Positions 1 through 64,000 of a stretch of 64,000 nt of DNA are shown here, one piece after another (within the stretch, counting starts at the first letter, position 1; each line of letters begins with the position of its first letter). The position numbers and the translations under genes are program-made. The DNA comes from Alphaproteobacteria bacterium. GTDB taxonomy: Bacteria > Pseudomonadota > Alphaproteobacteria > GCA-2731375. The stretch covers positions 62,001-126,000 of the forward strand of contig JADHTB010000005.1 of NCBI GenBank assembly GCA_016776605.1, read 5' to 3'. A model generated the notes under the pieces. That model was not told the DNA's origin. It saw only the letters and a program-made list of their open reading frames with translations, and did not search any database.

Positions 1-93
1 ATAGGATAGTGCGTGGGCGCCACAAGAATAGCAGCCATCCGCCTATCAAAACAGCCGTAGTAACGAAATAACTATTTTGGGTTCTCCAGGATT

Positions 94-1305
94 ATGACAA
101 CAGAGGGTAATGCGGCGGACAAGTCCGGCCCGGCGGTGGCAAATGCCAAAGGCGCTGTGCCGACATCCTCGCACCACTTTTTCACGATTTCAGAAGAGGC
201 CCCCCTGACCCTGGATTCGGGGCCAACACTGGCGCCCGTAACGGTGGCCTATCAGACCCATGGTGAACTGAACCAGGACAAATCCAACGCCATTCTGGTT
301 TGCCACGCCCTGACCGGCGACCAGTTTCTGACCGGGCGCAACCATTTGACCGACCGTCCCGGCTGGTGGGAAACCATGGTCGGCCCCGGCAAGACCCTGG
401 ACACGGACCGCTATTTTATCATTTGCAGCAATGTTCTGGGCGGCTGCATGGGCACCACGGGACCAAAGGATATCGACAAAGAGACAGGCAAGCCGTTCGG
501 TCTGAATTTTCCGGTTATTACGATCGCCGACATGGTGCGCCTGCAAAAACGCCTGATCGACCACCTGGGCATCGAACAATTGTTTTGTGTCACGGGTGGT
601 TCCATGGGTGGCATGCAGGTGTTGCAATGGGCCGCCAATTATCCCGACCAGGTCTATGTCGCCGCCCCCATCGCCACCGCGGCCCGCCACTCGGCCCAGA
701 ATATCGGCTTTCACGAGGTTGGCCGGCAGGCCATCATGGCGGATCCGAACTGGCACAACGGCGACTATTACAGCCATGGGGTGGTGCCCAAGCGCGGCCT
801 GGCGGTCGCCCGCATGGCGGCCCACATCACCTATCTTTCGGAAGCGGCTCTGCAGAACAAATTCGACCGAAATTTGCAGGACCGGACCAAGGTATCATTC
901 GGCTTCGATGCGGATTTCCAGGTGGAGAGCTATCTGCGCCATCAAGGCTCGTCCTTCGTTGACCGGTTCGATGCCAATTCCTACCTCTACATCACCCGCG
1001 CCATGGATTATTTCGATATGGCAGCGGAATATGACGGCATCCTGGCTAATGCCTTCCGCGGTACCAAAACCGAATTCTGCATCGTTTCCTTTACCTCCGA
1101 CTGGCTGTACCCGACGACGGAGAACAAGGCCATTGTCCGCGCCTTGAACGCGGCGGCGGCCCGGGTTTCCTTTGTCGAGGTGGAAAGCGACAAGGGCCAT
1201 GACGCTTTTCTGCTGGACGAGCCCGAGATGTTTACCACATTAGGCGGGTTTTTGCGGGCAGCGGCGGCGCGCCGGGGGCTGACCAGCCCCACGAGGGGCA
1301 GATGA
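94..1305 (+). CDS. metX: Homoserine O-acetyltransferase (MetX)
   Basis: Alpha/beta-hydrolase that acylates L-homoserine with acetyl-CoA, the first committed step of methionine synthesis in the cytoplasm. The 403-residue length fits MetX. The nucleophile elbow GGSMGG places Ser at about residue 170, with the acid Asp near 336 (SDWLYP) and the His near 369 (KGHDAF). [10 protein letters not shown] and the CMGTTGP stretch are family hallmarks. The 3' end overlaps metW by four bases (ATGA), so the two are translationally coupled. The N-terminal 25 residues are low-complexity and the start could lie slightly downstream. The 93 bases upstream show no recognisable riboswitch. Some MetX-like enzymes use succinyl-CoA; the acyl donor cannot be read from this sequence by eye. 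Confidence 0.96.
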
Positions 1306-1910
1306 GCGGCATTCGGTCGGATTTCCCCGTTTTGGCGGGCATGGTCGCGCCAGGGGCGCGGGTACTGGACATTGGCTGTGGCGACGGCGATCTGTTGGAT
1401 TTCCTGCAACGGGAGCGGAACATTGACGGCCGCGGCATGGAACTCAGCCAGGATGGCGTCAACGCCTCGGTCAGCCGGGGCCTGTCCGTGGTTCAGGGCG
1501 ATGCGGACTGGGATTTGGCGGATTATCCCGACGGCGCCTTTGATGTGGTTATTTTAAGCCAGAGCCTGCAGGTTTTGCACTATCCCCGTCTGGTTCTGGA
1601 ACAGATGCTGCGCATTGGCCTGCGCGCCATCGTCTCGTTTCCCAACTTTGGCTATTGGCGGGTGCGCTGGGATCTGGCGACCAGCGGCCGCATGCCCTTG
1701 ACCTCCGATCTGCCCGTGCCCTGGTACGACACCGCCAACATCCATCTCTGCACGATCCTGGACTTCTTGGCGTTGTGCGAGGCCATGGACCTGCGGATCG
1801 AACAAGGCCTGACCCTGGACCGCAAAGGCAACGCCAGACCCATCGGCGCAAACCCCGGCCTGGCCAATCTGCTGGGCGAACAGGGCGTGTTTCTGCTGCA
1901 AAAGCGTTAG
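1302..1910 (+). CDS. metW: Methionine biosynthesis protein MetW
   Basis: Small class I SAM-dependent methyltransferase-fold protein that almost always accompanies metX in proteobacteria and is thought to assist the acetyltransferase. The SAM-binding loop [10 protein letters not shown] is at residues 21-30, followed by the MetW-typical acidic strand and VVILSQSLQ. The ATG overlaps the metX stop (ATGA), making a two-gene operon. The stop codon TAG is the first part of a palindromic repeat that separates it from the convergent methylmalonyl-CoA mutase gene. Length (202 residues) is normal for the family. Confidence 0.95.
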
Positions 1911-1972
1911 AGCGCATTCGAAGAAAATGCGCTCAGACTCTTAAAAATAGAGCAATTAAACCAATTACTTAA
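1907..1972 (-). repeat. Palindromic 3'-end repeat, copy A (degenerate)
   Basis: Shortened copy of the interspersed repeat, in the same orientation as the copy at 37178. It has a hairpin GAGCGCATT / AATGCGCTC, then a stretch close to the AGAGCAATT...CCAATCACTTA arm, and ends where the second arm should begin. It holds the metW stop (TAG) at one end and the mutase stop (TAA on the minus strand) at the other, so it could act as a two-way terminator. Confidence 0.7.
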
Positions 1973-4110
1973 GTCGCGCGGGCTTTGCCTAGCAGAGCCA
2001 GGATTTTGGCCGCGGCGTCGGGAATATTGGTGCCTGGCCCGAACACCGCCGCCACCCCCCGTTGGTGCAGGAAATCATAATCCTGCTGCGGGATTACGCC
2101 GCCGCAGACGACCAGAATATCGCCGCCATCCTGGGCTTTCAGCGCCGCCACCAGATCCGGCACCAGGGTCTTGTGGCCCGCCGCCTGGGTCGAAACACCG
2201 ATCACGTGCACATCGTTTTCAATGGCATCGCGGGCGGCTTCCTCGGGCGTTTGAAACAACGGCCCGATATCCACGTCAAAGCCAATATCGGCAAACGCCG
2301 TCGCGATCACCTTGGCGCCCCGGTCGTGGCCGTCCTGGCCCAATTTCACCACCATCATGCGCGGCCGCCGCCCCTCGGCCTCGGCAAAGGCGGCGACATC
2401 CGCGACGATGCGCGCAAAATCCTCGTCGCCCTCGTACGCCGCGCTATAGACGCCCGAGATGGCGCGGACTTCCGCCTGATAGCGGCCAAAGGGCCGTTCC
2501 AGGGCATCGGAAATTTCCCCCACCGTGGCCCGCGCCCGGGCGGCATCGATGGACAGGGCCAAAAGATTGCCGTTCCCCCTGGCGCCGTCTTCCAGGGCCT
2601 GCAGGGCAGCCTGGGCGGCGGCTTCGTCGCGGCTGGCGCGGATTTTCTCGATGCCCGCGATCTGTGCCGCGCGCACCGCCGTATTGTCGATCTCCCGCAC
2701 GTCCACGTGGTCGCTATCGTCGGATTGATACTTGTTGACGCCGACGATGACTTCCTCGCCCCGGTCGACGCGGGCCTGTTTGCGCGCGGCGGCGGCCTCG
2801 ATCTGCATTTTCGGCATGCCGGCTTCCACCGCCTTGGTCATGCCGCCGATTTCTTCCACTTCCTGGATCAGGTCCCAGGCCGCGCTGGCCAGACTGTTGG
2901 TCAGGGATTCCACATAATAGCTGCCGGCCAGGGGGTCGATCACCTTGGTGACGCCGGTTTCCTCGGCCAGGATCAATTGCGTGTTGCGGGCGATCTTGGC
3001 GGAGAATTCCGACGGCAGCGCGATGGCCTCGTCGAACGAGTTGGTATGCAGGCTTTGCGTGCCGCCCAGCACCGCCGCCATGGCCTCGTAGGCGGTGCGG
3101 ATCACGTTGTTGAAGGGGTCTTGTTCCGTCAGCGAGACGCCCGACGTCTGGCAATGGGTACGCAGCATCAGGGATTTGGGATCCTTGGGATCAAACTCCC
3201 GAACAATGCGGGTCCATAACAGGCGGGCGGCGCGCAGCTTGGCCACCTCCATGAAAAAGTTCATGCCCATGCAGAAAAAGAACGACAGCCGGCCGGCGAA
3301 CAGGTCGATATCCAGGCCGCTGTCCACCGCCGTGCGCACGTATTCCAAGCCATCGGCTAGGGTAAAGGCCAGCTCCTGCACCGCCGTGGCGCCGGCTTCC
3401 TGCATGTGATAGCCGGAGATGGAGATCGAATTGAACTTTGGCATCTCGGTGGCGGTAAAGGCGATGATGTCCGAGACGATGCGCATGGAGGGCGCGGGCG
3501 GGTAGATATAGGTATTGCGCACCATGAACTCTTTCAGAATATCATTCTGAATGGTGCCGGCCAGTTGTTCGCGCTTAACGCCCTGTTCCTCCGCCGCCAC
3601 GATATAGCTGGCGAGGGTGGGCAGTACGGCGCCGTTCATGGTCATGGAGACGCTCATCTTGTCCAGCGGAATGCCGTCGAACAGCACCTTCATATCCTCG
3701 ACACTGTCGATAGCCACGCCCGCCTTGCCCACATCGCCCACCACGCGCGGGTGATCAGAATCGTAGCCGCGGTGGGTGGCCAGATCGAAGGCCACGGACA
3801 ACCCCGCCTGGCCGCCGGCCAAGGCCTTGCGGTAGAAGTCGTTGGATTCCTGCGCCGTGGAGAAGCCCGCATATTGCCGGATGGTCCAGGGCCGGTTGGT
3901 GTACATGGTGGCCCGCACCCCGCGCAGGAAGGGTTCAAATCCCGGCAGGGATTGTTGATTTTCCATGCCCTCCAGATCCGCCGCCGTGTACAATGGCTTT
4001 ATGGCGATACCTTCCGGCGTCTGCCAAACCAGATTGTCCAGATCCCCGCCGCGCAATTCCTTTTGCGCCAGCGCCCGCCAGTCTTCGGGTGTTTCCGTCT
4101 TGTTCGCCAT
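1969..4110 (-). CDS. scpA: Methylmalonyl-CoA mutase, single-chain
   Basis: Adenosylcobalamin-dependent isomerase converting (R)-methylmalonyl-CoA to succinyl-CoA, linking propionate-yielding catabolism to the TCA cycle. At 713 residues it carries both the N-terminal TIM-barrel substrate domain and the C-terminal B12 domain. Substrate-binding Tyr is at residue 80 (WTIRQYAGF), the Arg is in [10 protein letters not shown], and the substrate His is in [17 protein letters not shown] keeps the usual His and Gln. The cobalt-ligand motif DGHDRG has its His near residue 595, followed by GVST and CGGVIP. The start was set at the ATG before [10 protein letters not shown], because the 24 upstream codons of the longer frame are unlike the family. 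No MeaB chaperone or epimerase gene is in the window. Confidence 0.96.
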
Positions 4111-4260
4111 GCCGCTGATCCTATCGTTTCCAACCCAGTGTATAGCGCAGAGGCCACTGGCAAGTCCATTTCCGGCGGACAACGCATTTCCATTTGCCTT
4201 TCGCCATGAGCCGGCTTGTGCTTGCTTTAATTTTCGGATTTTGCCCCAATATCAAATGGT

Positions 4261-5250
4261 ATGAGTGAAAATCTGCGCATCGCCAGTTTCAATCTGGAAA
4301 GCCTGGACGACAGGCCGGGGCTGCAACCGGATCTGGCGGCGCGGCTGGCTATGCTGCGGCCACAGCTTGAACGCCTGCACGCCGACGTTCTGTGCCTGCA
4401 GGAAGTCAATAGTCAGCGGCTCACCGGGCATGGGCCACGCCGCCTGACCGCGCTGGCGGCCCTGTTGGCGGGAACGCCTTACCAGGACTTCGAACAGGTG
4501 GTCAGCGAGGGCGTTCACCCTGGCCCCATGGACGTTCATAACCTGGTGATCTTGTCCCGCTATCCGGTGCGCGAATGCCGGCAGTACCGCAACGACCTGG
4601 TTGAGGCGCCGCGCTTTCGCACCATGACGGCGACGCCGCCTTTGGCCGAGGCGCAGCCGGTGCCATGGGATCGCCCGATCCTGTATGCCCGCCTGGATCT
4701 GGGCGATGGCCGCATGCTCGATCTTTTCAATGTGCATTACCGGGCGCCGTTGGCGGCCTTCATTCCCGGTCAAAAGAGCGAACCGTTTGTCTGGAAATCC
4801 GTGGCCGGCTGGGCCGAGGGCTATTACCTGGCGGCCATGAAGCGCAGCGGCCAGGCCCTGGAAACCCGCCTGGCGATCGAGGGCTGCTTCGCGCGTGATG
4901 ACGAGGCCCTGGTTTGCATCGCCGGCGATTTCAACGCCGGGCTGGATGAGATGCCGCTGCGAATCGTCATCGGCGCCGAGGAGGATACCGGCAATGGTGC
5001 TCTGGCCGGGCATGGTCTTGTGCCATTGGAGCTGTCATTATCGGCGGATCGCCGCCATTCAGTGATCCACCACGGCAGACCGCAGATGCTCGATCATATC
5101 CTGGCCTCGCGCAGCCTGGCCGGGCATTTTTGCAGCTTCGAGGCTCATAACGAAGCCCTGGGCGATGAGCTGGCCGGTTTTCTCAATGTCGCCCGCTCCC
5201 CCTCGTCATACCATGCCCCCGTCATGGCGGTGTTCGACCTGCCGCTCTAG
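4261..5250 (+). CDS. Endonuclease/exonuclease/phosphatase-family hydrolase
   Basis: Metal-dependent phosphodiesterase of the EEP fold (DNase I, exonuclease III and sphingomyelinase relatives). Visible motifs are FNLES (Asn 11), CLQEVN (metal-binding Glu 48), GDFNAG (Asp 223, Asn 225), LDHIL (Asp 278, His 279) and a C-terminal YHAPV, whose His 318 is catalytic in relatives; the usual Asp before this His is Tyr here. There is no signal peptide, so it is probably cytoplasmic. It diverges from the mutase gene. The substrate (nucleic acid, phosphoester or lipid) cannot be inferred. Its TAG stop lies in the CTAG end of a palindromic repeat. Confidence 0.88.
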   Translation: MSENLRIASFNLESLDDRPGLQPDLAARLAMLRPQLERLHADVLCLQEVNSQRLTGHGPRRLTALAALLAGTPYQDFEQVVSEGVHPGPMDVHNLVILSRYPVRECRQYRNDLVEAPRFRTMTATPPLAEAQPVPWDRPILYARLDLGDGRMLDLFNVHYRAPLAAFIPGQKSEPFVWKSVAGWAEGYYLAAMKRSGQALETRLAIEGCFARDDEALVCIAGDFNAGLDEMPLRIVIGAEEDTGNGALAGHGLVPLELSLSADRRHSVIHHGRPQMLDHILASRSLAGHFCSFEAHNEALGDELAGFLNVARSPSSYHAPVMAVFDLPL

Positions 5251-5351
5251 CGCAATTCCGGTTCAATGAGAATCGCGAAGCGATTCTAAGTGATTGGAAA
5301 AATTGCTCCAATTCTAAAGATCTGAGCATTTTCAGAATGAAAATGCTCTAG
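5247..5351 (+). repeat. Palindromic 3'-end repeat, copy B (full length)
   Basis: Full-length copy of about 105 bp with CTAG at both ends. The first module has outer arms GCAATT / AATTGC around the perfect inner hairpin AGAATCGC-GAA-GCGATTCT. The second module is the perfect hairpin GAGCATTTTC-AGAAT-GAAAATGCTC. The left CTAG contains the stop of the EEP-family gene. The next gene begins 77 bp further on. Confidence 0.9.
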
Positions 5352-5427
5352 GCGCGGATGATTTCACGTTCTGAAGGCAAAGCCGCGCTTGCAATTCGCG
5401 GCCTGAAACCTGACTCTGTTTCGCACT

Positions 5428-8022
5428 ATGACAGCGCATCGGGGACAACATCACGGCGGCCGGGTCACGGCCGTTCTGGGGCCGACCAACACGGGCAAGA
5501 CCCACTTGGCGGTGGAGCGTATGCTGGGCCACCATACCGGCATTATCGGTCTGCCCCTGCGTCTGCTGGCCCGGGAAATCTATGACCGGGTGGTGGCGCA
5601 AAAGGGGGTTGGCGCGGTCGCCCTGGTCACCGGCGAAGAAAAGATCGTACCTGCTCGGCCCAACTATTTCGTTTGTACGGTGGAGGCGATGCCGCTGACC
5701 TGGCGGGCGGATTTCCTGGCGGTGGACGAAATACAGCTTTGCGCCGATCCAGAGCGGGGCCATATCTTCACCGACCGGTTGCTTCGGGCGCGTGGCGAGC
5801 AGGAAACCATGTTCCTTGGTTCCAACACCATGAAGCCGATCATTCGCCGCCTGTTGCCCGAGGCGCAATTTATCGAGCGGCCCCGCTTTTCCGTGTTGTC
5901 CTACAGCGGCGAGAAAAAACTGTCCCGTCTGCCCCGGCGCAGTGCCATTGTCGCTTTCTCGGCTGCGGATGTTTATGCCTTGGCGGAGCTGACGCGCCGG
6001 CAACGGGGCGGGGCGGCGGTGATCATGGGTGCGCTCAGCCCGCGCACCCGCAATGCCCAGGTGGCCTTGTATCAGGCCGGCGAGGTTGACTATCTGATTG
6101 CCACCGACGCTATCGGCATGGGCCTGAACATGGATGTGGACCATGTCGCCTTTGCTGCCCAGCGCAAGTTTGATGGCGCGGGCCACCGCGAATTGCGTCC
6201 GGCCGAGGTGGGCCAGATCGCCGGCCGCGCCGGGCGTCACATGAACGATGGCACCTTCGGCACCACGGGTGGTGCGGGTCCCATGCACGAGGAATTGGTG
6301 GAACTGGTGGAGAATCACCGATTCCCGGCCGTGCAGCGGCTGCATTGGCGCAACGCCAAGCTTGAATTTTCCTCCCCCCCGGCGCTGATGCACAGTCTGC
6401 GCCAGGCCCCGCCCAGAGACGATTTGAGCTTGGTGCTGGAGGCCGACGACAGCCTGGCCCTCAACGCCCTGATGGGCGATAGCGCGATCAGGGACGCGGT
6501 GCGCGGCCCGGCCATGGTGCGCCGGTTATGGGACGTCTGCCGCATTCCCGATTTCGCTAAAACCCTGCCGGAGGCGCATCATCGTACCTTGAACCGGATA
6601 TTCCGCTTTCTGCTGGCGGATGATGGCAAAATTCCGGCGGATTGGATTGACCGGCATATGCGGCGGCTGGATCGGACCGACGGTGACATCGATACCCTGG
6701 CCGGGCGTATCGCCCATGTCCGTACCTGGACCTATATTTCCCATCAGGCCGAATGGCTGGATGACGCCGGCCACTGGCAGGAACGGACACGGGGCGTGGA
6801 AGATGCGCTGTCGGACGCCTTGCATGCGGCCCTGACCCAGCGCTTTGTTGACCGCCGTACCGCCGCCCTCTACCGGGGCATGAACGAACGCCGGGACCTG
6901 CTGGCCGCCGTCACCGCCAATGGCGAGGTCTTGGTGGAAGGGCAATACGTGGGCCGCCTGCGGGGCCTGAAATATGAACCCGACGCGGCGGCGGATGTGG
7001 CCGAGGGCCGCGCCTTGCGAACCGCCGCCAACCGGGTCCTGGCCAGGGAAATTGCCCGTCAGGCCGTTAAACTCGCGGCAGCGGACCGGGACGCGGTTAC
7101 CTGGCAGGATGACCAGATGCTGTGGTGGGACGGTGCGCCGGTAGCCCAGGTGCGCCTGGGCGCCCGGCGCCTGGAGCCGATGGTCGAGTTATTACCGTAC
7201 GATCATCTGGACGGCCCCTTGCGCGAGCGGGTCCGCCACCATTTGCAAACCTGGTTGCGGGAGCATATTGCGGCCAACCTGTCGCCGCTGCAGAGATTAT
7301 TGGCCGCTTCTTTCCAAGGTTCGGCGCGGGGGCTGGTCTATCAACTGGTCGAGGCCCTGGGCGTCATGCCGCGGGAACAGGTAGCGGATGTGCTTACCGA
7401 TTTGTCCGCCACCGATCGGGCCCAATTACACCGCCTGGGCGTGCGTATGGGATATCGTGATGTGTTCGTGCCTACCCTGTTGCGGCCGGCCCGCATGTTA
7501 ATCCGCGCCCGTTTGTGGCGTCTGGCCCAGCCGGCACTGGTGCTGACCCCACCAACCGATCCGGGCCGGGTCACGGTGACGTTGCCGGGCAAGGTAGAAA
7601 CCGCGCACTATTTGGCCGCCTTTGGCTATCGCCCGGTTGGTGGTCCCAAGGTTGGGCAGGGGGTTCACCAGGAAGGGCGGCTGGCGGTTCGGGTTGATAT
7701 CTTCGACAGGCTGGCGCGTCTGGCCCATACCGCCAGCAAGGCCGGGCCCGCCGGGGCGAAACAATTCCAGGCAAGTCACGCGATGTTGTCATTGTTGGGC
7801 CGGGGTCGCGAGGGTCTGGACGCTGTGCTGCGCGATCTTGGCTATTCCGGCGATGGTGCAATTGAGGCGCGGCGCTATTATTTTCGCCGGCCCAAACAAA
7901 AAAGACAGCCGCAACGGGGGCGCAAAACCTCCCCGCCGGAGGTCGCCGGGCAGGACGCCGTGCCGGACGCTAGGCCGGCGTCGCCCTTTGCCGAATTACG
8001 GCATCTGCTGCGGCGGTCCTAG
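5428..8022 (+). CDS. Suv3-like DEAD/DExH RNA helicase
   Basis: ATP-dependent SF2 helicase of the Suv3/mitochondrial-degradosome type, common in alphaproteobacteria and presumably acting on RNA. Walker A is GPTNTGKTH at residues 18-26 and the DEIQ box is at 100-103. Motif V is ATDAIGMGLN and motif VI is QIAGRAGR. The remaining half (about 400-820) is the family's helical C-terminal region, and the tail is basic (PKQKRQPQRG). Walker A starts only 17 residues from the N-terminus, so no targeting or extra domain precedes it. It is followed three bases later by an S4 RNA-binding protein. This pair close to FdxA and CarD is a familiar alphaproteobacterial order. Confidence 0.92.
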   Translation: MTAHRGQHHGGRVTAVLGPTNTGKTHLAVERMLGHHTGIIGLPLRLLAREIYDRVVAQKGVGAVALVTGEEKIVPARPNYFVCTVEAMPLTWRADFLAVDEIQLCADPERGHIFTDRLLRARGEQETMFLGSNTMKPIIRRLLPEAQFIERPRFSVLSYSGEKKLSRLPRRSAIVAFSAADVYALAELTRRQRGGAAVIMGALSPRTRNAQVALYQAGEVDYLIATDAIGMGLNMDVDHVAFAAQRKFDGAGHRELRPAEVGQIAGRAGRHMNDGTFGTTGGAGPMHEELVELVENHRFPAVQRLHWRNAKLEFSSPPALMHSLRQAPPRDDLSLVLEADDSLALNALMGDSAIRDAVRGPAMVRRLWDVCRIPDFAKTLPEAHHRTLNRIFRFLLADDGKIPADWIDRHMRRLDRTDGDIDTLAGRIAHVRTWTYISHQAEWLDDAGHWQERTRGVEDALSDALHAALTQRFVDRRTAALYRGMNERRDLLAAVTANGEVLVEGQYVGRLRGLKYEPDAAADVAEGRALRTAANRVLAREIARQAVKLAAADRDAVTWQDDQMLWWDGAPVAQVRLGARRLEPMVELLPYDHLDGPLRERVRHHLQTWLREHIAANLSPLQRLLAASFQGSARGLVYQLVEALGVMPREQVADVLTDLSATDRAQLHRLGVRMGYRDVFVPTLLRPARMLIRARLWRLAQPALVLTPPTDPGRVTVTLPGKVETAHYLAAFGYRPVGGPKVGQGVHQEGRLAVRVDIFDRLARLAHTASKAGPAGAKQFQASHAMLSLLGRGREGLDAVLRDLGYSGDGAIEARRYYFRRPKQKRQPQRGRKTSPPEVAGQDAVPDARPASPFAELRHLLRRS

Positions 8023-8025
8023 CCC

Positions 8026-8445
8026 ATGCACGAAATCGAAATTCCCAAGTCCACGGCGCCGGCCACGGAGGTGCAGCGGCTGGATAAATGGCTGTGGTTC
8101 GCACGGTTTTTTAAAAGCCGGACACTGGCGGGCAAAATCTGTAACGGCCGCAAAGTACGGATTAACGGCCAGATCGCCAACAAGGCTTCGGCGACGGTCA
8201 AGGCGGATGATGTGCTGACTTTTCCCCTGGGCCATCATATCCGGGTGATCAAGATATTGGATGTGGGGCAACGGCGGGGTCCGGCGCCCGAGGCGCGGGC
8301 CTTGTACGATGATTTGGCCCCACCGGAGGAAAGCGAAGCTGCCGGACGCGATGCCAGGGACGCTGCCCTTGGTCAACGGCCAGCCGGTGCCGGCCGTCCG
8401 ACAAAACGCGACCGCCGGGCCCTTGACCGCTTGCTGGACGGCTAG
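8026..8445 (+). CDS. S4-domain RNA-binding protein (Hsp15-like)
   Basis: Small basic protein whose residues 15-75 form an S4 RNA-binding domain: RLDKWLWFARFFKSR, then GKVRINGQ-type strands (visible as RKVRINGQIANK). Hsp15/HslR relatives bind 50S subunits carrying a nascent chain released from translation and help recycle them. The tail is rich in Arg, Ala and Gly (GRPTKRDRRALDR). It starts three bases after the helicase stop, so the two are almost certainly co-transcribed. The TAG stop is in a repeat end. Length (139 residues) is normal. Confidence 0.9.
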   Translation: MHEIEIPKSTAPATEVQRLDKWLWFARFFKSRTLAGKICNGRKVRINGQIANKASATVKADDVLTFPLGHHIRVIKILDVGQRRGPAPEARALYDDLAPPEESEAAGRDARDAALGQRPAGAGRPTKRDRRALDRLLDG

Positions 8446-8546
8446 TGCAATTCCAAATTAATGAGAATCGCGAAGCGATTCTAAGTGATTGGAAAAATTG
8501 CTCTAATTCTAAAGATCTGAGCATTTTCAGAATGAAAATGCTCTAG
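8442..8546 (+). repeat. Palindromic 3'-end repeat, copy C (full length)
   Basis: Near-identical to the copy at 5247. It lies between two converging genes and both CTAG ends are used: the left holds the TAG of the S4 protein, the right holds the TAG of the minus-strand hypothetical protein. Both hairpins are intact. Confidence 0.9.
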
Positions 8547-9202
8547 GGCACCCGCAAAGCGAAGACCGAGCGGCCAAAATTAGCCATCAGCGCCGGCATC
8601 ACGGCTTCGGCCATGGTCAAATCGTCCGCATCATTGGCTTGTATTTCAACACGGGCCCGCCAGACTTGGTTTTGCGCCCCATCCACGACGGTTACCAACA
8701 GCCGGCGTCCACGGCGTACGGGGGCGGCATCGCCCCGCTTCATCTTCCAGCGCATTTTCAATTCCACATCACCGGAATTGCTGCTGCCGCGGTCGCCGCG
8801 CAATTCAAGGGCGGAGCGGCCACCGGCATCCGGACTGTCGCTGGAAAATCGAAAGCTCAAAACATAACCACCCTGTGCTGGTGGTTGATGGCCCAAATTC
8901 TCCAGCGCTTCGCGAAACAGGTCCGCGATGGCCTGCACCGCCGGCTTCCCCGATGATACTTGCACGCCAATGGCGGCGTCATGGGGGATTGCGCTCTGGG
9001 CGCTGGCGTCCAGGGTGCCTAATACGTTGCTCTCTGATTGGGCGGATAGATCAAAAATCGGCGCCGCGATAAGCAACCCAGCGATGATGGCCAAGCCACC
9101 AAATCGGCACCGCCACGGATGGCTTGGACCATATTTGCGGTTAGGCGAGCCGCTGGCGCGGCTGTTCGATGAATATTGCAAATAGCTGAGAGGCCGATTC
9201 AT
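8543..9202 (-). CDS. Hypothetical membrane-anchored or exported protein
   Basis: Not recognised. The N-terminus is basic, followed by a hydrophobic segment at about residues 33-52 (FGGLAIIAGLLIAA) and an AQS stretch, consistent with an uncleaved anchor or long signal sequence. The rest (60-219) is a soluble mixed alpha/beta domain with phrases such as GYVLSFRFSSD and VTVVDGAQNQVWRARVEI. The latter resemble periplasmic proteins that interact with beta-barrel or lipid systems, but this is impression only. No ribosome-binding site is evident at the first ATG, so an internal start is possible. The stop codon is supplied by the repeat end. Confidence 0.6.
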   Translation of the reverse strand: MNRPLSYLQYSSNSRASGSPNRKYGPSHPWRCRFGGLAIIAGLLIAAPIFDLSAQSESNVLGTLDASAQSAIPHDAAIGVQVSSGKPAVQAIADLFREALENLGHQPPAQGGYVLSFRFSSDSPDAGGRSALELRGDRGSSNSGDVELKMRWKMKRGDAAPVRRGRRLLVTVVDGAQNQVWRARVEIQANDADDLTMAEAVMPALMANFGRSVFALRVP

Positions 9203-9307
9203 AGGGAAATGGTAGACCGGGTAGACCTTTCAGGCAAAGCTTAAAGCTGGGTGATGCCGCGCTAAATCTTGGTTGAAGGGAATAGGCCGGCCATGCTAGG
9301 CAGCAGC

Positions 9308-9781
9308 ATGATAAATCGAATCAAGGCATTATTAAGCGGCCAGGCCGCAAAGGGCACGGTCGAAGCGGGCAAGCATTCTCATGACGATCTGCAATTGGCC
9401 GCGGCGGCCCTGTTGGTCGAGGCGGCGTGCCAGGATGGCCATTATGGTGATGCGGAGCAGGAAACCATTGATGGTTTGCTGCGGCAACAGTTTGGCCTGA
9501 ACGAGGCGGAGTCGCGGACCTTGCGCGATTTGGCGGTAGCCGAGCAATCAGAAGCCAATCAGTTGCTGGGTTTTACCCGCATCATCAAGGACCGTTATTC
9601 GCCGGAAGAACGTATTGAATTGATCGAAATGGCCTGGGAAGTGGCCTATGCGGACGGTGAATTGCACGATCATGAAGCAAATCTGTTGCGTCGGCTGGGC
9701 GGCTTGCTCTATGTCTCTGATCGGGATCGGGGGGAAGCTAGGAAACGCGTTCTTGCGCGGCTTAGACCTTCCGGTCCATAG
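9308..9781 (+). CDS. TerB-family tellurite-resistance/DjlA-like protein
   Basis: Helical acidic protein of about 157 residues with the TerB fold: LLVEAACQDGHYGDAEQ in the first half and MAWEVAYADGELHDHEANLL in the second, the two DG(E/H)-containing helix pairs that bind metal in TerB/DjlA relatives. Function in this family is poorly defined. The start is uncertain among ATGs at 9269, 9293 and 9308. MINRIKALL at 9308 is the usual family beginning and was chosen. It stands alone between the minus-strand hypothetical gene and the ferredoxin. Confidence 0.8.
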   Translation: MINRIKALLSGQAAKGTVEAGKHSHDDLQLAAAALLVEAACQDGHYGDAEQETIDGLLRQQFGLNEAESRTLRDLAVAEQSEANQLLGFTRIIKDRYSPEERIELIEMAWEVAYADGELHDHEANLLRRLGGLLYVSDRDRGEARKRVLARLRPSGP

Positions 9782-9851
9782 TTTTGAACCGCCGTCATGG
9801 TGAACGAGCCCGGCCCTGCCGGACGACTATTCTTTGTTGGGAGATTACGGA

Positions 9852-10190
9852 ATGACGTATATCGTCGTCGAAGCCTGTATTAAGTGCAAGTATATGGACT
9901 GCATCGAAGTCTGTCCGGTGGACTGTTTCTATGAAGGCGAGAACATGTTGGTTATTCACCCCGATGAGTGCATCGATTGCGGGGTTTGTGAGCCGGAATG
10001 TCCGGTCGAGGCTATATTGCCCGATACCGAGGACGGCACCGAACGCTGGGTGGAAATGAACCGCGAATATGCGGAAAAATGGCCGAATATTACCCAAAAA
10101 GGCGACGCGCCCGCGGATGGCGATGATTACAAGGATATGCCGGATAAGTTTGACAAATTCTTCAGCGCGGAGCCTGGCAAGGGCTCCTAA
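9852..10190 (+). CDS. fdxA: Seven-iron ferredoxin FdxA
   Basis: Electron carrier with one [3Fe-4S] and one [4Fe-4S] cluster. The first cysteine set ([14 protein letters not shown]) and the second set ([12 protein letters not shown]) match the 7Fe pattern. [13 protein letters not shown] is the standard N-terminus; the ATG at 9852 has GGGAG 8-12 bases upstream, so the longer frame is discarded. The C-terminal part ([10 protein letters not shown]) is the usual alphaproteobacterial extension. 112 residues. It sits before carD as in many Rhodospirillales and Rhizobiales. Confidence 0.95.
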
Positions 10191-10504
10191 AGCCTAAACC
10201 ACTTCGCTGTTCCCGCCGCCAGGCGCCGCCGGGTCAGGGTGTTTGGCCAAGGGGCGTCAGTCTGGGACGTTCAGGGTTATTGCCGCCGGCGCGGCTTAGC
10301 ATGGGCGGCGGCGCTTCGCGTGCGGTCTTCATGTTTGGCCATTTTTGTGTTATGCTCTTTGCGTCATTGCCAGCCATGGCCCGCAATTCTGTCGGCTGAA
10401 GACCCCGATTGAATATGTTGGCTGATTTATTATGGCCGAATGTGCTGCGAAACCACGATTTGTTGCGAAAGTTAAGGCGAGCGCGCCGAATTTTCAAACG
10501 CAAT

Positions 10505-10553
10505 AACGCTGTTGCCCATTAACTGTAGTTGCCTATTAACGCTGTTGCTTATT
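10505..10553 (+). repeat. Three tandem 16-17 bp repeats upstream of carD
   Basis: Three consecutive imperfect units, each beginning AAC and ending ATT: AACGCTGTTGCCCATT, AACTGTAGTTGCCTATT, AACGCTGTTGCTTATT. They lie about 80 bp before the carD start in the long gap from 10191 to 10634. Nothing else coding was found in that gap. They could be tandem protein-binding sites or simple slippage products. Confidence 0.6.
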
Positions 10554-10634
10554 GGCTGGGCATGGCCGTGGAACCGGTGATTTAATCTTTTTGGGTTGAA
10601 ACCTTTTAATCTGATAGTGGAACGAGACGCAATT

Positions 10635-11237
10635 ATGGCCATCAAGGCGAATGTAGCGACCAAGGCGAAAGTAGCGACCAAGGCGAATGTCGCGGCCAAG
10701 ACGAATGTAGCGGCCAAGGCAAAGAAGAAAACGACCAAGGCGAAGCGCACCAATGGCTTTGCGACGGATGATTTTGTCGTCTATCCGACCCATGGTGTTG
10801 GCCAGATCACGGGTATCGAAGAGCAGGAAATTGCGGGCACGAAGCTGAAACTGTTTGTCATCAATTTCGACAAGGAAAAAATGACCCTAAGGGTCCCGAT
10901 TGATAAGGCCGGCGTTAGTGGCATGCGTGCTCTGGCCAGTCCGGAAAAAATGAAATCGGCAATCACCACTTTGAAAGGCCGCGCACGTGTCAAACGCACC
11001 ATGTGGAGCCGGCGCGCACAGGAATATGAAGCTAAAATCAATTCCGGCGACCCCGTATCAATTGCTGAAGTGATCAGGGACTTGCACCGCGGCGAAGGCC
11101 AACCCGAGCAATCCTATAGCGAACGTCAAATTTACGAGGCCGCCATGGAACGCTTGATGCGGGAACTGGCCGCCGTCGAAGGTTTGGACGAAGCGCAGGC
11201 AATCGAACGCCTGGATACGGTTTTAAACCCCACGTAA
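10635..11237 (+). CDS. carD: CarD-family transcription regulator with Lys/Ala-rich tail
   Basis: RNA polymerase-binding regulator that stabilises the open promoter complex. The CarD N-terminal RNAP-interaction domain starts near residue 43 (DFVVYPTHGVGQI) and a helical C-terminal DNA-binding region follows (RAQEYEAKINSGD, VIRDLHRGEG). The first 38 residues are an extra Lys/Ala/Val/Thr tail built from repeated KANVAT/KAKVAT-like hexamers and ending KAKKKTTKAKR, resembling histone H1-type tails. Relatives I know begin close to the FxxGDxVVYP-type start, so this tail is an addition. ATG 10635 was chosen over the longer frame. A strong terminator follows at 11275. Confidence 0.92.
   Translation: MAIKANVATKAKVATKANVAAKTNVAAKAKKKTTKAKRTNGFATDDFVVYPTHGVGQITGIEEQEIAGTKLKLFVINFDKEKMTLRVPIDKAGVSGMRALASPEKMKSAITTLKGRARVKRTMWSRRAQEYEAKINSGDPVSIAEVIRDLHRGEGQPEQSYSERQIYEAAMERLMRELAAVEGLDEAQAIERLDTVLNPT
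10644..10715 (+). repeat. 18-bp tandem repeat inside carD 5' end
   Basis: Four in-phase 18-bp units of the form AAGGCGAATGTAGCGACC with a few substitutions, coding for the KANVAT-like hexamers of the CarD tail. The 18-bp period preserves frame, so copy-number change would lengthen or shorten the basic tail without breaking the protein. Confidence 0.85.
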
Positions 11238-11274
11238 AGCGCCAGTTTCCCGAAATTCAGCACAGATTTATTTG

Positions 11275-11310
11275 GGCCCGATGGCGTTCGCCATCGGGCC
11301 TTTCCTGTTT
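11275..11310 (+). terminator. Rho-independent terminator after carD
   Basis: Perfect stem GGCCCGATGGC / GCCATCGGGCC with a short GTTC-containing loop, followed by TTTCCTGTTT. Located 38 bp after the carD stop. Confidence 0.85.
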
Positions 11311-11354
11311 GGCTTGGCTTAAGTCAATGCAACTATTGGCGGATTCTTATTTAA

Positions 11355-11385
11355 AATTATTATTAGAATGCGTCTAATAATAATT
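11355..11385. promoter_or_regulatory. Perfect AT-rich palindrome upstream of rpoH
   Basis: Thirteen-base arms AATTATTATTAGA and TCTAATAATAATT with a five-base spacer ATGCG, centred about 97 bp before the rpoH start. This is by far the most AT-rich stretch of the region. Possible operator for a repressor or structured 5' leader of the heat-shock sigma factor mRNA; no matching known operator is recognised. Confidence 0.55.
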
Positions 11386-11466
11386 CCAATTTAATAATTT
11401 TTGTGTTATGTATAGATTACAAAGCGTGCGACGCTCTGTTAACGTGGTGTAGTTGGAGAAATCGTA

Positions 11467-12351
11467 ATGGCTCATGTAGATACGGTCGAGGCGCAACAGG
11501 CCGGCCGCCGCTTTATCAAGCAAGCGATGAAGGTCCCGATGTTGGAGCGGGAGCAGGAGCGGCAGTTGGCCATCCGCTGGCGGGACCACCGCGACGAAGA
11601 GGCATTGCATGAATTGGTCAACGCCTATGTGCGCCTGGTCGTCGCGAACGCCGCAAGGTTCCGCAATTATAATTTGCCCATGGGCGATCTGGTGCAGGAA
11701 GGAACCGTCGGTCTGATGCAGGCGGCGGAACGTTTCGATCCGGACCGCGAGGTGCGCTTTTCGACCTATGCCAACTGGTGGATCAGGGCGGCGATCCAGG
11801 ATTACATTTTGCGCAATTGGTCAATCGTGCGAACGGGCACCACGGCGGCGCAAAAAGCCTTGTTCTTTAACATTCGGCGCTTGCGGGCCCAACTCAACGA
11901 CCGCCCCGATGGCCCGTTGACAGCCGACGGCCAGACGAAGATCGCCAATGCCTTGAAAGTACGAGTATCGGACGTGCTTGCCATGGAAGGCCGTCTCTCG
12001 GGCGCCGACCGGTCTCTGAACGCCGAAATTAATGGCGAAGGAGAGGGCGAGTGGCAGGATTTGCTGGTGGATGATCGTCCGGGACCGGAAGAAGTGGTCC
12101 GCAGCCAGCGCGATTCAAACACCCGGGCTGAATGGTTAAACGGTGCCCTGGCGCAACTGAATGACCGGGAACAGACAATTATACGGCAACGCCGCCTGCG
12201 TGAGGATGGCATGACCCTGGAATCCCTGGGCCGCGAGCTGGGCATTTCGAAAGAGCGGGTACGGCAGATCGAAAGCCAGGCGCTTGGGAAATTGCGTGTG
12301 ACTTTATCGGAACATTGTGGAGAGTCCCGCGGTGTGGGTTTTTTCTGTTAG
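11467..12351 (+). CDS. rpoH: RNA polymerase heat-shock sigma factor RpoH (sigma-32)
   Basis: Directs RNA polymerase to heat-shock promoters. Region 2 is visible as DLVQEGTVGLMQAAERFD and FSTYANWWIRAAIQDYILRN, including the aromatic melting residues. The RpoH box follows (QKALFFNIRRLR). Region 4 ends the protein with the helix-turn-helix LESLGRELGISKERVRQIE. Length (294) is typical of alphaproteobacterial RpoH. TTGGAG lies 8-14 bases before the ATG. Alphaproteobacteria often have two RpoH paralogues; which one this is cannot be told. A long AT-rich leader with a perfect palindrome precedes it. Confidence 0.96.
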   Translation: MAHVDTVEAQQAGRRFIKQAMKVPMLEREQERQLAIRWRDHRDEEALHELVNAYVRLVVANAARFRNYNLPMGDLVQEGTVGLMQAAERFDPDREVRFSTYANWWIRAAIQDYILRNWSIVRTGTTAAQKALFFNIRRLRAQLNDRPDGPLTADGQTKIANALKVRVSDVLAMEGRLSGADRSLNAEINGEGEGEWQDLLVDDRPGPEEVVRSQRDSNTRAEWLNGALAQLNDREQTIIRQRRLREDGMTLESLGRELGISKERVRQIESQALGKLRVTLSEHCGESRGVGFFC

Positions 12352-12440
12352 CATCAACTAACCGGCGGGCGACCATCAATTCCCATTGTCGCGCACGGGC
12401 GGGAGCGGCAATATAGGCGACAGGTTTTCACTTGTTGCTT

Positions 12441-15400
12441 ATGGAGCGTGTCGTTTCAATGCCGAGACCGGGCTATCCCTTCGCGGATGACTTTACCACT
12501 ACCGCGCATGACGAGACACGGGCACGGGAGGTGCTGGCGGATCTGCGTCAGGCCGGCGATAGCCTGGCCGAACCGGGGGAACGATCCGCTCTGGACGCCT
12601 TATGGCGGGATGCATCCGCGGTCGCCTTGTTATCTGCGATTTTTGGTAACAGCCCATTTCTAAGCCGTCTGGCATTATCCGACGTTGCCTATCTGCCCCG
12701 GTTTTTCGCCGCCGCGCCGGAACAAACCCTGGCGGAATTGTTGGCGGATCTGGCGCGGGGGTTGGGCGCCACGGCGGAAATGGACGCGGCAATGACGCAA
12801 CTGCGGTTATCCCGCCGGCGGGCTGCTTTTCTGGTTGCCCTGGCCGATATCGGCGGCGTCTGGAATTTGGACCAGGTCACGAACGCCCTATCCCAATTCG
12901 CCGACGCGGCGATAGACGGCGCCGTTTGCTGGCTGTTGCGGGATGCCGGCCGGCGCGGCGAATTGCGCCTAGGGGATGAAACCAAGGCGGGGGAGGGCAG
13001 CGGTCTGGTCGTTTTGGGCATGGGAAAGTTAGGCGCCAACGAGCTCAATTATTCCTCCGATGTGGATTTGGTCGCCCTGTATGATGCCGAGGTGGCGCCC
13101 TATATCGGCAAGCGCACAGCCCAGGATTGCTACATTCGTCTGATCCAGGCGCTGGTCAAAATGCTGCAACAGCCGACCGGGGACGGCTATGTCTTGCGCA
13201 CGGATCTGCGTCTGCGTCCCGACCCCGGCGTCACGCCGGTTGTGGTCTCCACCCACGCGGCGGAACAATATTATGAAAGCATGGGGCAAAACTGGGAACG
13301 GGCCGCGATGATCAAGGCGCGCCCCGTGGCCGGTGATTTGGCCGCGGGCGCCGCCTTTCTGGAAACGCTCCAACCCTTCATCTGGCGCCGCAACCTGGAC
13401 TATGCGGCGATCGCGGATATCCATTCCATCATGCGGAAGATCCATAACCATGCTGGTGACGGCAAAAGCGCCGCCATGACCGTTGAAGGTTATAACGTCA
13501 AACTAGGCCGTGGCGGCATCCGCGATATTGAATTCTTTGCCCAGACCCAACAACTGATCGCCGGTGGGCGGGAACCAAAGTTGCGCGCGTCGGCGACGTG
13601 CGATGCCCTGGACGCCTTGACCCAGGGCGGCTGGATCGACGCCGCCGTGGTCGAGGAATTGACCCTTGCCTATGAATATCTGCGCCGGTTGGAGCATCGT
13701 TTGCAGATGGTTGGCGACGAACAAACCCAAACCATGCCGCGCGCGGCCAACGGCGTGGCACATCTGGCCTGCTTCATGGGTCAAGGCGGCGGCGGGCCTG
13801 GAGCCGCCCCGTTCCGGGCCGAGCTGCTGCATCATCTGGCCCGTGTGCATTATCATCATGGCATTCTGTTTGACGCCGCGCCCGCCCTTTCGGGTGACGG
13901 TAGTCTGATCTTCTCCGGCACGGACGATGATCCTGAAACCCTGGAAAAACTGGCCGCCATGGGGTTTGACGGCGTGCAGGGCGCCGCCGACACCGTGCGG
14001 GGTTGGCATCACGGCCGCTATCGGGCGCTACGCTCGACCCGGGCCCGGGAATTGTTGACCACGTTGTTGCCGGCGTTGTTGCAAGCGATCGCCGACACGG
14101 CCAATCCAAACGCCACGTTGGGCCGCTTCGACCGGTTCCTCTCGAACCTGCCGACCGGCGTGCAATTGCTTTCGATGTTGACGGCGCGGCCGCAATTGCT
14201 GGAATTACTGGCTGAGATCATGGGCAGCGCCCCGCGCCTGGCCAACTACCTGGCGGAAAATTCCAGCGTCGTCGATGCCATGATCAGCGCGGAGTTTCTT
14301 ACGGCACCGCCGTTGCTGAACGCTTTGCAGGTGGAATTCGCCGCCGCATTGAATGCCGCCGAGGATTTCGAGGACGTCCTGGATTTGACCCGACGCCGGG
14401 TCAAGGAACATAAGTTTCAAATCGGCGTTCAGATATTGGGTTCAACCATTGACGCTGACCGATCGGGTGGCGGTTATGCCGACCTGGCCCAAGCCGCCCT
14501 GGCATCCCTGCTGCCCCGGGTCAGGGATGCTTTCGCTGAAACCGAGCGGCATGGCGTTATCGAGGGCGGCGCCATGGCGGTCGTGGCCATGGGAAAATTG
14601 GGCAGCCGCGAGATGACCGGCGAATCCGATCTGGATTTGATTTTCGTCTATGACTATCCCGACGATGACAGCGTCTCCGATGGTTCCCGCCCACTATCGG
14701 CACAGCAATATTTCAGCCGGCTTTGCCAGCGGTTGATCAACGCCATGACAGTGCCCACCGCCGAGGGCAAGTTGTACGAAGTGGATATGCGCTTGCGCCC
14801 ATCGGGCAACTCCGGGCCGGTGGCCACTCGATTTGACGGCTTTGGCGACTATCAGCGCGACCAGGCCTGGACCTGGGAGCATATGGCCCTAACGCGGGCG
14901 CGCGCCATTGCGGGCGATGCGGCGCTGATCGATCGGGTGCGCGGCACCATCGCAGAGGTGCTCTGCCGGCCCCGCGACCGCAAGCTGATCGCGACGGACG
15001 TGGTCGACATGCGGCAAAGGCTGATCAAGCAAGCCGGCGGCGGCAATACCGATTTATGGAATCTGAAGATGGTTCGGGGCGGCCTGCTGGATATCGAATT
15101 CATCGCCCAGTTTCTGCAATTGGCGCATGCCGCGAAAACGCCGGAGGTGCTGCATCCAAATACCTGCAAGGCCCTGTCAAACTTGGCCCGGGCGGGTTTT
15201 TTGTCACGGCGCGATGCTGACGGCCTGATCGCGGCATCCGGCCTGTATCGCGATTTGATGGCATTGTTCAGGGTGGCGGTGGTTGGTGATTTCGACCCCT
15301 TGACGGCGCCACGCGGCACGGTGAATGCCGTGCTGCGGATTGCCGAAACGGCGGATGTCACGCAATTGGAACAGCGGCTGGCAGAGACCCAGGCTGGCGT

Positions 15401-15449
15401 CCTCGCGGCCTTTCAAGGTATCGTCCAAGTGCAGGCGGACGCTGGTTAA
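12441..15449 (+). CDS. glnE: Glutamine synthetase adenylyltransferase/deadenylase
   Basis: Bifunctional enzyme that adenylylates and deadenylylates glutamine synthetase in response to PII and glutamine. Two nucleotidyltransferase domains are seen: GMGKLGANELNYSSDVDL near residue 192 and AMGKLGSREMTGESDLDL near 714, both with the metal-binding D-x-D. They are separated by regulatory helical regions. About 1,000 residues, as expected. The first frame opens with TTG at 12432; ATG 12441 or 12459 (MPRPGYPF) are better starts. It follows rpoH by 90 bp on the same strand without an obvious terminator between them. Confidence 0.96.
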   Translation: MERVVSMPRPGYPFADDFTTTAHDETRAREVLADLRQAGDSLAEPGERSALDALWRDASAVALLSAIFGNSPFLSRLALSDVAYLPRFFAAAPEQTLAELLADLARGLGATAEMDAAMTQLRLSRRRAAFLVALADIGGVWNLDQVTNALSQFADAAIDGAVCWLLRDAGRRGELRLGDETKAGEGSGLVVLGMGKLGANELNYSSDVDLVALYDAEVAPYIGKRTAQDCYIRLIQALVKMLQQPTGDGYVLRTDLRLRPDPGVTPVVVSTHAAEQYYESMGQNWERAAMIKARPVAGDLAAGAAFLETLQPFIWRRNLDYAAIADIHSIMRKIHNHAGDGKSAAMTVEGYNVKLGRGGIRDIEFFAQTQQLIAGGREPKLRASATCDALDALTQGGWIDAAVVEELTLAYEYLRRLEHRLQMVGDEQTQTMPRAANGVAHLACFMGQGGGGPGAAPFRAELLHHLARVHYHHGILFDAAPALSGDGSLIFSGTDDDPETLEKLAAMGFDGVQGAADTVRGWHHGRYRALRSTRARELLTTLLPALLQAIADTANPNATLGRFDRFLSNLPTGVQLLSMLTARPQLLELLAEIMGSAPRLANYLAENSSVVDAMISAEFLTAPPLLNALQVEFAAALNAAEDFEDVLDLTRRRVKEHKFQIGVQILGSTIDADRSGGGYADLAQAALASLLPRVRDAFAETERHGVIEGGAMAVVAMGKLGSREMTGESDLDLIFVYDYPDDDSVSDGSRPLSAQQYFSRLCQRLINAMTVPTAEGKLYEVDMRLRPSGNSGPVATRFDGFGDYQRDQAWTWEHMALTRARAIAGDAALIDRVRGTIAEVLCRPRDRKLIATDVVDMRQRLIKQAGGGNTDLWNLKMVRGGLLDIEFIAQFLQLAHAAKTPEVLHPNTCKALSNLARAGFLSRRDADGLIAASGLYRDLMALFRVAVVGDFDPLTAPRGTVNAVLRIAETADVTQLEQRLAETQAGVLAAFQGIVQVQADAG

Positions 15450-15515
15450 GTCCGAGGGGCTTTCCTTCAGGCGCCCGCCGAGGATTCGTTGCGAAATAAT
15501 GGAGCATCAAGGCCT

Positions 15516-16316
15516 ATGGGTACCGGCGACGTGCAGGTCGAAACGCGGGATCAAGTGCTCTATGTGCTGATCGACCGACCTGCTAAACGCAATGCTTTGA
15601 GCCGTTCGGTGCTGGCGCAACTAGGCACCGTCTTTGCGGCGGCGGCGGATGACGACAGCTTATTGGCGGCGGTGTTGCGCGGCGCCGGTGAAAAAAGTTT
15701 TGCCGCCGGTGGCGACCTGGCTGATCTGGCCAGCGTGCGCAGCTTGGCCGAGGCGACCGAAATGTCGTTGCAGGCAAAAGCGGCGTTGGAGGCAATCCGG
15801 CAATTTCCGCTGCCGGTCATCGCCGCGCTGAATGGCGATGCCCTGGGCGGCGGCGCTGAATTAGCCGTCGCCTGCGACTTTCGCATTTTCGCCGCCCATG
15901 CCCGCATCGGGTTTATTCAGGGGCGTTTGAAAATCACCACGGCCTGGGGCGGCGGCCTGGATCTGGCGCAGCTGGTCGGTCCGGCCAGGGCCATGCGTTT
16001 GTTGAGCCGCAGCGAACTATTGTCTGGCGAAGACGCCATGCGGATCGGCCTGGCGGATGCCGTGACCGGCGGCGATTTAGCCAATGACGATTTAGCCAGT
16101 GACCATCTAGATCAGGCGGTGTCGGCCTTTCTAAAACCGATGTTGGCGCAAGCCCCCCACGTCATGCGTGCCTTCAAGGCGCTAAATCTGGCGCAGCGGC
16201 GCGGCGCCGGCCGGCAGGAATTGCTGGATCTGGAAACGCGGAATTTTGCCGCCGCCTGGGTGCATGACGATCACTGGGCGGCAACCGACGGCATCCTTAA
16301 AAAGGAGAAAACGTAA
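15516..16316 (+). CDS. Enoyl-CoA hydratase/isomerase family protein
   Basis: Crotonase-fold enzyme of about 266 residues acting on acyl-CoA thioesters. The oxyanion-hole segments are GGDLADL and NGDALGGGAELAVACD, and the sheet-forming IDRPAKRNAL N-terminal signature is present. In the usual hydratase Glu positions it has AELAVA and RLKITTAWGGG, so the reaction (hydration, isomerisation or hydrolysis) is open. A short in-protein duplication is seen (DLANDD / DLASDH). ATG 15516 was chosen over a TTG further up. It overlaps the next mutase gene by one base (TAATG), so it belongs to the acyl-CoA mutase operon. Confidence 0.88.
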   Translation: MGTGDVQVETRDQVLYVLIDRPAKRNALSRSVLAQLGTVFAAAADDDSLLAAVLRGAGEKSFAAGGDLADLASVRSLAEATEMSLQAKAALEAIRQFPLPVIAALNGDALGGGAELAVACDFRIFAAHARIGFIQGRLKITTAWGGGLDLAQLVGPARAMRLLSRSELLSGEDAMRIGLADAVTGGDLANDDLASDHLDQAVSAFLKPMLAQAPHVMRAFKALNLAQRRGAGRQELLDLETRNFAAAWVHDDHWAATDGILKKEKT

Positions 16317-17953
16317 TGAGCGATAGCGCCCATGGCGGCGGCGGTAAGGCGGACGTCGCGGCAGCGCCGGCCATGCCCTCGTCGATGACCCCGTCCGGTA
16401 TTGAAATTCCCCAGGTCGCGACCGCCGACATGGTCCAAGGCGATCCCGGCAGCCCAGGCGAATATCCCTTTACCCGGGGCATTTTTCCCAACGGCTATCG
16501 GGGCCGCTTATGGACTATTCGGCAATATTCGGGCTTTGGCTCGGCTGAGGAGACCAATCAGCGCTATCGTTTTTTGTTGGACCGCGGTCAGACCGGTCTG
16601 TCCGTGGCCCTGGATCTGCCGACCCAGTGCGGCTACGACCCGATCGATGCCATGGCCCGCCCCGAGGTTGGCAAGGTCGGTGTTTCCATCGCCACCCTGG
16701 CCGATATGGAAACCTTATTCGACGGCATCGATCTCGCGGGCATCTCGACCTCGTTCACCATCAATGGCACGGCACCGATGATTTACGCGATGTATCTGGC
16801 GGCCGCCGACAAAAAAGGGGTGCCGCGGGAAAGCCTGACCGGCACCATTCAGAATGATATTTTGAAAGAATACGTGGCGCGGGGTACCTGGATCTTTCCG
16901 GTCCGGCCGTCGTTACGCCTGATCGCGGATTCGATCCTGTTTTCCAATGACGCGACGCCGCGTTTTAATCCGATTTCCATTGCCGGCGCCCACGTGCGCG
17001 ATGCCGGTTCCACCGCGGTGGAGGAGATGGGCTTCACCCTGGCCAATGGTCTGGCCTATGTGGACGAAATGCTGCGTCGCGGCGGCGATGTTAACCGTTT
17101 CGCCAAGCGTCTCAGCTTTTTCTTCTACGTGCATATGGATTTCTTCGAGGAGATTTGTAAATTCCGTGCCGGGCGCCGGGTTTGGGCCAAATTGTTGCAT
17201 GAACGTTATGGGGTAACGGATCCGAAAGCCCTGATGTTCCGCTTTGGCGTGGTTTGCGGCGGCTCTTCTCTGACGGCAGCCCAGCCCTATAACAATATTG
17301 TCCGGGTCGGGATCGAAAACATGGCGGCGGTGTTTGGCGGGGCACAGTCGATTTTCACCTGCGCCTATGATGAAGCCTTCCAGATCCCGACGGAATTCAG
17401 CGCCGAGACCGCTTTGCGCACGCAACAGGTGGTGGCCTATGAAAGCGGCATCTCGAAAACCGTGGATCCCCTGGGCGGCAGCTATTACGTGGAATATCTG
17501 ACCGATCAGATGGACCTGGAAATTACCAAGGTGATTGCCGAGATAGAGGATTATGGCGGCGCGGAAAAGGCCATCGAAGACGGCTATCTGCAAAGCCGCA
17601 TCGCCAAGCGGGCCTTGGAGCGTAAACTGCAGACCGATGCGGGTGAACGGGTGGTGGTGGGACAGAACCATTTTCGCCACGAGGATGAAGGCGCCAGTGA
17701 TTTTGGCGAGGTTTTCAAACTGGACGAGGAAGCCGCTGGCCAGACGATTGAGCGTTTTAACAAGGTTCGGGCTACGCGCGACGGCGCGGCGGTAACCCAA
17801 AGCCTGCAACGGCTGTCAGATGCCGCCCTGCGGGACGATGATAATTTGATCCCCTATATGATCGATTGCGCGCATGCTCATGTCAGTATCGGCGAGATGG
17901 TCGGCGCCTTGAAAGACCACTGGGGCGAATTTCAGGAGCCTGTCGGTTTATGA
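16316..17953 (+). CDS. B12-dependent acyl-CoA mutase, large (substrate) subunit, atypical
   Basis: TIM-barrel subunit of a split methylmalonyl-CoA mutase-like enzyme (545 residues; the B12 domain is the next gene). By eye alignment with the single-chain mutase in this window, Tyr 71 (IRQYSGF) and Arg 189 (VARGTWIFP) match the methylmalonyl-CoA carboxylate-binding pair. Isobutyryl- and hydroxyisobutyryl-CoA mutases change both. His 226 is kept but its neighbour Tyr is Ala (AGAHVRDAG). The RTHCQTSG loop, with conserved His and Gln, is replaced by RFGVVCGG (309-316). These changes imply a distinct subfamily and an unknown substrate. AAGGAG precedes the ATG. Confidence 0.9.
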   Translation: MSDSAHGGGGKADVAAAPAMPSSMTPSGIEIPQVATADMVQGDPGSPGEYPFTRGIFPNGYRGRLWTIRQYSGFGSAEETNQRYRFLLDRGQTGLSVALDLPTQCGYDPIDAMARPEVGKVGVSIATLADMETLFDGIDLAGISTSFTINGTAPMIYAMYLAAADKKGVPRESLTGTIQNDILKEYVARGTWIFPVRPSLRLIADSILFSNDATPRFNPISIAGAHVRDAGSTAVEEMGFTLANGLAYVDEMLRRGGDVNRFAKRLSFFFYVHMDFFEEICKFRAGRRVWAKLLHERYGVTDPKALMFRFGVVCGGSSLTAAQPYNNIVRVGIENMAAVFGGAQSIFTCAYDEAFQIPTEFSAETALRTQQVVAYESGISKTVDPLGGSYYVEYLTDQMDLEITKVIAEIEDYGGAEKAIEDGYLQSRIAKRALERKLQTDAGERVVVGQNHFRHEDEGASDFGEVFKLDEEAAGQTIERFNKVRATRDGAAVTQSLQRLSDAALRDDDNLIPYMIDCAHAHVSIGEMVGALKDHWGEFQEPVGL

Positions 17954-17966
17954 GGAGGACGCCATC

Positions 17967-18362
17967 ATGAGCTTGGCGGGTAAACGTTTTCTGATCGCCA
18001 AACCGGGCCTGGATGGCCACGACGTAGGGGCCAAGGTGATCGCTCTGGCCCTGCGTGATGCGGGGGCGGAGATTATTTATACCGGTCTGCGCAAGGCGCC
18101 TGATTTTATCGCCAAAGTGGCGGTGGAAGAGGACGTGGACGCCGTGGGTTTGTCGATCCTTTCGGGCAGCCACCTGGAACTGGTGGCTGAAACGGTACGG
18201 CAACTGCGGGCGCTGGATGGCGGCGCCATACCGCTATTCGTGGGCGGCACCATTCCCACCGATGATCAGGCCGCTTTGAAAGATGCCGGTGTACTGGGAA
18301 TTTTTACCGCCGATATGAAGATCGACGACGTGGTGGCGGCTATAGACGCGGCCCTAAGTTGA
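17967..18362 (+). CDS. Cobalamin-binding small subunit of acyl-CoA mutase
   Basis: 131-residue B12-binding domain that pairs with the preceding large subunit to form an adenosylcobalamin mutase. It has the cobalt-ligand motif DGHDVG near residue 16-21, the nucleotide-loop GLSILSGSH and the VGGTIP segment. The start is supported by AGGAGG eight bases before the ATG; the AGGAGG begins at the last base of the upstream stop. Two-chain architecture is shared with isobutyryl-CoA mutase (IcmAB), HcmAB and archaeal methylmalonyl-CoA mutases. Confidence 0.94.
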   Translation: MSLAGKRFLIAKPGLDGHDVGAKVIALALRDAGAEIIYTGLRKAPDFIAKVAVEEDVDAVGLSILSGSHLELVAETVRQLRALDGGAIPLFVGGTIPTDDQAALKDAGVLGIFTADMKIDDVVAAIDAALS

Positions 18363-18384
18363 CAGACAATGGGAGCATTGGACC

Positions 18385-19041
18385 ATGAGCGATTTTCTTG
18401 GTGACGATCATCGGGCCTTGCAGGATCGTTTTGGCACCCGCCGGTTGTCGCAGCGGATCGAGCAGGTTGCCGTAAATGATCGGGTCGGCAAGACGGACCA
18501 GGCCTTTATCGAAAGCCGCGATATGTTCTTTCTGGCCAGTGTCACCGCCGACGGGCAACCGACCGTTTCCTATAAAGGCGGCGAAAGGGGCTTTGTCCGG
18601 GTGCTGGACGAGCAGACCGTCGTCTTCCCCAGCTATGATGGCAATGGCATGTATTATTCCATGGGCAACATCGCCAACAACGGCAGGCTGGGCCTGTTGT
18701 TCATCGATTTCGAGACGCCCCATCGCCTGCGCCTGGAGGGTACGGCCAGCCTAAGCGACGATGACGCCCTGCTGGCCAGCTACCCCGAGGCCGAATTGCT
18801 GGTCCGCATTGCCGTGGACCGGGTTTTCGGCAACTGCCCCCGTTACGTCCATCGTTACAAGCGGATAGAGGCCTCGCCCTATGTGCCACGGGAAGGCCAG
18901 GCAACGCCACTGGCGCCATGGAAGCGCATTGACGGCATGCAGGATGTGCTACCCGCCGGGAATCAGGCAAAGGTGGCGGCGGCCGGCGGCCCCATCACCA
19001 GCGATGAATACAGGCGGAATTTTCTGAAGGGCGAAACCTAG
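18385..19041 (+). CDS. Pyridoxamine 5'-phosphate oxidase-family flavoprotein
   Basis: FMN-binding split-barrel protein of 218 residues (MFFLASVTADGQPTVSYKGG, then VFPSYDGNGMYYSMGNI and GLLFIDFE). Members include PNPOx-like oxidases, haem- and F420/FMN-binding proteins of unassigned substrate. It is the last gene of the hydratase-mutase operon, 22 bp after the B12 subunit, with GGAG before the ATG. Whether it has any link to the mutase is unclear. Its TAG stop is in the end of a palindromic repeat. Confidence 0.85.
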   Translation: MSDFLGDDHRALQDRFGTRRLSQRIEQVAVNDRVGKTDQAFIESRDMFFLASVTADGQPTVSYKGGERGFVRVLDEQTVVFPSYDGNGMYYSMGNIANNGRLGLLFIDFETPHRLRLEGTASLSDDDALLASYPEAELLVRIAVDRVFGNCPRYVHRYKRIEASPYVPREGQATPLAPWKRIDGMQDVLPAGNQAKVAAAGGPITSDEYRRNFLKGET

Positions 19042-19099
19042 AGCAATTTTCAATTAATTGGAGTCGCTCTCGCGACTTAAGTGATTCGGAATTGCTCTA
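19038..19099 (+). repeat. Palindromic 3'-end repeat, copy D (short form)
   Basis: A 62-bp single-module copy: outer arms TAGAGCAATT / AATTGCTCTA and a diverged inner hairpin AGTCGC / GCGACT. It is flanked by converging genes and supplies TAG stops to both of them: the flavoprotein on the plus strand and the DUF1223 protein on the minus strand. Confidence 0.85.
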
Positions 19100-19891
19100 A
19101 AAGGTTATCCGGGCGGCGGCCAATACGGGACCCACGGGGCCCTTTTGCACGATGATGGCGCAGCCATCCGGGCCGCCTGCCGACAGCTCGGCCCGGCTCA
19201 AATCCAGCTGCATGGCCTGGCCGTGCCATTGGCCCAGGGAGCGTACGTCCCGCGCGACATTAAAATAGCTTAACTTGTTGCCGGCGTTTTCGCCCTTTTC
19301 GATAGGCACGTCGCGGCGCTGCTCGTAGCGCACCAGCCATACGGTGGCATCGATGGGCTTATTCCGGGAGGCGGCCAGGGCGACCAGAATACGGCCGTTC
19401 TTATGTTCTATCCGCAACGCCGGCGCGGCGTCGCCCTCGGTGTCCCGGCGGTGGTGTTCCGCTTCGATCGCCACCTCCACCGCCGATGCATCGGAGCCCA
19501 CCTCGTGCCGCCGGCCGCCGATAACCATTTGCGGCGTATAGACGGAGCGGCTGTGGAACGAGGCGGCATAGCGGCGTTGCCGTTCCGTATGCGCGGCCTG
19601 GGCCAGGGTATCCTTCCAGCCCAGATAGTCCCAATAATCCACGTTGAACGTCAGGGCGACAATATCATCCCGTGCCGCCAGCCGGCCCAGTAACAGATCC
19701 GCCGGCGGACAGGAATTACAGCCCTGGGAGGTGTATAGTTCCACCACCACCGGCGATTTTCCCGGACCAGCCAAGCCTTGCGGCATGGCCAAAAACAGGC
19801 CCAGAAGCACCAATGCCAGCTGGCCCAGAAGCAGGCCCAGAAGCTGGCTGGGCAGCAGGTTCGGTAAAATTTTCCAAATCGGGTATTTCAT
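19097..19891 (-). CDS. DUF1223-family exported thioredoxin-like protein
   Basis: Predicted periplasmic protein. The N-terminus is MKYPIWK followed by a hydrophobic stretch with repeated LLGQL and a likely cleavage after GLA near residue 43. The mature part begins VVVELYTSQGCNSCPPAD, a thioredoxin-like CxxC in the context that defines DUF1223. Further family phrases are DYWDYLGWKD and VYTPQMVIGG. The function is not established. The start was moved to the ATG that gives a normal signal peptide; the longer frame adds 24 unlikely residues. It is downstream of aconitase on the same strand, separated by a strong hairpin. Confidence 0.85.
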   Translation of the reverse strand: MKYPIWKILPNLLPSQLLGLLLGQLALVLLGLFLAMPQGLAGPGKSPVVVELYTSQGCNSCPPADLLLGRLAARDDIVALTFNVDYWDYLGWKDTLAQAAHTERQRRYAASFHSRSVYTPQMVIGGRRHEVGSDASAVEVAIEAEHHRRDTEGDAAPALRIEHKNGRILVALAASRNKPIDATVWLVRYEQRRDVPIEKGENAGNKLSYFNVARDVRSLGQWHGQAMQLDLSRAELSAGGPDGCAIIVQKGPVGPVLAAARITF

Positions 19892-19942
19892 ACCCTGGAA
19901 CCTAGTGATCGGGGCCATCACCGGAAAATCAATTGTCGGTGA

Positions 19943-19980
19943 GCGGCCATCCCGTAGCACCAAGGTGCCGGGATGGCCGC
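19943..19980 (-). terminator. Strong hairpin between acnA and the DUF1223 gene
   Basis: Twelve perfect pairs GCGGCCATCCCG / CGGGATGGCCGC, a TA bulge, then five more pairs GCACC / GGTGC with an AA loop. It lies 10 bp after the aconitase stop. There is no U-run directly after it on the minus strand, so it may stabilise mRNA or attenuate transcription rather than terminate it. Confidence 0.6.
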
Positions 19981-19990
19981 CGGTTGAGGT

Positions 19991-22684
19991 TCAGGCCGCG
20001 TCGTTCATCAGGTTGCGCAGGACGTAGGGCAGAATGCCGCCGTGGCGGTAGTATTCCACCTCGTCCAATGTATCGATACGGCACAACACCGCGATCTCGC
20101 GGCTGCTGCCATCGGCGTAGTTAATGCTGCAGGCCACATCCATGAGCGGCGTAATTCCATCCGCGATGCCCGTAATATCGAAGGTTTCCGTGCCCACCAT
20201 ATTCAAGCTCTCGCGGCTGTCGCCGTCCTTGAACTGCAACGGCAGCACGCCCATGCCAACCAGGTTGGAACGATGGATGCGTTCGAAGCTTTCCACGATC
20301 ACTGCCCTGACGCCCAGTAATTGGGTGCCCTTGGCGGCCCAGTCACGGGAAGATCCGGTGCCGTATTCCTTGCCCGCCACAATCACCAGGGGCACGCCCT
20401 CGGCCTGATAGCGCATGGCGGCCGCATAAATGGGCATCGCCTCGCCACTGGGCTGATGGCGGGTGACGCCGCCCTCGGTGCCCGGCGCCATTTCGTTACG
20501 GATACGGGTGTTGGCAAAGGTGCCGCGCATCATGATTTCATGGTTGCCCCGGCGAGAGCCGTAGGAGTTGAACTCCCGCGCCGGCACTTGCCGCTCGTTC
20601 AAATAGGCCGCCGCGGGGCTGTCCTGGGCGATGGAGCCGGCGGGGGAGATATGATCGGTGGTCACCGAGTCCCCCAAAATAGCCAGCTCGCGCGCGCCGG
20701 CCAGGTCTGAAAAGCCGCCCGCCTCGGCCGCCATACCCTCGAAATAGGGGGGATGTTGGACGTAGGTAGAGACCGCGTCCCAGTCGTAGGTCAGGCTATC
20801 CTTGGCCTTGACCGCCTGCCATTCTTTTGGGCCGGTGAAGACGTCGCTGTAACGGTCGCTAAACATCGCTGGCGTCAGGGCTCTGGCCACGGTATCGGCC
20901 ACTTCCTGTTGGCTGGGCCAGATATCGGCCAGATAGACCGGTTCGCCGTCGCTGCCCTTGCCCAGGGGTTCGGTGGTCAGATCCCGGTTCAGGCTGCCGG
21001 CCAGGGCGTAGGCCACGACCAGGGGCGGCGAGGCCAGATAGTTGGCCCGGACATGGGGGCTGATCCGGCCTTCGAAGTTGCGGTTGCCCGACAGCACCGC
21101 ACAGGCGACCAGATCGCCCTCGGTGATGGCGTTGGCGATGGGCTCGTCCAGGGGACCTGAATTGCCAATGCAGGTGGTGCAGCCAAAACCGACGATATTG
21201 AAACCCAGGGCGTCCAGGGGCTCCTGCAGACCGGCGGCGGCGAGATAATCAGCCACCACCTGGCTGCCCGGCGCTAATGAGGTTTTAACCCAGGGTTTGG
21301 AGCGCAGCCCCTTGGCGTGGGCTTTCTGTGCCAGCAGTCCGGCGGCGACCAGGACCGATGGGTTGGAGGTGTTGGTGCAAGAGGTAATGGCCGCGATCAC
21401 CACGTCACCGCTGCGCAGATCATGCTTGGCGCCGGCCACGGGTATAGCCTTTTTTGTATCGGCACCCGCCATCAAGGCCGGTAATTCCTTGGTGAAGGCA
21501 GCCTTGGCGTTGTCCAGGGGCACACGGTCTTTGGGTTGTTTCGGGCCCGAAATGCAGGGCACTACGCTGCTCAGATCCAGTTCAACGGTATCGGTGAAGA
21601 CCGGATCGGGGCTGCTGCTGTCGCGCCACATGCCTTGTGCCTTGGCATAGGCCTCGACCAGTTTGACCCGCGACGGATCCCGGCTGGTGAATTCCAGATA
21701 GCGCAGGGTCTCTTGGTCGACGGGGAAGAAACCGCAGGTGGCGCCATATTCGGGCGCCATATTGGCGATGGTGGCGCGGTCGGTCAGGGGCAGGTTGTCC
21801 AGGCCGGGACCATAGAATTCGACGAACTTGCCCACCACGCCCTGGGCGCGGAGCATTTGCGTCACCGTCAGCACCAGATCCGTGGCCGTGGTCCCCGCCG
21901 GCAATTTGCCGGTCAATTTCATGCCGACCACTTCGGGCAGCAGCATGGATATAGGTTGTCCCAGCATGGCCGCCTCGGCCTCGATACCGCCGACGCCCCA
22001 GCCCAGGACCGCCAGGCCGTTGACCATGGTGGTATGGCTGTCGGTACCCACCAGGGTATCGGGATAGGCGATCATCTTGCCGCCATTTTCCGAACTCCAG
22101 ACCACTTGCGCCAGATATTCGACGTTGACCTGGTGGCAGATGCCGGTCCCGGGCGGCACCACCCGGAAATTGTTAAAGGCGCTCTGGCCCCAGCGCAGGA
22201 AGGCATAGCGTTCGCCATTCCGCTCGAACTCCAACTCGATATTCTTGGCCAGGGAATCCGCCGTACCCGCGTGATCCACCATGACCGAGTGATCGATCAC
22301 CAGATCCACGGGCGTGAGCGGATTGATCTTTTTCGGATCGCCGCCCATGGCGACCACGGCTTCACGCATGGCGGCCAGATCCACCACTGCCGGCACCCCG
22401 GTGAAATCCTGCATCAGAACCCGGGCCGGACGATAGGCGATTTCCTGATCGGAGCGGCAATCCTGCAACCAGGCCGCCACCGCCTTGATGTCATCGGTGG
22501 TTACGCTGCGGCCGTCTTCGTGGCGCAGCAGGTTTTCCAGCAATACTTTCAGGGAATAGGGCAGGCGGGATAGATCGCCCAGGCCGCCTTCCGAGGCGGC
22601 GGGGAGCGAATAATAGTCATAGTCGGCGCCATCAACGGAAAGGGTGCGGCGGGTTTTCAGGGTATCGTTGCCAACGGAAGTCAT
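19991..22684 (-). CDS. acnA: Aconitate hydratase A
   Basis: TCA-cycle enzyme isomerising citrate and isocitrate via a [4Fe-4S] cluster. Cluster cysteines appear in [10 protein letters not shown] and [13 protein letters not shown]. The N-terminal [20 protein letters not shown] and C-terminal [11 protein letters not shown] are typical of AcnA/IRP1-type enzymes. The length of 897 residues from the chosen ATG fits the family. Selecting [15 protein letters not shown] removes 31 unlikely upstream residues, and this ATG has GAGGAGA about 7 bases upstream on the minus strand. Some aconitases also act as mRNA-binding regulators; not testable here. Confidence 0.97.
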
Positions 22685-22927
22685 GGGCGGTCTCCTCAAT
22701 ATGAAAGTCGGAACTGCGGCGTCGCGGGGCGGCGCGCGGCGCGGTGTGCCGGCGGCGCGACCTGCCCCAGGCCGCAATTAATGTTACCAGCCGCTTCATA
22801 GCGCCTTTTGTCACAAAAAGCACCTACCAGAATTATCAACAGAGCAATCCTCTCTGGCGCAAGCCAGGCATCCGAAATAGGCTACGCCGGGAAGCTCGGC
22901 TGACAACATTACGGGGAAAATTAGTTC

Positions 22928-23701
22928 ATGGATCTGGAACTAGGTGGAAAAACCGTCCTGATTACCGGTGGCTCCAAGGGGATTGGCCTGGCCGCCGCCA
23001 AGGGATTCGCGGCGGAGGGCTGCAATTTGCACCTGACCTCGCGCACGGCGGATGATTTGCGCGCCGCCAAGGGCATTATCGAACAGGCCCATGGCGTGGC
23101 GGTGTCGGTGCATCCCATGGATCTGTCGCTGCGTGGCACCGCCGCCGCGCTGGCGGCGGCGGTGGGCGAAATTGATATTCTGGTCAACAATGCCGGTGCC
23201 ATCCCCGGCGGCGATATCGCCGCCATCGACGAGGCGCGCTGGCGCGAGGCCTGGGATTTGAAGGTATTCGGTTATATCAATATGACCCGCCATTTTCTGG
23301 GCGCCATGACCGCGCGTGGCAACGGTGTGATTGTCAACGTGGTTGGCCTGGCCGGCGAGAAGCCCGATGCCAATTATGTCGCCGGTTCCGCCGGCAACGC
23401 TTCATTGATGGCGTTTACCCGCGCCATTGGCTCAACGTCGCTGGACAAGGGTGTGCGGGTGCTGGCGGTTAATCCTGGCCCGGTAGAGACAGACCGTATT
23501 ACGACCCTGTTGCGGACTCGCGCGGAAACTGAGTTTGGCGACCCCGAACGTTGGCGCGAATTAACCGCGAAATGGCCCATGGGCCGGGCCGCAAAGGCCG
23601 AGGAATGCGCCGATCTAGTGGTCTTCGCGGCCTCGGCGCGGGCCAGCTATATCTCCGGTGTGGTTCTGACCATCGATGGCGGTATCGGCGCCCGCGCATG
23701 A
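22928..23701 (+). CDS. SDR-family protein lacking the usual catalytic Lys
   Basis: Rossmann-fold short-chain dehydrogenase/reductase of 257 residues. The nucleotide-binding motif is TGGSKGIG near residues 14-21, and LVNNAG follows. At the catalytic site the usual Ser is in a VVGLAGEKP context and the Tyr is in YVAGSAGNASLMAF, so the Lys of YxxxK is Ser and three residues are inserted. C-terminal GVVLTIDGG is normal. Ribosome-binding GGGGAA precedes the ATG. It could be a catalytically altered enzyme or one using another proton relay. Its substrate is unknown. A terminator follows at 23740. Confidence 0.85.
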   Translation: MDLELGGKTVLITGGSKGIGLAAAKGFAAEGCNLHLTSRTADDLRAAKGIIEQAHGVAVSVHPMDLSLRGTAAALAAAVGEIDILVNNAGAIPGGDIAAIDEARWREAWDLKVFGYINMTRHFLGAMTARGNGVIVNVVGLAGEKPDANYVAGSAGNASLMAFTRAIGSTSLDKGVRVLAVNPGPVETDRITTLLRTRAETEFGDPERWRELTAKWPMGRAAKAEECADLVVFAASARASYISGVVLTIDGGIGARA

Positions 23702-23739
23702 GCCCTTGGGCATAGGTGGTTGAAAGTTAAGAACAAGGG

Positions 23740-23772
23740 GCGCTTGACGGAACCGCCGTCAAGCGCTTTAAT
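23740..23772 (+). terminator. Rho-independent terminator after the SDR gene
   Basis: Eleven-pair stem GCGCTTGACGG / CCGTCAAGCGC with loop AACCG followed by TTTAATCT, 38 bp after the stop codon. The rest of the 391-bp gap up to 24092 shows no convincing gene. Confidence 0.8.
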
Positions 23773-24042
23773 CTATCCGGCGTTATGCATAGTTGAACCC
23801 GATAAGCTGGAAAACCAGCGCGCGGTTTGGCGTACTTTGATGCTAATTGCAGGTGCACTCAGGTGCGATCCGCGATGGTGCGAAGTGAACGGCAGGGCGC
23901 GTTGTACAGGGGTCGGCGGTTTGGGTTTCCCAATATGCAGAATGAAAATTTGCCTCGATTAAGAGGCTCGGCGGGCGCGGATATTCGTGCCCGGACGGTT
24001 CAACCTAGCCGGTCGTCCGGATGGGGTGGGCATGCTCTTATA

Positions 24043-24071
24043 GAGATGGCCTCTGTCGAGATGGCCTCTGT
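24043..24071 (+). repeat. Short 15-bp direct repeat before livG
   Basis: Two copies of GAGATGGCCTCTGT with a 15-base period, ending about 20 bp before the livG start. Probably a slippage duplication in the leader. Confidence 0.55.
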
Positions 24072-24092
24072 GGAGAAAAGGGTGGCGGTGGC

Positions 24093-24899
24093 ATGAGTGA
24101 TACGGCTGGCTCCGGCGGCAGTGTGAAACTGAAGATTCGAGGCGCGGCCAAAAACTTTGGCGGCGTGCGTGCGGTGGCGAATGTCACCGCGGATATCCAA
24201 GAGGGCGAGGTTTTTGCCATCATTGGCCCAAACGGCGCCGGCAAGACAACCATGCTGAACATGATTTCGGGTTTTTATCATCCCGATGAAGGCAACATCC
24301 TTTTTGAAGACCATGATATCAGCAATGTGGGGCCGTCTAAAATCGCCGCCTTGGGGATCGCCCGCACCTTTCAGAATATTGCCCTGTTCCGCGGCATGAC
24401 CGTGTTGGAAAATATGATGCTGGGGCGTCATGTGCTGATGAAGACCGGCGTTCTGGCCTCGTTTGTCTATTGGGGTCCCGCGCAACGTGAAGAGGTGAGG
24501 CACCGGGAACGGGTGGAGGAAATCATCGACTTTCTGAACCTGACCGATCTGCGCAAGGCGCCCGCGGGTGCGCTGGCTTATGGCCTGCAAAAGCGGGTCG
24601 AACTGGGCCGCGCGCTGGCAGCCGAACCGCGCCTGCTGCTGCTGGACGAGCCGATGGCCGGCATGAACCAGGAAGAAAAAGAAGACATGGTCCGCTATGT
24701 CCTGGACGTGAATCAGGAATGGGGCACCACCATTGCCTTGATCGAACACGACATGGGCGTGGTGATGGATATTTCGGATCATGTGATGGTGATGGATATG
24801 GGCGAAAAAATTTCCCAGGGCACGCCGGACGAAGTGCGCGCCGATCCGAAGGTGATCGAGGCGTACCTGGGCAGCACTGATCACAAGGAGGTTGCTTGA
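24093..24899 (+). CDS. livG: Liv-type ABC importer ATPase (LivG-like)
   Basis: Cytoplasmic ATPase of a branched-chain amino acid/carboxylate-type ABC importer. Walker A is GPNGAGKTT near residues 45-53, a Q-loop is in ARTFQNIALF, the relaxed signature is AYGLQKRVELGRALA, and Walker B is LLLLDEPMAGMN. ATG 24093 starts MSDTAGSGG; the longer frame with 24 extra Gly/Arg/Cys residues is rejected. First gene of a six-gene transport cluster, ending five bases before the acyl-CoA synthetase ATG. The non-LSGGQ signature is usual for LivG proteins. Confidence 0.93.
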   Translation: MSDTAGSGGSVKLKIRGAAKNFGGVRAVANVTADIQEGEVFAIIGPNGAGKTTMLNMISGFYHPDEGNILFEDHDISNVGPSKIAALGIARTFQNIALFRGMTVLENMMLGRHVLMKTGVLASFVYWGPAQREEVRHRERVEEIIDFLNLTDLRKAPAGALAYGLQKRVELGRALAAEPRLLLLDEPMAGMNQEEKEDMVRYVLDVNQEWGTTIALIEHDMGVVMDISDHVMVMDMGEKISQGTPDEVRADPKVIEAYLGSTDHKEVA

Positions 24900-24903
24900 G
24901 GCA

Positions 24904-26802
24904 ATGGCGGAGCTAGCAACATTACCGGAATATATGCTCAGAAATGCTCAACAGATGGCCGATCAGCCGGCCATGCGGTTAAAAGAATTGGGTATCTGGA
25001 AGACCTACAATTGGGCCCAATATACTGATCAAGTGCGTGACCTTGCATTAGGCTTGGCATCGTTGGGTTTCGCGCGCGAGGATAAACTGGCCATTATCGG
25101 CACCAACCTGCCCCGGTTGTATTGGGCGCAGGTGGCGGCCCAATGCATGGGTGGCGTGCCGGTGCCGGTCTATCAGGATGCGATCGCCAAGGAACTGGCA
25201 TTTGTATTGCGCCATTCAGAAGCCAAGGCGATCGTGGCCGAAAATCAGGAGCAGGTGGACAAGATCCTGTCGATCAGGGACCAATTGCCGGATCTGAAAT
25301 GGCTGATTTATTGCGACGAACGCGGCATGACGGGCTACGACGAGGATATCCTGAAATCCTATACGGAAGTACAGGCCGTCGGAAAATCGTTCGATAGCGC
25401 CAACGCCGGCTATTTTGATGCCGAGGTGGCTAAAGCCAAGGCCAGTGACGTGGCCCTGATATGCTATACTTCCGGCACCACGGGCGATCCAAAAGGCGTG
25501 ATGTTGACCCATGACAATCTGTTGTCTTGCGGTCGGATCTTCGTTGCCAACGAAGATGTGCGCGCCAGCGACAATTTTCTCGCTTATCTGCCCATGGCTT
25601 GGGTTGGCGACACGGTCTACGGCTTGGTCATTAGCCTGCTGGTGGGGGCAACCAATAATTGCCCGGAACGACCATCGACGGTGATGCGGGATCTGCGGGA
25701 ATTGGGGCCCACCGGTATCATCGCGCCGCCGGCAATTTGGGATGGCATGCTTTCCAACCTGCAATTAAAGGGGGCCAGTTCATCGCCCCTGAAGCGCAAA
25801 GTCTACGCCTATTTCAGTGGCGTCGCGCAGCGTATCGAAAATTTGAAGTTTGACGGTAAAGGCATTCCTCTGGGCCTAGCCCTGAGGGGAAAACTGGGCG
25901 AATTCCTGGTCTATGGCCCTATTCGCGATCAGCTTGGCTTGCGCCGGGCGCGCTGGTGCCTGACCGGCGGTGCACCCATGGGGCCGGATACTTTCCGCTT
26001 CTTCCGCGGCTTTGGCATTAACCTGAAACAAGTTTATGGCATGACCGAGGTGGCGGGGCTGGTCAGCCTGCAGCCTAACGATCAGGCCAGTCCCGACACG
26101 GTCGGGGCGCCCTGTGCCGGTATCGAAGTGCGCATCGCGGAAGATGGTGAAGTTCAGGTCAAGAGCGATGGCGTTTTTGCGGGTTATTTCCGTGAGGAGG
26201 AAAAAACCGCCGAGGCGATGTCGGAAGACGGCTGGTTCCGTACCGGGGATGCCGGCCTGTTGAATGGACAGGGCCATCTGGTGATCATCGACCGGGCCAA
26301 GGATGTGGGCAAATTAGGCGATGGCACGCCGTTTGCGCCGCAATTCGTTGAATTGAAGTTGAAATTCAGCCCCTTCATCGATGAAGCGGTGTCGTTTGGC
26401 GATGGCCATCCCTTTATCTCCGCCATGGTGGCCATTGATTTTGAAACAGTGGGCAAATGGGCCGAGGGGCAGGGTATGCCCTACACCAATTACATGGATT
26501 TAAGCCAAAAGCCGGAAATCGTGGCGTTGATCAGCGACGAGATCCGAAAAATCAATCAGGGTCTGCCGGAGGTTTCGCGCATCAAACGGTTCCTGTTGTT
26601 GAGCAAGGACCTGGATGCCGATGATAACGAGATTACCCGTACCCGCAAATTGCGGCGCGGCCTTATCGCGGAAAAATATGCCCCGGTGATCAAGGCGTTT
26701 TACAGTGGCGAGAAGGAAGTGGAGTTGCGCCTGGCTGTTACCTTCGAGGATGGCAACGAATCCTTCGTTGACGCCCGCATGACGATCCAGGACGCGGCTT
26801 AG
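24904..26802 (+). CDS. AMP-dependent long-chain-type acyl-CoA synthetase
   Basis: Adenylate-forming ligase of about 632 residues that activates a carboxylic acid to its CoA thioester. The P-loop-like motif is ICYTSGTTGDPKGVMLTH near residue 190, followed by YGMTEVAG and GWFRTGDAG. The A8-A10 region reads IDRAKDVGKLGDG rather than the common IDRxKE, as in the long-chain/Faa-like branch. AAGGAGG lies 12 bases before ATG 24904; a TTG directly after the SD was judged less likely. It sits inside the Liv importer operon, so it probably ligates the imported compound. Substrate class is inferred only from position. Confidence 0.9.
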   Translation: MAELATLPEYMLRNAQQMADQPAMRLKELGIWKTYNWAQYTDQVRDLALGLASLGFAREDKLAIIGTNLPRLYWAQVAAQCMGGVPVPVYQDAIAKELAFVLRHSEAKAIVAENQEQVDKILSIRDQLPDLKWLIYCDERGMTGYDEDILKSYTEVQAVGKSFDSANAGYFDAEVAKAKASDVALICYTSGTTGDPKGVMLTHDNLLSCGRIFVANEDVRASDNFLAYLPMAWVGDTVYGLVISLLVGATNNCPERPSTVMRDLRELGPTGIIAPPAIWDGMLSNLQLKGASSSPLKRKVYAYFSGVAQRIENLKFDGKGIPLGLALRGKLGEFLVYGPIRDQLGLRRARWCLTGGAPMGPDTFRFFRGFGINLKQVYGMTEVAGLVSLQPNDQASPDTVGAPCAGIEVRIAEDGEVQVKSDGVFAGYFREEEKTAEAMSEDGWFRTGDAGLLNGQGHLVIIDRAKDVGKLGDGTPFAPQFVELKLKFSPFIDEAVSFGDGHPFISAMVAIDFETVGKWAEGQGMPYTNYMDLSQKPEIVALISDEIRKINQGLPEVSRIKRFLLLSKDLDADDNEITRTRKLRRGLIAEKYAPVIKAFYSGEKEVELRLAVTFEDGNESFVDARMTIQDAA

Positions 26803-26813
26803 GGAGATCTGGC

Positions 26814-27704
26814 ATGGAGTTGCAGTTTTTTATTGAATTGGTGACGAACGGCGTTTTGACCGGGCTCATGTACGCCCTCGTCGCCGTGGGTTTTGTGCTG
26901 ATTTATAAGTCCACTGACGCCATTAATTTCGCCCAGGGCGAATTTTGCATGTTCGCGGCCATTATCGTTGCCGGCTTTATGAACCTGTATGGCTTCCCGT
27001 TGTGGGCCGCCATCGCTGTCGGCTTGTTGTTCATGCTGGTGTTCAACTGGGGCCTGGAACGCGTCGTGCTGCGCCCGATGATCGGCCGCCCGGTTGTGGC
27101 CATCATTATGGCGACCATCGGCCTGGCGTTGATTTTCCGCGGGCTGGGGCCTTTGGTGTTCGGTGCGGAGACACAGCCCATCCCCTTACCAATTCCCGAC
27201 CAGCCGATCATTTGGGGCCCCTTTTTCGTCAGCCCGATCGACCTTTTGGGTGGCAGCATCTCCATCGCCTTCATGGCGGTGTTTGGTTGGTTCTTTATGA
27301 AAAGCCGCAAGGGCGTCGCCATGCGGGCGGTTGCTGACAGCCATCAGGTTTCCATGGCTATGGGCATCAATGTAGAGCGCTATTTTGTTCTTGCCTGGAT
27401 GCTGGCCGGCTTCGTCGCACTTTTAGGCGGCCTGGTCTGGGGCAGCGCCATTGGCGTGGATACGCAATTGGCACAGTTGGGCCTCAAGGTCTTTCCAGTG
27501 GTCATTCTGGGCGGCCTGGATTCGATTGTCGGCGTCATCGTTGGCGGCATTATCGTCGGCGTGATCGAGGCTCTTTCAGCCGGATATGTCGATCCGTACG
27601 TGGGCGGCGGCACCAAGGACTTCACGCCATATGTGTTGATGATTATCGTGCTGATGATCAGACCGTATGGAATCTTCGGCAAGCCAACCATCGAACGAAT
27701 TTGA
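26814..27704 (+). CDS. livH: Liv-type ABC importer permease (LivH-like)
   Basis: Integral membrane permease of 296 residues with about eight hydrophobic segments. Family phrases are LTGLMYALVAVGFVLIYKST, INFAQGEFCMFAA and, near the C-terminus, FPVVILGGLDSIVGVIVGG, the cytoplasmic coupling region contacting the ATPases. The start follows AGGGAGATCTGGC. Partner of the LivM-like permease that starts 21 bp later. Confidence 0.95.
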   Translation: MELQFFIELVTNGVLTGLMYALVAVGFVLIYKSTDAINFAQGEFCMFAAIIVAGFMNLYGFPLWAAIAVGLLFMLVFNWGLERVVLRPMIGRPVVAIIMATIGLALIFRGLGPLVFGAETQPIPLPIPDQPIIWGPFFVSPIDLLGGSISIAFMAVFGWFFMKSRKGVAMRAVADSHQVSMAMGINVERYFVLAWMLAGFVALLGGLVWGSAIGVDTQLAQLGLKVFPVVILGGLDSIVGVIVGGIIVGVIEALSAGYVDPYVGGGTKDFTPYVLMIIVLMIRPYGIFGKPTIERI

Positions 27705-27724
27705 GCGTCGGGGAAATTTGAGTC

Positions 27725-28792
27725 ATGTTTCATCGCGAGAGCGGCTATTTCAAGACCAGCTACAAGGCCGATATGGCATTGTACCCGCTGCCAATCGGCA
27801 AAGTGGCCGCCACGGGCTTCGTCCTTTTATTCCTCGTTGTGGCGCCCATGGTCCTGGACGAGTATTATCTTTCAATCATCAATATCGCGGCGATCGCGGT
27901 GGTTGGCGCGCTGGGCCTGAATATTCTGCTGGGCTATACCGGGCAGATATCTATTGGCCATGCTGCCTTTATGTCGGTTGGCGCCTATACGGCGGCCAAC
28001 TTTGCGGTGCATTTCGACATGCCGTTCTGGATAACGCTGCCGGCCGGTGGCCTGATGGCGGCGGCAATTGGTACGCTCGTCGGCTTGCCGTCGCTGCGGG
28101 TCAAGGGCCTGTATCTGGCCATCGCCACCCTGGCGGCGCAGTTTATAATTGAATGGGTGCTGAACCACACGCCGGTGATCTCCGGCGGCATACAAGCCTC
28201 GATCGAGATGCCGCGGCCGGTATTCTTCGGAACAGTCTTGAACACCCAGTCAGAGCTGTATTTCTTCATTCTGCCGGTCACGATCCTGGCAATCATCGCG
28301 ACATTGAATTTGGTGCGCAGCCGCATCGGCCGCGCCTTTGTCGCCATACGCGACCAGGATATCGCGGCCGAAATTATCGGCATCAATGTTTATCGTTACA
28401 AGCTTCTGGCCTTTGCCATTTCCTCCTTCTACGCCGGCGTTACCGGCGTGTTGTACACCTACTATTTTGGCATCGCCAATTACGAAGCCTTTCAGTTGCC
28501 GATTTCCATCGATTACCTGGCCATGTGCATTATCGGCGGCCTGGGCTCGGTCCTGGGTTCGATCTTCGGCGCCGTCTTCATCACACTGTTACCCATCGTC
28601 ATCCGCGTCTTCATGGAAACCGTGGGTGTCTTCTTCGTTGACGGTGTCTACTTGGCGCAAGTCATCGCGCAGATGCGCCTGATCCTGTTCGGCGGCTTGA
28701 TCATATTTTTCCTGGTGGTGGAGCCGGATGGTTTGAACAAGCTGTGGCAGAATATCCGGAATTATTTCCGGGTTTGGCCCTTTTCCTATTAA
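27725..28792 (+). CDS. livM: Liv-type ABC importer permease (LivM-like)
   Basis: Second permease (355 residues). A 30-residue N-terminal cytoplasmic stretch precedes the first membrane segment. Typical LivM phrases are ALGLNILLGYTGQISIGHAA, FVAIRDQDIAAEIIGINVY and CIIGGLGSVLGSIFGAVF. Forms the membrane channel with LivH. The gene ends about 60 bp before the binding-protein gene. Confidence 0.95.
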   Translation: MFHRESGYFKTSYKADMALYPLPIGKVAATGFVLLFLVVAPMVLDEYYLSIINIAAIAVVGALGLNILLGYTGQISIGHAAFMSVGAYTAANFAVHFDMPFWITLPAGGLMAAAIGTLVGLPSLRVKGLYLAIATLAAQFIIEWVLNHTPVISGGIQASIEMPRPVFFGTVLNTQSELYFFILPVTILAIIATLNLVRSRIGRAFVAIRDQDIAAEIIGINVYRYKLLAFAISSFYAGVTGVLYTYYFGIANYEAFQLPISIDYLAMCIIGGLGSVLGSIFGAVFITLLPIVIRVFMETVGVFFVDGVYLAQVIAQMRLILFGGLIIFFLVVEPDGLNKLWQNIRNYFRVWPFSY

Positions 28793-28852
28793 GGACGGGG
28801 GGAAAGGCCGCCGTGCAATAGCACGACGGTATCTAACAAGGGAGAACAAGGC

Positions 28853-30091
28853 ATGAGACACGTAAGAATAGGTCTGATGGCAGCGACCGTGTTAGCGGCC
28901 GCCGCGTTTCAGGCCGGAACCGCAATGGCCGGCGAGATTGTCGTCGGCATACAGTGCGACAGGACGGGTCCGACACAAACCGTCGGCACCTTCCTCTGTC
29001 CTGGCTACCATGACTACGTCAAGCTGGTGAACAGCCGGGGTGGCATTATGGGCAACAAGGTACGGGTCATGGAAATCGACCATGAATACAAAGTACCGCC
29101 CGGGATGGAAGCTTATCAGCGCTTCAAGAAAGAGGGCGCTGTGATCGTGGGGATCTACGGCACGCCACATACCCAGGCTCTGACGCCGTTGCTGCACGAG
29201 GACAAGATCCCCGGCACCAGCCCCGGTTTCGGTTCGGCCGCCGCGGCTAACGGCGAGAAATATCCCTATCTGTTCCCCATCGCGGCCACCTATTGGTCAC
29301 AGGCCGCGGTTGGTGTCAAATTCGCCAAAGAACAACTCGGCGGCGTCTTAAAAGGCAAAAAAATCGCCTATATCTATTACGACAACCCGGCCGGGCGCGA
29401 GCCTTTGCCCATCCTGCACAAGTTGCGGGACATGGAAGGCTTTGAACTCAAGGAATTTGCCATTCCACCACCCGGCGTCGAAATGAAGGTCCAGGTACAG
29501 GACATCGCGCGCCGTTATCGGGCCGATTTTGTGCTTAATCACACCTTCGGCAAGGCCCCGTCGGTTTCGATCAACGAATTTACCCGTCAGGGCTATCCGT
29601 TGAAAAAGATGATTGGCTTTGTTTGGGCTGCCGGCGAATCCAACATCATGGGCGCGGGCGGCTGGTCGAAAGCGCAGGGCTTCTACGTCATGCAGTTCGC
29701 CGGTGCCGGTTCTAAATACAAGGTGCTGGATGACATCAAGGCTCTCTATAAGTCCGAGGGCAAGAGCGCGCCGAAAGAGATGGCTTCGACCGTGTACTAT
29801 AACCGTGGCCTGATGGCCGCGGCCGTGCACCTGAAGGGGATCGAGAACGCTGTTAAAGCCAAGGGCGGCAGCAGCAAGATCACCGGCGAGGACGTCAAAA
29901 ACGGCTTGGAGCAAGTCAAGGACTTCAGCCTGGGCGGTATTCTGCCTCCGATGACCCTCACCACGAAGGATCACGAAGGCGGTGGCTGGGTTCGGGTCTT
30001 CCAGGTTCAGGGCGACGGTTTCGTCCCGGTCTCCGACTGGCAGCACGGCTATCGTGAGACGGTCATGGAGATGGTCACAAAAGGCCACTAG
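28853..30091 (+). CDS. Liv-type periplasmic substrate-binding protein
   Basis: Type I periplasmic binding protein of 412 residues. The signal peptide runs MRHVRIGLMAATVLAAAAF and is probably cleaved after TAMA (residue 26). The mature chain starts GEIVVGIQCDRTGPTQTVG, with later PHTQALTPLLHEDKIPG and AVGVKFAKEQLGG. Only the first few residues of the ligand pocket can be guessed, so the ligand is unknown. Association with two CoA ligases points to an organic acid (aromatic, alicyclic or fatty) rather than an amino acid. A strong hairpin with T-run follows, before livF. Confidence 0.93.
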   Translation: MRHVRIGLMAATVLAAAAFQAGTAMAGEIVVGIQCDRTGPTQTVGTFLCPGYHDYVKLVNSRGGIMGNKVRVMEIDHEYKVPPGMEAYQRFKKEGAVIVGIYGTPHTQALTPLLHEDKIPGTSPGFGSAAAANGEKYPYLFPIAATYWSQAAVGVKFAKEQLGGVLKGKKIAYIYYDNPAGREPLPILHKLRDMEGFELKEFAIPPPGVEMKVQVQDIARRYRADFVLNHTFGKAPSVSINEFTRQGYPLKKMIGFVWAAGESNIMGAGGWSKAQGFYVMQFAGAGSKYKVLDDIKALYKSEGKSAPKEMASTVYYNRGLMAAAVHLKGIENAVKAKGGSSKITGEDVKNGLEQVKDFSLGGILPPMTLTTKDHEGGGWVRVFQVQGDGFVPVSDWQHGYRETVMEMVTKGH

Positions 30092-30111
30092 ACGAAGTTA
30101 ACTAAACTTAC

Positions 30112-30147
30112 GGCTGGCCCGGTGCGCCGGGCCAGCCACCCTTTTTC
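30112..30147 (+). terminator. Intrinsic terminator/attenuator between binding protein and livF
   Basis: Eleven-pair stem GGCTGGCCCGG / CCGGGCCAGCC with TGCG loop, then ACCCTTTTTCTT. It lies inside the transport cluster and probably lowers transcription into livF and favours high binding-protein mRNA. Confidence 0.85.
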
Positions 30148-30182
30148 TTAGTAAATAATTTTGTTCATATCGGGGAGTGGTC

Positions 30183-30971
30183 GTGCTCAATCTCAACAAC
30201 GTCGAAGTCATATATGATGGCGTCATTCTGGTTTTGAGAGGCATTTCAATTGAAGTGCACGATGGCACCATTACCACCGTTCTGGGTGCCAATGGCGCCG
30301 GCAAATCCACCACTTTGAAGGCGATCTCGGGCCAGCTGCGGGTCGAACGCGGCGAGGTCACACGCGGCTCGATCGAATTCGACGGTCAGCGTATCGATGG
30401 GCTACAGGCCTATGAAGCGGTCAAAATGGGCATCGTGCAGGTGTTCGAGGGGCGGCGGGTGTTCGAGCATCTGACGGGGGAAGAAAACTTAATCGCAGGC
30501 GGCCACACCGTGTCGAATGCGGTGATGCGGCGGAACATGGAATTGGTTTACGAATATTTCCCCCGCGTCTATGAACGCCGCGATGTTCAGGCCGGTTACC
30601 TGTCGGGCGGTGAACAGCAGATGCTGGCTATTGGCCGGGCCCTGATGTCGGACCCCAAGATGGTCATGCTTGATGAACCATCCCTGGGTTTGGCGCCGAT
30701 GATCATCGAGGAAATCTTTGGCATCATCACAAAGCTCAACCAACAGGAACAAACCACATTTCTGATAGTGGAGCAGAACGCCACTTTGGCCCTGGATATC
30801 GCCGAATACGGCTATGTCATGGAAAACGGCGCCATCGTGCTGGAGGGCAAGGCGGATGCTTTGCGCGAAAATGCCGATATCAAGGAATTCTATCTGGGCA
30901 TTTCCAGCGGCGAAAAGAAAAGCTTCCGCGACGTAAAGACCTACCGCCGGCGTAAACGCTGGCTGGGCTGA
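30183..30971 (+). CDS. livF: Liv-type ABC importer ATPase (LivF-like)
   Basis: Second ATPase of the importer. Walker A is GANGAGKSTT, the signature is YLSGGEQQMLAIGRAL, and Walker B is MVMLDEPSLGLAPMI. No ATG fits. The first GTG (30177) abuts the GGGGA, whereas the GTG at 30183 leaves a six-base spacer, so the protein is read as MLNLNNVEVIYDG. The C-terminus carries a basic tail (RDVKTYRRRKRWLG). Separated from the binding-protein gene by the terminator at 30112, so it may have lower expression. Confidence 0.93.
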   Translation: MLNLNNVEVIYDGVILVLRGISIEVHDGTITTVLGANGAGKSTTLKAISGQLRVERGEVTRGSIEFDGQRIDGLQAYEAVKMGIVQVFEGRRVFEHLTGEENLIAGGHTVSNAVMRRNMELVYEYFPRVYERRDVQAGYLSGGEQQMLAIGRALMSDPKMVMLDEPSLGLAPMIIEEIFGIITKLNQQEQTTFLIVEQNATLALDIAEYGYVMENGAIVLEGKADALRENADIKEFYLGISSGEKKSFRDVKTYRRRKRWLG

Positions 30972-31002
30972 TCCGCGCGGGTATTGCCTCGGACGGGCCA
31001 TT

Positions 31003-31065
31003 CTAGAGCAATTCCGAATTAAAGAAATCGCGAAGCGATTCTAAGTGATTGGAGAAATTGCTCTA
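31003..31065 (+). repeat. Palindromic 3'-end repeat, copy E (short form)
   Basis: Single-module copy of 63 bp with CTAG at the left end only: TAGAGCAATTCC...ATCGC-GAA-GCGAT...AATTGCTCTA. It lies 32 bp after the livF stop and is one of two copies that do not supply a stop codon. The PaaK-like ligase starts 22 bp later. Confidence 0.85.
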
Positions 31066-31086
31066 TCTTGATAGTGGGTACTAGCC

Positions 31087-32331
31087 ATGAGCAGCGCTGA
31101 CGAATTCTACGACGATCTGGAAACCCGCGATCCGCAACAGCGCGAAGACGACTTGATGGCCGCATTGTCGGCCCAAATCGCCTATGCCAAAGCCAATGCG
31201 CCCCATTATGCCGAGGCCTTCGCCGATTTGGACCCGGCTGAAATTAACAGCCGCGCGGCCCTGGCCGCCATGCCGACGACGCGCAAGTCCGACCTGGCCG
31301 CGCTGCAAAAAAAGCACCCGCCCCTGGGCGGCATCAACACGGTTCCATTGTCGGAACTGTCCCATATTTTTGCCTCGCCCGGCGGTTTGTACGAACCGGA
31401 CGCGGACCGCAAGGACTACTGGCGCTATGCCCGGGCCCTATGGGCCGCGGGCGTCCGGCCGGGCAATATCGTCCACAACACGTTCTCTTATCACCTGACG
31501 CCGGCGGCCATGCTGGTGGAAAGCGGCTGCCGGGCCATTGGCTGTCCGGTGGTGCCGGGCGGGGTTGGCAACACGGAAATTCAGATCCAATTGATGGCCG
31601 ACCTGAAGCCGGACTTCTTTATCGGTACGCCGTCGTTTCTGCGCATCATCTTGACCAAGGCTAAAGAGCTTGGCCATGATCTGTCCAACCTGAAAAACGG
31701 TCTGGTCGGGGCGGAGGCGCTGCCACCCAGCCTGCGGCAGGAGCTGTCCGATCTGGGGGTTTCCGTGTTGCAGGGCTATGGCACCGCCGATTTGGGATCG
31801 GTGGCGTATGAATCCAAGGCCATCGACGGCATGATCATTGATGAAGGGGTGATCGTCGAAATCGTCGAACCCCAGGGCACCAAGCCCGTGGCTGCGGGCG
31901 AGGTCGGCGAGGTGGTGGTGACCTCACTGAACCCGACCTATCCCTTGGTTCGTTTCGCCACCGGCGATTTGTCCGCGCTGTTGCCGGGCATCAGCCCCTG
32001 CGGGCGCACCAATATGCGTATTCGCGGTTGGATGGGCCGGGCCGATCAATCAACCAAATTCAAAGGCATGTTCGTGCATCCCTCGGCCATCATGCAGATT
32101 GCCGGCCGCCATCCCGAAATCACCAAGGCGCGCATGGTCATCACCTCGCAAAACAACAACGATGCCATGACATTGAAATTTGCCGCGCCCGGCGCCGACC
32201 CGTCTTTGCGGGAGGCGGTGGAGGCCTCCATCCAGACCGTGTTGAAACTGCGCGGCGGGGCCGAATTGGTGGCGGCGGAAAGCTTGCCCGACGATGGCCT
32301 GGTCATCGAGGACGCGCGCAGCTACGAATAA
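31087..32331 (+). CDS. Phenylacetate-CoA ligase (PaaK)-family protein
   Basis: Adenylate-forming ligase of 414 residues, PaaK-like. LAAMPTTRKSDLAALQ in the N-terminus, HIFASPGGLYEPD in place of the SSGTTG P-loop, GVGNTEIQIQLMADLKPDFFIGTPSFL, LQGYGTADLGSVAYES, and a C-terminal MRIRGWMGRADQSTKFKGMFVHP are typical of the family. The altered nucleotide loop (FASPGG) is often seen in PaaK-like paralogues of unproven ligase activity. It follows the Liv cluster, consistent with activation of the imported acid, but it is separated from it by a repeat and could be independent. Confidence 0.86.
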   Translation: MSSADEFYDDLETRDPQQREDDLMAALSAQIAYAKANAPHYAEAFADLDPAEINSRAALAAMPTTRKSDLAALQKKHPPLGGINTVPLSELSHIFASPGGLYEPDADRKDYWRYARALWAAGVRPGNIVHNTFSYHLTPAAMLVESGCRAIGCPVVPGGVGNTEIQIQLMADLKPDFFIGTPSFLRIILTKAKELGHDLSNLKNGLVGAEALPPSLRQELSDLGVSVLQGYGTADLGSVAYESKAIDGMIIDEGVIVEIVEPQGTKPVAAGEVGEVVVTSLNPTYPLVRFATGDLSALLPGISPCGRTNMRIRGWMGRADQSTKFKGMFVHPSAIMQIAGRHPEITKARMVITSQNNNDAMTLKFAAPGADPSLREAVEASIQTVLKLRGGAELVAAESLPDDGLVIEDARSYE

Positions 32332-32351
32332 TCTGAATGACGGAGATGGCA

Positions 32352-32819
32352 ATGGACGATTTCGTGGTGGCGCGTGTCGTCCATGTGCTGGGCGTGGTGC
32401 TGTGGATCGGTGGCGTTGCCTTTGTCACCCTGGTGCTGTTGCCTGGGTTGAAGCGGGTCCAGCCGCCCAGCGAACGCGTCGCCATGTTCGAACGTCTGGA
32501 GGGTGGCTTTGCCTGGCAGGCCCGTTTGACCACCCTGCTGACCGGCGCCTCGGGCTTTTATATGTTGTATGTCCTGGATGCCTGGGAGCGGTTTGCCGAC
32601 CCTGGCTATTGGTGGCTGCACGCGATGTCGGCGCTGTGGCTGATTTTTACGCTTATGCTGTTTGTTCTGGAGCCATTGGTCCTGCACAAATGGTTCCAAA
32701 GCCGGGCGGCCAGCCAGCCGGAGAGCACCCTGGCCTTGATCCAGCGGCTGCATTGGATATTGCTGACGGCCAGCCTGGTCACCGTGGCAGGCGCCGTCGC
32801 CGGGGTGCATGGCGGCTGA
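32352..32819 (+). CDS. CopD-like/DUF-type four-helix membrane protein
   Basis: Small inner-membrane protein of about 155 residues with four hydrophobic segments: ARVVHVLGVVLWIGGVAFV, TLLTGASGFYMLYVL, HAMSALWLIFTLMLFVLEP and ILLTASLVTVAGAVAGV. The His in the first segment (VVHVLGVVLWIGG) and the one in LHAMSALW resemble haem- or copper-binding positions of CopD/HemJ-like proteins. The start at 32352 follows GGAG with six bases; two upstream ATGs (32337, 32346) are alternatives. Its TGA stop is the left copy of the three-base duplication flanking the palindromic element at 32820. Confidence 0.75.
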   Translation: MDDFVVARVVHVLGVVLWIGGVAFVTLVLLPGLKRVQPPSERVAMFERLEGGFAWQARLTTLLTGASGFYMLYVLDAWERFADPGYWWLHAMSALWLIFTLMLFVLEPLVLHKWFQSRAASQPESTLALIQRLHWILLTASLVTVAGAVAGVHGG

Positions 32820-33078
32820 TACCACCCGGCGCTGATAGGGACCTACTGAGATCATCTCCGCGTGCCCTCGGTCAGGAGTGACGCCGCCAGCGATGTGGTG
32901 CATCGTCAAGACTTCAGGACGCATCCGAGGACGCGCGGAGGCGACCGAAACGGCGCCTTGGGCCAGCTTTCGGATGCGTCGCGCGCCCCTAACGATGCAC
33001 CACATCGCGTCGGTGCACGCTCCTACCCGAAAACCGGCCCAAGCCGTCTCAGTAGGTTCCTATCAGCGCCGGGTGGTA
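32820..33078. mobile_element. 259-bp palindromic MITE-like element
   Basis: Near-perfect long palindrome centred at 32949. The ends are 32-base inverted repeats (32820-32851 and 33047-33078, starting TACCACCCGGCGCTGATAGG) with one mismatch. Inner arms are coaxial: 17 bases at 32890-32906 / 32992-33008 (GCGATGTGGTGCATCGT) and 11 bases at 32918-32928 / 32970-32980. TGA directly precedes and follows the element, a possible 3-bp target duplication. It encodes no transposase and would need one in trans. ORFs read through it on both strands are mirror images (MWCIV...YQRRVV), so they are not counted as genes. Confidence 0.85.
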
Positions 33079-33168
33079 TGAGGGGCACGCCGAATGCCGT
33101 TGGTCATCGTGGAACAACCCACCCAACGCTGGCGCGTCAAGATGGTTCAATGATAATAATTACCGGAT

Positions 33169-34422
33169 ATGCCCCGCGTACCGCCTACTCAGCAAGCCTG
33201 TCTAGACGCGCCGGTTAATCCGGCGGCTGGCCATTATCGTTGGCTGTTATTGTTCGGCGTCTGGATTTTGTACTTCGCCTTTGGCCTGACATTGGTGGCC
33301 ATGGCGCCGCTGATCGGCGCAATTCGGGCCGATCTAAACCTCAGTGACGGCGCCATGGGCCTGGTATTGGGTGCGTGGCCCCTGGTCTACATTGCCTCGG
33401 CCATGCCCTGCGGCGCTTTTCTGGATCGTGCGGGACCGCGGCGGGCTTTGTTCGCGGCGGCGGTGATCATCGCGTTGTCGGCGGCGGCACGCGGCTTGGC
33501 CAACGATCAGCTATCCCTGTTCCTGGCGGTGGCCCTATTCGGCATCGGCGGTCCGCTGATATCCATCGGCGCGCCCAAGCTGGTCAGTCTGTCCTTTGAA
33601 GGCGCCGATCGCGGCATGGCCATGGGCATCTACATTACCGGTCCGGCCCTGGGCGGGATCTGTGCCCTGGCCCTGACCAATAGTGTCGTCATGCCCCTGC
33701 TGGATCAGAACTGGCGCCACGTCATGTTCCTTTACGCAGGGATCAGCCTGTTCATTGGTCTAGTCTGGCTGGCCATCAATCGCCATCCCCAGGCCAAGAC
33801 CCTGGAACGGCTGGCGATTGCAGACCGGGGCCAAGGCCAATTGAAGGTGTTCGCAAGCCTGCTGCGCCTGCCCAGCGTCCGGGCCATTTTGGTGATGGCC
33901 GTCGGAGCGTTCTTCTTCAATCACGGCCTGAACAACTGGCTGCCGGAAATTCTGCGCCGTGGCGGCATGACGGCGGTCCAGGCCGGATATTGGGCCGCAG
34001 TTCCCACGATCGTCGGCATTCTGGGGTCGTTGTTAATCCCGCGTCTGGCGATCCCGGCCCGGCGCCAGAAAATCCTGTTCGTCCTGATTGCGGCGGCCGG
34101 CTTGTCAACCTTGCTGCTGCAAAGCGCCGGCAACGCCCTGCCACTGACCATTGGTTTGATCCTGCAAGGTCTGTCACGAAGTTCATTGATGACGGTTCTG
34201 ATGCTGTTGCTGGTGGAAACTCCCGGCGTTGGCAGCCGTTATGCCGGGGCGGCGGGTGGATTGTTTTTCTCGGCGGCGGAAGTCGGCGGCGTTCTGGGCC
34301 CATTGACCCTGGGCGCATTATCGGACCTGACGGGCGGATTTTCCGCCGGGTTGTACCTGCTGACCGGTATTTGTTGTCTGCTGCTGCTGCTTTTGGTGCG
34401 ATTGAGGCGTCATCATCCATAG
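33169..34422 (+). CDS. Major facilitator superfamily transporter (CynX/NimT-like)
   Basis: Secondary transporter of 417 residues with twelve predicted membrane helices, beginning LLLFGVWILYFAFGLTLVAMAPL. A cytoplasmic motif resembling the MFS A loop is MPCGAFLDRAGPRRALF. The second half shows AVGAFFFNHGLNNWLPEILRRGG, which is typical of the cyanate/anion-transporter-like branch. Substrate unknown. It lies downstream of the palindromic element; a GGAT before the ATG is the only ribosome-binding hint. It may supply a substrate for the downstream thiolase/SDR trio. Confidence 0.88.
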   Translation: MPRVPPTQQACLDAPVNPAAGHYRWLLLFGVWILYFAFGLTLVAMAPLIGAIRADLNLSDGAMGLVLGAWPLVYIASAMPCGAFLDRAGPRRALFAAAVIIALSAAARGLANDQLSLFLAVALFGIGGPLISIGAPKLVSLSFEGADRGMAMGIYITGPALGGICALALTNSVVMPLLDQNWRHVMFLYAGISLFIGLVWLAINRHPQAKTLERLAIADRGQGQLKVFASLLRLPSVRAILVMAVGAFFFNHGLNNWLPEILRRGGMTAVQAGYWAAVPTIVGILGSLLIPRLAIPARRQKILFVLIAAAGLSTLLLQSAGNALPLTIGLILQGLSRSSLMTVLMLLLVETPGVGSRYAGAAGGLFFSAAEVGGVLGPLTLGALSDLTGGFSAGLYLLTGICCLLLLLLVRLRRHHP

Positions 34423-34485
34423 ACGGGCCGGCTCCAACGGGTGACAATGGCGCCTCGTACAAAACTGAAAAGGTGAGGAGAAGAC

Positions 34486-35745
34486 ATGGCGCGCATTGAT
34501 CAGTTGGACCCCGAACTTGGGGCCTCCCTCAGGGAGAAATATGCCATCGTCGGCGTGGGCGAGACCGAATATGTCCGTGGCTCGGGAACGACCACGCGGG
34601 CCATGGCCACGCGGGCCGTGCGCAATGCCATGGAGGATGCCGGCCTGAAACCGGGCGAAGTGGACGGCATGATGTCCTATTCGGCAATGGATTCGACCCT
34701 CTCCACTTTCGTCTCCGCCGATTTGGGCATACGCCTGAATTTTTACATGGATGTCCTGGGCGGCGGTTCCAGCACCGAAGCCATGGTCGGCATCGCCATG
34801 GGCGTGATCGAGGCGGGCATGTGCGAAACCGTGGTGATCTTCCGTTCCATGAACGGCCATAGCCAGACCAGGGTGGGGGGCACCGGCGCCCGTGCCGTGG
34901 CGCCCGTGGTTGGCGAATTTTTGCATCAACGCAGCTATGGCTGGCAAAGCCCGGGGCAATTGTTCGCGCCTAGCTTCATGCGCCACATGCACGATTACGG
35001 CACCAAGCCGGAACAGGTTGCCATGGTGAAGGTGGCCCATTCCCACCATGCCTCCAACAATCCCAAGGCGTTATACAACAACCGGGTCACCGTGGATGAC
35101 GTGCTGGGCAGCCGGATGATTTGCAAGCCTCTGCATCTGCTGGACTGCTGTGTCGAGACCGATAACGCCACGGCGATTATCGTGACCTCGGCCGCGCGGG
35201 CCAAGGATTGCCGGCAGATACCGGCCCTGATCCGTGGTGTGGTGGGCCGGGTGTCAAAGCCGCGCGCCGATCTGCATTACGAGGCCGGCCCGATCTCCAC
35301 CGTCGCCGGGCATTACGCCGCCCCGCGCCTGTGGCGCAACGCCGGCGTTGGCCCCGAAGACATCGACGTCACCGGCTCCTACGACGCCTTTACCTTCACC
35401 ACCATGATGCAGTTGGAGGACTATGGCTTTTGCAAGAAGGGCGAAGGTGGGGACTATGTCTCGGACGGCACCACCTTCCTGGGTGGCCGACGGCCCAACA
35501 ATACCTCCGGCGGCCATCTCTGCGAGGGCTATACCCATGGCGTGGCAATGGTGGTGGAAAACGTTCGCCAATTGCGGCACGAGGCCGACGATTCCTGTCC
35601 TATCGGCCCGAACGGTAAACGCCAGCATACCTATGACCACAGCGAAGGCGGTTGCCGCCAGGTCAAGGGTGTCGAGGTTAGCGCCAATCTGGGTTGGGCC
35701 ACGCCGGGTACGGGTTCGGCCATGGTCATGCGCCGCGGCGCCTAA
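34486..35745 (+). CDS. Thiolase-like protein of the SCPx/Ltp2 type
   Basis: Thiolase-fold protein of 419 residues. AIVGVGETEYVRGSGTTT is the bacterial SCPx-like start. Where true thiolases have the nucleophilic Cys, this one reads DVLGGGSSTEAM, so no Cys is present. The C-terminal loop is NTSGGHLCEGYTHG. Such proteins (Ltp2, BbsB) act with a DUF35 partner as retro-aldolases or atypical thiolases on acyl-CoA. The DUF35 gene is next downstream, after a repeat, and a SDR follows. The start has GGAGAAG before the ATG. Which C-C bond is cleaved is unknown. Confidence 0.86.
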   Translation: MARIDQLDPELGASLREKYAIVGVGETEYVRGSGTTTRAMATRAVRNAMEDAGLKPGEVDGMMSYSAMDSTLSTFVSADLGIRLNFYMDVLGGGSSTEAMVGIAMGVIEAGMCETVVIFRSMNGHSQTRVGGTGARAVAPVVGEFLHQRSYGWQSPGQLFAPSFMRHMHDYGTKPEQVAMVKVAHSHHASNNPKALYNNRVTVDDVLGSRMICKPLHLLDCCVETDNATAIIVTSAARAKDCRQIPALIRGVVGRVSKPRADLHYEAGPISTVAGHYAAPRLWRNAGVGPEDIDVTGSYDAFTFTTMMQLEDYGFCKKGEGGDYVSDGTTFLGGRRPNNTSGGHLCEGYTHGVAMVVENVRQLRHEADDSCPIGPNGKRQHTYDHSEGGCRQVKGVEVSANLGWATPGTGSAMVMRRGA

Positions 35746-35758
35746 AGCACATTAAGAC

Positions 35759-35819
35759 AGAGCAATTGAACCAATCACTTAGACCGCGTTAGCTGTCCTA
35801 AGTGATTGAAAATTGCTCT
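35759..35819. repeat. Palindromic 3'-end repeat, copy F (symmetrised short form)
   Basis: AGAGCAATT...CCAATCACTTAG and CCTAAGTGATTG...AATTGCTCT form mirrored arms around ACCGCGTTAGCTGT. Both arms are of the AAGTGATT type, so this looks like two right halves joined. It lies in the 94-bp gap between the thiolase-like and DUF35 genes and does not contribute a stop codon. Confidence 0.8.
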
Positions 35820-35839
35820 GAATAAGAGGAGATAAAAAA

Positions 35840-36367
35840 ATGACGGAAACCATCGTTGCTGATTACCTGGGCATGACCTTGCAGGTTGATAGCCTGGATA
35901 ACGAGAACCAGGCCTATTTCGGCCATTGCGCCCGGCACGAATTTCATCTGCAAAAGTGTGATGATTGCGGTCTGATACGCTATCCGGTGGGCACCGGCTG
36001 TGCCTGGTGCGCCAGTGGAAATTTCACCTGGACCCCGGTGGAGGGCAAGGGGGAGGTGCACAGCTATACCGAGGTGGTGCACGCCATCCAGCCGGCTTTC
36101 AAGCCATACGTGCCTTACCTGATGCTGGTGGTGGATCTCGATACCCAGAAAGGCGCGCCAACCGAACATGAAGCCTTGCGCGTGTTGGGCAATCTGGTCA
36201 CCCCGGACGGCGTTCTGGCGCCGCCCGAGATGGTGGCAAAGGTGGGTATCGGCAGCCGGGTGCGCATGGTCTTTACCGACATCGCCGACGGTCTGGCTAT
36301 CCCGCAATGGACCATTGACGAGGACGCGGCGCAGCCCGCCGAGATCTGGCGCTATCCAGACGCCTGA
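35840..36367 (+). CDS. DUF35 Zn-ribbon/OB-fold acyl-CoA-binding partner
   Basis: 175 residues. A rubredoxin-like zinc ribbon (KCDDCGLIRYPVG...GCAWCASG) is followed by an OB-fold (VHSYTEVVHAIQPAFKPYVPY, ending VRMVFTDI). These proteins bind the CoA tail and activate thiolase-like partners. The adjacent SCPx-type gene matches that role, as in Ltp2-DUF35 aldolases of sterol side-chain degradation and BbsAB of anaerobic toluene degradation. AGAGGAGA before the ATG is a good ribosome-binding site. About 20 bp separate it from the SDR gene. Confidence 0.9.
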   Translation: MTETIVADYLGMTLQVDSLDNENQAYFGHCARHEFHLQKCDDCGLIRYPVGTGCAWCASGNFTWTPVEGKGEVHSYTEVVHAIQPAFKPYVPYLMLVVDLDTQKGAPTEHEALRVLGNLVTPDGVLAPPEMVAKVGIGSRVRMVFTDIADGLAIPQWTIDEDAAQPAEIWRYPDA

Positions 36368-36389
36368 ACGTAAAATCGGAGAAAACCGC

Positions 36390-37181
36390 ATGGGACGATT
36401 GGATGGCAAGGTTGCCATTGTGACCGGCGCGGCCCCGCGGGGTGAAGGGGTGGGCAATGGCAAGGCCATGGCGCTGCTCATGGCCCGCGAAGGGGCCAAG
36501 GTATTGCTGGTCAACCGCTCGGTCGAGCGCGGAGAGGCGCTGGCGGCCGAGATCGCGGCGGAGGGGGGCGAAGCCTCGGTCTTCGCGGCGGATGTCACCC
36601 AGTCAGATCAGGTCGCGGCCATGGGCAGGGCGGTTCAGGAACGTTACGGCCGCCTGGATATTCTCTGCAACAACGTTGGCGTGGGCGCGGCGCCGGGGCG
36701 GGTTGAAGAGGTGGACGATGATGCCTGGCACCAGTTGCTACACGTCAATATGACGTCCGCCATGATGTGCAGCCGGGTTGCCGTGCCTTTGATGCGGGAC
36801 AGCGGCGGCGGTGGTTCGATTATCAATGTCTCATCCATCGCCGGGGCCCTGGGTTTGATTTCGAACGAGGGGGCGGCGGCCTATGCCGCGACCAAATCCG
36901 GGGTGCATGGCCTGACCCTGTCCATCGCGGCGGATTACGCCACGGAGGAAATCCGCTGCAACTGCATCATCATCGGCTCGGTCGCCACGCCCATGGTGGC
37001 GCGCCTGGGCGCGGAAGCGCGCGAGCGGCGGCGAAAAATGGTGCCCATGCAGACCGAGGGCACGGGCTGGGACGTGGGCTGGGCCGCGGTTTATCTGGCC
37101 AGCGATGAATCCCGTTGGGTCACCGGTGTTTTCCTGCCCGTGGATGGTGGGCTATGCGCTCTGCGCGCCTGGCCCCGCTAG
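36390..37181 (+). CDS. SDR-family oxidoreductase
   Basis: Classical short-chain dehydrogenase of 263 residues. The cofactor loop is TGAAPRGEGVG (an insertion relative to TGxxxGIG), CNNVGVGAAP replaces NNAG, the catalytic Ser is in INVSSIAG, and Tyr/Lys are in YAATKSGVHGL. The start at 36390 is supported by CGGAGAAAA. It belongs with the thiolase-like and DUF35 genes, probably oxidising or reducing a hydroxyacyl-CoA. The stop TAG is supplied by the repeat at 37178. Confidence 0.9.
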   Translation: MGRLDGKVAIVTGAAPRGEGVGNGKAMALLMAREGAKVLLVNRSVERGEALAAEIAAEGGEASVFAADVTQSDQVAAMGRAVQERYGRLDILCNNVGVGAAPGRVEEVDDDAWHQLLHVNMTSAMMCSRVAVPLMRDSGGGGSIINVSSIAGALGLISNEGAAAYAATKSGVHGLTLSIAADYATEEIRCNCIIIGSVATPMVARLGAEARERRRKMVPMQTEGTGWDVGWAAVYLASDESRWVTGVFLPVDGGLCALRAWPR

Positions 37182-37281
37182 AGCATTTTCATCCTGAAAA
37201 TGCTCAGATCTTTAGAATTAGAGCAATTTTTCCAATCACTTAGAATCGCTTCGCGATTCTCATTAATTCGGAATTGCTCTA
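37178..37281 (-). repeat. Palindromic 3'-end repeat, copy G (full length, inverted)
   Basis: Full-length copy in reverse orientation to those at 5247, 8442 and 41313: first the GAGCATTTTC / GAAAATGCTC hairpin, then the module with AGAATCGC-TTC-GCGATTCT. The left CTAG contains the SDR stop codon. The two hairpins are intact. Confidence 0.9.
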
Positions 37282-37341
37282 ATGGGCTCTCGTCGCTTTA
37301 AAGCCGTCGGCGGCGCGATAGCGCAGTTGGCAGACAAAATA

Positions 37342-37375
37342 TGGGCCGCTGTCGAAGGATAACGACAGCGGCCCA
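37342..37375 (-). terminator. Intrinsic terminator after the Gly/Ala/Asp gene
   Basis: Thirteen-base arms TGGGCCGCTGTCG / CGACAGCGGCCCA with an eight-base loop; on the minus strand it is followed by TATTTTGTCT. It lies 37 bp beyond the final stop of the minus-strand low-complexity gene and shows that this gene, or its ancestor, is a real transcription unit. Confidence 0.8.
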
Positions 37376-37412
37376 AGCAGGGTTATTAGTGTAGGTTTGG
37401 TATCGGGCCGGC

Positions 37413-37751
37413 TTATTTGTCGCCATCGCCATCGCCATCGCCGCCGTCGCCATCGCCGTCACCATCGCCGCCGTCATCGCCGTTGCCGCCGTCGCCATCG
37501 TCACCAGCACCCGCTCCGGCACCTGCGCCCGCACCAGAGCCCGCTCCGGCACTCGTACCTGCACCAGCGCCAGCTCCAGCACCCGCTCCCGCATCAGCAC
37601 CCGTACCGTCAGTAGCCTAGGCCTGGGCGCTCTTGATTATGACGACCCCTTGTATGGGATCAAAGGACAATGGCAGGGTACTGAATGCGATGCCTGTCGC
37701 ACTGGTCAGTCCAAGCAACAGCGCGAAATTGCGAGATAATATTTTTGACAT
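37413..37751 (-). pseudogene. Small secreted Gly-Ala/Gly-Asp protein with in-frame amber codon
   Basis: Reading frame of 112 codons on the minus strand. GGAG is eight bases before ATG 37751. Codons 1-44 encode a signal-peptide-like N-terminus (MSKILSRNFALLLGLTSATG... ending KSAQA). Codon 45 is TAG (37617-37619). The frame then continues with ATDGTGADAGAGAG, a 30-residue Gly-Ala/Ser/Thr block, then a Gly-Asp/Asn block ending GDGDGDGDK and TAA. The stop falls exactly after the AQA cleavage site. It may be a nonsense-mutated gene, a readthrough product or a sequence error. The low-complexity plus-strand Pro/Ser ORF is its shadow. Confidence 0.6.
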
Positions 37752-38010
37752 ACTCAATCTCCATTTCGGTAATTTTCACTTGGCCTGGCGGTACGCCGAT
37801 CCAAGCGATTTCCGGCACAAAACGGCCAAATGGTTCAGAATAACCCGGAGTTGCTCCAGGCGCGTCCTTGAGTTTTGCCGTAGGCGTTCGGAGGCATCTC
37901 TGACAGGACCGCCAATCCGCAGATTGGTCGTGCAATGTTGTCGCGAATTTAGCTTACGGTGAAATTAACGAGTATGTCGGCCATCACTAAATGGTCTTTT
38001 CTAACGCGTT

Positions 38011-39531
38011 CTAATCCCTGGGCAATTCGTGCTTCAGCACCTTGCCGGTGGCGTTGTGGGGCAATTCGTCCATGAAACGGACCTGCTTGGGCACCTTGAA
38101 GCGAGCCAATTGCCCCTGGCAATGTTCGATGACGGCATCTTCGTCCAGGTTTGAACCAGGCTTCAGCACTACGCAGGCACGGCCAATCTCGCCCCATTTG
38201 TCGTCCGGAATACCGATCACCGCGTTTTCCAGCACGCCGTCTATTTGGAAGATCACATTCTCCACCTCGACCGGATAGACGTTCTCGCCGCCGGAGATGA
38301 ACATGTCCTTGGTTCGGTCGACGATGTAATAATAGCCATCTTCGTCCTGCCGGGCGGCATCCCCGGTGTGGAACCAGCCGTCGGCGGTGAAAAAATCGTC
38401 ATGTTCGTCTTCCCGGTTCCAATAGCCCGGCGTCACCGTCGGCGCCTTGATTAACAATTCGCCGGTCGCCCCGGGGGCAACCTCGTCGCCCGCCTCGTCG
38501 CAGATTTTCAGGCTCACATACATCGGCGGCAGACCGGAAGAGCCGACCCTGGAGACCGCCTGATCGCCCGACAGCATCAGGCCCAATGGCCCGGTTTCCG
38601 TCATGCCCCAGCCTTGCTGCAGGTTGATACCCTTGGCGCCGAAATCTTCGATCAACGACAATGGCGCCGCCGCGCCGCCGACACTCAGGCAAACCAGATG
38701 GGAAAAATCGGCGGTGGCAAAACCCGGTTCCTGGGCCATCATGATAAAGTTCGTCGGCACCCCAAGGGCGTGGGTCAGGTGCAATGCCTTGTCCGACAAT
38801 AGCTCCAGAAAATAGGTTGGATCGAAAGTCCGCAGCACCACATTGCTGCCGCCCGTATGGAATACCGGATTGGCATAAACGTTCAGGCCGCCGGTGTGAA
38901 AGGTGGGCAGGAACACCAGATTCTTGGAGCGCGAGGTAATTTCCATGGTCATGGCGCACTGAATGGCGTTGAAGACAGTCATCTGATAGGTGATCTTGGC
39001 GCCCTTGGGCCGGCCCGTGGTACCCGAGGTGTACATTACGGTCCAGATGTCGGACAGATCTCTGGGCGGCGGCACAACGGTGCCGGAGGCCGCCGCCAGT
39101 CCCACCTCGTAATCGCTGTTGCCGCCGTTGTTCATGGTGGCGATGCGCGGAATCCCGGACAGGCGTTGTACCTCGGCCGCCGCCTCCACGAATTCCAGGC
39201 CATAAATCATTGCCGTGGGGGCCGCGTCATTACAGATATATTCCAGTTCGGGCACCGCCAGGCGCCAGTTCAGGGGCAGGAATATGGCCCCGATCCGCCG
39301 GCAGGCGAACTGCAATTCGAACACGTCGGTATCGTTGTGGCACAGCACCGCCAGCCGGTCGCCGTCGCCGACAGCCAAACCATCCCGCAGATACAGGGCG
39401 GCCCGGTCGATCCGATCATGAAATTCCGCATAGGTGAAACGGCGGCCCGAGGCCAGATCATGGGCTGCTTCCTGCCCCGGCGAGAACCGGGCGTGGTGGG
39501 CGATCCAGTCGTTGGCGGGATAGTTCATCAC
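38011..39531 (-). CDS. AMP-dependent acyl-CoA synthetase (FadD-like, 506 aa)
   Basis: Ligase activating a carboxylic acid with ATP and CoA. The AMP-binding motif is VMYTSGTTGRPKGAKIT near residue 168, followed by QGWGMTETGPLGLM, GWFHTGDAA, the hinge DRTKDMFISGGENVYPVEVE, and the C-terminal catalytic Lys in HNATGKVLKHEL. This is a complete canonical medium/long-chain enzyme. Isolated on the minus strand just before the EVE-domain gene, with GGAG upstream of the ATG (AAAGGAGTACAGTG). Possible partner of the thiolase/DUF35/SDR trio, by neighbourhood only. Confidence 0.93.
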   Translation of the reverse strand: MMNYPANDWIAHHARFSPGQEAAHDLASGRRFTYAEFHDRIDRAALYLRDGLAVGDGDRLAVLCHNDTDVFELQFACRRIGAIFLPLNWRLAVPELEYICNDAAPTAMIYGLEFVEAAAEVQRLSGIPRIATMNNGGNSDYEVGLAAASGTVVPPPRDLSDIWTVMYTSGTTGRPKGAKITYQMTVFNAIQCAMTMEITSRSKNLVFLPTFHTGGLNVYANPVFHTGGSNVVLRTFDPTYFLELLSDKALHLTHALGVPTNFIMMAQEPGFATADFSHLVCLSVGGAAAPLSLIEDFGAKGINLQQGWGMTETGPLGLMLSGDQAVSRVGSSGLPPMYVSLKICDEAGDEVAPGATGELLIKAPTVTPGYWNREDEHDDFFTADGWFHTGDAARQDEDGYYYIVDRTKDMFISGGENVYPVEVENVIFQIDGVLENAVIGIPDDKWGEIGRACVVLKPGSNLDEDAVIEHCQGQLARFKVPKQVRFMDELPHNATGKVLKHELPRD

Positions 39532-39552
39532 TGTACTCCTTTTACGGCCGGT

Positions 39553-39972
39553 TCACGCCTTGAGGCCGCCTTTGCGACAAATAATCTTCCAGCTTTTGCT
39601 GTCCACGGGTAGCACGGACAGGCGTGATTGCTTGACCAGCGCTAATTCGGCCAGAGTCTCGTCCGCCTTGATATCGGCCAAGGTTACGGGTGTGGGCATG
39701 GCCTCTAGCGCGCGGATAGCAACCATACCGAAACGGCCCGATGGGTCGGTCGGGTCCAGGTGCCATTCCTTGCAGACCTCGACAATGCCGACCACCTGCT
39801 TTTCGTTAACCGAATGATAGAAGAAGCCCTTATCGCCCACCTTCATGGCCTTCATATTATTGCCGGCCTGATGGTTGCGGACGCCGTCCCATCCTTCGCC
39901 CGCCTTACCTTTCTTCACTTGATCGTCCCATGACCAGGCGCCCGGTTCTGATTTAAATAGCCAATAGGCCAT
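39553..39972 (-). CDS. EVE-domain protein
   Basis: 139-residue single-domain PUA-like protein. MAYWLFKSEPGAWSWDDQ and WDGVRNHQAGNNMKAMKVGD are diagnostic. EVE domains bind modified bases in DNA or RNA (for example 5-methylcytosine derivatives or modified nucleotides). The function of stand-alone bacterial copies is unsettled; some relate to RNA modification or phage defence. A GGGAGACGG sequence precedes the ATG. Located between an acyl-CoA ligase and gpsA, which says nothing of function. Confidence 0.93.
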   Translation of the reverse strand: MAYWLFKSEPGAWSWDDQVKKGKAGEGWDGVRNHQAGNNMKAMKVGDKGFFYHSVNEKQVVGIVEVCKEWHLDPTDPSGRFGMVAIRALEAMPTPVTLADIKADETLAELALVKQSRLSVLPVDSKSWKIICRKGGLKA

Positions 39973-40008
39973 GCCGTCTCCCTAATTTTTAGCCGTTAAG
40001 TGACACGA

Positions 40009-41001
40009 TTAGTCCGTTTCCGGCCGATAGGGCCGCCCCAACAGGCCACGAATGGTGGCGTCGATATCGGCCATGTAGTTCAAGACCCCATCCATTGCGG
40101 TGCAAATGGGCATCTCAAAATCCATCGGGCTGACATGATCGGAGATGGCGGAAACCGTATAGGCCCCTTCCGCCACTGACCGCCGTTCGGCCAGAATATC
40201 TTCCATCGACCGCCCCTCGCCCAATTCGATGCCCAGAGACATGTTGCGCGACTGGTCGGAATTGCAGGTCAGGGCCAGATCGCCGAGACCCGACAGGCCC
40301 ATCAGGGTTTCCGCCCGGCCGCCGCGCATTTTGCCATATCGCATCATCTCGGCCAAGCCACGGGTCATCAGGGCGGCCCGCGCGTTGTCGCCCAGGGCGC
40401 GTCCTTCAACAATGCCGCAGGCAATGGCCAGGACGTTCTTCACCGCGCCGCCAATCTGCGCCCCGATCACGTCGTCGGTCCAATAGGGCCGGAAATGGGC
40501 CTGTCCAATGGCTTCGACAATACGCCCGCCAAGGGCCTCGTCGGTACAGGCCAGGGTGACCGCCGTTGGCAGGCCCTTGGCCACTTCGATGGCGAAGGTC
40601 GGACCCGACAGCACCGCCCGCGGCGCCTCCGGCATGGTTTCCGACAATACCTCGCTCATCAGGGCAAAGCTGTCCTTTTCAATTCCCTTGGCGCAGATTA
40701 CGACCGGCGTGCCAGCCTTCGCATGCGTGGCCAGTTCCGCCGTCACCGGGCGCAGAAATTGCGCCGGGGTGACCAGCAATATCAACTCCGCCTGGGCTGC
40801 CTCCGCCAGATCGTCGGTCGCGCGCAGATCCGTATGCAGGCCGACATCAGGCAGGAACAGCGGGTTTGCGTGGTCCTTGTTGATGGCCGCGACGACCTCT
40901 GCCTCGCGCGCCCAGATCTGGGTCTTCCGCCCGGCCGCCGCCAAGATTTGCGCCAGCGCGGTACCCCATGCGCCGGCGCCGATTACGGTTATTTTTTCCA
41001 T
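40009..41001 (-). CDS. gpsA: Glycerol-3-phosphate dehydrogenase (NAD(P)+)
   Basis: Reduces dihydroxyacetone phosphate to sn-glycerol 3-phosphate for phospholipid synthesis. 330 residues from the chosen ATG: MEKITVIGAGAWGTALA is the Rossmann motif at residues 5-17, CAKGIEKDS follows, then GPTFAIEVAKGLPTAV, GGAVKNVLAIACGI (with the catalytic Lys) and GLSGLGDLALTC. The longer frame adds 14 residues before the conserved start. No tsaD neighbour is visible, unlike in many relatives. Confidence 0.96.
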   Translation of the reverse strand: MEKITVIGAGAWGTALAQILAAAGRKTQIWAREAEVVAAINKDHANPLFLPDVGLHTDLRATDDLAEAAQAELILLVTPAQFLRPVTAELATHAKAGTPVVICAKGIEKDSFALMSEVLSETMPEAPRAVLSGPTFAIEVAKGLPTAVTLACTDEALGGRIVEAIGQAHFRPYWTDDVIGAQIGGAVKNVLAIACGIVEGRALGDNARAALMTRGLAEMMRYGKMRGGRAETLMGLSGLGDLALTCNSDQSRNMSLGIELGEGRSMEDILAERRSVAEGAYTVSAISDHVSPMDFEMPICTAMDGVLNYMADIDATIRGLLGRPYRPETD

Positions 41002-41151
41002 CTGTAAGTTATCGCCAAAAGTCAGCCGGCCCGCAAGGCCCATGCTGTTTCTTAGGGCAACTTCCGGGCTAATCTGTATTCTGACATTAATTCACAGGCG
41101 ATACGTGAGGGCGGAAACATGGGCCATAAAAAACAGCCGAGCGGCGCGTAG

Positions 41152-41316
41152 ATGCGGAACTTTCGGGATCACCCGCGCAAGGGGGCCATTCAGATGATCA
41201 ATTTGCTGAAGTTCCATGACCGGGCCCAATATCAGGCCGCCCATGTTCACCGCGAAACCGGACTGGCGCATCAGCAAATGATCGAATGCCGACCCGGCGG
41301 CGACGCGATCGCCTAG
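41152..41316 (+). pseudogene. Possible DUF1330 gene remnant cut at a repeat
   Basis: 54 codons (MRNFRDHPRKG...). The phrase GAIQMINLLKFHDRAQYQA resembles the N-terminus of DUF1330 proteins (MLNLLKF-type), but normal members are 95-250 residues, and after about 40 codons the frame stops at a TAG that is part of the palindromic repeat. It could be a decayed gene truncated by the repeat, or chance resemblance. Otherwise the 41002-41312 gap shows no feature. Confidence 0.35.
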
Positions 41317-41416
41317 AGCAATTCCGAATTAATGAGAATCGCGAAGCGATTCTAAGTGATTGGAAAAATTGCTCTAATTCTAAAGATCTGAGCATTTTCA
41401 GAATGAAATTGCTCTA
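41313..41416 (+). repeat. Palindromic 3'-end repeat, copy H (full length)
   Basis: Full-length copy, nearly identical to the one at 8442. Its left CTAG gives the stop of the DUF1330-like remnant and its right CTCTA gives the TAG of the minus-strand amidase. One arm base differs (GAATGAAATTGCTC), weakening the second hairpin. Confidence 0.9.
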
Positions 41417-42850
41417 ATCCAAATTCGGCACTTTATCGAACCAGGGGCTGGCCGCTTCCAATTGACCCGCCAGGCGGAACAGCCTGGCTTCATCGCCAAA
41501 GGCGGCGCCGAAATGAATGCCCACGGGCAAGCCATCGGCGCTCCAGTGCAACGGCACGCTCATGGCCGGGCAGCCGGTGTTGTTATAAAACGGCGTGATG
41601 GCAATCTCGTCCTCGAACAGCGCCTTGTAATAATGATCCAGATCCGTGCCCTCCATATCAATGGCGCCCAATGGCAGGGGCGGATGGCGCAGGGTGGACG
41701 ACAGGATTAGATCGTAATCCTGAAAAAATGCCGCCAATTGCCGGCCCTGCTGATGCATCACCATGACTGCCGCCGCATAGTCGCCGGCGGTGGCGCGGGT
41801 GCCTTCCTGGGCAAAGGCCCAGGTTATGGCTTCGACATCCTGGCCGCTGGGCTCCCGCCCCAGGGCCTGACAACGCAGGCGCACGGCGGTCCAGACATTG
41901 CCGGCGATAACCGTGCGCGAGGCCCGACCCAAGGCAGCCACGTCCAGCTTTGGCTGCGCCACCTCGACCCGGTGCCCCAGATCGGCGCATAGTTTTGCCG
42001 TATTTTCCGCCCCCCTGACGCATTCGGGATCCAGCGAGCGGCCGTCAAAACCATTGGTCATCAAGGCAATGCGCAATTGCCCCGGATCAGCGCCGACTTC
42101 TTCGGCAAAGGGCCGGGCAGGCGGCGGCGCGGCATAGGGATCGCCTGGCGCGGGGCCATGGGTGCAATCCATCATGCGGGCGGAATCCCGTACCGAGCGG
42201 CTGACCACATGGCCGGTGGACATGCCGCTCCAGCCTTCGCCCACGTCCGGCCCGGACGGGTTGCGGCCACGGGTTGGCTTGACGCCGAACAGGCCGCAAT
42301 TGGCGGCTGGAATACGGATCGAGCCGCCACCGTCCGTGGCGTGCGCCATGGGCAGGATACCAGCAGCCACCGCTGCCGCCGAGCCGCCGGACGAGCCGCC
42401 GGCGGAACGTGTGCGGTCCCAGGGGTTCGGCGTGGCGCCATGCAAGGTTGGTTCAGTGGAGGCATTCAAGCCCATCTCCGGCGTATTGGTCCGCCCCATG
42501 ATGACCAGGCCGGCAGCCTTGCAGCGTTCCGTATAGGTGGCGTCGTGGTCGGGCACGAAATCAGCCCATAGGCGGCTGCCCATGGTGCAGGGTTGACCGG
42601 CATCGAATGCGCCCAAGTCTTTCAACAGATATGGCACGCCCTTGAAAGGGCCATCCGGGGCCTTGGCATCGGCAATGGTCTGGCGGGCCTGATCATATTG
42701 CGTATGGACGATGGCGTTGATCTCGGGGTTCACCGTCTCGGCCCGGGCGATTGCCACTTCCAGGACTTCCGCCGCTGCCAGTTCGCCCTTGGCGATGGCC
42801 TCGGCCAGAGCCGTGGCATCCATCTTCCGGTATTCCGCGAACGTTACCAT
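41414..42850 (-). CDS. Amidase-signature-family hydrolase
   Basis: 478-residue amidase of the Ser-cisSer-Lys family. The catalytic Lys is in YLLKDLGAF, the Gly/Ser-rich signature is SAGGSSGGSAAAVAAG, and DGGGSIRIPAANCGLFG follows. Likely hydrolyses small amides, nitrile-derived amides or a cyclic imide. It ends at the repeat; the start is ATG 42850 with GAGGAC-type upstream sequence. No GatB or GatC gene is adjacent, so it is unlikely to be GatA. Confidence 0.92.
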   Translation of the reverse strand: MVTFAEYRKMDATALAEAIAKGELAAAEVLEVAIARAETVNPEINAIVHTQYDQARQTIADAKAPDGPFKGVPYLLKDLGAFDAGQPCTMGSRLWADFVPDHDATYTERCKAAGLVIMGRTNTPEMGLNASTEPTLHGATPNPWDRTRSAGGSSGGSAAAVAAGILPMAHATDGGGSIRIPAANCGLFGVKPTRGRNPSGPDVGEGWSGMSTGHVVSRSVRDSARMMDCTHGPAPGDPYAAPPPARPFAEEVGADPGQLRIALMTNGFDGRSLDPECVRGAENTAKLCADLGHRVEVAQPKLDVAALGRASRTVIAGNVWTAVRLRCQALGREPSGQDVEAITWAFAQEGTRATAGDYAAAVMVMHQQGRQLAAFFQDYDLILSSTLRHPPLPLGAIDMEGTDLDHYYKALFEDEIAITPFYNNTGCPAMSVPLHWSADGLPVGIHFGAAFGDEARLFRLAGQLEAASPWFDKVPNLD

Positions 42851-43017
42851 TACCTGTCCTCCTCGAAATTTAGTCCAGCTTAGGTGTTGCCCGGCTCTCG
42901 CGCCAGTTTCTTAGCCAGCCGCCCGTCGCCGGATAGTGCGGACTATCACTACCGGGACAAACCACCTCATGTTAGCTTATGCTTTAATATTAGCGCGTTT
43001 CAACTTGGGGGTAAGTC

Positions 43018-45054
43018 ATGCGGATCGGCAGGATCATCGGCATAATTGTTGCGGTATTCGTTGTCGTCATTGGCGCGGGCGCGGCCTATCTGGCCAGCCT
43101 GGATGTGGATGAATACCGCGGCGAGATCGCGCGCGCGGCCCAAGACGCTACCGGCCGGGCCCTACAACTGGAAGGCCCTTTGGCGTTGTCGGTGTCGTTA
43201 ACCCCTACCGTGTCCGGCGAGGGCATCAGCCTGGCCAACGCCCCCTGGGGCTCGCGGCCACAGATGCTGACCCTGCGCCGTTTCGAAGTGCAATTGCAGT
43301 TGTTGCCGCTGTTATTCGGCGACGTCCAGGTCAACCGTTTGATTTTGATCGAACCGGATATCCTGCTGGAAACCAACGCCAAGGGCATTGGCAACTGGAT
43401 ATTCCAGGCGCCGGGCGAGAACAAAGGCGCGGCGGCGGCGTCGAATGGCGGCGGCGCGATACCCTATATTGGCCGTCTGTTGATTGAAAACGGCCTGTTA
43501 ACCTACCGCGACGGGGTCAGCGGCGAGACCACGAAAATTGAATTGACGGCAGTCGAGGCCAAGGCCGATTCGACCGCCGATCCCTTGAATTTGGTTGTTC
43601 AGGCCGCCTTCAATGATATGGCCATAAAAATTAACGGCAGCCTGGGTCCCCTGAAAAATGCCCTTGGCGGCGATCAAAGCCTGCAGCTCGATTTGACGGC
43701 GCAAGGCCTGGGCCTGACCGCCAAGATCAAAGGCTCGGCCAAGGCAACCGCCGGCGCCCTGGATGCGCGCATCGAGCTATCGGCCACGGATCTGTCCGGG
43801 CTGCGGCCCCTGGCTGGCAATGCGGTGCCGGCGAAGGTGGGCCTTAAACTTAGCGCGCAGGCCAAGGTCGCGGGCGGCAAGGCCAACCTGTCGGATTTGC
43901 GCCTGACTTTGGGTAACAGCGATCTGTCGGGCAATCTCAGCGTGGATACCAGTGGCAGGTTGCCGAAGTTGATCGCGGATCTGTCCGGCAAACGGCTCGA
44001 TCTGGCCCAATTGCAGCCGCCCACCAAAAACGCTGGCGCAAACAAAGGGCGCGCGGAAAAGAAACCGGGCCGGCCCGGCAAGGTCCTGCCCGCCGAACGG
44101 CTTCCTCTGGACGCCTTGAGGGCGCTTGATGCGAACGTGAAGCTGTCCCTGGCGGAGGTGGTAACGCCCGGCATAAGTCTGCGGCAGGTGTCAGTTGCCG
44201 CCACCTTGAAAAACGGCCGCTTGACCCTGAAACCCATGGCCCTGAGCCTGGCCGGCAGTGCTATAAAATTTTCCGCCTTGGTCGATGCGGGGCGCAAGGT
44301 TCCAGCCGTTACCTTTGAAATGGCGGCGTCGAAATTGGACCTGGGCCGTCTGTTGAGCGAGGCTAAAGCCACGGAATTGGTTCAGGGCACGGGCAATCTG
44401 TCGGTCAAATTGGCGGGTCGGGGTAATTCCGTGGCCGCCATCGCCGGCAGCCTGAACGGCGACACCAAATTGCTGATGAACGAGGGCAAGATAAAGACGG
44501 CGGCGTTCGATTCCGCCATCGGCGGTTTGTCGGCGATCATGGGCATGATGTCATCGGAGACATCGGAATGGACGGTGCTAAATTGCGTTGCCTCCCGCTT
44601 TGAGATTAAGAAGGGCATCGCCACCTCCCAGGTGCTGTTGGTCGACACGGAATATTCCACCGTGGTGGGCGAGGGCGAAATGGATCTGGGTAAAGAAAGC
44701 CTGGCCATGAAAGTCTCGCCGCAGTCCAAATCGGCGACCCTGAACGTCGCCGTGCCCATCAAGATCGGCGGCACCTTTGCCGAACCTACCTTCCGGCCTG
44801 ATGAATTGGCCACGGCGCGGCGATTGGGCGGTCTGTTGGGCGCCACCGCGTTTCCGCCCCTGGCCCTGCTGGCACTGGGCGACATAGGTAGCGGCGATGA
44901 TAATCCCTGTCTGAAGCTGGCCAAGGGCGGCGCTAAAAAGCCGGCTGCCAAGGCGGCGGCGCAACCGGCGGCGGGCAACGTGACGGACGCGGTCAAAGCC
45001 CCGATCGATAGCCTGAAAAAGGGCCTGGATAGTCTGTTCGGCGTAAAAAAATGA
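43018..45054 (+). CDS. AsmA-family inner-membrane/periplasmic protein
   Basis: 678 residues. One N-terminal membrane anchor (IIGIIVAVFVVVIGAGAAY) is followed by a long periplasmic beta-rich region (ALQLEGPLALSVSLTPTVSGEG, PWGSRPQMLTLRRFEVQL) and the conserved C-terminal AsmA domain near 480-600. The tail is Lys/Ala-rich (KGGAKKPAAKAAAQPAAG). AsmA-like proteins are thought to bridge lipid transfer to the outer membrane. It starts after GGGGGTAAGTC. The following enoyl-CoA hydratase is 25 bp away. Confidence 0.93.
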   Translation: MRIGRIIGIIVAVFVVVIGAGAAYLASLDVDEYRGEIARAAQDATGRALQLEGPLALSVSLTPTVSGEGISLANAPWGSRPQMLTLRRFEVQLQLLPLLFGDVQVNRLILIEPDILLETNAKGIGNWIFQAPGENKGAAAASNGGGAIPYIGRLLIENGLLTYRDGVSGETTKIELTAVEAKADSTADPLNLVVQAAFNDMAIKINGSLGPLKNALGGDQSLQLDLTAQGLGLTAKIKGSAKATAGALDARIELSATDLSGLRPLAGNAVPAKVGLKLSAQAKVAGGKANLSDLRLTLGNSDLSGNLSVDTSGRLPKLIADLSGKRLDLAQLQPPTKNAGANKGRAEKKPGRPGKVLPAERLPLDALRALDANVKLSLAEVVTPGISLRQVSVAATLKNGRLTLKPMALSLAGSAIKFSALVDAGRKVPAVTFEMAASKLDLGRLLSEAKATELVQGTGNLSVKLAGRGNSVAAIAGSLNGDTKLLMNEGKIKTAAFDSAIGGLSAIMGMMSSETSEWTVLNCVASRFEIKKGIATSQVLLVDTEYSTVVGEGEMDLGKESLAMKVSPQSKSATLNVAVPIKIGGTFAEPTFRPDELATARRLGGLLGATAFPPLALLALGDIGSGDDNPCLKLAKGGAKKPAAKAAAQPAAGNVTDAVKAPIDSLKKGLDSLFGVKK

Positions 45055-45079
45055 CGGCTGATAGCCGCATGCCGACGCG

Positions 45080-45874
45080 ATGGGTGGAAAAATCTTGAGC
45101 GGCGAAATTCTGACCGAACGGGCCGGCAACATCGCGACCGTGATCTTGTCCGCGCCGGACCGCCTGAACGCCATGAACCTGGCCATGTGGCAGGGCATCG
45201 CCGATGCCTTCAGCGCCCTGGATGCGGATGATGATCTGCGCTGTATCGTGCTGCGCGGGGCCGGTGAAAAAGCCTTTGCCGCCGGTGCCGACATCGCCGA
45301 ATTCGCGGCCGAACGCTTCGATCGCGATAGCGCCCGGAAATATGGCGAGGTCATGGCCGCCGCCCTGTCGGCCATTCAGAATTGCCGGCATCCGGTGGTG
45401 GCGATGATCCACGGGGTCTGCGTGGGGGGCGGTTTGGAACTGGCCTGTTGCTGCGATATGCGCATTTGCGGCGCGGCCAGTCGCTTTGGCGTGCCGGTAA
45501 AAAACCTTGGGTTGGTGGTGGCCCTGAACGAAATGCAGGCGGTGGCCGGCGTGGTAGGCCGGGCGACGGCCCTGGAAATTGTTCTGGAAGGGCGCATTTT
45601 CGATGCCGCGGAAGCCCTGCAAAAAGGTCTACTCAGCCGTGTCGTGCCCGACGATCAGGTAACAGCCGAGGCCGAAGCCGCGGCGCGGCGCATTGCCCAG
45701 GGCGCGCCCCTGGTGGCCCGCTGGCACAAGACATTCGCCCGCCGTCTGGCCGAGCCCAGAGCGTTGACCGTTGACGAGATCGAGGAAAGCTACGCCTGCT
45801 TCGCCACCGAGGATTTCCAGACCGGCTACAAAGCCTTTCTCGATAAAGCAAAGCCTGAATTTAAGGGCCGTTAG
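45080..45874 (+). CDS. Enoyl-CoA hydratase/isomerase family protein
   Basis: Crotonase-fold enzyme of 264 residues. N-terminal ATVILSAPDRLNAMNLAMW, oxyanion-hole FAAGADIAEFA and HGVCVGGGLELACCCDMRI, with a usual hydratase-type Glu in the position after GGGLE. FGVPVKNLGLVVALNEMQAV differs from the common PEVxLGxxP segment, so the exact substrate is open. Probable role in acyl-CoA beta-oxidation or amino acid catabolism. The gene ends six bases before the convergent gmhB-like gene. Confidence 0.9.
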   Translation: MGGKILSGEILTERAGNIATVILSAPDRLNAMNLAMWQGIADAFSALDADDDLRCIVLRGAGEKAFAAGADIAEFAAERFDRDSARKYGEVMAAALSAIQNCRHPVVAMIHGVCVGGGLELACCCDMRICGAASRFGVPVKNLGLVVALNEMQAVAGVVGRATALEIVLEGRIFDAAEALQKGLLSRVVPDDQVTAEAEAAARRIAQGAPLVARWHKTFARRLAEPRALTVDEIEESYACFATEDFQTGYKAFLDKAKPEFKGR

Positions 45875-45880
45875 GCTGAT

Positions 45881-46525
45881 TTAATCCGACAATAGCGGGA
45901 TCAGGTCGGCTACGGCGTCGATACTGTCGGCGCCGAAGACTTTGAAATCATCGCTGGCATGCGCCAATGCCTCGGCCCGCTGGCCGGGGCCGAAACCGGT
46001 CAGGACATGCACGCCCCCCGCCAGGCCGGCATTACGCCCCGCGCCCATATCGGTGGGCAGATCGCCAACGATCCAGGACGGCGCCAGCTCGATACCCAAG
46101 GCACCGGCGGCCTTCAACAGCATGCCGGGATTGGGTTTGCGGTCCGCATGTTCGCGGTCATAGGGGGTGACGGCCTCCGGGTGATAGGGGCAGGCGCAAA
46201 CCGCGTCCACATGGGCCCCCAGGGCCGCCAGGTCGGCCATGATCTTGTCCTGTACCGCGCGGAACTCAGCCCAGCCGTAATAGCCGCGCCCGACGCCGGA
46301 CTGGTTGGTCACCAGGACCACGTGCAGGCCCCGTTGGTTGGCGCGCGCGATGGTCTCGCCGGCACCGGGGATCAGTTCGGTCTTTTCCACTTCGTGCAGA
46401 TAGTGGGTCTCAACCACCACCACGCCGTCGCGGTCCAGGAACAACGCCGGCGCGGACCGGCGCACGCCCAGGATTTCAACCCAGACGCCGTCCGCGTCCA
46501 CGAAAGTCGGTGGCGATTTAGCCAT
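45881..46525 (-). CDS. gmhB: HAD-IIIA phosphatase, GmhB-like
   Basis: Heptose-1,7-bisphosphate 7-phosphatase-like HAD enzyme (214 residues) of the LPS inner-core heptose pathway. ALFLDRDGVVVVET contains the DxD nucleophile/acid pair, VTNQSGVGRG is motif II, and the Zn-binding loop is CACPYHPEA, with KPNPGM later. 214 residues is slightly longer than E. coli GmhB because of the N-terminal PPTFVDADG. It overlaps the hydroxyacid dehydrogenase gene by eight bases. The family also includes histidinol-phosphatases; the neighbours do not settle this. Confidence 0.87.
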   Translation of the reverse strand: MAKSPPTFVDADGVWVEILGVRRSAPALFLDRDGVVVVETHYLHEVEKTELIPGAGETIARANQRGLHVVLVTNQSGVGRGYYGWAEFRAVQDKIMADLAALGAHVDAVCACPYHPEAVTPYDREHADRKPNPGMLLKAAGALGIELAPSWIVGDLPTDMGAGRNAGLAGGVHVLTGFGPGQRAEALAHASDDFKVFGADSIDAVADLIPLLSD

Positions 46526-47495
46526 TGCCGTTCTGCAAAACCTCCGGATTGATCAGATAGTAGGGGTCCAGCTTGCCATCAATGGCATCCAGGCAGTTTT
46601 GCACCGCCCGCAGACCCATGGCGCGGAAAGCCTCCCGCGTCACACCGGCGATATGGGGACTGAACAGGACATTGTCCAGGCTTAACAGGGGCAGATCGGG
46701 GGCCGGGGGTTCGTCGCGGGTCACATCCAGCCCGGCGGCGCCCAACGGGCCGTCGGTCAGGGCGTGGTACAAGGCATCCTCGTCCAACAAGGTGCCCCGC
46801 GCCGTATTGATCAGCACCGCGCCCTTGCGCATGCGGGAGAATTCCTGGCCGGTCATCACCGGACTGCCATCCTGGTTGCCGGGACGGTGCATGCTGACGA
46901 TGTCGGCCCGGTCCAGGGCGTCGCGGAAATCTTCCACATAGTCATAGCCATTGCCCCGGATCACCCGTTGCGGCACGTACGGATCGGCCACGATGACATT
47001 CATGTCAAAGGCGGCGCAGCGCTTTGCCATGCGGGTGCCGATGCGGCCAAAGCCGACGATCAGGATGGTCTTGCCCGCCACTTCACCGGCGGTCATGGCG
47101 TTGCGCCGGGCGTAATCCTGTTTGCGCACGGCGGCATCCAGGGGCAGGGCGTCCTTCACCGTGGCCAGCATCAGCATGAAGGCATGTTCGCACACGGCGT
47201 TGGAGTTAGCCTCGCCCACCACGGCGAGGGGCAGGCCATGGGCCGTTGCCGCCGCCACGTCCACATTGTCGTAACCAACCCCGTGGCGGGCAATAACCTT
47301 CAGGCTATCAGCCTTGGCGCAGGCCGCCGCGCCAAAGGTTGTCGTGCGCAGGACCAACCCATGGCAGCCTGGAATCGCATCGATCAATTCCTGTTCCGTA
47401 GGATCCACCAGGGTTTCCACCTGGATGTCCGGACGTTCCGCCAACAAGGCTTTCGTGTCGGGATGAAAGACCCCGGCCAGCAAAATTTTAGGCAT
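46518..47495 (-). CDS. D-isomer-specific 2-hydroxyacid dehydrogenase
   Basis: NAD-dependent dehydrogenase of 325 residues (3-phosphoglycerate, glyoxylate or glycerate type). The cofactor motif is VGFGRIGTRMAKRCAAF, the substrate Arg is in INTARGTLLDEDAL, and the catalytic His is in SPHIAGVTREA. No ACT domain, so it is not a full SerA. It is followed on the minus strand by gmhB and preceded by an HpcH-type aldolase seven bases upstream, suggesting a route from a sugar acid or hydroxyacid to pyruvate. Confidence 0.92.
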   Translation of the reverse strand: MPKILLAGVFHPDTKALLAERPDIQVETLVDPTEQELIDAIPGCHGLVLRTTTFGAAACAKADSLKVIARHGVGYDNVDVAAATAHGLPLAVVGEANSNAVCEHAFMLMLATVKDALPLDAAVRKQDYARRNAMTAGEVAGKTILIVGFGRIGTRMAKRCAAFDMNVIVADPYVPQRVIRGNGYDYVEDFRDALDRADIVSMHRPGNQDGSPVMTGQEFSRMRKGAVLINTARGTLLDEDALYHALTDGPLGAAGLDVTRDEPPAPDLPLLSLDNVLFSPHIAGVTREAFRAMGLRAVQNCLDAIDGKLDPYYLINPEVLQNGNG

Positions 47496-47501
47496 CTAAA
47501 T

Positions 47502-48260
47502 CTAACCCCGCGCCGCGCTAATTTCCTCGGCCGCCTTCTGTGCCAACAGCCGGCTGTCGTTGGCGATGGTGCAGAATTGAAAGCCCTTCTTGAACAAGCG
47601 CTTGGCCATGTCGCCGCTGGCGCAATGGCTGCCCGCTACCACGCCATTACGCTTGGCCGCGGCCAGAATGGTATCCATGGCTTCCACCACTTCCGGGATG
47701 GTTGGATCGGCCGACGGCGGGTGACCCAGGCTGATGGATAGATCCGCCGGCCCCACATAGATCGCGTCCAGGCCTTTGGTGCTCATGATTTCATCAAGGT
47801 TGCCCAGGGACTCCAGGGTCTCGATCATGGCCATGGTGATAAGGTTGTCGTTGGCTTCCGAGGCATAGTCGCCACCGGCATACATCGCGGCCCGGGCCGG
47901 GCCATAGCTGCGGTAACCTTGGGGGAAATAGCGGCAGGCGCCGACAAATTTTTCCGTCTCTTCGCGGTTATTGATCATCGGGCAAACGATACCATAGGCG
48001 CCCGCGTCCAGGGCTTTCATGATGGGAATCGGATCATTCCAGGGCACCCGCACCATGGGCGTCACATCCAGGGTGGAAATGGCCTGCAGCATGGACACCG
48101 AAGCCTGATAATCGACCAACCCGTGCTGCAGATCAACGGTGACGGAGTCAAACCCGGCATGGGTCATGACTTCGGCGCTGACCGAGCTGGGAATGCCCAA
48201 CCAACCATTGACCACGGCGCCGCCTTCGGCCCAGATTTTTTTGACATTGTTCACGCGCAT
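47502..48260 (-). CDS. HpcH/HpaI-type class II aldolase
   Basis: 252-residue TIM-barrel aldolase that splits a 2-keto-4-hydroxyacid into pyruvate and an aldehyde. Family phrases: VNGWLGIPSSVSAEVMTHAGFDSVTVDLQHG, MVRVPWNDP, YGIVCPMINN and VGPADLSISLG with the metal-binding acidic residues. Operon-like spacing (7 bp) to the hydroxyacid dehydrogenase and 43 bp to the Ldh-type dehydrogenase supports a shared sugar-acid or aromatic degradation route. Aldehyde specificity cannot be predicted. Confidence 0.93.
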   Translation of the reverse strand: MRVNNVKKIWAEGGAVVNGWLGIPSSVSAEVMTHAGFDSVTVDLQHGLVDYQASVSMLQAISTLDVTPMVRVPWNDPIPIMKALDAGAYGIVCPMINNREETEKFVGACRYFPQGYRSYGPARAAMYAGGDYASEANDNLITMAMIETLESLGNLDEIMSTKGLDAIYVGPADLSISLGHPPSADPTIPEVVEAMDTILAAAKRNGVVAGSHCASGDMAKRLFKKGFQFCTIANDSRLLAQKAAEEISAARG

Positions 48261-48303
48261 GTTCGGCTCCTACCCTGTTTCAGTTATTTCAATCCAAATC
48301 GTA

Positions 48304-49368
48304 TCAGCTTAATGGCGCAGGTGGCACCACGCCCAGCCGGTCCGCCCAAAGGGCGAGATCGGCCATGATAGTTGGGTAGAGGAGGACGCCCTTGGCCACG
48401 GCCTGGCGCTTGCGGGCCAGAGCGCCGTCGCCGGGCAAGCGGACCGGGGCCTGGCCATCGGGCACCGCCGCCGCCCGGCAGCGATCAGCCAGCCAGCCGG
48501 TCTGAAAGGTGAATGCCTCCAGGCCGCCCAAGGCCTCCGGGTCGATGACTTGCAGATAAACGGCGGCGCCCCAATTGCTCGGCCCGTTGGCCCGGCCAAA
48601 TCCGCCCAGGCCGGAGGTCAATGCCTCGACCATCAGGCCCAGCGCGAAACCCTTGTGGCCCCGGTCCAGGCCGCCCAGGGGTAGCAGGGCGCCAGGGGGA
48701 TCGGCTTCAAGCACCGCCGGGTCATCGCTGGCCTGGCCTTGGTTGTCGATCAGCCATTGGCCCGGCAGGCGGCCATCGCCGTCCCTGGCGCGGTCGGACA
48801 GGCCCATAGTGGTGGCCGAGGCGGAGATATCAATCAGGATGGGATCGCCTGGCGTGGGAATTCCCACTGCCAGGGGATCGGGCGTGAAGACCGGCTCATA
48901 AGAGCCGTGAGGCGCGACGGCGGCCACGGATGGGTCGGAGCTGGCCAGGGTGATCATAAGGTTCTGCTCCGTCGCCAGGGACAGAAAGGCGCCCAGGCAG
49001 CCGATATGATGGCTGCGCCGGATTGCCATGGTCACGGTGCCGTATTGTTTGGCCCGCTCGCAGGCGATCTGGATCGCCTTCCAGGTCAGCCAGACGCCGG
49101 ACAGATAGCCGCCATCCCAAACCACCGTGGCGCCGCGGTCGGTAATCACCTTCGGCTCTCCGGTCGCGGCCATGACGCCGCTTTGCAGGTGATCGAGATA
49201 CTTCGCGCCCAGGTTCAGGCCATGGGTATCGTGACCCATGGCGTCGGCCTCGACCAGTAGCGCCGCCACGATAGCGGCACGGTCGGTAGGCATGCCGGCG
49301 GCGGCGAACAGGTCCGTGGCGTAGCGGACCAGCTCAGCCAACGCGTAATGTGGCGGCACTGCGGTCAT
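48304..49368 (-). CDS. Ldh-family (malate/L-lactate-like) dehydrogenase
   Basis: 354-residue NAD(P)-dependent dehydrogenase of the LDH2/MDH2 family (malate, ureidoglycolate, sulfolactate or 2,3-diketogulonate reductases). HDTHGLNLG carries the catalytic His region, IRRSHHIGCLGAFLSLA and DPLAVGIPTPGDPILIDIS follow, then DRGHKGFALGLMVEALTSGL. With the aldolase and D-hydroxyacid dehydrogenase it forms a three-gene minus-strand set typical of hydroxyacid catabolism. Substrate unassigned. Confidence 0.91.
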   Translation of the reverse strand: MTAVPPHYALAELVRYATDLFAAAGMPTDRAAIVAALLVEADAMGHDTHGLNLGAKYLDHLQSGVMAATGEPKVITDRGATVVWDGGYLSGVWLTWKAIQIACERAKQYGTVTMAIRRSHHIGCLGAFLSLATEQNLMITLASSDPSVAAVAPHGSYEPVFTPDPLAVGIPTPGDPILIDISASATTMGLSDRARDGDGRLPGQWLIDNQGQASDDPAVLEADPPGALLPLGGLDRGHKGFALGLMVEALTSGLGGFGRANGPSNWGAAVYLQVIDPEALGGLEAFTFQTGWLADRCRAAAVPDGQAPVRLPGDGALARKRQAVAKGVLLYPTIMADLALWADRLGVVPPAPLS

Positions 49369-49395
49369 CAGGCGGCGATCACGCGCCTATGAGGC

Positions 49396-50328
49396 CTAGA
49401 CCGGATCCCAGCTAAACACGTCCTGGCTGCGTTCCAGCGCCATGAAGCTGGCTTTCATGGCCGGCAGGGCGTGTTCGGCGATGGTTTCCGGCGTCCAGCC
49501 TTCGGTCCGCTGTACCGAGCGGATTGGCCGGGGCTGGTTGAACAGGAAGATTTCGTTGTGCCGCACGCCAAAGATCTGCGCGGTAACTTCGGACGCCGCC
49601 TCGGACAGCAGAAACACCGCCATGGGCGCGATCTTGGCCGGGGTCATGGCCTTGATCTTCTCGACACGGGCGGCCTGAACCTCGTCGGCGATGGGAATGG
49701 TGCCGATCAGACGGCTCCAGGCAAAGGGCGAAATGCAGTTGGAGCGGACGCCAAAACGCGACATATCCAGGGCCAGGGATTTGGACAATCCAACGATACC
49801 CAGCTTGGCGGCGGCATAGTTGGCCTGGCCGAAATTACCCACCAGGCCGGAGGTCGAGGTCATGTGCACGAAGGCGCCGCTTTGCTGTTCGCGAAAGCGG
49901 GTCGCGGCGGCGCGGGCCACGTTGAAACTGCCCTTCAAATGCACGGCGATGACGGTGTCCCATTCTTCCTCGGTCATTTTGTGAAAGATGACATCGCGCA
50001 GAATGCCGGCGTTATTGACGACGCCGTCGATGCGGCCATAGGTGTCCACGGCCTGTTGCACCATGGCCTCGGCTGTTTCGAAGTCGGCGACGGAGCCATA
50101 ATTGGCCGCCGCCTCGCCGCCCGCCGCCTTGATGTCGCCCACCACTTCCATGGCCGGGGTCTTGTCCGCGCCTTCGCCGTCGGCCTCGCCGCCCAGATCG
50201 TTGACGATCACCTTGGCGCCCTGGCTGGCGGCCATTAGGGCGATGTCACGGCCGACGCCGCGGCCGGCGCCTGTTACCAGAATAACCTTGTCTTTCAGCA
50301 TTTGGCCGGGGTTGATTTGCTCTGTCAT
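49396..50328 (-). CDS. SDR dehydrogenase of the MFE-2 type
   Basis: Short-chain dehydrogenase of 310 residues. LVTGAGRGVGRDIAL (cofactor loop near 19-33) and VNDLGGEADGEG resemble the dehydrogenase domain of multifunctional enzyme type 2 (3-hydroxyacyl-CoA dehydrogenase). Catalytic Ser/Tyr/Lys are in TSTSGLVGNFGQANYAAAKLG. The C-terminal extension WTPETIAEHALPAMKASF ends the chain; no hydratase or SCP2 domain is attached. ATG 50328 was chosen over a longer frame because it restores the standard MTEQ start. Confidence 0.9.
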   Translation of the reverse strand: MTEQINPGQMLKDKVILVTGAGRGVGRDIALMAASQGAKVIVNDLGGEADGEGADKTPAMEVVGDIKAAGGEAAANYGSVADFETAEAMVQQAVDTYGRIDGVVNNAGILRDVIFHKMTEEEWDTVIAVHLKGSFNVARAAATRFREQQSGAFVHMTSTSGLVGNFGQANYAAAKLGIVGLSKSLALDMSRFGVRSNCISPFAWSRLIGTIPIADEVQAARVEKIKAMTPAKIAPMAVFLLSEAASEVTAQIFGVRHNEIFLFNQPRPIRSVQRTEGWTPETIAEHALPAMKASFMALERSQDVFSWDPV

Positions 50329-50519
50329 GACCTGTCTTATCCTCCATGACGCATAATTTTCGCGCGTCGTTGCTGTTGCTTTCGAATTCAGGAGTCGCAA
50401 CATACACCCACCATCCACAGAGGCAAGTAACGGCGGACCTAGGGATGCGGGATGGCGGAGCGGGTGGCGTGGTTACGCGAAGAATATGGAAAATGGTCTA
50501 AATAGTCCGAGGGAATGGC

Positions 50520-52052
50520 ATGGGACGCAAAATTCTACTGATCACCACGGACCAGCAGCGCCATGATGCGTTGGGCTGTACCGGTGGCAAGGTGGCGCGG
50601 ACGCCGGCGATTGATGGCCTGGCCGCGGCTGGGCTGAACTTTCGCCAGGCGCGTAACCAGAACACCGTCTGCATGCCCGAACGCGCGACCATTCTGACCG
50701 GACAATACATCCGCAGCCACGGCGTCACATCGAACGGCATCCCGTTACCCGTGGACGCGCCCAATCTGGCGGCTTATCTGCATCAACACGGCTACCGCAC
50801 GGCGCTGTTGGGCAAGGCGCATTTCGAGCCCGCCTCGCACACCGATTATTTCGAGAACTGGGCCGCCAGCCGTGGCGAGACCGGCCCCCATCGCGGCTTT
50901 GACCGAATGGAATTGTGCGGCCACACCGGGCGGCCCGGCCGCAGCCTGACCCATTATCCCCGCTGGCTGCGCGACAGCTATCCCGGTGAAGTCGATGGTT
51001 TTCATGAATATACCGCCGCGGGCGGACCCAGCGGGCGCGGCGGCGGCGATACCGGGGCGCCGCAGGTCTGGCATAATCCGATCCCACGGGGACATTATCA
51101 CACGGACTGGACGGCGGAGCGCACCATGGCCTTTCTGGATTCCCTGGACGCGGACGCGGACTGGTTCGTTTGGATGAGCTTTCCCGATCCGCATCACCCC
51201 TGGGATCCGCCGCGGGAGGAACTGAAACGGGTGGATTGGCGCGATCTGGAATTGCCGGCAGGCTATCCGGGTTCGCCCGAACGGACGGCGGAAATTCTGT
51301 CCGGCAAGCCGCGCCATTGGCTGGAATGGTATGAAGGACGCGGGCAGTTCAATTTCGAAGTCCCCGCCGATTTCGTACCCGCACAGTTGACGCCGGATCA
51401 GATCCGCGAAGTCAACGCCATGGTGCATGTGGAGAACGAATTGATCGACGAGGCCGTGGGCCGGGTGATGGGCCATATCGAAAGCCTTGGTTGGGGGGCG
51501 GACACGGATGTCTTCTACACCACGGATCATGGGGAGTTTCAGGGTGATTTCGGCATGTTGTTCAAGGGGCCGTATCATGTGGAGGGGTTGATGCGGCTGC
51601 CGTTCATCTGGCGCCCGGCACCCAGCGCGGGGATCGCGCCAGACGAGATCCACGCTCCCGTCGGGCATGTGGATTTGGCGCCGACGATCTGCGCCCTTGC
51701 CGGTCTGGCGGTTCCCGATTGGATGCAGGGCGCGCCGTTGCCGACCTGCGGGGGGGACGCCGGCGGGCACCAGCGTACGATTACCGAATGGCAGGACGGC
51801 TTCGCGGGCAAGGACATTGTCATGCGCACGCTATACCGCGACGGTCATGTCTGCACGGTCTATGAAAAGACCAACTATTACGACAGCGATGACGTGGGCG
51901 AGCTCTATGATCTGTCCGAGGACCCCTTGCAATGGCACAACCTGTGGGTTGACCCGGCGCGCCAATCGTTGAAATCGGACCTTATCGCCGACCTTTATGA
52001 CAACCTGCCCCCCAGCCGGGCCGAGCCACTGGAGAAGGTCGCCCAGGTTTAG
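50520..52052 (+). CDS. Type I sulfatase-family hydrolase
   Basis: 510-residue alkaline-phosphatase-superfamily enzyme. ILLITTDQQRHDALGC gives the metal-binding Asp, and the sulfatase signature CMPERATILTG places the formylglycine precursor Cys at residue 51 (CxPxR). VFYTTDHGEFQGDFGMLFKG is the second metal site. No signal peptide, so it is presumably cytoplasmic. Targets could be alkyl sulfates, sulfonates, phosphonate or phosphodiester compounds. An FGE activating enzyme is not in the window. It diverges from the SDR gene and is followed by an amidohydrolase. Confidence 0.92.
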   Translation: MGRKILLITTDQQRHDALGCTGGKVARTPAIDGLAAAGLNFRQARNQNTVCMPERATILTGQYIRSHGVTSNGIPLPVDAPNLAAYLHQHGYRTALLGKAHFEPASHTDYFENWAASRGETGPHRGFDRMELCGHTGRPGRSLTHYPRWLRDSYPGEVDGFHEYTAAGGPSGRGGGDTGAPQVWHNPIPRGHYHTDWTAERTMAFLDSLDADADWFVWMSFPDPHHPWDPPREELKRVDWRDLELPAGYPGSPERTAEILSGKPRHWLEWYEGRGQFNFEVPADFVPAQLTPDQIREVNAMVHVENELIDEAVGRVMGHIESLGWGADTDVFYTTDHGEFQGDFGMLFKGPYHVEGLMRLPFIWRPAPSAGIAPDEIHAPVGHVDLAPTICALAGLAVPDWMQGAPLPTCGGDAGGHQRTITEWQDGFAGKDIVMRTLYRDGHVCTVYEKTNYYDSDDVGELYDLSEDPLQWHNLWVDPARQSLKSDLIADLYDNLPPSRAEPLEKVAQV

Positions 52053-52147
52053 CGGGCTATTTATAAGGGCCTATAGGTTTGAACGCTTTCGCCCAAAGCC
52101 TGATAATATGGATCATTGGTATAAGACCGCGAACAGGGGAGACATAA

Positions 52148-53179
52148 ATGGCTGCGAATACAGGACAAACGGCGCCGGACGATATCTGGCTGGCCAAGCT
52201 TGAGGAGCCGATCCTGGAGCCGGACCTGGCCATCGTCGATCCACACCATCACCTTTGGCTGCGCAACGGCCACACCTATCTGATGCCGGAGCTTGCCGCC
52301 GATCTGAACAGCGGCCACGACATTGTCGCCACGGTCTTCGCCGAATGCCATTCCATGTATCGCCAAGAGGGGGCGGGGCCGGCGGCGGAGCGCGCCCTTG
52401 GTGAAACGGAGTTCGTGGCCGGCCAGGCGGCGATGAGCGCCGCTGGTCAATTCGGACCCGCGCGGGCCTGCGCGGTGATGTTCGGCAATGTGGACATGAC
52501 CTTGGGCGCGGCGGTAGAACCTCTGTTGGAGCGGCATATGGAGGCGTCCGGCGGCCGCTTTCGCGGTGTCAGATACTCCACCGGCTGGGACGCGGACGAT
52601 GGCATTCACAACGTTGCCCCGTCCCCCCGCATGCTGGCAGACGGGCGCGTCAGGCAGGCGGCGGGCGTGTTGGCGGCCATGAACCTCAGCTTCGATAGCT
52701 GGCTTTACCACCCGCAACTGGACGAAGTCGCCGAACTGGCGGATGCTTTCCCCGATCTGACGATTATCCTCAACCACGTCGGCAGCCCCATTCTTGGCGG
52801 CCCCTATCGGGGCAAGTCGAAAGAGGTCTTTGAAGATTGGCGCAACAGTATACGCCGCGTCGCGGAACGGCAGAATGTCTATGTCAAACTCGGCGCCCTT
52901 CCCATCCGGATGCCCGGTTTCGAGGGTGATCGAAGCCTGCCGCCCGGTTCGCAAGAGGTGGCGGCGGCCTGGCGTCCCTGGATAGAGACCTGCATCGAAG
53001 CCTTCGGCGCGTCCCGTTCAATGTTCGAATCTAATTTTCCGGTTCAAAAACGCTGGTGCAGCTATCAAGTCTGCTGGAACGCCTTTAAACGTCTAGCCGC
53101 TGACGCATCGGCGGCGGAAAAGGCTGACCTGTTCGCCGGCGCGGCGGCGCGGGCGTACCGGATGGAGGGGTTGGAATAG
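52148..53179 (+). CDS. Amidohydrolase-2-family TIM-barrel hydrolase
   Basis: 343 residues. The metal-binding VDPHHHLWLRNG has His at about 33-35, then NHVGSP and FESNFPV typical of PF04909 (2-pyrone-4,6-dicarboxylate hydrolase, fluorobenzoate decarboxylase or L-fuconolactonase relatives). The ring of EERHMEASGGRFRGVRYST is also characteristic. A weak GGGGAGAC precedes the ATG. Lactone hydrolysis or decarboxylation of an aromatic acid is plausible. It faces the lactonase-like gene convergently. Confidence 0.88.
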   Translation: MAANTGQTAPDDIWLAKLEEPILEPDLAIVDPHHHLWLRNGHTYLMPELAADLNSGHDIVATVFAECHSMYRQEGAGPAAERALGETEFVAGQAAMSAAGQFGPARACAVMFGNVDMTLGAAVEPLLERHMEASGGRFRGVRYSTGWDADDGIHNVAPSPRMLADGRVRQAAGVLAAMNLSFDSWLYHPQLDEVAELADAFPDLTIILNHVGSPILGGPYRGKSKEVFEDWRNSIRRVAERQNVYVKLGALPIRMPGFEGDRSLPPGSQEVAAAWRPWIETCIEAFGASRSMFESNFPVQKRWCSYQVCWNAFKRLAADASAAEKADLFAGAAARAYRMEGLE

Positions 53180-53197
53180 TCTTATAAGTATATCCGG

Positions 53198-53959
53198 TTA
53201 AATCACCTCGGCCGGGGCCTGCGGCATGGTTTCCCAGAACTCCGGATCATGACCGTAGAATATCCGCGCGCCGGCGGTTTGCAAGGCGCGGATGCGGTGC
53301 AGGCTTTCCAGCATCTGGTCCGCATCGTGCAGCACCTTGGGCAAATGCAGATTTTCCAGGGTTTGGCGCAAATAGCAGGCATCGCCGGCCAGCAATACAT
53401 CGCCGCTGCCCAGGCGGACTTTCAACGACTGATGCCCCGGCGTGTGACCATAGGTGGGGATGCAAACCACGCTGCCGTCGCCAAACAGATCATGCTCGCC
53501 ATCGACCAAATTCATATCATGGCCATGGTCATAATCTTCCAAGGCAAAGCCGTTGGATTGCATCAGATCCGCATCGTGGGCGGCCGCCCATTCCCGTTGC
53601 TGCACCACCAATTGGGCATTCTTGACCTGGAAATTACCGCCCGCATGGTCGAAATGCAGGTGCGAATTGATCAGATAACGCACCTTTGATACATCCACGT
53701 CGCAGCGTTCCAGGCGCGCGCCCAATTCCTCGCCAGCCTTGAATTCCGGCTTGAAATATTTGGCGAGACCCAGCGCGCGTTTCTCCGTGGGGTTTTGCAT
53801 ATTCGTATGCAGGCCGCTATCGAACAGGGCCTGCCCCTTGGGGTGGTCAATCAGATAGGCGGGAACGGGTATGCGGATTTCGCCCTCCTCCCCATCCAGA
53901 AAATTGCGCATGGGCATGGTCAGCCAGCCACAGGTCATGGCGAAAAGTCGAACGGTCAT
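53198..53959 (-). CDS. Metallo-beta-lactamase-fold lactonase (AHL lactonase-like)
   Basis: 253-residue MBL-fold hydrolase. The zinc motif NSHLHFDHAGGN has H100, H102, D104 and H105; PTYGHTPGHQSLKV has the third-site His. MTCGWLTMPMRNFLDGEEG and LIDHPKGQALFDSGLH match the AttM/AiiA-like N-acyl homoserine lactonase branch. Could degrade quorum signals or another lactone in catabolism; the neighbouring amidohydrolase suggests the latter is possible. The gene is single on the minus strand. Confidence 0.9.
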   Translation of the reverse strand: MTVRLFAMTCGWLTMPMRNFLDGEEGEIRIPVPAYLIDHPKGQALFDSGLHTNMQNPTEKRALGLAKYFKPEFKAGEELGARLERCDVDVSKVRYLINSHLHFDHAGGNFQVKNAQLVVQQREWAAAHDADLMQSNGFALEDYDHGHDMNLVDGEHDLFGDGSVVCIPTYGHTPGHQSLKVRLGSGDVLLAGDACYLRQTLENLHLPKVLHDADQMLESLHRIRALQTAGARIFYGHDPEFWETMPQAPAEVI

Positions 53960-54099
53960 AGCGATGCTTTCCTAACTCAATTTGCGCCAACGGTTGGGTA
54001 TTGCGGCTGATTGTAGCAGGCTCCAACAAATTTGAGACAGGAACTTTGTTTGCTTTTATGCTTCGGCAAAAGCCAACAATGCAGAATGGGAGTTCAAAT

Positions 54100-54849
54100 A
54101 TGCGCGGATTAAAGGGTAAAAACGTCATTGTCACCGGTGGCGCCAGCGGCATTGGCCAGGCGATCTGCCTGCGTCTGGGCGAAGAGGGCTGCAATGTCGG
54201 GATTTTCGATTTGAATGGTGATGGCGCCAAAGGCGTGGCCGGAAAAATTAGCGCGGCGGGCGGCACCGCCCACGGTTATGCCTGCGATATCAGCGATTAT
54301 GGCGTTGTCGAAAGCGCCGTCGCGGCCTTCGAGGCCGATTGCGGGCCGGTCGATGGCCTGGTCAACAATGCCGGTTGGGACAAGTCCATGCCGTTCCTGG
54401 ATACGGACCTGGAACTTTGGCACAAGGTCGTGGCGATCAATTTGTATGGGCCGTTGAACCTGTGCCATGTGGTCTTGAAGGGCATGTCAGAGCGCGGCGG
54501 CGGCCGGGTGGTCAATATCTCGTCCGATGCGGGCCGGGTTGGCTCCTCCGGCGAGGCGGTCTATGCCGCCTGCAAAGGTGGTCTGATAGCCTTTTCCAAA
54601 ACCATGAGCCGGGAACTCTCGCGCAAAGGCATCACCTTGAACACCATTTGTCCGGGGCCGACCAACACACCTTTGCTGGCCGAACAGGGGCCAAAGCTGG
54701 TGGCCGCCCTGGAACGCGCCATTCCCATGCGGCGGGTGGCCGAACCCGAGGATTATCCGGGCCTGGTGGGGTATTTTCTCTCCGATGATGCCTCCTATGT
54801 CACCGGCCAGACGATCTCGGTCTCCGGCGGCCTGACCATGCACGGTTAG
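54100..54849 (+). CDS. badH: 2-hydroxycyclohexanecarboxyl-CoA dehydrogenase-like SDR (BadH-like)
   Basis: 249-residue short-chain dehydrogenase. VIVTGGASGIGQA is the cofactor loop and LVNNAGWDKS, NISSDAGRVGSSGEAVYAACKGGL and CPGPTNTPLL match BadH of Rhodopseudomonas palustris closely by memory. BadH oxidises 2-hydroxycyclohexanecarboxyl-CoA to the keto-CoA that BadI then cleaves. GGGAG lies eight bases before ATG 54100, which fixes the start; the long upstream frame is discarded. It is 44 bp from the badI-like gene. Assignment rests on remembered similarity plus the neighbour. Confidence 0.85.
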   Translation: MRGLKGKNVIVTGGASGIGQAICLRLGEEGCNVGIFDLNGDGAKGVAGKISAAGGTAHGYACDISDYGVVESAVAAFEADCGPVDGLVNNAGWDKSMPFLDTDLELWHKVVAINLYGPLNLCHVVLKGMSERGGGRVVNISSDAGRVGSSGEAVYAACKGGLIAFSKTMSRELSRKGITLNTICPGPTNTPLLAEQGPKLVAALERAIPMRRVAEPEDYPGLVGYFLSDDASYVTGQTISVSGGLTMHG

Positions 54850-54893
54850 GGGGATTGGAGTTGCCGGGCTAGCTAAAACAGAGAGTAGCAATC

Positions 54894-55685
<792 letters not shown>

Positions 55686-55694
55686 TTGCCGCCA

Positions 55695-56831
55695 ATGATC
55701 CCAACTGACGAACAAGTCATGATCCGCGATATGGCCAGGGCTTTCGCGGCGGAACAGATCGCCCCCTATGCGGCGGAATGGGAAGAGACGGCGCATTTCC
55801 CACGGCACATCTTTACGGCCATGGGCAAACTGGGCCTGATGGGCATGACGGTGCCGGTGGAATGGGGCGGCTCCGGGCTGGACTATGTCACCTATGCCAT
55901 GGCATTGGAGGAAATCGCCGCTGGCGACGGCGCCGTGGCCATCGTGATGAGTGGCCATAACTCCGTTGGCTGCATGCCGATCCTGGAATATGGCACGGAT
56001 GGGCAAAAACAGCGCTATTTGCGTGCCCTGGCCCAGGGCGAGATCCTGTGCGCCTTTGCCCTGACCGAGGCCAAGGGCGGCTCGGACGCCGGCGCCTTGA
56101 CCACGCGGGCGGTGCGCGACGGGGACGGCTATGTCATCAATGGCAACAAGCAATTCATCACGACGGGCAAGAATGCCGAATTGACCCTGGTCTTCGCGGT
56201 CACCGATCCGGCGCAGGGCAAGCGCGGCATTTCCGCCTTTATCGTACCCACGGACACGCCCGGCTATGAGGTGGTGCGGTTGGAGGAGAAGATGGGCCTG
56301 AACGCGTCCGATACGGCGCAATTGGCCTTTAACGACATGCGCCTGCCCCACGATGCCCTGTTGGGCGCCGAGGGCCAGGGCTATCGCATCGCCCTGGGCA
56401 ACCTGGAAGGCGGCCGTATCGGGATCGCGGCGCAATCATTGGGCATGGCGCGGGCGGCCTATGAAGTGGCCCTGGCCTACGCCCAGGAACGGGAAGCCTT
56501 TGGCAAGCCGATCTTTGAGCATCAGGCTGTGGCCTTTCGCCTGGCCGACATGGCCACTCAATTAACCGCCGCGCGACAGTTGATCTGGCATGCGGCGGCC
56601 CTGCGTAGCGCCGGCCAGAAGTGCCTGACGGAAGCCTCCATGGCGAAATTGTTCGCCACGGATATGGCCGAAAAAGTCTGTTCCGATGCCATGCAGACCA
56701 TGGGGGGATATGGCTTTTTGCGCGATTTTCCCGTGGAACGCTATTACCGCGGGGTGCGCGGCGCCCGCATCTATGAAGGCACCAACGACATTCAGAAACT
56801 GGTCATCGCCCGCGACCTGGTGGCCGGTTGA
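55695..56831 (+). CDS. Acyl-CoA dehydrogenase
   Basis: FAD-dependent dehydrogenase of 378 residues. N-terminal TDEQVMIRDMARAFAAEQI, FAD/substrate loop CAFALTEAKGGSDAGAL, GRIGIAAQSLGMARAAYE, and a C-terminal catalytic-Glu segment YEGTNDIQKLVIARDL. In the badHI context it is most likely the cyclohexanecarboxyl-CoA or cyclohexenecarboxyl-CoA dehydrogenase (AliB-like) or a pimelyl-CoA dehydrogenase. ATG 55695 was preferred to a TTG nine bases upstream. End of the three-gene operon. Confidence 0.93.
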   Translation: MIPTDEQVMIRDMARAFAAEQIAPYAAEWEETAHFPRHIFTAMGKLGLMGMTVPVEWGGSGLDYVTYAMALEEIAAGDGAVAIVMSGHNSVGCMPILEYGTDGQKQRYLRALAQGEILCAFALTEAKGGSDAGALTTRAVRDGDGYVINGNKQFITTGKNAELTLVFAVTDPAQGKRGISAFIVPTDTPGYEVVRLEEKMGLNASDTAQLAFNDMRLPHDALLGAEGQGYRIALGNLEGGRIGIAAQSLGMARAAYEVALAYAQEREAFGKPIFEHQAVAFRLADMATQLTAARQLIWHAAALRSAGQKCLTEASMAKLFATDMAEKVCSDAMQTMGGYGFLRDFPVERYYRGVRGARIYEGTNDIQKLVIARDLVAG

Positions 56832-56932
56832 ACCCCCTCGTACACGGCACCCATGATCTGCTAAACTGTATTCCGGCCCTGGACGTTATTATCGGACGCC
56901 GGGGCCCAAGGGGAATAGGCGGGACATAGGGC

Positions 56933-59900
56933 ATGTATCTGGACGCGCGGCTTTGGCGCTTCATGGCGGGCTTACGCCATCGGCTGTTGGGGGCCGTGGC
57001 GCTTGGCCTGCTGGCGGCGGCGGTCGGGGTTGGCCGGCTGGTTCTGCTGGGCTGGCTGTTGGGCCTGGTTTTCGCTGGCGCATCGTTGGCTGAATTATGG
57101 GGACCCGTGGCCCTGACCGGCGGCGCCATGCTGTTGCGCGGCGCCCTGGAATACAGCCGCAACATGGTCGCCCACCGTACCGCGGCGCGGGTGCAGATTA
57201 CCCTGCGCCAACATCTGTATGAAAAAATCGTCCACCTGGGCCCGGCCTATTTCGGCCTGCAACGTACCGGCGACGTCCTGGTGTCCCTGGTCGAAGGCGT
57301 CGAACAGTTGGAGACCTATTTCGGCCAGTACCTGCCGCAACTGTTCGTGGCGGCCCTGACGCCGCTGTTGATCTTCGGCTTTATCGTTTTCCTGGACCCG
57401 GCCATCGCGTCCTGCCTGTTGCTGTTTGCCATACTGACCCTGGTGGCCCCATCCGCCTTTCATTTCTGGGACCGGCAAAGCGCCCGGGCGCGCGCCCGCG
57501 CCTACGGCGCCTTTGCCGCTGAATTTCTGGATTCCCTGCAAGGCCTGGGCACCCTGAAGGCCTTTGGTCAAAGCCATGTGCGGGCCAAAAGTCTGGCCGA
57601 CAAGGCCCATGAGCTGTTCCGCACCACCATGTGGGTGCTGGCCACCAACGCCCTGGGCCGGGGCATCACGGATACGGGCATCGCCCTGGGGGCGGCGGCG
57701 GCGTTAAGCCTGGGCGCCTGGCAAGTCAGCCAGGGGGAAACCGAATTATGGGTGCTGCTGGTGGTTTTGATGCTGGGGGTCGAGGTATTCCGGCCCTTGA
57801 GGGATCTGCGCAATCTGCTGCATCAGGGCATGGTCGGACAATCGGCGGCGGAAGGCATATTGGCCATTCTGGCGGCGGAGCCAAGCCTGCCCGATGACGG
57901 CGCCGGCACGCTCGCCCTCGACCAGGCCGCATCGGTGCAATTCAAGGCCGTGCGGTTCGCCTATCCCGGCGCCCGGCGCCCGGCCCATGATAATTTGGAT
58001 TTTACCGTTCAACCGGGTCAGCGGATTGGCATTGTCGGCCCCTCGGGCGCGGGTAAAACCACTATTCAACGGCTGTTGTTGCGTCTGTACGATCCCGATG
58101 CGGGGCAAATTCTGATCGCCGGGCAGGATATTCGCGGCCAATCCCTGGCCAGCCTGCGCCAGCAATTCGCCGTGGTGCAGCAGGATACCTATCTATTCTT
58201 TGGCTCTGTCGAGGATAACATTCGCCTGGGCAAACCGGACGCCACCTGGGCCGAGGTGCGGGCGGCGGCGCGGGCGGCCAATGCCACGGAATTCATCGCT
58301 GAGCTGCCCCAGGGCTATAACACCATCGTGGGCGAGCGGGGCTTGAAATTATCGGGGGGACAGCGCCAGCGCATCGCCATCGCCCGGGCCCTGTTGCGCG
58401 ACGCTCCGATTCTGGTGCTGGACGAGGCCCTATCCTCGGTCGATGCGGAAAACGAGGCGGTGATCCAACAGGCCCTTGACCGCCTGATGGAGGGCCGCAC
58501 CACATTGATCTTTGCCCACCGCCTGTCCAGCGTGATTGATGCCGACCGCATTTTGGTTTTGGACGACGGCCGGGTGGTGGAACAGGGCCGCCATGGCGAA
58601 CTGATGGCCCAGGGTGGCGCCTATTACCGCCTGATGGCGGCCCAGGCGCGGGATAAATCGGCCCCGGAGCAACGCCTGGATGAACTGATGGCGGCACCGG
58701 CCGCGGCGGACGCGCAGCAAACAATTGCGGATTTATCCCCGGACGCAGGGGCAAGCGACGCTATCCTGCGGGCCCGGCATCTGGGCTGGGCCGGCGCCTT
58801 TCGCATCCTGCTGGGACACGTGGCCCCGTGGAAGGGCCGCCTGATCCTGACCTTCATTTTCGGCGTCAGCCGGGTGGCCGCCTTTACCGGGATCGGCATC
58901 GTCGGCGCCCTGGCCGTGGCCGCCGTCAAGGCAGGGCTGCCCTATAGCTATCTGCTGTGGATCCTGGCGGCCATGGCACCGTTGGCCGGCATTCTGCATT
59001 GGCTGGAATCCTGGATTGCCCACGACATGGCTTTCCGCCTGTTAGCGGAAATGCGCATCGCACTGTTTGAAAAACTGGACCGTCTGGCGCCCGCCTATCT
59101 GCTGGGCCGGCGCACGGGCGATTTGGTCGCTGTCGCCACCCAGGACGTGGAAACCGTCGAATTCTTTTTCGCCCACACGGTGGCCCCCGCCTTTGTCGCC
59201 GTGCTGGTGCCGCTGCTGGTGCTGGCGACCCTGGGCTATTTCGGGGGCCCAATGGCATTGGCGCTGGCGCCCTTCCTGTTGGTGGTGGGGTTGAGCCCCT
59301 TTCTGATGCGTGGCCGGGTCGATCGTCTGGGTTCCGCCGCGCGGGAGGCGCTGGGCGAATTGAATGCCCATGCGGTGGACAGTATCCAGGGTTTGACCGA
59401 GGTCGTGGCCTTTCAGGCGGAAGCACGCCGCGGCGAAAGCTTCATGGCCCTGGCGCGGCAGCAGATCCAGGTGCGGCTGCCATTCTTTCGCGAGCTGACC
59501 GTGCAAACAGTGCTGTTGGAATTGGCCACGGGCCTGGGCGGCTTGGCGGTGGTGACGGTCGGCGCCCATCTGGTCAGCGCCGGCAGCTTGCCGGCCGGGT
59601 ATTTGCCCTTGCTGACCCTGTTGGCCATGGCGGCCTTTCTGCCAATCTCGGAGATCGCCAATATTGGCCGGCAACTGGCCGATACATTGGGTGCGACCCG
59701 GCGTCTGCATGCGGTTCATGCGGAGGCGGTGCCCGTCCAGGACGGCCCCGGCATCGTCCCGGCGAAAGCCGCCGGTCTGTCTTTCACGGATGTGACCTTC
59801 CGTTATGGGGGGAGCAAAACGCCGGCCCTCGAAAATGTCAGCTTCACCGTGCCCGTGGGCAGAACATTGGCCCTGGTCGGCCCATCGGGGGCCGGCAAAA

Positions 59901-60520
59901 CAACCATCGCCCATCTGTTCATGCGGTTCTGGGATCCTGATTCAGGGATCATCAAACTGGATGGTCATGACCTGACCGAATATCACCTGGACGAAATGCG
60001 CCGGCGCATCGCCCTGGTGGCCCAGGACACTTATCTGTTCAACGATAGCCTGGGCGCCAATATCCTGATTGCCCGGCCGGAGGCGAGCGCGGCCGAATTG
60101 GCCCAGGCAATCCAGCGGGCCGCCCTGGATGAATTCATCGCTGGTCTGCCCGAAGGCCTGGAGACCCCGGTGGGCGAGAGGGGCATGCGTCTGTCGGGCG
60201 GCCAGCGTCAGCGGGTCGCCATCGCGCGCGCCTTTCTGAAAGATGCGCCGGTGCTGATTTTAGACGAGGCGACCTCGCATCTGGATGCGGTCAACGAACA
60301 ACTGGTACGCGGCGCCCTGGATGACCTGATGACCGAACGCACCACCATCGTCATCGCCCACCGCCTGTCCACGGTGCGCGACGCCGATCACATCGTCGTC
60401 CTGGACAAGGGCAAGCTGATGGAGCAGGGCCGTCATGACGAACTGATCGCCATGGGCGGGCTGTACGCCCATCTGGTCGCCCGCCAAACCTCGGACGCGC
60501 GGACCGACGCCGCCGAATGA
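56933..60520 (+). CDS. Fused double ABC exporter (two TMD-NBD modules)
   Basis: One chain of 1,195 residues with two complete exporter halves. First half: membrane helices to about 310, NBD with GPSGAGKTT, LSGGQRQR, LVLDEALSSVD and FAHRLSSV. A linker rich in Ala, Gln and Asp follows (near 585-615). Second half: membrane region about 620-900, then GPSGAGKTT, LSGGQRQR, LILDEATSHLD and IAHRLSTV. Both catalytic sites look intact. Phrases such as GQYLPQLFVAALTPLL and EFLDSLQGLGTLKAFG resemble CydD-like exporters, usually two separate proteins. No cydAB is nearby. The substrate is unknown. Confidence 0.93.
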   Translation: MYLDARLWRFMAGLRHRLLGAVALGLLAAAVGVGRLVLLGWLLGLVFAGASLAELWGPVALTGGAMLLRGALEYSRNMVAHRTAARVQITLRQHLYEKIVHLGPAYFGLQRTGDVLVSLVEGVEQLETYFGQYLPQLFVAALTPLLIFGFIVFLDPAIASCLLLFAILTLVAPSAFHFWDRQSARARARAYGAFAAEFLDSLQGLGTLKAFGQSHVRAKSLADKAHELFRTTMWVLATNALGRGITDTGIALGAAAALSLGAWQVSQGETELWVLLVVLMLGVEVFRPLRDLRNLLHQGMVGQSAAEGILAILAAEPSLPDDGAGTLALDQAASVQFKAVRFAYPGARRPAHDNLDFTVQPGQRIGIVGPSGAGKTTIQRLLLRLYDPDAGQILIAGQDIRGQSLASLRQQFAVVQQDTYLFFGSVEDNIRLGKPDATWAEVRAAARAANATEFIAELPQGYNTIVGERGLKLSGGQRQRIAIARALLRDAPILVLDEALSSVDAENEAVIQQALDRLMEGRTTLIFAHRLSSVIDADRILVLDDGRVVEQGRHGELMAQGGAYYRLMAAQARDKSAPEQRLDELMAAPAAADAQQTIADLSPDAGASDAILRARHLGWAGAFRILLGHVAPWKGRLILTFIFGVSRVAAFTGIGIVGALAVAAVKAGLPYSYLLWILAAMAPLAGILHWLESWIAHDMAFRLLAEMRIALFEKLDRLAPAYLLGRRTGDLVAVATQDVETVEFFFAHTVAPAFVAVLVPLLVLATLGYFGGPMALALAPFLLVVGLSPFLMRGRVDRLGSAAREALGELNAHAVDSIQGLTEVVAFQAEARRGESFMALARQQIQVRLPFFRELTVQTVLLELATGLGGLAVVTVGAHLVSAGSLPAGYLPLLTLLAMAAFLPISEIANIGRQLADTLGATRRLHAVHAEAVPVQDGPGIVPAKAAGLSFTDVTFRYGGSKTPALENVSFTVPVGRTLALVGPSGAGKTTIAHLFMRFWDPDSGIIKLDGHDLTEYHLDEMRRRIALVAQDTYLFNDSLGANILIARPEASAAELAQAIQRAALDEFIAGLPEGLETPVGERGMRLSGGQRQRVAIARAFLKDAPVLILDEATSHLDAVNEQLVRGALDDLMTERTTIVIAHRLSTVRDADHIVVLDKGKLMEQGRHDELIAMGGLYAHLVARQTSDARTDAAE

Positions 60521-60588
60521 TGCTAGTTTGATAGCTTGGTTTGACTCGGCTACTCTGGTCGCAGGAAATCGAACAGAGGAATGCCGCC

Positions 60589-61419
60589 ATGGTGTTAAGC
60601 ACGGAACAGATCGAACAATTCAAGCGCGACGGCTATGTCCACCCCATAAGGGTGCTGGACCTTGCGGAAGCCGGGGCGCTGCGCCGCCAACTGGAAACTC
60701 AGGAAGCCAAGCAGGGCGGCCAACTGGAACCCGGCCAGCGCAGTAAATCCCACCTGTTGTTCAAATGGCTGGATGATCTGATCCGCGACCGCCGTATCCT
60801 TGACCCGGTTGAACAATTGATCGGCCCGGATATTCTTTGCTGGAATACCATCTTCTGGATCAAGGATGTGGGTTCCAAAAGTTTCGTTTCCTGGCATCAG
60901 GATACCCGGTATTGGGGCCTGTCCAGCGACCAGGTGGTCACCGCGTGGCTGGCGCTGTCGCCGGCCAGCATCGAAAGCGGCTGCATGCGCGTCATGCCGG
61001 GCACCCATAAGGGCGAGGTGTTGCACCATGAGGATCGCTATGACCCGGCCAACATGTTGACCCGTGGCCAGGAGCTGACCGAAGGCGTTGACGAAAATGC
61101 GGCCGTCTACATGCCGCTGGAGGTCGGCGAGCTGTCGATCCATAATTACCGCCTTGCCCATGCCTCGGGGGCCAATAACGCAGCCGACCGCCGCATCGGC
61201 ATTTCCATGCATTTCATGCCGACCGATACCCAGCAGATTGTCGGCAGCTGGGACAGTGCCGCCCTGGTGCGCGGCAACGATGCCCATGGCAATTTTACGC
61301 CGACACCGGTTCCCGGCACCGATTTCGACCCCGAGGCAATGGCCTTTCACGCCCGGGCGTCCGAGGCGGTCCGCGAGGTGCTTTACGTGGATGCCGCCAC
61401 CAATACCCAGAAACTGTAA
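60589..61419 (+). CDS. Phytanoyl-CoA dioxygenase (PhyH)-family oxygenase
   Basis: Fe(II)/2-oxoglutarate-dependent oxygenase of 276 residues. The iron ligands are H103 and D105 in SWHQDTRYW and H191 in RLAHASGAN; Arg 202 (DRRIGIS) is placed to bind 2-oxoglutarate. ATG 60589 has GAGGA with eight bases spacing, fixing the start. Substrates in this large family include fatty acyl-CoAs, and amino acid and ectoine-type compounds. It begins a compact run with deacetylase-like, GAF, hydrolase and flavin-monooxygenase genes. Confidence 0.9.
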   Translation: MVLSTEQIEQFKRDGYVHPIRVLDLAEAGALRRQLETQEAKQGGQLEPGQRSKSHLLFKWLDDLIRDRRILDPVEQLIGPDILCWNTIFWIKDVGSKSFVSWHQDTRYWGLSSDQVVTAWLALSPASIESGCMRVMPGTHKGEVLHHEDRYDPANMLTRGQELTEGVDENAAVYMPLEVGELSIHNYRLAHASGANNAADRRIGISMHFMPTDTQQIVGSWDSAALVRGNDAHGNFTPTPVPGTDFDPEAMAFHARASEAVREVLYVDAATNTQKL

Positions 61420-61445
61420 TTACCCGTGCCCGGAGTTTGACCGCC

Positions 61446-62300
61446 ATGACCCCCTGGAAGCTGCCGGGCGAGGCCCGCCTTGCCCTCTCTATTGTGGTGA
61501 ACGTCGAGGAAGGCTCTGAAATGAGCATCGCCGAGGGCGACCGCGGCCCGGAAGTGGTCGATGAACTGGGCGTGGCGATCCACAAGCCGATCCGAAATTA
61601 CGCCAACGAAAGCAATTATCAATACGGCCTGAAGGCCGGCGCGCCCCGAATCATGAAGCTGTTGAATGAATTCGGCATCACCGCCACCTTTACCGCCGCC
61701 GCCCAGGCCCTGGAAAAGGCCCCGGATCTGACCAGGGCAATTGTCGCGGGCGGGCACGAGGTTTGCAGCCACGGCTGGCGCTGGATCCATCAATTCCAGA
61801 TGGACGAGGATACCGAACGGGCCTTTATCCGCAAGGCCGTTACCTCGATCGAAGCCAGCACCGGCGTCCGGCCCTATGGCTGGCTGTCGCGCTATTTGCT
61901 GACCGACAACACCCGGCGCCTGTTGGTGGAGGAAGGCTTCACCTATCACATGGATGATTTTTCCGATGACCGGCCGTTCTGGGACAGCAGCCATGAAAAG
62001 CCCATTGTGATCCTGCCCTATGCCTTGGACTCCAATGACATGAAGATGTGGACCGCGCCGTCGCTGACGCCTGGCGATTGGCTGCAATACGCCACCGACA
62101 GCTTTGATTGGCTGTATCGGGAGGGCGCCGAAGATCCGCAGATGATGTCGTTCGGCCTGCATTTGCGGATCATCGGACGGCCGGGCCGGATCGGTTATCT
62201 GGAGAAATTCCTGCAACACGTCGCGGCCAGGCCCGATGTCTGGGTGGCGACCCGGCAGCAGATCGCGGAAAACTGGGCCGCGCAGAACCCGGCTCCGTGA
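61446..62300 (+). CDS. Polysaccharide-deacetylase-like hydrolase, PuuE-type
   Basis: 284-residue NodB-fold protein. ALSIVVNVEEGSE in place of the classic TFDDG, GHEVCSHGWRWIHQF and GWLSRYLLTDNTRRLL follow the PuuE (cofactor-independent allantoinase) pattern rather than chitin deacetylases. It would open a cyclic ureide or remove an N-acyl group. No other purine-catabolism gene is in the window, so allantoinase activity is unproven. GGAG lies 10 bases before ATG 61446. Stop overlaps the next start (GTGA). Confidence 0.85.
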   Translation: MTPWKLPGEARLALSIVVNVEEGSEMSIAEGDRGPEVVDELGVAIHKPIRNYANESNYQYGLKAGAPRIMKLLNEFGITATFTAAAQALEKAPDLTRAIVAGGHEVCSHGWRWIHQFQMDEDTERAFIRKAVTSIEASTGVRPYGWLSRYLLTDNTRRLLVEEGFTYHMDDFSDDRPFWDSSHEKPIVILPYALDSNDMKMWTAPSLTPGDWLQYATDSFDWLYREGAEDPQMMSFGLHLRIIGRPGRIGYLEKFLQHVAARPDVWVATRQQIAENWAAQNPAP

Positions 62301-62908
62301 TCGGTCCCGAAGTGGGGGATGTTGTTCCCAACAGCTTGTCAGACGATCCCTGGGACGAAATGGCACGGGCCGCCCAGGCGGCTGCAAATGCGGCGGACGC
62401 CGAAGCGGCATTGCGTGAAATCGTCCGTGCCGCCTTGCGCATCACCGGCGATGGGGCAGCCCATCTGCGTCCGGGCGCGTTGCAGCCAGGTGAGCGGCAT
62501 TTTCATGTCTCCGGCGTTTTTATGGTCAGCCCGGACGAGACTTCGCATTTGTTGATCGCCGAGTGGGGCTTTCCAGCGGAACAGCATCGCCTGCATTACC
62601 CATTGGATACGGGCCATCCGGGCTGGGTCTGGAAAAACCAACAGGCCCTGATCCTGGAAAATACCGACCAGCATGCGGATTTCGTGCAAATCCTGAAAAC
62701 GGCGCGCATGGGCTCCGCCCTCTATGCGCCCATGCTCTGGCAGGGTAAATTCATCGGGCAACTGCTGACCGCCGCCCAGGCCCGCAATACCTACGCCCCG
62801 CCGGACCTGGTCCGGCTACAGGCCTTGGCCGGGATGGCGGCGGCGGCATTTATGGCCAAGGACGGCCCAGGGCAGCTGGCGCGAATTTGGCGGGAAGCAA
62901 GGAGTTAG
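62297..62908 (+). CDS. GAF-domain protein
   Basis: About 203 residues. GTG 62297 overlaps the preceding TGA (GTGA), giving translational coupling; the long frame from 62108 lies inside the deacetylase gene and is rejected. The main domain spans about 30-190: HFHVSGVFMVSPDETSHLLIAEWGFPAEQHR, GHPGWVWKNQQAL, LYAPMLWQGKFIGQLLTAA, matching GAF sensory/ligand-binding domains. No output domain follows, so it may bind a metabolite or act with a partner. The next gene starts four bases after its stop. Confidence 0.82.
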   Translation: MIGPEVGDVVPNSLSDDPWDEMARAAQAAANAADAEAALREIVRAALRITGDGAAHLRPGALQPGERHFHVSGVFMVSPDETSHLLIAEWGFPAEQHRLHYPLDTGHPGWVWKNQQALILENTDQHADFVQILKTARMGSALYAPMLWQGKFIGQLLTAAQARNTYAPPDLVRLQALAGMAAAAFMAKDGPGQLARIWREARS

Positions 62909-62911
62909 AGC

Positions 62912-63745
62912 ATGGCTAAGGAATACCAGGTCGAGGGCGGCGGCGGCGTGCGCCTGTGGGCGGGGGAATGGGGCAATCCATCCGGCCCGGCAATCCTGTT
63001 CATCCATGGTTTCATGCAATGTCATTTATCCTGGCAGGCGCAACTTGAAAGTGATCTGGCCAAGGACTTCCGTATGATTGCCATCGATGCCCGTGGCCAC
63101 GGGCAATCGGACAAACCCGATGATAAGAGCGCCTATCAGGATGGCAAACATTGGGCCGACGATATTGCCGCTGTCATCAAACAATTGAATTTGCACAAAC
63201 CGGTCTTGGTGGGATGGTCCTATGGCGGCCTGATCATGCTGGATTATTGCCAACGATACGGCTGCGATGACATTTCCGGCATCAATTTCGTGGCTGCCGC
63301 GGTGCGCAGGGTCACGGACAGCAATGCCCCGCCACCAACAATTCCCAAGGCGCGGGCTGATCTGTTGTCGGAACATCTGCTGACACGAATTTCCGGCACC
63401 AGGGCTTTCCTGCGGGCCTGTACAGCCAAGCCCGTGGATCAAGACACGTTCGAGACCTGGCTGGCCTTCAACATGTTGGTGCCGCGCCATGTCCGCCACG
63501 CGATGTTCGATCGGGAATTGGATTTCGATCCCGTCCTGGATGCTTTATCGGTGCCCGCCCTGGTCACCTATTGCACGGCGGATGCGCTGGTTTTGCCGCA
63601 TATGGGCAAGCACGCCATGGCGCATATTCCCAACGCCACGGCGTCGATCTATCAGGACATCGGGCATTCGCCATTTTTCGAAGACAGCGCACGTTTCAAC
63701 GCGGAATTAGGTGATTTTGTCCGCCAGATTAACCGTTCCGCCTAA
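62912..63745 (+). CDS. Alpha/beta-fold hydrolase
   Basis: 277 residues. ILFIHGFMQCHLSWQ is the oxyanion hole region; nucleophile Ser 103 is in GWSYGGLIML, the acid is probably the Asp in TYCTADALVLPH, and catalytic His 252 is in IGHSPFFED. Acts on esters, lactones, epoxides or haloalkanes; class cannot be decided. It is tightly packed behind the GAF protein and before the luciferase-like gene. Confidence 0.9.
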   Translation: MAKEYQVEGGGGVRLWAGEWGNPSGPAILFIHGFMQCHLSWQAQLESDLAKDFRMIAIDARGHGQSDKPDDKSAYQDGKHWADDIAAVIKQLNLHKPVLVGWSYGGLIMLDYCQRYGCDDISGINFVAAAVRRVTDSNAPPPTIPKARADLLSEHLLTRISGTRAFLRACTAKPVDQDTFETWLAFNMLVPRHVRHAMFDRELDFDPVLDALSVPALVTYCTADALVLPHMGKHAMAHIPNATASIYQDIGHSPFFEDSARFNAELGDFVRQINRSA

Positions 63746-63824
63746 TCGCAATAGTTGACCTTCCCGGCTCGACATGTTGCATTAGCGGTAATCGAGCTTT
63801 TAGAAAAACAATAAGGATCGCCAA

Positions 63825-64000
63825 ATGCATGTTGGAATGACAACCTTTTTCCAAAACTTGAGCGGCACCCATACGGACCGCGAAGTTTATCAGCATGAAT
63901 TGTCCCTGGCCGATATGGCCGAACCGCTGGGATTCGAAAGCATTTGGACGGCGGAACATCATTTTGACAATTATACCATGTGCCCCAACCCGTTGCAGTT
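63825..64000 (+). CDS. Luciferase-like flavin monooxygenase (5' part, cut by window)
   Basis: N-terminal 58 codons of a bacterial-luciferase-family flavin oxidoreductase: MHVGMTTFFQNLSGTHTD, YQHELSLADMAEPLGFESIW, then TAEHHF, the diagnostic motif of the family. AAGGA lies about eight bases before the ATG. The gene runs beyond the window, so the length and substrate remain unknown. It may form an operon with the preceding hydrolase. Confidence 0.88.
   Translation, partial: MHVGMTTFFQNLSGTHTDREVYQHELSLADMAEPLGFESIWTAEHHFDNYTMCPNPLQ

Follow-up and report, generated by a model that had tools for sequence, protein, structure and literature searches.

Within the window, which is the whole 64,000-nucleotide stretch of DNA analysed here, a 259-bp quasi-palindrome occupies positions 32820 to 33078. 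Its outer inverted repeats are 32 bp long and differ by one mismatch. TGA stands directly on either side, at 32817-32819 and 33079-33081 (plus strand); the left one also serves as stop codon for the gene upstream (32337-32819). The original prediction had described the 259-bp length, the ends and the flanks as they are, as well as two further arm pairs sharing the centre of the element; one such pair lies at 32890-32928 and 32970-33008 with its centre at 32949. Its term "near-perfect palindrome" suits the outer 32 bp but not the whole 259 bp, which are 66% identical to their own reverse complement in ungapped comparison. Likewise, the left TGA is indeed a stop codon, but the name given to the gene, CopD-like, was not confirmed: NCBIfam yielded nothing for it, and Pfam only DUF4149, below the cut-off.

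The ends of this type of element read TACCA...TGGTA, and those of the window copy TACCAC...GTGGTA. The left end (32820-32851, plus strand; TACCA...GATAGG.ACC) and the right end (33047-33078, plus strand) form the 5′ and 3′ sides of an outer stem, P1, as judged by comparison of the inverted repeats and by pair counts. Between them lie arm P2 (32852-32944, plus strand), a single hairpin module of about 93 nt; a small central hairpin, CCGAAACGG (32945-32953, plus strand); and arm P3 (32954-33046, minus strand), a second copy of the module that is inverted relative to P2. The arms were delimited by the fold alignment, by pair counts and by an arm model that had both of them in its training set; the central hairpin was delimited by the fold alignment and layout measurements. 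One strand of the P2 internal loop reads TCAGGAG in the window copy (32872-32878, plus strand) and GTAGGAG in nearly all other rows of an alignment of 35 copies, as placed by the alignments of elements and arms. In P3, the sequence and the arm alignment place GTAGGAG at 33020-33026 on the minus strand. Sequence and alignment also show the same tip, CGATG...CATCG, in both arms (P2, 32891-32905, plus strand; P3, 32993-33007, minus strand).

The predicted fold of the window copy as single-stranded DNA has an energy of -94.6 kcal/mol, compared with -50.9 ± 3.6 kcal/mol for 200 shuffled sequences (z = -12.2), and the RNA fold gave z = -13.9. The 20-nt end, with up to three mismatches allowed, occurs within the window only at the two ends of the element (mean of 0.00 in 100 shuffles). 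The three open frames that cross the element matched no Pfam or NCBIfam family at E 0.01, in agreement with the prediction that no transposase lies inside. An Rfam scan of the window, and of the element at eight further loci, gave no family at its gathering score, and the Rfam matches at the element scored far below it.

Copies and insertion sites

Searching the genome and its relatives for further copies, as had been proposed, recovered many of them. In the source genome (4.6 Mb in 44 contigs), the DNA query found one other long copy (223 bp, 94%), cut by a contig edge, together with partial copies. The end pattern with up to three mismatches gave 21 matches and a reversed-pattern control 3; a degenerate end pattern made for the relatives adds further end matches. 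The other copies inspected in this genome were one form of 134 bp, one of 156 bp and remnants that can be as short as 22 bp, and some of these shorter forms are still flanked by equal TNA triplets. Counting the source genome each time, DNA matches to the window element were found in 13 of 61 searched genomes and related copies in 10 of 11 genomes of the genus. Of the 15 genomes of the family, 11 contained the degenerate end pattern and none contained the reversed control; one genome of the set (G002) alone held 78 end matches. All copy counts are lower bounds, because many contigs of G000, G001 and G007 end in or beside these elements. An exact 20-mer of the ends, searched in named genomes, gave two matches that were taken as chance, one being coding and the other having no second end nearby.

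Elements were collected from the retrieved loci with a script blind to the flanks. It gave 45 distinct ones, of which 43 are at least 80 bp long and have paired ends. Another element collection found 41, and the 45-element script lost three (L003, L066 and L114). Identical 3-bp flanks were present in 33 of the 42 copies having both flanks, against a mean of 13.4 and a maximum of 26 in 100,000 shuffles of the right flanks, in a sample that is not random because the loci were fetched by resemblance to the window copy, many of them from G002. The flanking triplet is TNA in 39 of 42 copies on the left and in 41 of 42 on the right, mostly TAA or TTA. A weaker context surrounds it (C before TNA in 22 of 42 copies, G after it in 22 of 43). 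Direct flanking repeats of 4, 5 or 6 bp were absent from all 42 copies. The 3-bp target duplication first proposed from the TGA flanks of a single copy is thus seen across the family, as TNA.

The site itself was compared in nine congeners. The end of the upstream gene could be recovered in eight of them, and all eight have an empty orthologous site: the gene ends in TGA (four congeners), TAA (two) or TAG (two), and other sequence follows directly. When the flanks of the window copy were joined with one TGA kept, the alignment ran through the junction in four of the eight congeners. The right flank at 33082-33117 (plus strand) matches sequence shortly behind the orthologous stop codon in the empty site of G007 (86% over 36 nt). 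The element thus came through the refuting test named with the original prediction (no second copy anywhere, and orthologous loci holding the same sequence without a TGA duplication), and it is mobile. That it might instead be an inherited palindromic intergenic sequence without mobility is barely conceivable. Such a sequence would suit the 9 of 42 copies that have unequal flanks, but the eight empty sites contradict it for the window copy, and the presence of copies at unrelated loci and the excess of identical flanks speak against it in general. A length of 259 bp without a transposase, terminal inverted repeats, a target duplication, repeated copies and empty sites are together the marks of a MITE.

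In six of the eight congeners, what follows the upstream gene is a gene of which 33082-33117 holds only the first codons, as judged by eye. This gene begins MPLVIVE... in G007, and its remainder has been lost from the source genome. In G004 and G005 a transporter gene follows the upstream gene instead.

The window copy is inserted exactly at a stop codon, as had been noticed, and so are 15 of the 43 copies (17 of 45 when two copies of 42 to 48 bp are included). Stop codons make up 9 to 11% of all non-coding TNA sites. Among TNA sites up to 60 bp behind a gene, they make up 34% (TAA/TTA) or 28% (TGA/TCA), genes having been called with an in-house ORF picker weighted by GC3. The idea that stop codons are specially targeted was rejected, because the surplus vanishes against TNA sites just 3′ of genes. 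A stop codon is therefore an ordinary, harmless site, since TAA and TGA are themselves TNA triplets and the codon is intact again after the duplication.

Some copies depart from the usual form. Three loci of the source genome (L031, L037 and L039) hold 22-bp remnants of one form, one end plus TA, and by eye two of the three lie between equal TNA triplets; the recurrence suggests repeated deletion within the palindrome. At C37:105294-105336 of the same genome (L047/L048), a diverged 20-nt end occurs twice in direct orientation, 3 bp apart. A locus from a different family (G021, L261:1469-1626) carries a 158-bp TACCA element with a single arm within the end stem.

The cloverleaf fold

To characterize the fold, 35 full-length copies of 257 to 286 bp were aligned (36 were listed, and L057 was left out). 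Their consensus fold is a cloverleaf, in which the 32-bp end stem P1 encloses an inverted pair of arms of about 93 nt, P2 and P3, with the tiny central hairpin between them. Half of the consensus pairs (50 of 100) are changed on both sides in some copies with pairing kept. In P1, 96.7% of cells are paired and 133 double-change cells were counted, compared with 39.3 ± 4.9 after shuffling; the corresponding values for the inner cloverleaf, counted directly with no prediction step, are 96.2% and 310, compared with 90.5 ± 9.2. When the pairs of the cloverleaf were slid along the alignment as a control, pairing dropped to 38 to 49%.

The original prediction had proposed a single long hairpin into which the whole element can fold. 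This hairpin, the minimum-energy fold of the window sequence mapped on the alignment, was clearly beaten by the cloverleaf: its inner pairs, which join P2 to P3, are 82.8% paired, with 87 double-change cells compared with 42.9 ± 6.4 shuffled. The percentages lean to the cloverleaf, because it was derived from the same alignment on which it was scored, and the hairpin from the window sequence. The 35 copies nevertheless covary as a cloverleaf, and this is the fold that evolution keeps: the two sides of its stems change together between copies.

The ends behave in the same manner. Over 26 positions, the two ends of one element show 1.2 differences, compared with 5.8 for ends of different elements. 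TACCA, ATA and ACC are nearly fixed; positions 6 to 10, 12 to 13 and 19 to 20 are variable and mostly still matched, and position 21 is mismatched in 16 of 43 copies. Two copies from G002 (L084 and L086) have in common an extra GC-rich stretch of 25 bp in P3, at columns 225 to 249 of the 35-copy alignment.

Bacteria correct quasi-palindromes by template switching. The element could be an ordinary MITE in which quasi-palindrome correction in replication, a form of templated repair, keeps the arms matched, with an unselected fold and the cloverleaf as a by-product. We consider this a real possibility, though not a likely one. It would explain why neighbouring end positions 6 to 10 vary together with their partners, and why even the arm-to-arm pairing of P2 with P3 shows some excess of double changes. 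The 82.8% pairing of P2 with P3 argues against it, as the two arms have not been homogenised.

A second alternative is that the element acts as RNA, as a structured 3′-UTR or a small RNA (a stabiliser, processing site or terminator) made from the upstream gene. The position directly behind stop codons in 15 copies and the very stable RNA fold of the window copy are in its favor, and for GTAG and CGTC repeats a function at the RNA level has been proposed (PMC3733652). If the transcript were the functional form, G.U pairs should be tolerated in transcript orientation more readily than A.C mismatches. In 16 copies with a single gene reading in, for which gene contexts were transferred by hand, the counts of G.T and A.C were 9 and 8 in P1 and 24 and 26 in P2 and P3, or 33 and 34 over all stems. 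Furthermore, 11 of these copies are oriented against the gene and 5 with it, 8 of 33 copies lie between divergent genes, and no Rfam family reached its gathering score on the elements scanned. Function as RNA is therefore quite unlikely. Since transcripts have no excess of G.U, a reason at the level of DNA is favored, whether folded or extruded DNA in movement or templated repair.

Counted in the element's own orientation, G.T exceeds A.C in P2 (55 and 16) and falls short of it in P1 (15 and 23) and P3 (13 and 19). Several of the P2 G.T cells fall in few alignment columns. The P2 surplus would fit a strand-specific fold, and we count it against the explanation preferred below.

Arm pairs with other ends

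A second element family is present in the same genomes. Its ends read TAGAGC...GCTCTA, its layout is the same, and the 18 copies aligned, of 20 listed, are 262 to 264 bp long. It has 85 matches in the source genome compared with 37 for the window element, both strands counted, and 31 of its 100 consensus pairs show double changes.

A covariance model of the arm was built from 21 TACCA arms only; these were the TACCA arms among 36 non-redundant ones, with two of odd length left out. Of the 16 TAGAGC-type loci given to it, the model nevertheless matched all 16 in both arms and along its full 94 positions. Scans of wider draws, with stricter filters, found the arm in 11 of 190 genomes across the class, two of them of the same genus as the source genome, and in 3 of 398 genomes across the phylum, all three of the same class and one being the source genome, from a list that does not give the share of genomes outside the class. 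Two inverted arms occur in ten families (f1, f2, f8, f13, f54, f60, f65, f105, f122 and f153); in two more, f81 and f123, the model finds one arm per locus.

The arm pair is enclosed by at least six end sequences. TACCA ends were found in f1, f8 and f153; TAGAGC ends, with unlike continuations, in f1, f60 and f13; TAGTGTGGTG ends in f105; TAGTACCC or TAGCACCC ends in f2; TAGGAGCCTGTC ends in f65 and f122; and TAGTGCCCACTTTCACGG ends in f54. Eight of the ten families have ends other than TACCA, so the inverted arm pair is not tied to one set of ends or to one family within the class. For TAG-type ends the duplication seems to be limited to TA, a weak sign because TA is its own reverse complement.

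When arms of all end types were aligned, all 36 model pairs showed double changes, with 565 cells compared with 161 shuffled, in an alignment that was fitted to the arm model, included the TACCA arms and held seven rows that are the same arms read from the opposite strand. Majority residues common to the types are TAGGAGCG facing CGACGC around the internal loop and CGATG...CATCG at the tip. Between the two element families of one genome, co-evolution of the tip sequence was not clear by eye. The layout was measured in 24 elements with a simple extension rule. P2 spans 92 to 96 nt and P3 92 to 98 nt, except for three P3 arms of 80 to 87 nt; the centre spans 7 to 11 nt, except for two of 16 nt and one of 35 nt; and total lengths are 260 to 274 bp, except for one element of 288 bp and one whose outer stem was only partly found. 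The likeness of size and layout across very different sequences and end types, and the recurrence of the loop and tip residues across those types, are further arguments against templated repair as the keeper of the arms.

The search of plasmid records gave no match for the window element or for an element from G118, two records for the TAGAGC element and one for an element from G067. With the arm model at E 0.1, these records yielded two arms in Agrobacterium, one in Thalassospira and none in Sphingomonas. The plasmid NZ_CP045856.1 of Agrobacterium sp. MA01 carries a 261-bp TACCA element with TCA on both sides and one mismatch in its 32-bp ends; no gene is listed there in a gene table that is incomplete.

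A locus of G012 (L059) has an arm inside what appears to be a further end type, CACACTCTCC...GGAGAGTGTG, and one of its arms reached the model. At L267:1-51 of G067, Rfam recognised a fluoride riboswitch, cut at the end of the locus.

Mode of movement and comparison with known elements

IS5-group elements and their MITEs use TNA or YTAR targets, and the Tourist MITEs of eukaryotic PIF/Harbinger transposons make a 3-bp TNA (TWA) duplication. The TNA triplets that flank nearly all TACCA copies are of the kind targeted by the IS5 group, and IS5-group enzymes are a lead because of this target. Unlike in a MITE derived from that group, no IS5-type transposase with matching ends was found in the source genome or at PF13586 loci. 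The source genome has no PF01609, PF13586 or PF13359. PF13586 is present in 7 of 15 genomes, the source genome not among them, and PF13359 in 1 of 15, the distant G019. At the 19 PF13586 loci from other genomes, the flanks of about 1,500 bp contained no two TACCA ends facing each other, and two of these loci (L187 and L191) had lone loose end matches. Facing end pairs 350 to 4,000 bp apart were absent from 213 loci, mostly up to about 5 kb long. G118, an assembly of about 20 contigs rich in TAGTGTGGTG elements, gave 34 end matches that pair only at 264 bp or less, and by eye no transposase-like open frames were present at three lone ends. The autonomous relative with the same ends that the original prediction had sought was thus not found with these three Pfam families in fragmented assemblies.

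Taken together, these data indicate that the window feature is probably a non-autonomous element (MITE) of about 260 bp that is moved in trans and conserves the shape of its folded DNA. The enzyme would be a DDE transposase encoded elsewhere, cutting at the TACCA ends and inserting the element into TNA sites, with TWA preferred. The cloverleaf would matter as folded DNA, either an extruded cruciform or a folded single strand, rather than as RNA; for example, the fold could bring together the two ends of a short, stiff element of 260 bp.

A broader and more speculative reading, which we think rather unlikely, is a class-wide superfamily of mobile DNA defined by its shape (inverted arms of about 93 nt in a cloverleaf of about 260 bp) and by neither sequence nor ends, in which the folded strand or cruciform would be the substrate and exchangeable ends would lead to new transposases. 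Such a superfamily would include at least six end sequences and apparently two target types. Its model is the integron attC site, where the folded strand itself is the substrate. Because folding would pair the two ends into one double-stranded end, P1, positions that the enzyme does not read could drift but would have to stay paired.

The common view of MITEs is that they are decayed transposons with nothing but their ends to unite them. In the present elements, sequence and ends turn over across ten families of the class, yet the three-part fold and the narrow range of sizes persist. Three questions thereby become testable: whether folded DNA serves as a transposition substrate, how MITEs change from one transposase to another, and whether long palindromes are maintained by arm-to-arm repair or by selection. 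The arm covariance model can also be used to annotate unlabelled intergenic repeats in alphaproteobacteria.

The element has several counterparts among known repeats. Like other bacterial MITEs (Correia/NEMIS, ERIC, RUP and others; PMC2229807, PMC10969869), it is short and intergenic, with terminal inverted repeats, a target duplication and a strong fold. It differs from the MITEs reviewed in PMC2229807, given there as about 100 to 200 bp with long stem-loops, by its length of about 260 bp and its covariation-supported cloverleaf. It is also distinct in that its inner arm pair is shared by elements whose ends are of several unrelated kinds. No description of a cloverleaf MITE family was found in the open-access literature, a scope that leaves subscription journals mostly uncovered and does not prove absence.

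REP, BIME and GTAG- and CGTC-tagged palindromes, as described in PMC3733652, also consist of inverted hairpin pairs, prefer the 3′ ends of genes and have TAG- or GACG-like motifs beside their stems. The window element could be a REP-type composite, in which a RAYT tyrosine transposase would move an inverted pair of palindromes carrying GTAG and CGTC tags, the end stem being a secondary acquisition. Each arm has (G)TAGG on one side of its internal loop and GACGC on the other, which recalls these tags, and REPs form head-to-head dimers (PMC3733652). In contrast to REP-type palindromes as described there, the element has its own length, an end stem and a TNA duplication; the unit that duplicates the target is the whole TACCA-ended element of about 260 bp and not the arm, and the arms are about 93 nt long compared with 20 to 40 bp for REPs. 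The tags are also placed differently, since TAGGAG and GACGC are opposed in the internal loop instead of forming an unpaired tag at one end or at the foot of the hairpin. A REP composite is therefore very unlikely, and a MITE with a conserved folded shape remains the preferred reading.

The CcrM-associated intergenic repeats of Caulobacter (CIR), as described in PMC2229807, are alphaproteobacterial and intergenic like the window element and likewise have two arms with a linker and TA termini. CIR are about 110 bp long, without terminal inverted repeats, and are marked by GANTC (PMC2229807). By that description they are set apart from the present elements, whose full-length copies are 257 to 286 bp with 32-bp ends and which lack GANTC in 32 of 35 TACCA and 15 of 18 TAGAGC elements. 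Three loci of the source genome (L023, L024 and L047) contain another short palindromic repeat, approximately CTAGAGCAATTCC...GGAACAATTGCTCTA, that has GANTC sites and is perhaps CIR-like.
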